A DNA stretch of 32,361 nt, taken from positions 1 to 32,361 of IMG/VR virus record IMGVR_UViG_3300032516_000105. One strand, written 5' to 3'. The translations under genes and the position numbers were made by a program. The notes beneath the pieces are model-generated. The model had not been told where the DNA came from and did not search any database. It saw only the letters and a program-made list of their open reading frames with translations. Of the stretch, positions 1 through 32,361 are shown piece after piece. The first letter of the stretch is position 1; each line of letters starts with the position of its first letter. This DNA comes from a virus.

Positions 1-3000
1 AGCCTTGATAACACACTCATGGCAACATTATCTAATGGCTTATATATTATTCCTCCTATCATTACTGCTCTTGTTCTTAACCATTCTGTGGTATTCTTAA
101 TAGGACTAACAATAAAGTTGACATTAGTAACTAATTGAATATCTTTATCGATAGTTGGGTCAAATCCGTTATATGGAATTCCGTATGGCATATATCCGGA
201 AGTTCCTGTATTTTTTTCGCCTGGAACATTTATATTATCTACACTATAAGAATGGCTACCTGAAGAATCTACAATAGTTTTTTCATTAATAGTTGACGCC
301 GTTAAGCTTGATTCTCGTTCTTTTTGAACTTTAGTAACACTATTTTTCACCATCCTATCAAAGAATGATCGATAACTAGCCATAAATGAATCTAATGGAT
401 TTGGTAATGATTGTAGTGGCATCCTTGTACCTTTGAATATAGTTTCAATTCCTGATGTTTTAATATTATGGGTTACTTCCGTAATCCAATATGACCCCTT
501 AAACAATGGTATGTTTTTTAAATAAAAGTACATTGTTGGTTGTATCATTACATTTCCCATACAAGATACCTGACATTGATATGAAGATTGTCTATATATA
601 TCAAATAATCCTATATCAACTTGAGCAGTACTGGATCCACTTTCGCTTCGTCCTAATCTGTCTAACACTATAAAAGATTCTGACGTATTTTTTATTGATG
701 TCTGATCCAATTCCACACCTTTAAAAATAGACTGATTTTGATCACCAAAACTCACCTCAAACGCAACAACTCTATTTGATTTACTAATATCGGTTTTACT
801 AAAAATACCGTCATCAATAAGAATGGGATTATTATGAGTATCCCCAACATTACATCCATCATCTGGAAATTTATTTCTTTTACTAATTTCAGACATTTCC
901 GGATGTTTCGATGTTGGCCCTATATATTGTAATATGATCTTTGGAGAAGAGTCCACATAATCAACTTCTAAGAACGACCCAAACATAATTTGAGCGACAT
1001 TTTTAGATGGTAATGATTTTCTTCCAGTTGAAGATCCATTAGCACTGTAAAAATTAACATATGCTGGTAATGCTCTAATATCAAACCCAGTATCTTGTAC
1101 TAAAAGACTAATTGCGCTAAATAAATTAATTTTTTCATTACCTTTTGCTGTTAGTCTTGTTAATTTTTCCATATCAATATAAACAGAATCTCCGATATCT
1201 CTATTCGCTTTATCCAAGAATAAAAATTCTTCCATTAATGTTCTTTGACCTATCGAATTACCTGCAGTCCATTTATCATTAAATGATTTGAACATATTAT
1301 ATAATTCTAATTTGATAATATCATCACCATATCCTCTTTTTTTATTTAATTTATCAGGTTTTGATGCGTTTAACTCTTTTTGTATTCGATATATTAATTT
1401 ATCTAAAAATAATCTTAATCTATCTTCAGGCCCGCTAACTATTGTTGAATCGATTTTGGATGATGTTGGCGATATAATCGTGTTATTTAAATATGTGATA
1501 AATTCCGATTTTGTTGGGTTTTGTCCTGTTGCCCTCAATCCAGCATATGGATAGATTAAAAATCTAAATTGTTTTATATTGTCCTCATTTAACTCAATAT
1601 TATTTAACTGAAAGAAATCTTGATAGTATCCGTCTAAATCTTCTCCCAAGTAAAGGTTGATATTATCCAAATTACCTGCAACTTGAGATGAATCAAATTC
1701 ATTTAAATCAAAATGTGTTGGATCATTACTTGTAAATCCTGTTAAAAGATAGTTATCAATTTCCCTAGGATTAGCTAATGAAATTTTTATAAGGCTATCA
1801 CTCGACAACATATTACATGTTATATCTGATAAACTAGTTGTTTGTTTTTCTTTAATTTTGGTTATAAGTCCATTAATATCTGTTGGATCTGAGTTATTTT
1901 TCGGAATCGAAACAATACTCTTTAATAAATCTTGAAATGTTGAATTTTGTACATCATATATTTTATATGCGGTTTCTTCATTAAGATTTTCACTTGCAAA
2001 ATCCAAGAACGCAGCTTCAAATACGTCTAAAATATCTGGCTTGAATGTTGCAATTAAATCAATCACTTTTTTATAATTCGTTGATAATGAATATGTACCT
2101 GTTGATCCTGTTGATTTAAAATATTCGTATGTCGATGGAAATGTATATGAAGAGTAGTCAACATAATTTGGAGTATATGTCGTTCCGATATTCCATAAGA
2201 TTCTAAAATTCTCTTGTTCCGCATCGATAAATTCAGATCCATCAATGTCGTTATATCCATTACATGGTAATAATGTGTATGTTGTTATACCTGTCGAGGC
2301 ATTAATGAAACTTGCCCACGCATTTGCCCCATGAGCAATTCTATAATTTGTATTAATTATACCATTACTTATTGCGGTAGAATAACTACTTGGCCCCGTT
2401 ACTTGGTCAAAAAAACCATAATCGTTAACTATTTTATGAAACACATTTTCATAATAAGGATGAAATCCCACATCACTATTTGTGCTTCTGTCTACTGTTA
2501 TACCTGACATTGTAGTGTATGTTCTACCAGATACGTTGTCAAAAAATAAATCTCCATCAATTCGTGTAGTCACATTTTGAATGATATCGACGCCATCATT
2601 AATATATTTTTTATATCTGTGATATATTGATCCCCATTTTATCATCAAATGATATGGAATATAATGGGTTGATCCGATTTCTCTAAAAATAGATGACATT
2701 AAAGGTTGATTACCAGATGGTAATGATGTAAAAATCATTTTTTCATCTAAATCTTTAAATGGTAGGGAATTTAAAAGTAGATATGCCGACCCCACATATT
2801 TTTCAGACGGTTGAGATTTAATAAAATCATCATATAATTGTTTATGAAAATATGGGGTGTTTAAAATATGTTTATATTCGTCGCCTATTTTTATGAGATT
2901 AGTAAATAAATTAGTAGTATATCCAGATTTAACCCACATAAATGGATCAACTGGTGATGTAATAAAATCTTCAGGAGGATTAGCTTTTAAAATTCCACTT

Positions 3001-5375
3001 AAATTTAAACTTTTGGCGTCAAAATTTGTTGTTAAATAAGATTGATATAATGTTGAATTGAACGGATATATATCTGATCTATATGATTCAGTTTTATAAT
3101 TTGATAAAAATCCCTGTAATTTTGTATATTGATCTTCATGCGTTGTTTGATTTTGAAGATTTTTTTGATATTTTTTTATAATAAAATCTTCAGATATTGC
3201 GTTTTTAATATATGGTACAGTTGGTAATTGATCTTTAAAATATGAGTATCTATCATAGGATGGCGCCATATTATAAAGTAATTGATCATAGCTTGTTATT
3301 TTTGTTTTTAACATATCTACAATATCAATATCTTCACTTATTTGAGCGCTTAAATTATCAAATTCGATACTTCCCAATTCTTGCATCACATCATTGCTGA
3401 ATGGACTAAATGAAGTAACATATTTTGCTCTTTCATATATTTCATATAAGATCGATATTTGGGATTTATCACCGTAAGGTATAATTCCTGAAATATTAGT
3501 TAACATCCCAATATCTTTTTTAGATTCTTTAATTCCTGTGGCGAAAACATAATTTATATTCTCTGGATTACCTTCTTTAGTGGTTAAATTATCAGCCTTT
3601 TTTGTTGCAATTTCATAAAAATTTTCAACAAAATCAACTTCAGGCCATAAAATTGGGTCGTCGGCCTTTAATTTACCTATTAATTCTTTACTGGCGGGAT
3701 ATGATAAAACTAAATCTTTACTACCCGCAACTTGCGTTTTTACTTCTGGCCATGGATATATAGCATCCCCAATACTATCTGTCGATACTTCAGTAAGTTT
3801 CTTTTTTCTTTCTGGACCCTGATCAAATGCTTTGGTATGGACATCTTTCATTAATCTTATATATGTTTCAGCATTAGCAAGAAGGACTCCTATAATATTT
3901 CTAATTGTTGGTTCAAAACCAATTCCCTTATCTGGTTTTTTAATTATCTCATTCATTTTTTGTTCAATGTCGGTTTCCAATTTGTTTCTTTGTTCTACAA
4001 AATCTTTTTCAACATTGTTAATATCATCAAGTAATCCATCAATATCGATACCATATGTTCCTTGATCATTTTTATAAAAATTCTTTATATTATTAAATTG
4101 ATAAAGCGATATGGGTTTAACGATAAAATTTTTATCTTTGAATATTGAATTATCTCTTCCAACCCCAAAAGTTGGGTTTTCCGCTAGTCTCTTAGCAAAA
4201 CCATATATTATGAACTCAAGTGTACCTGAGATGTCCTTACCTTCAACCCATTCTAATGTATTTTTTTTATCTCCTCTCATTCTATACCAACGTACAGGTT
4301 CGGTTGAGTTATGTTGTTTTTCATTACTTGTAAAAAAATCTGTTCGTGAACTCAGATATCTATTGCTCCATGATTGAACTGAGTTATAAAATCCTTCAAC
4401 TTGTTCTTCAAAATCCTTAACCCCCGCTAAAACCTTCGCATCTACAGTTTGTGCAAATACCTCATTTTCTAATATTTTATTTAACCTACCTGCAATAATA
4501 ATAATTTCCCTAAGTGTTTTTACTGGAAAATCTTTTGGTAGTAATCCTTTACTGATATACTCCTGATATACTGACCTTAATACTCTATATCCTTTTGTTG
4601 ATTTAGTAATCGTTACATCATAATATCCTGTTTCTTTATTATACTGGGTAGTTTCGATGTTTTCTGATAAATAAAAATACGGGGCGTTTAATACCCATTC
4701 TAATGGAATATCTGCTAGGTAAGCATATGTTGATCCTATAAATGTTGCATCGACTTCAAAATTACCATTAGCTGGATTAAACTTCGAGTTAAATTTAATC
4801 ATATGAAGTCTATATCTTATTGCTTTTCCATAATATCCTTTAACTGTTAAATAAAATATTGGCCAAGGTAAATGAAAAAAAGCGGAATATGGCGAATCCC
4901 GTGGAGAATCAAATAATGTTTTTCCTCTAACATCAATAAATTTTATTGACACACTAGGTATGAAATTGGCTCCAGCTATTTTTATTGACACATTATCAAT
5001 ACCGAAACTCTGTCCAGATGTATCATTTTGGTTAAAATTGTCACTTGAAACATCGGTATATACCTCTGTCCATTTGGTGTCAAAATCGGTATCATATGGG
5101 GTTTTTGTTTTACCATTAGGATTTGCTTTTTTCATAAAATTCAACGTCCCCCTGGCAATAGATAATAAAGTGTTTTGATTATCCTCCGCCGCTAAAATAG
5201 TACGAGGAACTAAATCAGCTTCCAAATTAACATACATTATCAGATTTTCGGGCTCAATACTTCTTGGGGCGGCTAAACCATTGGACAAAATACTATTAGG
5301 ATCGATATAAATAAGATTATTTATATCAACTTTAACTAAGATATCATTCGTGGTTTTTAAATTATTATTCCCCAT
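1..5375 (-). CDS. Giant baseplate hub-like virion protein, C-terminus outside window
   Basis: One uninterrupted minus-strand reading frame begins at an ATG (5373-5375) and leaves the window at base 1 after about 1,791 codons. Near residues 1595-1640 it reads GNVMIQPTMYFYLKNIPLFK and then a GSYWITEVTHNI segment. A 'basal point, simple low-energy strand, then a defined H-bonded fold' pattern of this kind is what I associate with the C-terminal domain of gp27/gpD-type hub proteins, where it ends in a FKGTRMP-like strand, as here. It is followed by a Ser/Lys-rich linker. The rest is Tyr/Asn-rich with no signal peptide or membrane segment. It is the last gene of the minus-strand baseplate block, after the gp53-like and 1594-residue genes. 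There is no Shine-Dalgarno sequence; the upstream bases are AT-rich. Hub assignment is inference from context and that C-terminal motif; a wedge or spike-anchoring role is possible. The reading frame itself is certain. Confidence 0.7.
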   Translation of the reverse strand, partial: MGNNNLKTTNDILVKVDINNLIYIDPNSILSNGLAAPRSIEPENLIMYVNLEADLVPRTILAAEDNQNTLLSIARGTLNFMKKANPNGKTKTPYDTDFDTKWTEVYTDVSSDNFNQNDTSGQSFGIDNVSIKIAGANFIPSVSIKFIDVRGKTLFDSPRDSPYSAFFHLPWPIFYLTVKGYYGKAIRYRLHMIKFNSKFNPANGNFEVDATFIGSTYAYLADIPLEWVLNAPYFYLSENIETTQYNKETGYYDVTITKSTKGYRVLRSVYQEYISKGLLPKDFPVKTLREIIIIAGRLNKILENEVFAQTVDAKVLAGVKDFEEQVEGFYNSVQSWSNRYLSSRTDFFTSNEKQHNSTEPVRWYRMRGDKKNTLEWVEGKDISGTLEFIIYGFAKRLAENPTFGVGRDNSIFKDKNFIVKPISLYQFNNIKNFYKNDQGTYGIDIDGLLDDINNVEKDFVEQRNKLETDIEQKMNEIIKKPDKGIGFEPTIRNIIGVLLANAETYIRLMKDVHTKAFDQGPERKKKLTEVSTDSIGDAIYPWPEVKTQVAGSKDLVLSYPASKELIGKLKADDPILWPEVDFVENFYEIATKKADNLTTKEGNPENINYVFATGIKESKKDIGMLTNISGIIPYGDKSQISILYEIYERAKYVTSFSPFSNDVMQELGSIEFDNLSAQISEDIDIVDMLKTKITSYDQLLYNMAPSYDRYSYFKDQLPTVPYIKNAISEDFIIKKYQKNLQNQTTHEDQYTKLQGFLSNYKTESYRSDIYPFNSTLYQSYLTTNFDAKSLNLSGILKANPPEDFITSPVDPFMWVKSGYTTNLFTNLIKIGDEYKHILNTPYFHKQLYDDFIKSQPSEKYVGSAYLLLNSLPFKDLDEKMIFTSLPSGNQPLMSSIFREIGSTHYIPYHLMIKWGSIYHRYKKYINDGVDIIQNVTTRIDGDLFFDNVSGRTYTTMSGITVDRSTNSDVGFHPYYENVFHKIVNDYGFFDQVTGPSSYSTAISNGIINTNYRIAHGANAWASFINASTGITTYTLLPCNGYNDIDGSEFIDAEQENFRILWNIGTTYTPNYVDYSSYTFPSTYEYFKSTGSTGTYSLSTNYKKVIDLIATFKPDILDVFEAAFLDFASENLNEETAYKIYDVQNSTFQDLLKSIVSIPKNNSDPTDINGLITKIKEKQTTSLSDITCNMLSSDSLIKISLANPREIDNYLLTGFTSNDPTHFDLNEFDSSQVAGNLDNINLYLGEDLDGYYQDFFQLNNIELNEDNIKQFRFLIYPYAGLRATGQNPTKSEFITYLNNTIISPTSSKIDSTIVSGPEDRLRLFLDKLIYRIQKELNASKPDKLNKKRGYGDDIIKLELYNMFKSFNDKWTAGNSIGQRTLMEEFLFLDKANRDIGDSVYIDMEKLTRLTAKGNEKINLFSAISLLVQDTGFDIRALPAYVNFYSANGSSTGRKSLPSKNVAQIMFGSFLEVDYVDSSPKIILQYIGPTSKHPEMSEISKRNKFPDDGCNVGDTHNNPILIDDGIFSKTDISKSNRVVAFEVSFGDQNQSIFKGVELDQTSIKNTSESFIVLDRLGRSESGSSTAQVDIGLFDIYRQSSYQCQVSCMGNVMIQPTMYFYLKNIPLFKGSYWITEVTHNIKTSGIETIFKGTRMPLQSLPNPLDSFMASYRSFFDRMVKNSVTKVQKERESSLTASTINEKTIVDSSGSHSYSVDNINVPGEKNTGTSGYMPYGIPYNGFDPTIDKDIQLVTNVNFIVSPIKNTTEWLRTRAVMIGGIIYKPLDNVAMSVLSR

Positions 5376-5397
5376 AAAATAGATAAATTATACAAAA

Positions 5398-5520
5398 TTA
5401 TACATCTTCTGTTTTTTCCTCAAGAAAACGATTATAACTATACCTAACAACAGATGAATATTGTTTAAGTACCGAGGTTAAATCTTCAGTGGTTTTATAT
5501 GGTAATTTAATCGTTTTCAC
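5398..5520 (-). pseudogene. TnpB/IS605 OrfB-like N-terminal remnant (40 codons)
   Basis: A 40-codon frame starts at GTG (5518-5520) and stops at TAA (5398-5400), in the gap between the gp53-like gene and the hub gene. It begins VKTIKLPYKTTEDL and contains YSSVVRYSYNRF. These resemble the opening strand and first helix of IS200/IS605 OrfB (TnpB) proteins, where a basic KTxKLPYKT start and a VRFAYNRF-like segment are common. TnpB proteins are usually about 350-450 residues, so this is only the extreme N-terminus; no RuvC or zinc-finger part follows, because the hub gene begins 22 bp after the stop. A TATTTAT box lies 8 nt upstream (5529-5535 read on minus), so the fragment may still be transcribed. 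An in-frame stop sits upstream. It could instead be an unrelated small phage protein; the family link rests on recognition only. Confidence 0.45.
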
Positions 5521-5585
5521 CTTTTTAGATAAATATTAAAGAAATGATTTTTTATGTTAAATTTTTATAATATCATTTATCCTAA

Positions 5586-5909
5586 CTATTCACCATAATA
5601 TAATTTATATAAATCTACGGCTTTTTTATAATCTTGTAAAGACGGGACGAGAGGAAACGGTATCCTAAGTAAAAAATTATCTGGAATTAAAAATTCAATA
5701 CCCCCAAATGATGGATTTGATTGTAATATTAACCACCCAAATAATGGGGAATTATAATATTCTTGTGATAATTTATCACATCTATCTTTAGTACGTTTAT
5801 ATTGAATATACTTATCTGTCGATTTGATAGGCACTTCAAGTCCTGGAACAATTTTAGCTGTTCCTTCATTAATATAATATTGATATCTGTCAAAATATTG
5901 ATTATTCAT
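5586..5909 (-). CDS. LysM/gp53-like baseplate wedge protein
   Basis: The 107-residue product has the layout of small LysM-like baseplate proteins (T4 gp53 C-terminal domain, P2 gpX): a short N-terminal strand region, a central SPLFGWLILQSN helix (about residues 54-65) and a C-terminal IPDNFLLRIPFPLVPSLQDY segment (about residues 75-94), which matches the 'DGxxLRIP' ending of such domains. In the family it helps join wedges to the hub at the baseplate. The start ATG at 5907-5909 lies 1 nt after the stop of the upstream 1594-residue gene, and GGAGATAAT, formed by the last codons of that gene, provides one of the few good ribosome binding sites in the window. This points to translational coupling in one baseplate operon. 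T4 gp53 is longer (about 196 residues), so this may be only the LysM part. Fold assignment is moderately sure. Confidence 0.65.
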   Translation of the reverse strand: MNNQYFDRYQYYINEGTAKIVPGLEVPIKSTDKYIQYKRTKDRCDKLSQEYYNSPLFGWLILQSNPSFGGIEFLIPDNFLLRIPFPLVPSLQDYKKAVDLYKLYYGE

Positions 5910-5910
5910 A

Positions 5911-8900
5911 TTATCTCCAATAATTTAATACGCTCTTTGTTTTATTAGAACTAGTTCTATGTACGTTCTCCAACATAGTCTTTTGCCCGTCACTAAATTC
6001 ATATGTTTCATCTTGAATATTATATATTAGATTGGTACCGTTTTTTCTTGCTGGGTATTTCTTTATTCCGAAGTTCTTTAAATCAAGAGTGATTGAACTA
6101 TCATCGTATGGTATCAGGAATTTTTTTAATCTTTTTTCAATATTAACTAATGTTCTTTCAGAAAAATCCAAATTATGTTTTTGATATATTAACATTAAAT
6201 CATTAATGGACAATTTTAATAAAACTGAAAGGAAATATGATAAGTCGTTTGCGGATAGTGTTGAGTAGCGACTAAAGGTGTAACTTTCATCAAGATCTTC
6301 GGTAAATTTATCCTGATAATCTTTTATAAATTCAACAACGGAACTGTATTCATCATAAAATGTTGATGGATCAAATCCATTAAAGTTAACACCTGTATAT
6401 TCTTTCTTTTTCATATTAATTTTACCGTCATGAATTTCTCCTGTTATAAAATTTAATTTATCAAAAAGAACTATGAGTTTATTTCGTCCTTCAATAACAT
6501 TACTAAGACCGGGAGATTGTGGTAATCCATCTAATCTATCACCAATTATTTTAACCACTTCTGGTTTTATTATATCTTCCGATTTTTTCATCTGAGATGA
6601 TGTTAGATCTCGATCTAATCCAAATATTGTACTAATATTTGCAGTTGCAACCTCAGATAATATTTTACCTTTAAAATCAGATACTAATATTTCTAATTCT
6701 TGTCCTGATTTATATTCACCTAGTAGTTGAATCGATTCTGTTCCACTACCAGTCTCAACATTATAATTATTTATTATCCTATATGTTGGGGATGTCATCA
6801 TACTTAATATTCTTAAATCATATGAATTCAAATAAAAATTATAAAACTCTCTGTACTTCTTGAAATATCCCTGATTGTATATATATAGATCTTCTACTAT
6901 TGAGGTATATTCTAAGGTATTAGTACCAAGTTTACCAATATAACCTTCGGTAATTTTCATTTCTGTTGGTGGTACTTCCTGTGAATATTGATTCGTTTTT
7001 GCGGTATAATCGGCCATCAATCCTTCTAAAAATTCTTTTGTGAATTCAGCAGCATCTTTTCCAGCGATCGTGGTTTCGGTTGATGTCGACCTTGGATCAT
7101 ACATTTCTGTATTTGCATAGAAATTAGATGATAATGCGTTCTGTAATTGTTCAACTGGTTTTGCCAATCCATGACCACCAATGAAACTAACTTGTAATGT
7201 GACATTGGCAATCATTGGTTGTACACCAATTCCTTCGGGGTTTATATCCCAAAGATTTTGTTCAAAATCCACATTATAATCTCTAACTATAATTTTTGAG
7301 TGATAAAAATCACCTATTCTCATAATAAGAATTGGCGGAGGACCAAATGTTGTGTTTCTCGCATTTAAATCACTTTGATCTGATCTTTCTTTAACTGGTA
7401 ATGTGTCACCAGGTCTAATACATTGATGTAAAAATGTTAATCTAGCATTTAATCCTTCGGGCGTCATTGAGTGAAATGCTGGGTGGAAGTATCTTAATTT
7501 TTCTTTCAATGATGAGAATTGTGATGGAGAGTCTTCCTCAAGTTTCTTAAAATATGCACATTCAGACAGCGTCTTCATTATTATAACTTTCATTTGATCA
7601 ATTGGAGGAGTTTTTTGAGCTGTTGTATTTGCTGCTGAAGTTTCCGCAACTACTGCTGCACTTTTTGGTGGAGCTGTTACTTCTGGTAATTTTTCTATCG
7701 GTGTATCTTCAGATTGAGATGTATAGTTAATTTTAACTGTTGATTCTCTACAATAGAATGTATTGGGTGCCGTTATTTTTAATTGAGTAATAACAGGATC
7801 ATTAACATTACTACAATCAATCCCTCTACTATTCATACCTTGTTCTCCTGTATTTTTAGTAACTTCAATTATAAATTTTCCATCTTGATCTTCGTAACCT
7901 AATTCTTTTAAACTTATTTCAATTGGTGGCTCAACCATAGTTACAGTACTGTCAGTTATAGTTTCTTTCCATAAGATTCTGGCACTGCCGCCATCTCCGT
8001 TCTTTGAAATTTTGTTTAAAATATCTGTAATAATACTATGACTTCTTCTATATGAAAGTTTCACATTATAATTAGGTGAATGAACAGCAGATGTCGTTGA
8101 TCCGATTTGTGCTTTTATTTCTTTTACTCTTTTAAGACCAATTTCATACTTTAATCCCTCTAAATCATCATTAAATGTTATATAATTACTTTCTAAACTA
8201 TCAAATGCGTCTATTATTTTTTGATTAACACTATAAAACATCGAAGTAAAATCGGTTGGCTTTGTTGTTGTGTCTAACCCTGTTAAAATTTTATAATCTT
8301 TCTTCTGATCTGCTCCCCATTGTGTACTTCCCGTTAATATCATTAATCCTTGATTTAATATATTAAGATATGATGTGTCTCTGGTTGCAATATAACAATC
8401 ATATAATTTTTGATAGTCGTCACTTGTATATAAATTAGTACCATCACTTGCATTAGGGGTGTCATTATAGTAATATAATTCAGTGGAAAAATTTCTTGTT
8501 TCTGTCTCATTTTTAGGAACAACGGTCTCTACTGGCACTATTGGATCTAATTTTGTTTTATTGGCTTCAACAACCTTTGAATCTTTATTTTGATTCAAAT
8601 ATGATTGAATTGCTATGACATCATCTGGTGTTAATGTGGTGTATTTTCTAACTAAACTATAGAAATCAACATCAACACATCCAGCAAAAAACGCATTAAT
8701 ATAATTGTCGGCTTCTTCATCTGACATACCTTTGAAATGACTTTTCACAAGTAAATTTAATATGCTTGGATGATCCACAATAACTTTAAATGATAACTGT
8801 CCGGTTCTCGTTGTATTACTATATGTATAAACAGGTTCAGGTCTTCCTAAAAAGGCATTTTCTTCCCATTTTGCTGAGTTATTTTCACTAACCTTTAAAT

Positions 8901-10695
8901 CATATGGAGGAAACCACATAACTCTACCTCCATTTGGACCTCTTTCACAATATGGTAGATCACTATAACTAAATCCAGATCTATTTGATGACTTCCATGC
9001 TAAATTTTCTATAGAAAACATATATTTTTTAGCATAAAATCCAGCGCCGCCACTTTCAAATTTATTTGTTTTATTATTAAAACCACCCGGCGCCATATTT
9101 GTTGATCCATCAAATCCTCCATTTCCATTTGAATTTGGATATATGTTTATATTCCATGGCGTTGATAAAATACTACTTTCAAATTTTCTTGATGTTGTGG
9201 TTTTCTTCATCGTATCTGAATTATTCATATACGATCTATCTTTTGTCCACACTCGACAATATTCAACCCCACTTTCGGCTTTTGTAAAATTATTTACATA
9301 TTTTACCGCAGATCCTCTCGATATCATAACATCACCTTCTCTAAAAATTCTACTTGTCTGATCTATAACATTAGCGACATGAGAACGAGACGCTCCGCCA
9401 TCGGTAGGCATTGTTTCAAGTATTTCTTGTGTTACCCCTAAAATTGAATCTTCTCTAAATGGATAATTGGTTGATAATGTTTCATTAAATTGAGATTCTT
9501 CTGAACTATATTCATCATTATTTGTTCCTAATTTATTTTTTGATTTCGAGCTTATCCATGTTAATTTACCACCAACTCCCCCGCCTTCTCCAATATTTTT
9601 CTTCCTTGTAAATAATTCAGTCTGTACGGGATCGAACAATAAACTTAAATAATAGTTACTTCTTACAGGTCTATCATTGAAGTCGCCCATTGCGTATTTC
9701 ACATCATTCCCTCTATCATCACCAATATAACCTTTTCCTTTTGGAGCTTCAAGTCCTAAAAAATTTTTAAATCCCTCCGCAAATTGATCGACATAGTTGT
9801 ATAGTTTTGATGTGTTCTGTGACATCGCTGATGTTGTATAATCAGGAGCATATGTTGAATATGAAAGATTATCAAAGAGTGATGATTTTGGTCCGTTTCC
9901 CATATACTCAATGAATAAATCAGATGGTTTTCTTGTAGTTGTCGGTCTTCTTTGAATACCAAGTAATGAACCTAGCGCCCCTGTGGTATCTTGCCATATT
10001 TTTCCAAGTTCGCTTGTTGCTGTGGGCCTAAAATTTGTGGTAGGATTTTTCGGATTCGATAGGTAATCACCAGGAATTTCTACCCACGGGAATTCAACGC
10101 CACCAAGTTGCTGTAAAAAATCAATACCTTTACCAACTAAATGACTGGCAACTGAAATTTTGTTATTCTTCTCAATTAATGGTTCTTTTCCTGTTATGAT
10201 GTTAATTGCAGTTGATGAATTTCCCTCTAATGCGTCGATTAATCTAACTCTACCAACTGTTGCAGTATATAAATTTTGTTGTAATCTCGCAAAAAATGGG
10301 CCTTCAGGATTTTCTTTAATATTCCAAGCTGCAAATTTCATTAATTCCGATTCAGTTTCATAACTTGATGTCGACATAATACTGACAAAACTATGATATT
10401 GTCCATTTACAAAATATGGATATAGATCGAGATTTGCTTTTCTTGGAATGGTTTCAATATATTCGGTTACTGAATAGTCGTCGGGTTTAAAAACATTTGA
10501 TGTTTGTGGTTGTAATAGATCTTGTTGCCTATTGGTATCTACAGCGCCAGGATCAATATTTGACATATCACCTGTACTTTGAACGGTATAAGTGGTATTA
10601 GTAAACGATTGAGGGCCATTCGGGACTGTTAGTGTTTTACCAATAATAAAATCTCGGAATTGTTTAGTTGTATCAAAATCTAAATAACTTGGCAT
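5911..10695 (-). CDS. Large baseplate/virion structural protein (1594 aa)
   Basis: The 1,594-residue product is one of the largest in the window. Around residues 130-170 it has a VGRVRLIDALEG segment and an INIITGKEPLIEKNNKISVA segment. Around residues 585-650 it has GGRVMWFPPYDLKVSENNSA, then FLGRPEPVYTYSNTTRTGQL and VIVDHPSILN. I recognise this 'MWFPPYDL ... GRxExVYTYxNTxRTGxxSFxxxxDHPSILN' block from structural proteins of environmental myoviruses, where it is annotated only as a virion or baseplate protein. An Ala/Pro/Thr-rich linker follows at about residues 1010-1035. No enzyme motif, signal peptide or membrane helix is apparent. It lies between the tape measure and the gp53-like gene, so a baseplate role is likely, but the exact component is not known. 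A TATTTAT box lies 15 nt upstream of the ATG. Confidence 0.75.
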   Translation of the reverse strand: MPSYLDFDTTKQFRDFIIGKTLTVPNGPQSFTNTTYTVQSTGDMSNIDPGAVDTNRQQDLLQPQTSNVFKPDDYSVTEYIETIPRKANLDLYPYFVNGQYHSFVSIMSTSSYETESELMKFAAWNIKENPEGPFFARLQQNLYTATVGRVRLIDALEGNSSTAINIITGKEPLIEKNNKISVASHLVGKGIDFLQQLGGVEFPWVEIPGDYLSNPKNPTTNFRPTATSELGKIWQDTTGALGSLLGIQRRPTTTRKPSDLFIEYMGNGPKSSLFDNLSYSTYAPDYTTSAMSQNTSKLYNYVDQFAEGFKNFLGLEAPKGKGYIGDDRGNDVKYAMGDFNDRPVRSNYYLSLLFDPVQTELFTRKKNIGEGGGVGGKLTWISSKSKNKLGTNNDEYSSEESQFNETLSTNYPFREDSILGVTQEILETMPTDGGASRSHVANVIDQTSRIFREGDVMISRGSAVKYVNNFTKAESGVEYCRVWTKDRSYMNNSDTMKKTTTSRKFESSILSTPWNINIYPNSNGNGGFDGSTNMAPGGFNNKTNKFESGGAGFYAKKYMFSIENLAWKSSNRSGFSYSDLPYCERGPNGGRVMWFPPYDLKVSENNSAKWEENAFLGRPEPVYTYSNTTRTGQLSFKVIVDHPSILNLLVKSHFKGMSDEEADNYINAFFAGCVDVDFYSLVRKYTTLTPDDVIAIQSYLNQNKDSKVVEANKTKLDPIVPVETVVPKNETETRNFSTELYYYNDTPNASDGTNLYTSDDYQKLYDCYIATRDTSYLNILNQGLMILTGSTQWGADQKKDYKILTGLDTTTKPTDFTSMFYSVNQKIIDAFDSLESNYITFNDDLEGLKYEIGLKRVKEIKAQIGSTTSAVHSPNYNVKLSYRRSHSIITDILNKISKNGDGGSARILWKETITDSTVTMVEPPIEISLKELGYEDQDGKFIIEVTKNTGEQGMNSRGIDCSNVNDPVITQLKITAPNTFYCRESTVKINYTSQSEDTPIEKLPEVTAPPKSAAVVAETSAANTTAQKTPPIDQMKVIIMKTLSECAYFKKLEEDSPSQFSSLKEKLRYFHPAFHSMTPEGLNARLTFLHQCIRPGDTLPVKERSDQSDLNARNTTFGPPPILIMRIGDFYHSKIIVRDYNVDFEQNLWDINPEGIGVQPMIANVTLQVSFIGGHGLAKPVEQLQNALSSNFYANTEMYDPRSTSTETTIAGKDAAEFTKEFLEGLMADYTAKTNQYSQEVPPTEMKITEGYIGKLGTNTLEYTSIVEDLYIYNQGYFKKYREFYNFYLNSYDLRILSMMTSPTYRIINNYNVETGSGTESIQLLGEYKSGQELEILVSDFKGKILSEVATANISTIFGLDRDLTSSQMKKSEDIIKPEVVKIIGDRLDGLPQSPGLSNVIEGRNKLIVLFDKLNFITGEIHDGKINMKKKEYTGVNFNGFDPSTFYDEYSSVVEFIKDYQDKFTEDLDESYTFSRYSTLSANDLSYFLSVLLKLSINDLMLIYQKHNLDFSERTLVNIEKRLKKFLIPYDDSSITLDLKNFGIKKYPARKNGTNLIYNIQDETYEFSDGQKTMLENVHRTSSNKTKSVLNYWR

Positions 10696-10740
10696 ATTAT
10701 TCTTTTAAATATAAATACAACTTAGATAAAAATATAATAT

Positions 10741-12636
10741 CTATCGTGGCTTACTGGTCGATATAAATGATCTTGGATCTTGATTTAACATCTCATGCAT
10801 TGTCATTTTTCTCATGAGATCATCATATACAACATCGCCAGCTTTAATTGTAAGGGTAACATCTTGTTTTATTCTACTTTCAGTGGGCTCTTGTTTTGTT
10901 TTTTCCTCGACTTTATTATTGACATTTGAAACATTGGCAGATCCAGCTTCGGCTAAAATTTCACCTTTTTGGTTTGTTTGTGGTAATATATGAATTTTAC
11001 TAATAAGATCAGGGGCTTTACTAATTATTTTGTCCATATCATCTACTACATTATTGAGATTAACACCAGGAAAAAGCTTCTTATACACTTCTTCACCTTG
11101 TTTTCCCGCTTGAACTCTCATAAGGGCAACAATATAACTAAGATCTCTATTCATATTCTCGACAAGACTAACTTGTTCTCTGGCAATCTCGGGCATTGTT
11201 TTATCTTTAAGTAATTCTTTTTGTTCTATTAATACATCATATTGGTCTTTATTTAAACTTTCTAATGCAACTTCTTTTCCACCTAATACTTTTTGTAAAT
11301 TTTCTGGAACTTCAATAACCATTCTTCCGTCTTTCATTTGTGCTAAGTTGGTTAAGAATTCTCTATCTTCATCTTTCATATTAAATCCTCTTCCCATTAA
11401 ATCTGAAGCTGCCTGTGTTCTTTCCATTCCTGCTACCGCAGTTGTGGTTAATTCTTCCATACTCATACCAAATTCATCAGCCATTGCTTTAGCTCTTCTA
11501 AGATTAATTCCTGTTACTTCAAAACGCCCCTGTTCTTGATTATATGTTGCTAATGATTTAGCGGCTCCAATTATTGCGTCCTGTAATCCACCAACATCAT
11601 TCGTGGCCATATACATCATTTTAATTGGATCGTTTAAAGCCCCAAACGCCCCTCCCATTACCTGTAAGTTTGCCACCATACTCAATGCATTTTCGGGGTC
11701 CCATACTTTGTCGGCTACTTTAGTTACTGCGTCCATATTCATTCTAAATTCTATGGATTTCTGCACCATTCTATTTAATCCCTCCACACCCCCCTTAAAA
11801 CCATATGAGTTTAAATTTTTTAAATTTTCATCAATCAATTTTGTGGTTGATCTAGCATTTAATCCTAATCCCATAGATTTTATACCCATTTTTTCAACAA
11901 CTAACGCCATATCTTTAACACCCATACCCACCTTTTCAAAATTTCCAGCCATTTTAGCCATATCTTTCATCCCATCAGTGAATTTACTAGCTAATGCCAT
12001 TTCATTCATAGTATCACTACTAAGTAACTTAAATTTTCCTGAGTTAGCCACTAATTCAATGACACTATCTGATAATTCCTGAAAACTAATTCCTAATTTT
12101 ATTGCAGGAGGCCCAGATTTGGTTATTTCATCCCTAAATCCTTTTGAAAGACCCTCTAACATGCCTGTTTTAGTGTTAAGATTTGTTAAAAGTTCATTCT
12201 GTTGTGTTAAATGTAAAACTAATTCCATACCCATATCGGACGCAAAATCTTTGGCGATTTGTCCAATACTTTTCATCTTATTTTCCTTGGTTAAAAATAT
12301 GTCCGCAACTGAATCAAGGGTTTTAAATTCTCTTTCTTTAAATTCCCCTTCTCGACCCATTCCATATTGAGTCTGTAATCCTGTTCTTAACCACCCCGCA
12401 ACATTTGTTGGAGCAGTTCCAAGATTTGGCCCCCCACTACCGCCGCCAACAGATCCTCCACCTTTTTTCCCGGTTCTTTTCATTGCGTTTCTTACATCAT
12501 CAACATCAAGACTACGATATGAAAGATATTTCGGGCCTGTAATTGCTCCACTAGTTGGACCGTTTTGTCTCTCCCATTCCTTTTCAAAGGTGTCTATATC
12601 AATTTTAGCGGCTTCTATTAATTTTATATCATCCAT
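10741..12636 (-). CDS. Tail tape-measure protein
   Basis: The 631-residue product has a Gly-rich N-terminal linker (about residues 58-75) followed by long Ala/Met/Lys/Glu-rich helices. Segments such as LVANSGKFKLLSSDTMNEMA, MAGNFEKVGMGVKDMALVVE and INLRRAKAMADEFGMSMEEL are typical of tape-measure proteins, which set tail length and exit with the DNA. Its size is close to T4 gp29 (590 residues). A shift to a Lys/Glu/Thr-rich, probably flexible C-terminus starts near residue 550. The gene sits directly after the gp26-like gene and its overlapping ORF and before the baseplate genes, the usual place for a tape measure. The start ATG has a TATTTAT sequence 5 nt upstream but no Shine-Dalgarno sequence. 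It is rather short for the large sheath; tail length would be modest if T4 scaling holds (inference). Confidence 0.75.
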   Translation of the reverse strand: MDDIKLIEAAKIDIDTFEKEWERQNGPTSGAITGPKYLSYRSLDVDDVRNAMKRTGKKGGGSVGGGSGGPNLGTAPTNVAGWLRTGLQTQYGMGREGEFKEREFKTLDSVADIFLTKENKMKSIGQIAKDFASDMGMELVLHLTQQNELLTNLNTKTGMLEGLSKGFRDEITKSGPPAIKLGISFQELSDSVIELVANSGKFKLLSSDTMNEMALASKFTDGMKDMAKMAGNFEKVGMGVKDMALVVEKMGIKSMGLGLNARSTTKLIDENLKNLNSYGFKGGVEGLNRMVQKSIEFRMNMDAVTKVADKVWDPENALSMVANLQVMGGAFGALNDPIKMMYMATNDVGGLQDAIIGAAKSLATYNQEQGRFEVTGINLRRAKAMADEFGMSMEELTTTAVAGMERTQAASDLMGRGFNMKDEDREFLTNLAQMKDGRMVIEVPENLQKVLGGKEVALESLNKDQYDVLIEQKELLKDKTMPEIAREQVSLVENMNRDLSYIVALMRVQAGKQGEEVYKKLFPGVNLNNVVDDMDKIISKAPDLISKIHILPQTNQKGEILAEAGSANVSNVNNKVEEKTKQEPTESRIKQDVTLTIKAGDVVYDDLMRKMTMHEMLNQDPRSFISTSKPR

Positions 12637-12650
12637 ATAACATAAATAGA

Positions 12651-12824
12651 TTATTTTGAATTTTCTAATTCACTTAAATATTCTATAAAATATCTTCGAA
12701 CAAATATTGGCATAGAGATAACATCGGAATAACTAAATTTTCGATTTACTAAATATAGAATTTCATCTAATTGACCTTTTCTATATTCCGAAGAAAGGGC
12801 GAAAAAATTCCGCCCCGAATCCAA
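12651..12824 (-). CDS. Small overlapping ORF, candidate frameshift product (tail-assembly chaperone-like)
   Basis: This frame lies +1 relative to the end of the gp26-like gene and is open from 12857 down to TAA (12651-12653). Its first possible non-ATG start is TTG at 12822-12824, which would give 57 residues; there is no in-frame ATG that would leave most of the product. The protein sequence is well formed: FFALSSEYRKGQLDEILYLV, then FSYSDVISMPIFVRRYFIEY and a Glu/Lys-rich end. It overlaps the gp26-like gene by 44 bp and stops 14 bp before the tape measure. This position and layout match the G/GT-type tail-assembly chaperones of many long-tailed phages, whose second part is made by ribosomal frameshifting. 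Whether it is reached by a frameshift at TTTTTTC (12801-12807) or by TTG initiation cannot be decided from the sequence. It also fills an otherwise empty gap. Confidence 0.6.
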   Translation of the reverse strand: MDSGRNFFALSSEYRKGQLDEILYLVNRKFSYSDVISMPIFVRRYFIEYLSELENSK

Positions 12825-13536
12825 TTGCGACTTGGATAGTTTCCTTTGAGGGGGTTTCTATTGTTTGGGTTAGGTTTAACCCTGGTTTATTATCATCAAT
12901 AAATTTTCTGAATTCCTGTGAATCGGTGATAGGCATCTTATTATTTATAAAACTATATATTTCCATCGGATTTTTATTACCATTAATGGATTTAATATGC
13001 ATTTCGAGTCTTTTTGTTACGGTTGGAGCAACTCCTTCTCCTTTCCAACTATTTTTCATAGTATCAAGTTCTTCCTCTTGTTTTTGCGTTAAAAACTTAA
13101 AAGTAACATTAATTCCGCTTTTCTTCAAAAAATATTGATATTCCCCATTTGAATCTTCCACCAAATTAAAATCTTTTAATTTTAATATTGATAAATCAAC
13201 GACCGCATCAAATTTTTCATTAGTTTTAGGGTCAGTTAAATTTTTTATGTGATATTCAGTACCAAATGATGTGTTTCTTAAAAATATTAATATCGCCTGT
13301 CGATCCTCTTCAATTATATCTTCAGCCTGTATATCTTTATCCAAAACTTTTCGTCTTAATAATTCCATAATAATTCCACCAGTTGCAATTAAATTTGATG
13401 ATGTTAATATATTTTCATCAGCAGCGGTCAAATAAGCCACTCTAACAGACTTTTTCTTACCTGGGTAATGTATTCCTCTACTTGGTAGTTCAACCACATC
13501 ATAAGCAATGGTTGGGTCAATTCTAAATTCTTCCAT
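12781..13536 (-). CDS. T4 gp26-like baseplate/tail assembly protein
   Basis: The 251-residue product starts with a conserved-looking block, VVELPSRGIHYPGKKKSVRV followed by AYLTAADENILTS, that fits the T4 baseplate protein family around gp26 (LPSKGxxY ... LTxxDExIL). A second block, DIIEEDRQAILIFLRNTSFG with EYHI, follows at about residues 73-97. It ends GAEFFRPFFGI, like the FFxP-type ends of that family. In T4, gp26 helps assemble the baseplate hub; in other long-tailed phages the gene in this position, just before the tape measure, encodes a tail-assembly chaperone. Here the 3' end overlaps another frame, described separately. Upstream, HEG 1 separates it from the tube gene. The weak AAAAAAG before the ATG and a TATTTAT box 23 nt upstream are the only start signals visible. 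Confidence 0.7.
   Translation of the reverse strand: MEEFRIDPTIAYDVVELPSRGIHYPGKKKSVRVAYLTAADENILTSSNLIATGGIIMELLRRKVLDKDIQAEDIIEEDRQAILIFLRNTSFGTEYHIKNLTDPKTNEKFDAVVDLSILKLKDFNLVEDSNGEYQYFLKKSGINVTFKFLTQKQEEELDTMKNSWKGEGVAPTVTKRLEMHIKSINGNKNPMEIYSFINNKMPITDSQEFRKFIDDNKPGLNLTQTIETPSKETIQVAIGFGAEFFRPFFGI
12801..12807 (-). promoter_or_regulatory. Candidate +1 ribosomal slip site TTT TTT C
   Basis: In the gp26-like frame the codons read GAA TTT TTT CGC. A tRNA-Phe on the second TTT could move forward one base onto TTC, since both pair with the same anticodon, and then continue as GCC CTT in the overlapping frame. The result would be a gp26-like protein with the 50-residue alternative C-terminus instead of RPFFGI. 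I see no obvious stimulatory hairpin in the next bases. The site is a prediction; initiation at TTG 12824 is the alternative. Confidence 0.35.
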
Positions 13537-13575
13537 ATCTTTTTTATTATAAGTATAATATAAATAATTTTTTCA

Positions 13576-15159
13576 TTAATGTACATTGTATTCCCATCTT
13601 ATATGTCCACAATCATAAATTCTATATATTTTTCTATCGAACATAATTTCTTTTTCTGTTTTATTCTTATCATATCCCTCTTTAACTAACACTGATTTTC
13701 TGAAATTAAATCTATGATATCTAAGTCCATTAATTACATACCAATAATTTGGAGCAGATTGTGAAATTCTTTTAAATCCCAGTGTTTCATATATATTTCC
13801 ATTAAAAAGTCTTATATCTGAATATGATATTATTTTAACTGGTGAATAGGTTTTTATAAAATAATTAAAAAGTCTGCTCGCTCCGCCAATTACATTTGTA
13901 TTAATTCGGTTACTAAATCGTGTAAGTTCCCATTCATCACTTTTCCCTCCCATTATTATCCTTCCTTTAGAAAATGTCATTACTGATATTAATTCATCAT
14001 TATAATATAATCCAATTCTTACTTTAGAATTAACATTTCCTTGAATATGATTTTCATTAAGAAACAATTTATTTGTTTTTGAATCAATTTCTTTTATAAT
14101 ACATTTTCTTCCAAAAATGGTGTTATCTGTTTTCTTTAACCTATTTTTTAAAATCGATTTAATGATTTCTTTTCTTCTTATCCATTCGTCTTCAAATATG
14201 TGAATTAATTCTATGTTTTTTTCTTGACATCCGATTGTTTTCTTTAAATGATAGTCTGATGGTAAAAATAATTCATTATGCCAATATGTTCCATCAAATT
14301 CAATGGCCAATTTATGTTCGGGTATAAAAACATCTAATTCCCTCTTACCTAGTATCAATTTGTCTGATGTCTTATGTGTAACTAATATGAATTTCAAAAA
14401 ATCACTTAATTCCTTCTCATATCCACTTCTACTTGATTGACCAATTGGATTACATACCGGACATATCTCGTAATTTCTTTTATTTCGCTCATATAATAAT
14501 TGTTTTGTTATTTCACTTTCTTTACCACATTTATCACACTTAATCGTAACCATTAATTTACCAATATGAATAAAATTAATATTTGGGTATAATGATTTAT
14601 AATTTGTGATAATTTTATTATGATAGTTATTTGAATTCGAATAATTATCAACGCCATATTTTCTACTACATGTTATTTTATATTGTTCCCAATTGTTATA
14701 TTTTTCATTATTATATCTCTCCATTCGTGTTTTTTTTGATTTTTCCACATTAACATAGTTTTCATTTCCATATCTAATTAATTTAGTTTCACGTTGTTTT
14801 TTTATAAAATCCTTATGTTGGGGATAAAACTCCACTCCATATTTTTTTTTAAAGGTTTTACTTTGCCGATTACTCATTTCTTCTTTGTTCGAATTTATAC
14901 ATTCCAATGAACAAAACTCACCATATGGTTTATCAAATCTATTTCTAAATTTAATTTCTTTACCACATGTTATACATTTTGGTCTTTCCGTTAAATTATT
15001 GTAATAGAACCATATTTTTTCCATAAAATTCAATTCTATGTTTAATTTCTCTGAATAGTTGAGAATTTCTAAATAAGTTGTGGGTTGATTTTTACTAAAC
15101 CATTTCTCCTTTGTTTTATGCCCTGATTTATTATCTATTGTAAAAAAAGAAAAATCCAT
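13576..15159 (-). CDS. Vsr-like (EDxHD-type) homing endonuclease 1
   Basis: The 527-residue product has two zinc-finger-like parts: CITCGKEIKFRNRF with a later FCSLEC near residues 62-88, and CDKCGKE with ICPVC near residues 208-238. Between them are repeats around 'KYGVE', 'RYGNE' and 'KYGVD'. A nuclease core follows near residues 273-294: RELDVFIPEHKLAIEFDG then TYWH, i.e. ExD ... ExDG-x-YWH, as in Vsr-like homing endonucleases (the I-Bth0305I/EDxHD group). It ends with a conserved domain containing NENHIQG, SYSDIR and FNFRK. Such free-standing enzymes cut alleles lacking them and spread by repair. It lies between the tail tube and the gp26-like gene, where nothing normally intervenes. It has its own promoter-like TTG-N20-TATATTTAT. 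It is a paralogue of the other two in this window; the ends align but the sequences have diverged. Confidence 0.8.
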   Translation of the reverse strand: MDFSFFTIDNKSGHKTKEKWFSKNQPTTYLEILNYSEKLNIELNFMEKIWFYYNNLTERPKCITCGKEIKFRNRFDKPYGEFCSLECINSNKEEMSNRQSKTFKKKYGVEFYPQHKDFIKKQRETKLIRYGNENYVNVEKSKKTRMERYNNEKYNNWEQYKITCSRKYGVDNYSNSNNYHNKIITNYKSLYPNINFIHIGKLMVTIKCDKCGKESEITKQLLYERNKRNYEICPVCNPIGQSSRSGYEKELSDFLKFILVTHKTSDKLILGKRELDVFIPEHKLAIEFDGTYWHNELFLPSDYHLKKTIGCQEKNIELIHIFEDEWIRRKEIIKSILKNRLKKTDNTIFGRKCIIKEIDSKTNKLFLNENHIQGNVNSKVRIGLYYNDELISVMTFSKGRIIMGGKSDEWELTRFSNRINTNVIGGASRLFNYFIKTYSPVKIISYSDIRLFNGNIYETLGFKRISQSAPNYWYVINGLRYHRFNFRKSVLVKEGYDKNKTEKEIMFDRKIYRIYDCGHIRWEYNVH

Positions 15160-15175
15160 ATATTCATATTTTATT

Positions 15176-15207
15176 ATAAATATACGGATTTTATTTTAGG
15201 ATGTCAA
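15176..15207 (-). promoter_or_regulatory. Promoter for homing endonuclease 1 (TTG-N20-TATATTTAT)
   Basis: On the minus strand TTGACA begins at 15207, followed by the box TATATTTAT (15176-15184). Exactly 20 nt separate TTG from the box. The same spacing and box occur at 17444-17475 and 19249-19280. It resembles the Bacteroidota TTTG-N19/20-TAnnTTTG promoter, with A instead of the last G. The box ends 16 nt before the endonuclease start codon. Confidence 0.6.
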
Positions 15208-15214
15208 GGATATG

Positions 15215-15237
15215 TAAAAATATTTAATATTAAATAT
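15215..15237 (-). terminator. AT-only palindrome after tail tube gene, possible terminator
   Basis: A perfect 18-bp palindrome, ATATTTAATATTAAATAT (15220-15237), is followed on the minus strand by a run of T (15216-15220). It lies 24 bp beyond the tail tube stop codon and just before the promoter of homing endonuclease 1. The stem has no G or C, so it would be a weak terminator; an operator is the alternative. Confidence 0.4.
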
Positions 15238-15260
15238 CTAATTATTTGATTGTCAATAAA

Positions 15261-15749
15261 TTAGTATATTTGTATACAACGATCCATACGAAGCGACGCA
15301 CTAATGTCGGCTAGTTTATCATCTGAATAGTCAAGAGAACCAAAGTCCAAATTTGTTAAAAATGTACCTTGAAGAACCCATTTCTCAACTACAACTCCTG
15401 TCGGATCAAGCATTTCCAATTCTACATCTTTCTTATATCCAGCAGCATACCCCATTCTACCTGTAACTGATTCAGCGTGTAGCCTAAACCATTCCATGAG
15501 TGCCTGTGAAGCTGACGGCCCAATCGGATCTCTGAATACTACTTTAAGTTCCTCCCAGTTAAATCTACCAGCAACATAAGTTGATGTGTTTAGAAACTGA
15601 ATTTCAACTGGATTTATTTTAGCTACTGGTCTAGCCGCGGATGTAACATACCATTCATTGATTCCCAAACTTGAAGGAAATCTAAGTATAAATCGGTTTT
15701 TTCTCTTCGGTTCATAAGGAACCGGCATCTTCATTAGTAAATCTGCCAT
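15261..15749 (-). CDS. gp19: Tail tube protein (gp19-like)
   Basis: The 162-residue product matches the T4 gp19 tail tube type in length (T4: 163) and layout. It opens MADLLMKMPVPYEPKRKNRF and continues with an ILRFPSS strand; the middle has FNWEELKVVFRDPIGPSASQ and LMEWFRLH, and the end has ADISASLRMDRC. Tube proteins stack as hexameric rings that enclose the DNA channel inside the sheath. In T4-type phages it directly follows the sheath gene; here two homing endonucleases (plus and minus strand) and a non-coding gap have been inserted between them, and a third follows it. The start ATG has no Shine-Dalgarno sequence. On the minus strand a T4-late-promoter-like TATAAATA lies at 15760-15767, ten nt before the ATG. 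Confidence 0.9.
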   Translation of the reverse strand: MADLLMKMPVPYEPKRKNRFILRFPSSLGINEWYVTSAARPVAKINPVEIQFLNTSTYVAGRFNWEELKVVFRDPIGPSASQALMEWFRLHAESVTGRMGYAAGYKKDVELEMLDPTGVVVEKWVLQGTFLTNLDFGSLDYSDDKLADISASLRMDRCIQIY

Positions 15750-15757
15750 AATTTTCG

Positions 15758-15779
15758 TATATTTATATATTGATAAATA
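15758..15779. promoter_or_regulatory. Back-to-back TATATTTAT / TATTTAT boxes between tube and homing endonuclease 2
   Basis: Only 31 bp separate the two divergent start codons. The plus strand has TATATTTAT at 15758-15766, 14 nt before the endonuclease ATG. The minus strand has TATTTAT at 15773-15779 and TATAAATA at 15760-15767 before the tube ATG. Both genes therefore seem to draw promoters from the same small AT-rich interval. A TTG at the 20-nt spacing is not seen here. Confidence 0.5.
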
Positions 15780-15780
15780 T

Positions 15781-17343
15781 ATGACTATGGAAAAAAGTAA
15801 AAAAGAATTAAAAATTTTTTTATTAGAAAATAATAAAAGTGGATATAAAACAAAAGAAAATTATATTAGTACTAATTTTCCAACATTTTTTTTAAGTTTA
15901 AAATCGTTTGTTAAAAGACATAAATTACAAAATATTCAATTTAAAGAACAATTATTTTTATTTTTGAATGATCTTAATGATATGCCTGTATGTCTAACCT
16001 GCGGTAAGAGATTAAAATTTAAAAGATCAATTAAAGAAGGATATGGTACTTATTGTTCAATTATATGTGCAAATAAATCCGAAAAACATATTAATAATAT
16101 AAAATCAACCAATATTAAAAGATATGGAGGCGTCGCTCCATGTAGTTCTTCCGATGTGATGAAAAAAATGTCGGACACAAATTTTAAAAATTATGGAGTA
16201 TATAATTTTTTTGAGAAAAAAGATATTATTCAAAAAAAAATATTTGAAAAATATGGAAATTCAATTATGACAAAAACCGATTATTATAAAAAAATAATGA
16301 AAGAAAAATATGAGAAAAAATATGAGAATGATAAAATAATAAAAAATGATAAAGAAATTATGTTCCACTGTGATATTTGTGATGAAGATTCAATTCATGA
16401 ATATAATTCATTTAACTATAGACAAAGAAATAATATTTCACTTTGTAAAATATGCGTCCCTCCGTATCAATCTATGATTGAAGAAGAACTTGAAAATTTC
16501 TTGGTTGATAATGGATATGATTTTAAAAAACATGACAGAATTACAATTATGCCCAAGGAAATTGACTTTTTTATAAAAGATAAAAAAATTGGAATAGAGA
16601 TAAATGGACTATATTACCATAGTGAAAAATTTATATTGGATAAAAATTATCATAGAAATAAGTGGATATCTTCAGAAAAAGAAGGAATTCATTTATTTCA
16701 AATATGGGAAGATGAATGGAAATTCAAAAAAGAAATTGTTAAAAATATAATTAAAAACAGAATATCCGGAACTAATGAAAAAATATGGGGAAGAAAATGT
16801 GAAATAAAATTAATTGATAATGACGTTTATAAATCTTTTATTGAAAATCATCACATACAAGGATATGCTCCATCAAAAATTAAGCTTGGATTATTTTTTA
16901 AAAATGAACTGATACAAATAATGTCATTTTCAGGTAATAGAAAATCGATGGGCAGTATAAAAAAAGAAGGAGAATATGAAATGATAAGGTTATGTACAAA
17001 ATCAGGGATAAATGTAGTGGGTGGATCTGAAAAATTACTAACCTGTTTTGAGAAGATATTTAAACCTCTTAAAATCACTAGCTATTGTGATGTTCGATAT
17101 TTTACAGGAAAAACATACCATAAAATGGGATTTGAACTTAAAGAAATAACAAAGCCTAATTATTTTTATCTTAAACCTAATGAAATTAAAAGATATCAAC
17201 GATTTAACTTCAGGAAAGATAAACTTGTTAAAATGGGATTTTCAAAATTAAAAACAGAACATGAAATAACAAAAGAATTAGGATATCTAAGATTATGGGA
17301 TTGTGGAAATAAAAAATTTATTAAAATTTACAAAAAAGTTTGA
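15781..17343 (+). CDS. Vsr-like (EDxHD-type) homing endonuclease 2
   Basis: The 520-residue product shares the plan of its paralogues: CLTCGKRLKFKRS with CSIIC (about residues 71-94), Tyr/Gly-containing repeats ('RYGGV', 'NYGVY', 'KYGNS'), a second CDIC/CKIC pair (about residues 198-231), then a nuclease core. The core reads E260-x-D262 and E273-x-N275-G276 with H280 (EIDFFIKDKKIGIEING, then LYYH), so the Asp seen in HEG 1 is Asn here. The C-terminal domain carries NHHIQG, YCDVRYF and FNFRKDK. It reads on plus against the tail cluster, starting 32 bp from the tube start. It is very A-rich and Lys-rich. Role by family: free-standing homing nuclease. Alternative: a mobile nuclease that no longer homes. 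Confidence 0.8.
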   Translation: MTMEKSKKELKIFLLENNKSGYKTKENYISTNFPTFFLSLKSFVKRHKLQNIQFKEQLFLFLNDLNDMPVCLTCGKRLKFKRSIKEGYGTYCSIICANKSEKHINNIKSTNIKRYGGVAPCSSSDVMKKMSDTNFKNYGVYNFFEKKDIIQKKIFEKYGNSIMTKTDYYKKIMKEKYEKKYENDKIIKNDKEIMFHCDICDEDSIHEYNSFNYRQRNNISLCKICVPPYQSMIEEELENFLVDNGYDFKKHDRITIMPKEIDFFIKDKKIGIEINGLYYHSEKFILDKNYHRNKWISSEKEGIHLFQIWEDEWKFKKEIVKNIIKNRISGTNEKIWGRKCEIKLIDNDVYKSFIENHHIQGYAPSKIKLGLFFKNELIQIMSFSGNRKSMGSIKKEGEYEMIRLCTKSGINVVGGSEKLLTCFEKIFKPLKITSYCDVRYFTGKTYHKMGFELKEITKPNYFYLKPNEIKRYQRFNFRKDKLVKMGFSKLKTEHEITKELGYLRLWDCGNKKFIKIYKKV

Positions 17344-17684
17344 TTTCGTTAATTTTTTTCATAAATTTCACACTGCCCCCAGTATATCTGGATGTTTATT
17401 CTACTAGTGAAAAATAAAGAATTAAAAAATATTTTTAATTTATTTGACTTTTTCAAAAAAATTTCGTATATTTATGGACCCCAGTTCCAGTAAGAGCAGA
17501 TCCAGAAAAAATGGTCCAAACTTCTATACTAAGGTCCAATAATATTAAAAGAATCCAAAATTAAGAAAATTAAAAATTACTAGAATAAATACTAGTATGG
17601 TCCTGGGTGAATTTTTTCAAATAAAAAGGGCAGTGTTCCACCCTCTCTATTTGTTACCTGAAAGTTTATATTTCTACGACGATA
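17344..17684 (+). other. Non-coding gap with inverted repeats between homing endonucleases 2 and 3
   Basis: This 341-bp stretch holds no convincing protein gene. It contains nested inverted repeats: ACACTGCCC (17370-17378) with GGGCAGTGT (17628-17636), and TTTATTCTA (17395-17403) with TAGAATAAA (17581-17589). GGACC (17476-17480) can pair with GGTCC copies at 17513, 17533 and 17599. A local hairpin, TACTAG...CTAGTA, lies at 17578-17597, followed by T6 at 17612-17617. A promoter-like element at 17444-17475 reads into it on plus. The layout suggests a structured RNA of roughly 130-160 nt, or the scar of a deleted element. Short frames (22 codons from 17474; 33 codons from 17392) are not persuasive. 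No known RNA family is recognised. Confidence 0.4.
17444..17475 (+). promoter_or_regulatory. Orphan promoter (TTG-N20-TATATTTAT)
   Basis: TTG at 17444-17446 is followed by 20 nt and TATATTTAT at 17467-17475. Spacing and box equal those of endonucleases 1 and 3, but no long frame follows; downstream lie the GGACC/GGTCC repeats and the 3' end of endonuclease 3 on the other strand. Confidence 0.55.
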
Positions 17685-19205
17685 TTATAACATCATTTCA
17701 AACTTCATAGATCCGCAATCCCATATTCTATCAAATCCTTTTTCTTGCATTATTTCCCATTCTGTTTTATCAGGTGAAAATCCTTCTTTTATGAGAACAT
17801 CTTTTCTAAATGTAAATCTATGAAATCTATGAAGAAAATCTTTTGTATTTACATACCAGTAATTAGGTGGAGTCTGGTGAATAAATTTAAATCCGTTCTT
17901 ATAGTAAATAGTGTCTTCAGGAATGATTCCAGACCACCTGGAATCAGCATACGTAATAATCTTAGATGGATTATATCCTTTAATAAAATATTTCAACAGA
18001 CGTGAAAATCCCCCGACAATATTTGTATTTATTTTACCAGCAAATCTCAGGAGTTCATACTCATCAGTTATTGATGTATTACCCAAAGAGTTTCTTTTCT
18101 TCCCAAACGTTATAACAGTAATTAATTTGTCATTTAGATATAATCCCAGTCTAACTTTATCAACTGAATCTCCCTGTAAATGATTTTTTTCTAAGAATAT
18201 CTTTGAATCTGTTTTAGATATTTCTTTTATTACACATTTTCGGGCAAAAATTTTATTTTCGGTTATACCAAGGATGTTTTTAATTCGGGAAAAAACAATT
18301 TCTTTTTTTAATAATAATTCATCTTCAAAAATTTGTAATAATTTAATTTTCACATTTGTGGCAATCATTAGTTTTTCAAAATGATAAGTTTTGTCTTTCT
18401 CTCCATATATTTCAGAGTGATGATAATTTCCATTTAATTCTATTCCTAAATTATAGTCAGTTAAAAATAAATCAATTTCTTTTCCATTTAACAATGTTCG
18501 ATTATTATCTAAATGTTTTATTCCTAGTTCATTTATAAAATCTCGAAAAATTTCTTCCAATTTAGAGTTTTTCGTTATTGGAAAGCATTTTCTACAAATT
18601 GGTATTTTACCGCTACCCAATAATGTGCTTGAAAAAACATTATCACATTTTAAACATTTAAAATTATATGGACGAGAAGTATTTCCATCTTTATTATTTA
18701 TATAATCATCAAGTAAATCTAAATTATAACTCTTTAGTTTTGGGATTAAACAAAGTAAATGATTCTCTCGAAAAGTGGTTTTTAATTTTTCAACAAAAGG
18801 AGGAAAGTACATAGGGTGAGAAACGCCATATTTTTCTTTAAAATTTTTTCTACATTTTTTTTGAAATTCATCTAACTCAAATAAACTTTTAACCCCATAT
18901 TTTTCAATTATTACCTTTTTCGAGTTTTTTATTCTTTTGTCTTTATTTTCTTGAATTAGATTCCATTTTAATCTGCATTCATCAGAGCATAATGTTCGTT
19001 CATGTTTTTTTCTTTCTGTAAATTCACTTCCACATTGTAAACATATCCTTTGTTCTCTTACAGAAGGGTCTTTTTTGTTACCTAATAAATTGTTTTTTCT
19101 AGCGTATTCAAAATAACATGTTCTATTACAAAATTTTTTATCTCGATGTTTAAAATTAGTAGTAAACATTTTGTTACAATTTTCACATTTTAATTCTATT
19201 TTCAT
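17685..19205 (-). CDS. Vsr-like (EDxHD-type) homing endonuclease 3
   Basis: I choose the ATG at 19203-19205 (MKIELKCENC, 506 residues). A longer frame reaches 19283, but its first 26 residues are a hydrophobic stretch encoded by the promoter and terminator of the sheath gene. The product has three Cys-rich parts: CENCNKMF with FCNRTC, CLQCGSEF with LCSDEC, and CLKCDNVF with ICRKC, then the nuclease core KEIDLFLTDYNLGIELNG followed by NYHH (again Asn in the ExN-G site), and the C-terminal domain with EKNHLQG, TYADSRW and FTFRKD. It sits immediately behind the sheath terminator, where the tube gene would be expected, and runs in the same direction as the tail genes. It has one more zinc-finger-like pair at the N-terminus than its paralogues. 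Family role: homing endonuclease. Confidence 0.8.
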   Translation of the reverse strand: MKIELKCENCNKMFTTNFKHRDKKFCNRTCYFEYARKNNLLGNKKDPSVREQRICLQCGSEFTERKKHERTLCSDECRLKWNLIQENKDKRIKNSKKVIIEKYGVKSLFELDEFQKKCRKNFKEKYGVSHPMYFPPFVEKLKTTFRENHLLCLIPKLKSYNLDLLDDYINNKDGNTSRPYNFKCLKCDNVFSSTLLGSGKIPICRKCFPITKNSKLEEIFRDFINELGIKHLDNNRTLLNGKEIDLFLTDYNLGIELNGNYHHSEIYGEKDKTYHFEKLMIATNVKIKLLQIFEDELLLKKEIVFSRIKNILGITENKIFARKCVIKEISKTDSKIFLEKNHLQGDSVDKVRLGLYLNDKLITVITFGKKRNSLGNTSITDEYELLRFAGKINTNIVGGFSRLLKYFIKGYNPSKIITYADSRWSGIIPEDTIYYKNGFKFIHQTPPNYWYVNTKDFLHRFHRFTFRKDVLIKEGFSPDKTEWEIMQEKGFDRIWDCGSMKFEMML

Positions 19206-19248
19206 AAGTGGTAAAATTTTAATATTATTAACAAGAACCTCTCTTCTT

Positions 19249-19280
19249 ATAAATATACATAAAATAAAAATAATAAACAA
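19249..19280 (-). promoter_or_regulatory. Promoter for homing endonuclease 3 (TTG-N20-TATATTTAT)
   Basis: On minus, TTG at 19278-19280 is followed after 20 nt by TATATTTAT (19249-19257). It begins directly after the T-run of the sheath terminator, so the endonuclease has its own start of transcription, 43 nt before the chosen ATG. Confidence 0.6.
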
Positions 19281-19281
19281 C

Positions 19282-19306
19282 AAAAAACCCCGAAAATTCG
19301 GGGTTT
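19282..19306 (-). terminator. Rho-independent terminator of the sheath gene
   Basis: Read on minus, AAACCCCGAA and TTCGGGGTTT (19285-19306) form a ten-bp stem with a TT loop, followed by a run of six T at 19282-19287, part of it in the stem. It lies 26 bp after the sheath stop codon and is the only clear GC-rich terminator I find in the window. Confidence 0.85.
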
Positions 19307-19331
19307 CTAACTTTAAATTAACAACTTACGA

Positions 19332-22181
19332 TTAAATATTTTCAAAAGAAGCTCCTGTTGGAGTGATAATAAACTCAATATCAATGAATTCGAGACTTCT
19401 CGTTGGTTTTATGTAAATTTTACCCCTGAGAGTATTCTGATCAATATCTTCGGGGTCATTTGAAACTACCAGACGGAAATCGTACAATCCTCTTTCTTTT
19501 TTGATTGCTTCGAGGATCGGATTAACCAATCTTGTAAATTCATTTCTTACCTGTTCGTCATTCTGTTCGAAAAGTAACCTGACAGCAACTGCTGAAATAA
19601 GTTTTCTTGCTCTCAATAGTAATCTTCTGACATTGATTCTGTCCAAAGCCGATTCTCTAACCTGAAGAGTTTTATTTCCCCAAATGATTGGGCCTGTATC
19701 AGAAAATGTAGCAATTGGGTTAATTCTTGCCTTATAAAGACCATCTCTTTCATCAAGGGTCAATTTTTTAACCGCTTTGATAGCGTTTACAAGTCCTCTC
19801 GAATAACCAGCTACTGCGAACCAAGGATAGGATACATTGTCAGTTAAAGCTATGTTTCTGACAACTTCCCCTGTTGGTGGGATGAATAGTTGTGTTGAAT
19901 TATCATTGTCTCTAACCTGTATCCAAGGCCAGTATACGGCTGAATAGTTAGAGTCCAATCCGATTGTGTCTATCATACCAATAATTTCTTTAGCGGTGTC
20001 AATATTTGGTGAAGCAATAATATAAAGTGAATCCGCTCTTTCAGTTTCAACCATATCAATCGCCTGTTCTGTTAAGGAAGAATGATCGTAGAAGTTAAGT
20101 CCAGGTGTCGCAAAGATATTAATGTCAACAGCTTCCGGATTGGCGAATGTTTCAATACCCGTAAGATATGCGTAGTAGTCAGAATTTCCAACATGATGGT
20201 TAAATACTCCACTATTACTGTCCCAGTTATTAACATAAGTTGTTTTACCGTAGATATATGCGTCGCTATTTGTTCTTACATTTCTGTAAATATCCCAACC
20301 GTCAAAACCACCACATACTGCAAAAGTAAATTTACGATATGCAATTAACTCCAATGGATTAGCGGTTGAATCATTAACTGGTGTTTGTCCTTCTAAATCA
20401 TAAGGAGTACAGTCGTATTGATATCCTGTGATCGTGCCACCAGTTATTCCTGCGGCATTTACGGATAAATGGAATCCAGTTGTTATTGCGCTAGCGTTTT
20501 GACCTTTGAATTTAAATAAGTCACTATCGAACCCCATCTGTGATGAAAGTCCCAAAGATACTTTTTTAATTTTATCTGTTGGTAAATCATCTGGCTCACC
20601 ATTGGTATATGTAACAACATCGCCAGCGGTGTAATATGAGGTTTTATACATTACATTACCCAATACTGAACTTGGAATTGTGTCAGCGGTAAATCCTTTA
20701 AATCCTGCGGGAACTGCGTCCATTGGATGTTCTTCATTCATTACCAACATAATGTATTTTGACTTCAATTCATATTTGGTATCTGATGTACCAATCTTTA
20801 AAGCTACATATCCTGGCAATTCAGGGTTCATTGTACATCTACTATATTTTTCAAGTACAACTTGATTATCGTCTTCATCATTAAAATCACGAACTAATAA
20901 ATCAAATTCACCAGTTTCGAGATCGATATTCTGTATGGTAATTTTAACTTGATAGTTTGCCGCATCTCCATCGGAAACCGTAAGAACCTGAAATAATTCA
21001 TCAACTTTTCCACCACGGACTTCCGAAACAACCATCGGTGATGCCGGCGTATCCCATTCATGTACGAAATCTTCACCAACAGTATGTGATATTACAGTTG
21101 TGCTTAAACCTCTTATTAATCCACGATCATTTAAAGCTGAAATTAAATATGGGTATGCTTCATAAGTATATAATGGATAATCACTATGGTTTTTATCATA
21201 AACATCAGAACCCAATACTTTTGAAATATACTTGGTTGATGATATGTCTAATGAACATGTAAATGTTTTTGTTCCGCCAGTAGTTTGAGTAGTGATAGTT
21301 GTGGTAAAGTCACTTAATGGATCAGATGCGAGGGTGCTTGACGATATAGTAAGACCTGTTGCCGCTAAAGTTAATGTGGATGGTGATGAATAATGTCCTC
21401 TTGGCCTCAAAGCCGCAACAACTAAACCATCGTATTTATTCGCCACAGCATCCTCATAAGGAAATCTCGATATGGTAAATGAATGAGATGATAAATTATA
21501 TTGGAAGCCATAAGAATATATTTCAGTTATACTTGCTCCTGTTATATTGGTATAATAATTAGACCATGTAAATCCTGTGGTGTCACCAATAGGACCAACC
21601 ATTTCAGAACCTCCGCCAATATATCCACTTATAACATCAGGGGGAACCAATCCAATTGTGAACCATTGTCCATCTGATGTATATGATTGCGCAGCTATCC
21701 AGTCAGTTACGCTATCTCCGTTTGTTGCGGTTTTTCCTGATAACTCAGTGTAAAAACTACTAGCAGTTAGACCTGATGGTGCTATTCCACTTTCATTAAG
21801 AGTTGTTCCCAATGATGCTACGGTATAATTAACGCCGCCTAATGTTGTAATACCAAATGTCGTTACAGGTTTATATCCAGTTAAACCAAGTACTCTTGTT
21901 ACAAATAATTGATTTGATTCTTGTAAATAAGCCTTAGCCACATATGGAAGTTCATATTTTGGATTTTTAACCAAACTGCCATCTCTTTCAGGTGATGTTG
22001 GCCCAAAATATGTTTTGAACTCGTCAAAATTTGTTATTAATATAGGTTCGAAAGCGGGGCCCTTAAGCGTTTCCCCAACTAATCCCAATGTTGTAACACC
22101 AACACTTTGTGCTACAAATGTTAAATCTTTCTCAGATGTATATACACCTGGAGAAACGAATACTCTGTTTGAATTTCCCAT
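19332..22181 (-). CDS. gp18: Contractile tail sheath protein (gp18-like)
   Basis: The 949-residue product begins with a standard sheath N-terminus: VFVSPGVYTSEKDLTFVAQS and GLVGETLKGPAFEP, then FDEFKTYFGP. It ends with the conserved C-terminal part: ESALDRINVRRLLLRARKLI, FEQNDEQVRNEFTRLVNPIL, DIDQNTLRGKIYIKPTRSLE and FIDIEFIITP. Sheath subunits wrap the tube and contract to drive it through the host envelope; the two termini link neighbouring subunits. T4 gp18 has 659 residues, so nearly 300 extra residues lie in the middle (roughly residues 110-560), a Gly/Ser/Thr-rich part that should face outwards as inserted domains. A terminator follows the stop. A TATTTAT box lies 39 nt before the ATG, and no Shine-Dalgarno sequence is seen. 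Confidence 0.93.
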   Translation of the reverse strand: MGNSNRVFVSPGVYTSEKDLTFVAQSVGVTTLGLVGETLKGPAFEPILITNFDEFKTYFGPTSPERDGSLVKNPKYELPYVAKAYLQESNQLFVTRVLGLTGYKPVTTFGITTLGGVNYTVASLGTTLNESGIAPSGLTASSFYTELSGKTATNGDSVTDWIAAQSYTSDGQWFTIGLVPPDVISGYIGGGSEMVGPIGDTTGFTWSNYYTNITGASITEIYSYGFQYNLSSHSFTISRFPYEDAVANKYDGLVVAALRPRGHYSSPSTLTLAATGLTISSSTLASDPLSDFTTTITTQTTGGTKTFTCSLDISSTKYISKVLGSDVYDKNHSDYPLYTYEAYPYLISALNDRGLIRGLSTTVISHTVGEDFVHEWDTPASPMVVSEVRGGKVDELFQVLTVSDGDAANYQVKITIQNIDLETGEFDLLVRDFNDEDDNQVVLEKYSRCTMNPELPGYVALKIGTSDTKYELKSKYIMLVMNEEHPMDAVPAGFKGFTADTIPSSVLGNVMYKTSYYTAGDVVTYTNGEPDDLPTDKIKKVSLGLSSQMGFDSDLFKFKGQNASAITTGFHLSVNAAGITGGTITGYQYDCTPYDLEGQTPVNDSTANPLELIAYRKFTFAVCGGFDGWDIYRNVRTNSDAYIYGKTTYVNNWDSNSGVFNHHVGNSDYYAYLTGIETFANPEAVDINIFATPGLNFYDHSSLTEQAIDMVETERADSLYIIASPNIDTAKEIIGMIDTIGLDSNYSAVYWPWIQVRDNDNSTQLFIPPTGEVVRNIALTDNVSYPWFAVAGYSRGLVNAIKAVKKLTLDERDGLYKARINPIATFSDTGPIIWGNKTLQVRESALDRINVRRLLLRARKLISAVAVRLLFEQNDEQVRNEFTRLVNPILEAIKKERGLYDFRLVVSNDPEDIDQNTLRGKIYIKPTRSLEFIDIEFIITPTGASFENI

Positions 22182-22292
22182 TGATTATTATGTTAATTAT
22201 TTATTTTATTCTTATTTATCATAAATATCTTTGTTTTCCCCAAAGATTTATGAATAAAAAATTTAAAAGATAGTAATTTATCCTTTTTTATC

Positions 22293-22301
22293 TATATTTA
22301 T
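22293..22301 (+). promoter_or_regulatory. TATATTTAT promoter box for the small ribbon-helix-helix gene
   Basis: The box lies 8 nt before the ATG at 22310. If it works as a Bacteroidota-type -7 element the message would have an almost absent leader. No TTG is seen at the 20-nt spacing. Confidence 0.4.
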
Positions 22302-22309
22302 CTTTTACT

Positions 22310-22468
22310 ATGAGGAGTAAGAGTAAAAATATCAAGATCAGCGAGAAGCATCATGAAATTCTTAAATCCCATTGCGAAAAAAACGGATTAAAAATGTATC
22401 GAGTTGTAGAAAAATGGATTGATGAAATCAATAGGGTTCAAAAGAAGAAGGACATATATGGAGAATAA
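22310..22468 (+). CDS. Small ribbon-helix-helix-like protein (52 aa)
   Basis: The frame ATG (22310-22312) to TAA (22466-22468) encodes MRSKSKNIKISEKHHEILKS, then HCEKNGLKMYRVVEKWIDEI and a Lys-rich tail. A strand (NIKIS), helix (EKHHEILKSHCEKN) and helix (KMYRVVEKWIDEIN) are the ribbon-helix-helix/CopG-Arc plan, with an N-terminal basic strand to contact DNA. Such dimers act as small repressors in phages. It is on plus between sheath and the gp15-like gene, which are both on minus, and ends 3 bp from the stop codon of the latter. Being opposite to the tail genes, it could be an early regulator. Its DNA target is not known. It could also be an antitoxin-like protein, but no toxin partner is next to it. 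Confidence 0.65.
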   Translation: MRSKSKNIKISEKHHEILKSHCEKNGLKMYRVVEKWIDEINRVQKKKDIYGE

Positions 22469-22471
22469 TTT

Positions 22472-23710
22472 TTATCTCAAATATGCAACAATAATTGAAC
22501 TCTGATCTTGTAATTGATGAAGAGGATCAATTATTGTCACGATGTTATCCATATAGGTGTAAGTAATATCTTCCACTTCAACAAGACCATTGAAAGTGAC
22601 ATATATTACACTATGTATCACATCAACAACATCAAATGTATAAACTCCCTCGTTATATGTGAAATTTTTATATTTAAAAAATAATAGGTTACCATATGCA
22701 TCTTGGAAAACATTACTTCTACCAGCGTAATAACATATCATTACTTTAGCGCCAGGGAGTGGAGCGGTAACTAATGTAATTCTCGATGTTTGTCCCAACC
22801 AAAAATAATCAATGTCAGGTCTTTGTACCTGACCGTTAACTGAAACTAAAAACAATTGTGTTATTTTTTCTCCCACACTAAATACTGTTTGAGTACCATC
22901 GGCAGTAATCACAACAGTTTTAATATCAATTGATGTGTTAATAAATTTCTTTTCGTAGTTTTTTGTATCTATAAATTCATGCAATAAAAATAATCTACTT
23001 ATTGCAGGTTTAACTTCAAATTCTTCAGGGTCGATTAAGAACCCCAACATTGTAAAATCATATGTTTGTACATAAAATCTACGATTTTCTAACGCATCAA
23101 TTGGTGAGCTATCACTTATTTTATCCATAACAATTGGAATATAATGTCCCTTTACGGTTGTATATGCTTGTCTGGATGAAAATTTCTGTAATACGACTTT
23201 ATTAAACTTATTTAGATCTCTGAATTTATTACAAACAATAGTTACTTCGAAACTAATATCAATGGCAACAGGTTGTGGCATCTTATAGACATCGGCGCCC
23301 ATTTGAGTACCATTCCATGTTGGAACTGTGGCATAATGAAATGTTCTTCTTTCTGGAATAGTTCTTTGAATAACAGGATTTGTTCCAGGTTGAACATCGG
23401 GTCTTCTTATAACCCCAATAAATGGAATTTTCATATTTCCATCATCATCGGCAAATGTCCAGTTATTGGCAATTTCACTCCATCTTTGTATTGTTAAAAT
23501 TTTTGGTATAATTGGAATTTGAACACCATCAGAAATGACCTTTAAATTCGTTTTAATGAACTCCAACATTCCCATATCCAAATCGTCGTGCAAGATGGGA
23601 TCTGGCATAAAAGTGTCAGATTTGGTTATTCTGTCCAATAATTCTTGCCTTCTGTCCAGTATTTCCTTTTCGGTATAAACGGAAATGTTATTTTTTCTAG
23701 GGTATGTCAT
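22472..23710 (-). CDS. gp15-like tail terminator/sheath stabiliser with C-terminal repeat extension
   Basis: The 412-residue product resembles T4 gp15, the hexameric cap that ends the tail and holds the last sheath ring. The shared plan is a PQPVAIDISFEVTIVCNKFR strand-helix segment (about residues 147-166), HYIPIVMDKI and ENRRFYVQTYDFTMLGFLID (about residues 226-245), comparable with gp15's PSPIKMIYELSIFTRY and RRRIEWSLTFEVNGWMYPP. T4 gp15 has 272 residues; here about 130 extra C-terminal residues appear as two similar beta modules, each with an F-x-V...VNG/FNG...I-x-Y or Y-x-Y pattern. The gene follows the neck gene with no gap (TAA then ATG), a likely coupled pair, and precedes the sheath, as in T4 but without terminase genes between. 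Match is by recognition, not by alignment. Confidence 0.6.
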   Translation of the reverse strand: MTYPRKNNISVYTEKEILDRRQELLDRITKSDTFMPDPILHDDLDMGMLEFIKTNLKVISDGVQIPIIPKILTIQRWSEIANNWTFADDDGNMKIPFIGVIRRPDVQPGTNPVIQRTIPERRTFHYATVPTWNGTQMGADVYKMPQPVAIDISFEVTIVCNKFRDLNKFNKVVLQKFSSRQAYTTVKGHYIPIVMDKISDSSPIDALENRRFYVQTYDFTMLGFLIDPEEFEVKPAISRLFLLHEFIDTKNYEKKFINTSIDIKTVVITADGTQTVFSVGEKITQLFLVSVNGQVQRPDIDYFWLGQTSRITLVTAPLPGAKVMICYYAGRSNVFQDAYGNLLFFKYKNFTYNEGVYTFDVVDVIHSVIYVTFNGLVEVEDITYTYMDNIVTIIDPLHQLQDQSSIIVAYLR

Positions 23711-24223
23711 TTAAATGCCTCTAAATTCATTTTCTTGTGTTGGTACACAAATTATTGTTCTATAAGATGGTTTATACCCAAAATGATGATGTTTATTATC
23801 TGCGGTAACTTTTCCATCATTTGAGACGGTATAATATCTTACTCTACTTTCACTATCAGGATACCCAATGTAATCGCCAAACCTTATATCAACCTTTAAA
23901 TCCTCAAGTTGTTTTATATAAACAGATATCGTCATATTGCCAGGCTCAAGAAATCTTAAAAGACCTGTTTTATATGATTTATTTTCAGATTCAACTATTT
24001 TCACTAACCCGTTAAATTCTACAGGTGGTAATACTCTAATACTATCTTTTCCTGATTCACCATAAACATCATCAGTATCGGTTCGTGTCCTGTCAACCCG
24101 ATATAAAACAAGTGTCATATTTAGGTCGCCGTGTAAATATTCCTGGCCTAGCTGTATGTGAAGGTCGAAATCATCTTCTGAGAAAAATTTGCTCAGCCTC
24201 GTTATAGGCAACTGGTTTTCCAT
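23711..24223 (-). CDS. Neck / head-tail connector protein (gp14-like)
   Basis: The 170-residue product contains FDLHIQLGQEYLHGDLNMTL, DDVYGESGKDSIRVLPPVEF and RFGDYIGYPDSESRVRYYTV, and it ends VPTQENEFRGI. The 'YGE ... P ... ALV' and 'FGDYI' parts recall the neck proteins of T4-type phages (gp14), which join the portal side to the tail terminator. T4 gp14 is longer (256 residues). Its gene is followed at once by the gp15-like gene. The initiation region has a TATTTAT sequence only 4 nt before the ATG. The gp13-like gene, normally its neighbour, is about 3.2 kb away on the other strand. Head-completion function is probable; the exact homologue is less sure. Confidence 0.55.
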   Translation of the reverse strand: MENQLPITRLSKFFSEDDFDLHIQLGQEYLHGDLNMTLVLYRVDRTRTDTDDVYGESGKDSIRVLPPVEFNGLVKIVESENKSYKTGLLRFLEPGNMTISVYIKQLEDLKVDIRFGDYIGYPDSESRVRYYTVSNDGKVTADNKHHHFGYKPSYRTIICVPTQENEFRGI

Positions 24224-24280
24224 ATGTATAAATACTTTAGTTTTCCAATCTAATTATGTATATTAGATTATAATTTAAAC

Positions 24281-27187
24281 ATGGAGACAAAGATTCCCGA
24301 AATAGAGGCAAGAAACATTCTATCAACATATGAAGGAGCTAACAATCAGTTGATAGAATGGAGAACCAGGTTTTTAAACAATAAGAGCTTCAATTTAACA
24401 CGCCCACAAGCTGATTATGTGTTAAAATACAATAAGATAACCCCTAAAGTTGCTAGAAAATATATTTATATTACCGTATCATTTGGGCAAAAATTAAAAG
24501 AAGAAAAATTATTTACAAAAACCATTGAAAAAATATGGTGTGAGAAATTATTATGTGAATCAGATAAGGCTTTTCACATATGGGGTAAATATTTTGATAC
24601 CGAACAAAATCATTCTATTTGGTTACCAAAAGGAGCGATTATACCATCGGAAAAGAAATTAAATCGGGTCATAGATTATTCAAAATATAATGTCCGCCCA
24701 CCAATGGAACATCAAAAAGTGGCAATTGAAAAACTTTTAGCTAATGATAGATTTATTTTAGCAGATGAAATGGGAGGTGGTAAAGGATTGGAAATCAATA
24801 CATTACTATACTCACCAAAAGGAAAAATTAAAATTGGTGATTTAAAAATAGGTGACGAAATAATTGGATTAAATGGTAAAAAATGTAAGGTTAATGGTGT
24901 GTTTTTTCAAGGCGAAATGGATCTTTACAGAATAACATTTAATGACGGATATTCAATATTAACAGATAAAAATCATTTGTTTAAACTATCTTCACGTGGT
25001 TTTGGAAAAAATAATAAAAGCGGAAGATCAGATAGAAAAATAATATTAAGTGTTGATCAAATGATGGATAAAGATTTAAAATTAAAACAAAAAGGATGGG
25101 GATGGAATGAAAAAAGGTCATATGTCTATTCAACATATTATAAAGAAACAAATGGAAACTTGAAATGGCAAATACCAATAGTAAAACCGATAGAGTTCGA
25201 TAATAATGACATCTTACCAATAGATCCATATTTTTTAGGATTAAGTCTTGGAGATGGGTATTTTAGAAAAAAAACTATTCAATTCACATGTCATAAAGAC
25301 GATTATGATGAACTTTTTTATAATTTTAATTTAATTGAAACTAAAACGATAATAAAAAGGCCAAATGTGAGATTTGGATATACTAATATTGGAAATTTAT
25401 TATATGAATTAAATCTTGAAAACACAAGATCCCACACTAAATTCATACCGAACATATATAAATATTCATCAATTGAAAATAGACTTTTGATACTACAAGG
25501 ATTAATGGACACGGATGGTTGTTGTGCATTGAGTGAAAATAATAATTTTAAAGCAACAGAATATACAACAGTATCAGAACAATTATGCGATGATGTTATT
25601 GAAATTGTGCATTCATTAGGTGGAATTGCAAGAAAACATTCAAGAATATCTTTTTATAAAAAAAATGGTATTAGAGTGAAATGTAGAATGACATATTATG
25701 TAAATATTAAGTTGAGCAATGGAATGAACCCTTTTAAATTAAAACGAAAAGCCGAAAGATATAATGATCCACAAAAATATAAAGTTGGTAGATATATTAA
25801 AAATATTGAATTTGAAAGAAAAGGTGAATCAGTATGTATATCCGTGGATTCTCCAGATAAATTATATGTTGCGGATCATGCAATAGTTACACATAACACA
25901 ACATCTTCAATAATTGCGTCATTAGAAAGTGGAGCAAAAAAAATTCTTATTGTGTGTCCAGCGTCCCTTAAAATAAATTGGCAAAAAGAAATAAAAATAT
26001 ATACCGATAGAAAAACATTAATTGTGGAAGGTCGTAAATGGGGATCAACCTTTGATTTTTATATAATAAATTATGATATATTAAAAAATTATCATACAAC
26101 TGAAAAAAGTGAAGATAGTGATGATTATAAATTAATTATAAATGAAGGATTTGATGTAGCAATTATAGATGAGGCACATTTTTTGAGCAACGCCACAAGT
26201 AACAGGTCCAAACTATTAAACGACATTCTCGAAAAAATACCAAAAGTTTGGTTATTAACTGGAACGCCGATGACTAATAGGCCGATTAACTATTTTAATC
26301 TATTAAAAATTGTTCATTCCCCAGTTGCATCAAATTGGCAACACTATGTTAAAAGGTATTGTAAAGGATTTAGATTCAAAGCTAACGGTAGAACAATATG
26401 GAATACAAGTGGTCATAGTAATTTGGATGAATTAAGAGAAATGACAAAAAATATTGTACTACGAAGAATGAAGTCAGATATTCTTGATTTACCTGAAAAA
26501 ATCATAACCCCAATATTCTTAGAATTGAAAAGCACATATTACAATGAAGAACTTGAGGAATTCATGAGAATTACAGAAGAAAATAAACATCGAACAACAC
26601 TTAACATTAATACTCAGGAAGAAGAACCTGATAGAGAGAATCTTATTGCCGTTTTAGGTCGTCTTATGAAAGTTAGACAGGTTCTTGCCTTTGAAAAAAT
26701 ACCATATACTTGTGAATTAATCGATAAAGCCCTTGATCAGGATAAAAAAATTCTTGTCTTTACGAATTTCACAATGACATTAGATATGCTACACGAAAAA
26801 TATAAGAAAAATTCTGTGGTTTTAGATGGTAGAATGACCGCAAATCAAAAAGAAGCGAGCAAAGAGAAATTTCAGAATGATCCGAAGATAAAAGTGTTCA
26901 TTTTGAATATTATTGCCGGTGGCGTTGGCCATAATTTAACAGCCGCCGAAGTTGTTATTATGAACGATTTATCATTTGTTCCTGCTCATCATGCACAAAG
27001 TGAGGACAGAGCCCATAGACCAAATCAGAAAAATAGTGTTACAATATATTATCCAATATTCGAAAACACAATTGAACAAATTGTTTATAACATATTACAA
27101 AGAAAAAAGAATATCATCGACCAGGTAATGGGTGATGGTGAATATTCAGAATCTTTTGCTAAAGAGCTTATGAAGGCACTGCTTTAA
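24281..27187 (+). CDS. SNF2-family (SF2) DNA helicase with an intein in the Walker A motif
   Basis: The frame encodes 968 residues, of which 169-539 form an intein; the spliced helicase would have 597. Extein motifs: DEMGGGK (162-168), completed by T540 after splicing to give the nucleotide-binding GGGKTT; IIDEAH (630-633 for DEAH); LTGTPM (660-664); NIIAGGVGHNL near residue 880; and QSEDRAHRPNQ (906-916), which is the arginine-finger motif of SNF2/SMARCAL1-like translocases. These remodel or reanneal DNA and are used by phages for replication fork and recombination work. The gene starts 57 bp from the divergent neck gene. The intein splits the Walker A between Lys and Thr, so the enzyme cannot work until splicing occurs. 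No Shine-Dalgarno sequence. It is the analogue of T4 UvsW in role only by inference. Confidence 0.9.
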   Translation: METKIPEIEARNILSTYEGANNQLIEWRTRFLNNKSFNLTRPQADYVLKYNKITPKVARKYIYITVSFGQKLKEEKLFTKTIEKIWCEKLLCESDKAFHIWGKYFDTEQNHSIWLPKGAIIPSEKKLNRVIDYSKYNVRPPMEHQKVAIEKLLANDRFILADEMGGGKGLEINTLLYSPKGKIKIGDLKIGDEIIGLNGKKCKVNGVFFQGEMDLYRITFNDGYSILTDKNHLFKLSSRGFGKNNKSGRSDRKIILSVDQMMDKDLKLKQKGWGWNEKRSYVYSTYYKETNGNLKWQIPIVKPIEFDNNDILPIDPYFLGLSLGDGYFRKKTIQFTCHKDDYDELFYNFNLIETKTIIKRPNVRFGYTNIGNLLYELNLENTRSHTKFIPNIYKYSSIENRLLILQGLMDTDGCCALSENNNFKATEYTTVSEQLCDDVIEIVHSLGGIARKHSRISFYKKNGIRVKCRMTYYVNIKLSNGMNPFKLKRKAERYNDPQKYKVGRYIKNIEFERKGESVCISVDSPDKLYVADHAIVTHNTTSSIIASLESGAKKILIVCPASLKINWQKEIKIYTDRKTLIVEGRKWGSTFDFYIINYDILKNYHTTEKSEDSDDYKLIINEGFDVAIIDEAHFLSNATSNRSKLLNDILEKIPKVWLLTGTPMTNRPINYFNLLKIVHSPVASNWQHYVKRYCKGFRFKANGRTIWNTSGHSNLDELREMTKNIVLRRMKSDILDLPEKIITPIFLELKSTYYNEELEEFMRITEENKHRTTLNINTQEEEPDRENLIAVLGRLMKVRQVLAFEKIPYTCELIDKALDQDKKILVFTNFTMTLDMLHEKYKKNSVVLDGRMTANQKEASKEKFQNDPKIKVFILNIIAGGVGHNLTAAEVVIMNDLSFVPAHHAQSEDRAHRPNQKNSVTIYYPIFENTIEQIVYNILQRKKNIIDQVMGDGEYSESFAKELMKALL
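24785..25897 (+). mobile_element. Intein with LAGLIDADG homing endonuclease (371 aa)
   Basis: Residues 169-539 of the helicase frame. N-terminal splice block GLEINTLLYSPKGKIKIGDL starts with Gly, not the usual Cys, Ser or Ala. Block B is T228...H232 followed by L-F (TDKNHLF). The two endonuclease motifs are LGLSLGDGY (319-327) and LQGLMDTDG (405-413), with D325 and D412 as likely metal-binding Asp. The C-terminal block is C519-ISVDSP...YVADHAIVTHN539 and the next extein residue is Thr540. Missing nucleophile at position 1, Cys in block F and Thr at +1 match class 3 inteins, which use the block F Cys to start splicing; the block B Trp typical of that class is Phe234 here. The endonuclease motifs look intact, so homing may be active. 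Confidence 0.85.
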
Positions 27188-27404
27188 GTTTCATTACAAA
27201 TTTAGTGACTTTATTTAAGAAATCGTTATCTTCAACATCACCAAGAACTAGTTGAATAACAATATCACCATCCTTTTTTATTTTTTTGATACTGTTTTTT
27301 GCAGTATCATCCCTTGATTCAATTTCGAACTGAATTTGTTTCTCAAAACAATATCTGTTCAAGTCCAATAAGACATCTGTTAATTCATCGTTCACATTTC
27401 CCAT
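27168..27404 (-). CDS. Hypothetical protein (78 aa)
   Basis: The 78-residue product (MGNVNDELTDVLLDLNRYCF..., ending MKLKAVPS) has no recognised family. It looks soluble, with a first amphipathic helix, then an acidic/basic middle containing IKKIKKDGDIVIQLVLGD, then another helix; there is no membrane segment. Its stop overlaps the end of the helicase frame by 20 bp on the opposite strand, and its start lies 40 bp from the divergent gp13-like gene. A TATATTTGG sequence, which is a good Bacteroidota -7 element, reads towards it on minus (about 27411-27419). No other gene would use this stretch, and codon content is like the neighbours. Confidence 0.6.
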   Translation of the reverse strand: MGNVNDELTDVLLDLNRYCFEKQIQFEIESRDDTAKNSIKKIKKDGDIVIQLVLGDVEDNDFLNKVTKFVMKLKAVPS

Positions 27405-27444
27405 AATTATCCCAAATATAAACTATTTATGTAATAAAGTAAAT

Positions 27445-28563
27445 ATGGCAACAACAGTAATAAATGCAGAGGACAGAGAAAAACTTTATACTCAGGTTTT
27501 ACATCTTTTAGGAGTGCCTGTTCGCGGGATTGAATTAACAGAAGAACAATTGGACACATTTCTGGAATTGTCAATCTCTGAATATGAACAATATGTAAAT
27601 GATTGGTTAATTGAGTCTCAATGGTCATCATTAGCTGGCCTCGATGTCGATAATCAATCTCTAACACGAGCGTTCACAACGAGAAATTTAGATTATCAAA
27701 CACAATACACATATGCTTATTCCAAAATTGTTGGATTACAAGCTGGTGGAGATAGTGTATTGAAAAAAGATTATTTTGATTTGGTTGCAGGTCGACAAAT
27801 GTATACAATTCCAGCTGGACGCGAAATAAATGAACTATTATGGTTTACACGAGCAGAATTAACGGATTCAATCATTGACCCATTCTTAGGGGGATTTGGC
27901 GGACTTGGCGGCGTTGGATTTGGTGGTGTTGGTGGATTTGCACAAGTTGGGATGTCAGGTTCATACTTTATGTTACCCGCGTTCGATCTTTTATTAAGGA
28001 TGCAAGATAGAAACCTTAAAAATAGATTAATTGGGGGTGAGTTAACCTACAGAATCACAGCAGGAGAAAACGGAACAAAAAATGTTCATCTATATAATGT
28101 GCCAGGTGGTAGATTTGATTTTGGATCTGTTAAAAATAACAACTGGAAAGTTTGGTACTGGTATTACGAAACAACCAATAGGGATGATTGTCTTGCTAAA
28201 AATAAAGATATTATTAAATTACCATCCGATGTTATGACCGAAGAGTTAACATGGGTGGCATTAAACGCACCCGCTCAAAACTGGGTAAGAAAATTTCTTA
28301 TAGCATATTCCAAAGAAGGTCTAGCTAGAATTTGGGGTAAATTCTCAGGTGAATTACAAGTTCCAGAGAGCTCCGTTAAATTAGATTATCAATCTTTACT
28401 TACAGAGGCAAGAGATGAAAAAGTGAAGCTAATTGAAGAATTAAAAGTGAGATTAGAAAGACTTCTTCCTGATAAATTACTTGAAAGAAAAGCAAATGAG
28501 GCTAAATTCTTAAATGAAAGTCTCAAGTATAGAGCGATGGTATATCCTATTCAAGTTATTTAA
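27445..28563 (+). CDS. Neck protein (gp13-like head completion)
   Basis: The 372-residue product begins like gp13 neck proteins of T4-type phages: EDREKLYTQVLHLLGVPVRG and IELTEEQLDTFLELSISEYE at about residues 9-48 (a helical start with 'LxxLGxPVxxIExTxEQxxxxxxxSIxEY'). The middle carries a Gly-rich insert, LGGFGGLGGVGFGGVGGFAQ (about residues 150-169), and the C-terminus has NAPAQNWVRKFLIAYSKEGL and a charged helix ending DKLLERKANE. gp13 binds under the portal and, with gp14, completes the head for tail joining. T4 gp13 is 309 residues. The gene is on plus and not next to the gp14-like gene, so the T4 13-14-15 order is broken. A TATTTAT box lies 14 nt before the ATG; no Shine-Dalgarno sequence. 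Confidence 0.7.
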   Translation: MATTVINAEDREKLYTQVLHLLGVPVRGIELTEEQLDTFLELSISEYEQYVNDWLIESQWSSLAGLDVDNQSLTRAFTTRNLDYQTQYTYAYSKIVGLQAGGDSVLKKDYFDLVAGRQMYTIPAGREINELLWFTRAELTDSIIDPFLGGFGGLGGVGFGGVGGFAQVGMSGSYFMLPAFDLLLRMQDRNLKNRLIGGELTYRITAGENGTKNVHLYNVPGGRFDFGSVKNNNWKVWYWYYETTNRDDCLAKNKDIIKLPSDVMTEELTWVALNAPAQNWVRKFLIAYSKEGLARIWGKFSGELQVPESSVKLDYQSLLTEARDEKVKLIEELKVRLERLLPDKLLERKANEAKFLNESLKYRAMVYPIQVI

Positions 28564-28602
28564 TAATTTCAATTTATATTTTTTTATTTCGAAAATATTG
28601 TT

Positions 28603-28611
28603 TATATTTAT
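28603..28611 (+). promoter_or_regulatory. TATATTTAT box before DNA polymerase
   Basis: The box lies 61 nt before the polymerase ATG, leaving room for a leader that contains the hairpin at 28629-28643. TTTG-like sequence at the expected spacing is weak. Confidence 0.4.
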
Positions 28612-28628
28612 TGTCAAGTAAGGCAAAC

Positions 28629-28643
28629 TACGGATTTTCCGTA
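28629..28643 (+). promoter_or_regulatory. Leader hairpin before DNA polymerase
   Basis: TACGGA-TTT-TCCGTA forms a 6-bp stem with a 3-nt loop, 29 nt before the polymerase start. A translational operator for a phage polymerase is possible (T4 gp43 represses its own mRNA through a leader hairpin), but this is only an analogy. There is no T-run, so termination is unlikely. Confidence 0.35.
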
Positions 28644-28672
28644 AGCTAATATGTCAAATTTAAAGTATAAAC

Positions 28673-31669
28673 ATGAAGGAAATAATTTCACAGAAGGTCA
28701 TCGAAGACTTTCTTAACGGGGAAGATCCTGAAAAGTATATCGTTGGTATTGAGTACGATTACAAAAATAACACAATCTATAAAATCATTCAAGATCCTGA
28801 AAAAGGTAAAATCATAAAACAAGATACAATTGTACCATTTCTTTGGGTTGGAGATTTAACGGGACTCAATTTTTATCAGAATAATAAGACCCTCCAAAAG
28901 AAGAAAATGGGGGAATATGGTATCCTGATCGAATCACTCGACACATATGATGATCCCAGACTCAATAGTGGTCTTCGTTATTTAGTTAAATGTCTGAAAG
29001 GGTATACAGAACTTCTGAACTTCTTCAAACAGGGTGGAATCGATCCATGGGGCGAGAAATATAAAAAATATTTTCAAATATTAAATCCCGCTGAACAATA
29101 TCTTGTACAGAAAAGAAAAAGATTATTTAAGGGTATTGACGAATATGAGGATGTACATAGGCTTGTATTTGACATTGAGACAACGGGATTAAATCCTGAA
29201 ACGGATAAAATAATTATGATTGGAGTTAAAAACAATCGTGGACTTCAACACTCCATCGATGCTTTTGGTGAAAACGGGGAACAAAGATGTATTACGGAGT
29301 TTTTTAATCTTATTAGAGAGATAAAACCCACGATTATTGGTGGTTATAATTCAGCATCCTTCGATTTTCCATTTATTATGAAAAGAGCGGAGACCCTGAA
29401 GATGGATATCCAAAAATTGACACAAATTCTATCATTTACAGGAATTAAACTAAAAGAAGGAATATTAAAACTCGCAAATGAGATAGAGCCATACAATCAA
29501 TATGTTATATGGGGGTTTAATATCATAGATATCTCACATTCTGTTCGTAGAGCACAGGCCATCAACTCAGAAATCAAGAGTTGGGGTCTTAAATACATCA
29601 CCAAATATCTTGAAAAAGAAAAGCCAGATCGTATCTATGTGGATGGCGCGTATATTTCAAAAATTTACTTGGGCGGAGAGAGTTATTATGTAAATCCCAA
29701 AACAGGTGGATGGAGAAAGATCGGAGATCCTGGTACTGAAGGACTTTTAGAGAAATATCCAGGTAAATATGAAATATGGCCAGGAAGAAAACTTATCGAA
29801 CAGTATCTCGATGATGATCTATATGAAACAATGGTGGTTGATGATTCATTTAGTCAGGCAACATTCTTATTGTCAAAATTAGTGCCAACGACATATGAAA
29901 GAATTGCCACAATGGGAACTGCAACCCTGTGGAAATTAATTATGTTAGCGTGGTCATACCAAAATAATCTTGCAATACCGGAAAAAGACGAAAAAAGAGA
30001 TTTTGTGGGTGGTTTATCCAGATTATTAAGAGTTGGGTATTCAAAAGGTATCACAAAAGTTGACTTCGCGTCTCTTTATCCTGCTATTGACCTTGTAAAT
30101 GATATATTTCCAACTTGTGATGTATTGGGAGCTCTAAAAGCGATGTTAAAATATTTCCGTAATATTCGTATTGGGTATAAAAGACAGAAAGAAGAATTTG
30201 AAAAAACCAATCCTGCTCTATCTGAAAAATATGATAGAAAACAATTACCGATTAAAATATTCATCAATGCGTTTTTCGGATCTCTATCAGCTCCCAAAGT
30301 TTTCCATTGGGGAGATATGAATTTAGGTGAAATGACGACATGTATTGGAAGACAAGTTCTTCGTATGATGATGATGTTTTATTTAAAGAAAGGGTACGTT
30401 CCCCTCACTCTAGATACTGATGGCGTCTGTTTCTCAGATCCAGAAGATATTAACTCCCATGTTTATACTGGTAAAGGGTTAAATGAATTAGTTGAAAAAG
30501 GTAAAGAATATCGGGGTATTTATGCCGATGTTGCGGAATTTAATGATATATTCATGAGAGGTGAAATGGGATTGGACATTGATTATACCGCCGAAGCAAT
30601 GATTAATGTATCTAAAAAGAATTACATATTAAAGATGGAGAAAAAGGGTAAAATAAAAATAAAAGTAGTGGGAAATACCCTTAAATCCAAAAAATTACCA
30701 CAATACATAGTTGAATTCTTAGATGATGGATTTAAATATCTATTAGATGGCGACGGATTATCTTTTATCAATTTATATTATGACTATATTGATAAACTAT
30801 ATAACCATCAGATTCCATTGGTTAAAATTGCCAATAAATCCCGTGTTAAACAAAGCGTTGAAGATTATAAAAAATATATAAAGAAAAAAAATAAAGGCGG
30901 ATCATTCATGTCTCGTCAGGCACATATGGAACTTATTACACAAGATGAATATCCCGCATCACTTGGTGAAACAATATATTATGTTAATAATGGTACAAAA
31001 AAATCCGATGGAGATGTTCAAAAAGTTTCAAGTTATGATCAAAAATACACAAGAAAACAATTAGTTGAATATCAGGATGCTCACGAGGGAAAACTTCCAC
31101 CAAAGAAATTACATATTGAAATCAATTGTTATCGAGTTTCAGAGAACGATATTCTGAATAACCCAAATATGACGGGCGAATATAATATCGAGAAATACAT
31201 TGCTAATTTTAATAAACGAATTCTACCATTACTTGTGGTATTTAAACCTGAAATCAGAAATGATATCTTAATTGAGAATCCCGAAAATAAACAATATTTT
31301 ACCGCATTACAATGTGAACTTGATAATGGTCATCCATTAATCCCAAAAGAGAAAAGAACAACTAAAAAAATAAAAGAATATACGGGTCTACCAGAAGCAC
31401 CAAAAAAGAAAGCAGTATCTAAAAAAGGACAGGATGAAATAGAAGAAGTTATGACATTATCCGATGGTGAAGTGATATTCTGGAATCGTGTAGAAAAAGA
31501 TCCATATTTTATGTATGTTGATGACAGCTTATCTCTTGTAGATCAATATTGGGTCGATTATAATAGAAAAGTTGTCAGATTAGAGGCTGAAAGTAGTAAA
31601 GTTATTGAAGAAGATGAAATTATCTCTAACGATGGTAGAGATCTGGCTTATCACGCAACCGAAGTTTAA
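28673..31669 (+). CDS. Family B DNA polymerase with 3'-5' exonuclease
   Basis: The 998-residue product is a replicative family B polymerase (T4 gp43 type, 898 residues). Exonuclease: Exo I FDIETTGL (D167, E169), Exo II IGGYNSASFDFPF (N226, D231) and a YLDDDLYET segment near residue 380 as likely Exo III. Polymerase: motif A DFASLYPAI (D464), motif B KIFINAFFG (K528, N532, F535, G536) and motif C DTDG (D581, D583). Variants: Phe instead of Tyr in NxxYG, Gly instead of Ser in DTDS, and only 64 residues between motif A Asp and motif B Lys. All catalytic acidic residues are present, so it should be active. A long C-terminal region after residue 700 is Lys-rich. The stop codon overlaps that of the facing BppU-like gene. 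No intein is seen in it. Confidence 0.93.
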   Translation: MKEIISQKVIEDFLNGEDPEKYIVGIEYDYKNNTIYKIIQDPEKGKIIKQDTIVPFLWVGDLTGLNFYQNNKTLQKKKMGEYGILIESLDTYDDPRLNSGLRYLVKCLKGYTELLNFFKQGGIDPWGEKYKKYFQILNPAEQYLVQKRKRLFKGIDEYEDVHRLVFDIETTGLNPETDKIIMIGVKNNRGLQHSIDAFGENGEQRCITEFFNLIREIKPTIIGGYNSASFDFPFIMKRAETLKMDIQKLTQILSFTGIKLKEGILKLANEIEPYNQYVIWGFNIIDISHSVRRAQAINSEIKSWGLKYITKYLEKEKPDRIYVDGAYISKIYLGGESYYVNPKTGGWRKIGDPGTEGLLEKYPGKYEIWPGRKLIEQYLDDDLYETMVVDDSFSQATFLLSKLVPTTYERIATMGTATLWKLIMLAWSYQNNLAIPEKDEKRDFVGGLSRLLRVGYSKGITKVDFASLYPAIDLVNDIFPTCDVLGALKAMLKYFRNIRIGYKRQKEEFEKTNPALSEKYDRKQLPIKIFINAFFGSLSAPKVFHWGDMNLGEMTTCIGRQVLRMMMMFYLKKGYVPLTLDTDGVCFSDPEDINSHVYTGKGLNELVEKGKEYRGIYADVAEFNDIFMRGEMGLDIDYTAEAMINVSKKNYILKMEKKGKIKIKVVGNTLKSKKLPQYIVEFLDDGFKYLLDGDGLSFINLYYDYIDKLYNHQIPLVKIANKSRVKQSVEDYKKYIKKKNKGGSFMSRQAHMELITQDEYPASLGETIYYVNNGTKKSDGDVQKVSSYDQKYTRKQLVEYQDAHEGKLPPKKLHIEINCYRVSENDILNNPNMTGEYNIEKYIANFNKRILPLLVVFKPEIRNDILIENPENKQYFTALQCELDNGHPLIPKEKRTTKKIKEYTGLPEAPKKKAVSKKGQDEIEEVMTLSDGEVIFWNRVEKDPYFMYVDDSLSLVDQYWVDYNRKVVRLEAESSKVIEEDEIISNDGRDLAYHATEV

Positions 31670-32034
31670 GTAATGTTAATATAAAGTCGATCTCTTATTG
31701 GAACAATAAGTTTTGTTGTATTATTTTGATTACTGTCGGTAAATTGAATAGTGAATTTTCCTTCAAACTTGCCCATTTCTGATGTTTGTAATTCCGTAAA
31801 ACGATAGATGATATAATATTCGTCTGTCGTTTGATTATATTTCTTTGTTCTTAAAGCTATAGAACAAGGGGCATTTAAAATGAACGGAATTCCTGTCTTA
31901 GTATCTGACATTTCAAATGTAATCTCGGAATTTTCCAATAATTCATTAAACGATGATTTATCATTTTTTCCATCATCGATTAATCTCATTTTTAATATGG
32001 GGTCCGTTGCCCCTTGTTTAATAAAAAAATCCAT
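31666..32034 (-). CDS. BppU-like baseplate/receptor-binding adaptor domain protein (122 aa)
   Basis: The 122-residue product starts MDFFIKQGATDPILKMRLID, has SEITFEMSDTKTGIPFILNA in the middle, then DEYYIIYRF and KFEGKFTIQFTDS, and ends LIVPIRDRLYINIT. 'FxIKQGDTxPxLxxxLxD ... VxFxMxD' is the plan of the N-terminal BppU-like domain that anchors fibres or receptor-binding parts to baseplates; many myoviruses carry short stand-alone versions. The last 15 residues are as in those. It faces the polymerase gene, sharing 4 bp at the stops. Start: ATG at 32034 after AAAAAAGG, a weak ribosome binding site. The upstream neighbour on minus is the 54-codon ORF. Confidence 0.6.
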   Translation of the reverse strand: MDFFIKQGATDPILKMRLIDDGKNDKSSFNELLENSEITFEMSDTKTGIPFILNAPCSIALRTKKYNQTTDEYYIIYRFTELQTSEMGKFEGKFTIQFTDSNQNNTTKLIVPIRDRLYINIT

Positions 32035-32066
32035 AAACTACCTTTTTTAATAATAAGGCTCCTAAA

Positions 32067-32231
32067 TTAAATATCAAGAATTTTAGAAGTTTCATCGATT
32101 GAGCCAATTAAAATTGGTCTTATTTCATCTCCACTCCTGTAATCGTTAGTTCCTAACGATATTATTTTACACAATGGGAGCAAAAGCCCACTCATCAGCT
32201 TTGCTGTGGGTGGGTAGTTCATTGGTATCAT
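32067..32231 (-). CDS. Small ORF (54 aa) carrying an IS605-end-like insert
   Basis: The frame starts at ATG 32229-32231, overlapping the TGA of the upstream partial gene (ATGA), and stops at TAA 32067-32069. The second half, CKIISLGTNDYRSGDEIRPI then LIGSIDETSKILDI, reads like an ordinary protein. The first half, NYPPTAKLMSGLLLP, is simply the translation of the antisense of the IS605-end-like hairpin at 32171-32224. If 51 bp (32171-32221) are taken out, the frame stays open as MIPSKIISLG..., so an insertion that kept the frame is possible. No family is recognised. It could be a real, translationally coupled protein or a by-product of the insertion. Confidence 0.45.
   Translation of the reverse strand: MIPMNYPPTAKLMSGLLLPLCKIISLGTNDYRSGDEIRPILIGSIDETSKILDI
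32171..32224 (+). mobile_element. Solo IS200/IS605-like end hairpin (possible omega-RNA-like scar)
   Basis: On plus, an outer CAATG...CATTG pair (32172-32176 with 32220-32224) encloses CCCAC (32187-32191) that can pair with GTGGG (32206-32210 or 32210-32214), around a CAGC-TTT-GCTG stem. The 3' part ends GTGGGTGGGTAGTTCA. The pattern 'GCCCAC ... TTT ... GTGGGTAGTTCA' is what I know from right ends of IS605-family elements and the 3' parts of TnpB guide RNAs. TTAC directly precedes it (32167-32170), the target of IS608. No transposase is next to it. About 51-53 bp in all. Confidence 0.5.
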
Positions 32232-32361
32232 ACGTAAGTTATATTTACTAATGTGTTATTTGCAATCAGATATGCTATGTCACCATCCACACCTCCTGCA
32301 TTGTTTGTTGCAAAGTAGGTAGGTACGGTTAGGGTTATTACTGCTTTTCCTGTTATACCAT
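32228..32361 (-). CDS. C-terminus of an unknown phage protein, partial
   Basis: An open minus-strand frame comes in from beyond the right edge and stops at TGA (32228-32230). The 43 visible residues run from GITGKAVITLTVPTYFATNN through AGGVDGDIAYLIANN to LVNITYV. It is beta-rich and may be virion-related, but no family can be named. Its stop overlaps the start of the 54-codon ORF (ATGA). Confidence 0.55.
   Translation of the reverse strand, partial: GITGKAVITLTVPTYFATNNAGGVDGDIAYLIANNTLVNITYV

Follow-up and report, generated by a model that had tools for sequence, protein, structure and literature searches.

Class 3 inteins are recognised by a triplet (WCT) consisting of Trp at block B position 12 (B:12 or N3:12), Cys at block F position 4 (F:4 or C2:4) and Thr at block G position 5 (G:5 or C1:5) (PMC5222942, PMC3196547), and the same placement of the triplet Thr is given in PMC7891396. 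Replacement of the Trp by Ala blocks splicing in three class 3 inteins, Phe not being among the substitutions tested (PMC5222942). The operative definition of PMC7891396 asks for the absence of an N-terminal Cys and the presence of a Cys at C2:4; it does not require the Trp and includes inteins with an MCT triplet. Among 1701 class 3 inteins, 6.1% have another residue than Trp at N3:12. In the AceL NrdHF intein this residue is Met; the intein splices by the class 3 route, and its splicing was abolished by A1G and by aromatic residues in place of the Met (PMC7891396). A decayed class 3 intein, Arsp-FB24 Arth_1007, is also known (PMC3196547). The position between Lys and Thr of the P-loop is a classic insertion site of inteins (PMC5050341), and a Ser of M. 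smegmatis DnaBi1 has been described with a dual role, namely in splicing and in nucleotide/Mg binding by the mature protein (PMC6195587).

Our analysis revealed an intein at such a site in a virus record of 32,361 bases, the whole of which is referred to here as the window. Its genes include those for tail sheath, tail tube, baseplate and a family B DNA polymerase, and on this gene content the window is taken to be part of a contractile-tailed phage. Three related genes of 520-532 aa with hits to phrog_3339 (annotated as homing endonuclease) lie amid the tail genes (13576-15159, minus strand; 15781-17343, plus strand; 17685-19283, minus strand), and two very large ORFs (3-5375, at least 1791 aa, and 5911-10695, 1594 aa; both minus strand), neither of which matches any PHROG, adjoin the baseplate genes. 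The intein is hosted by a SNF2-type phage helicase encoded by an ORF of 968 aa on the plus strand (24281-27187; all features below are on this strand), with Pfam matches to SNF2-rel_dom (residues 158-778) and Helicase_C and a PHROG match to phrog_62, DNA helicase (E 7e-94). The ORF is open throughout and contains a stop-free insert of 371 residues (24785-25897) between the Lys and the Thr of the Walker A motif. The N-extein (24281-24784, 168 aa) ends in ADEMGGGK, that is with Walker A through its Lys, and has the same N-terminus as in two intein-free relatives (L028 and L029). The C-extein (25898-27187, 429 aa) starts with Thr+1, which is the Walker A Thr, and includes the Helicase_C and phrog_62 matches.

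The boundaries of the insert were determined by a search with the C-extein, for which 80 relatives were fetched. No fewer and no more than 71 were intein-free with GK/TT exactly at the insertion point (marked here by the slash), seven carried an intein at the same point, and two were intein-free with GLMK/SST and GLMK/TGS. Since the 71 empty GK/TT sites fix both ends, the insert comprises exactly Gly1 to Asn371. Block A of the window intein and 18 relatives (19 inteins) could moreover be aligned without gaps from residue 1, and the empty sites and this alignment together rule out a start of the intein at a Cys, Ser or Ala. An earlier note, made from the sequence of the window, had described a complete 371-residue intein with two LAGLIDADG motifs that splits a helicase Walker A between Lys and Thr, with Gly1, a block F Cys (C519), a terminal Asn539 and Thr540 at +1. 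All of this was confirmed; in intein numbering the four residues are Gly1, Cys351, Asn371 and +1. The insert consists of a Hint splicing domain and a LAGLIDADG endonuclease, whose region has Pfam matches to LAGLIDADG_3 and Hom_end and contains both motifs with their acidic residues: PYFLGLSLGDG (25226-25258; core LGLSLGDG) with Asp157, in which G156 and G158 are invariant and D157 is at least 90% conserved among 81 sequences, and ILQGLMDTDG (25490-25519; core LQGLMDTDG; Pfam PF14528) with Asp242 and Asp244. The profile TIGR01445 (intein_Nterm) matched the intein below cut-off only.

With the endonuclease left out, the intein aligned end-to-end, through the final THN, with the class 3 DnaB1 inteins of M. 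chimaera (6rix, E 5.5e-8; MchDnaB1, reference residue numbering in PMC7664689) and M. smegmatis (6bs8), with every catalytic position in register. His64 (B:10 or N3:10; 24974-24976) falls on His65 of 6rix, Phe66 (B:12; 24980-24982) on Trp67, Cys351 (F:4; 25835-25837) on Cys124 and Asn371 on Asn145. Gly1 (N1:1; 24785-24787) provides no Cys, Ser or Thr nucleophile at position 1, the Cys at F:4 is in place, the Thr at G:5 is Thr369 in the terminal VTHN (Thr369-His370-Asn371, G:5 to G:7; 25889-25897), and the block B His, a Thr at +1 and the terminal Asn complete the class 3 set. The structural Trp that gives the strict WCT signature is absent from B:12, where Phe66 is found, which agrees with the earlier assignment of this residue (F234 in the ORF) to the Trp position. 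The intein had also been fitted to the WCT triplet with Thr540 as its T. A triplet Thr is indeed present, but Thr540 is ruled out by the published definition (PMC5222942, PMC7891396), which points to Thr537 of the ORF, i.e. Thr369; the class is unchanged and the triplet reads FCT, not WCT. Since the operative definition does not need the Trp, the window intein was filed as class 3 and not as a WCT intein.

To place these residues among relatives, three viral-contig scans with the intein and a helicase scan were combined into a family of 143 distinct complete inteins, counting that of the window. The block F Cys was not part of the scan patterns, and the frequencies given here apply to a set picked by similarity to the window intein, not to inteins at large. 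A scan of genomes found no more than 4 distant relatives, the close family being found in viral contigs alone. His at N3:10, Cys at C2:4, Thr at C1:5 and Asn at C1:7 are invariant (143/143), and the penultimate His at C1:6 is kept in 142. Position N3:12 is occupied by Trp in 130 members, Phe in 12 and His in one, and the +1 residue is Thr in 135, Ser in 7 and Cys in one. At residue 1, 11 different amino acids occur (A 62, G 21, F 17, C 10, S 7, M 6, L 5, E 5, P 4, D 3, V 3), and the earlier view that a first residue other than Cys, Ser or Ala is atypical does not hold here. Judged from these sequences, Gly1 and Phe for Trp represent normal variation within this intein family, and since Gly1 occurs naturally in 21 inteins and Phe in 12, the harm of both changes in AceL NrdHF would seem to be intein-dependent. 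The ten members with Cys1 and the seven with Ser1 all keep the block F Cys. The class 3 Cys and Thr are both present in each of the ten Cys1 members, namely L242, L264, L258, L260, L254, L111, L261, L120, L216 and L124, of which L216 is FCT.

Class 1 inteins have Cys or Ser at position 1, where the window intein has Gly, and class 2 inteins combine a non-nucleophilic residue 1 and direct +1 attack with the lack of the class 3 block F Cys, which is present here and invariant. A class 2-like or other route, by which Thr+1 would attack the N-terminal junction directly as in KlbA and Cys351 would be structural, would accommodate a position 1 without nucleophile and the nucleophile at +1. We hold such a route to be very improbable, given that the Cys at C2:4 is found in every member, that the Thr at C1:5, typical of class 3, is likewise invariant and that Cys351 aligns on the nucleophile Cys124 of MchDnaB1. 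The earlier note had left the choice between a class 3 variant with an altered triplet and a different mechanism: the former is borne out by the alignment to solved class 3 inteins, the 143 members and the predicted structure, and the latter is unnecessary, since the window intein has the Cys, His, Thr and Asn of the class 3 active site and none of the four varies in the family. No new mechanism is needed. We propose with high confidence that the insert is a mobile intein of class 3 in which FCT replaces the WCT triplet, predicted to splice via the block F Cys, and that it is very probably functional.

The history of the variable positions was analysed on a tree of the same-site inteins and an outgroup, with N1:1 and N3:12 masked; the outgroup did not fall on one side of a branch, and the change counts are independent of the root. 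On this tree the distribution of Phe and Trp at N3:12 needs 4 changes and residue 1 at least 25. That the block F Cys stays constant where residue 1 undergoes 25 or more changes is a prediction of the class 3 mechanism, and the conserved putative nucleophile of these sequences is the block F Cys and not residue 1. The Phe inteins are nested among same-site WCT inteins, and the window intein clusters with the FCT, Gly1 inteins L002, L189, L090 and L095, with a support of 100 in the same-site tree and 97 when only the splicing domain was used. In this second tree, Phe needs 3 changes by parsimony, 2 of them forced by branches with good support. Across the four Phe groups, several other residues go along with Phe. 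These were considered as compensating residues for the change from Trp to Phe, an explanation that we did not retain: the Phe groups are nearer each other in the splicing-domain tree (2 forced or 3 by parsimony vs 4), and therefore shared descent or recombination explains the tracking residues as well as compensation does. It is a tentative and rather unlikely proposal that FCT might be a repeatedly evolved, compensated class 3 subtype, in which Phe would have arisen 2 to 4 times at one helicase site together with Glu344, Lys62, Arg49, Gly347 and others, and in which position 1 would be unconstrained and could hold even a Cys in addition to that of block F, either of which might then serve as nucleophile in individual inteins.

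An AlphaFold2 model of the intein, calculated from an 81-sequence alignment, reached a pLDDT of 93.8 and a pTM of 0.92. The whole model matched PI-SceI with Z about 25 over about 320 residues (rmsd 3.1-3.9). Among Hint-only entries the top matches, to the Hint part of the model, were the class 3 entries 6bs8 (Z 19.6, 125 residues, rmsd 1.7), 6riy (Z 19.2) and 6rix (Z 19.1), all at rmsd 1.7-2.0, followed by Prp8 inteins and by gp41-1 at Z 17.9. The model firmly supports a Hint fold and weakly supports class 3; as the gap between class 3 and gp41-1 is below 2 Z units, the class rests on the residues. The intein is also about as close to gp41-1 in sequence (6qaz, E 3e-7) and shares its Phe at the same position and its THN end, which might suggest that the window intein is a gp41-1-like member of class 1 without its former Cys1. 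However, gp41-1 has Cys1 and an Asp at C2:4, a position that is always Cys in the window family, residue 1 of this family varies freely, and the window intein stands amid same-site WCT inteins, all of which makes such an origin exceedingly improbable compared with class 3.

In comparison with L002 (82% identical, FCT, Gly1), the only pair for which dS was not near saturation, dN/dS by a simple counting method was 0.16 for the splicing domain and 0.21 for the endonuclease, and both parts appear to be under purifying selection. These values and the uninterrupted ORF argue against a splicing-dead, decayed intein that has left the helicase broken, as in the case of Arth_1007. The changed Trp, Gly1 and the GGGK Walker A of the N-extein, which is absent from other same-site inteins, could be read as signs of such decay, but the His and Cys that were both lost in Arth_1007 are kept in the window intein, and Phe is retained in two groups, both well supported and each made up of five distinct inteins. 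We give decay very little credence and continue with the reading of a functional class 3 intein.

By analogy with class 3 biochemistry, splicing would begin with an attack of Cys351, aided by His64, on the Lys168-Gly1 bond, by which the N-extein would be held as a thioester. The acyl group would then move from Cys351 to Thr+1, cyclisation of Asn371 would free the intein, and an acyl shift would form the Lys-Thr peptide bond and restore the Walker A sequence GGGKT. Phe66 would take the place of the Trp in the packing of the hydrophobic core. Thr+1 would, as described for the Ser of DnaBi1, act first as a splicing residue and then in nucleotide/Mg binding by the mature helicase. It is a reasonable inference that the helicase depends on splicing, and the unspliced protein is likely to lack ATPase activity. 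The endonuclease would spread the intein to intein-free alleles by cleaving at the K/T codons.

The closest intein-free relatives of the helicase are L028 and L029 (92% and 85% extein identity), and they read GLMK/SST and GLMK/TGS (base 4001) vs GK/TT in the 71 others. Against L028 the site codons (24770-24784 plus 25898-25909 in the window), normally the most conserved motif of the gene, are its most divergent DNA stretch (permutation P 5e-5), and against L029 the excess of divergence at the site codons was not significant (P 0.07). These two cases, and two only, are perhaps alleles that escape the homing endonuclease. Several related helicases (L112, L241, L223, L224, L231, L228, L226, L251, L247 and L120) have another intein-like insert in addition to the P-loop intein. 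Its first residue is Cys, as in class 1, and it follows either AEDR/SEDR, towards helicase motif VI, or VILDE, in Walker B.

The inteins at this one site form a natural series, with a Trp/Phe swap, a drifting residue 1 and fixed Cys, His, Thr and Asn, which is comparative evidence on the residues that the class 3 mechanism really needs. Real inteins will escape searches that insist on the strict WCT triplet or on Cys, Ser or Ala as the first residue. The family further offers candidates for Phe at B:12 and for Gly1, both of which were harmful in engineered AceL NrdHF (PMC7891396).

Among the known systems, the DnaB1 inteins of M. smegmatis and M. chimaera (6bs8, 6rix) share with the window intein the Hint fold (Z 19-20, rmsd at most 2 Å), the positions of His, block F Cys, Thr and Asn and a P-loop insertion between GK and S/T, and differ in their DnaB host, as mini-inteins without endonuclease, and in Trp at B:12, Ala1 and Ser+1. 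The AceL NrdHF intein (6zgq) likewise has the class 3 Cys and Thr with a residue other than Trp at B:12; however, it is naturally split, contains no endonuclease, has Met and not Phe, lacks His at C2:13 and C1:6 and is inactivated by A1G (PMC7891396). The class 1 intein gp41-1 (6qaz) is similar in Hint sequence and fold, in Phe at B:12 and in its THN end, and differs by Cys1, Asp at C2:4 and the lack of an endonuclease. The same-site WCT inteins of IMG/VR contigs (L003, L005, L007, L193 and others) share gene, K/T site and architecture at 57-63% identity, whereas they have Trp at B:12 and a variable residue 1. The same-site FCT inteins (L002, L189, L090, L009 and others) have gene, site and Phe at B:12 in common with the window intein, and in L002, L189 and L090 also Gly1, and differ from it by sequence divergence only (18-44%).
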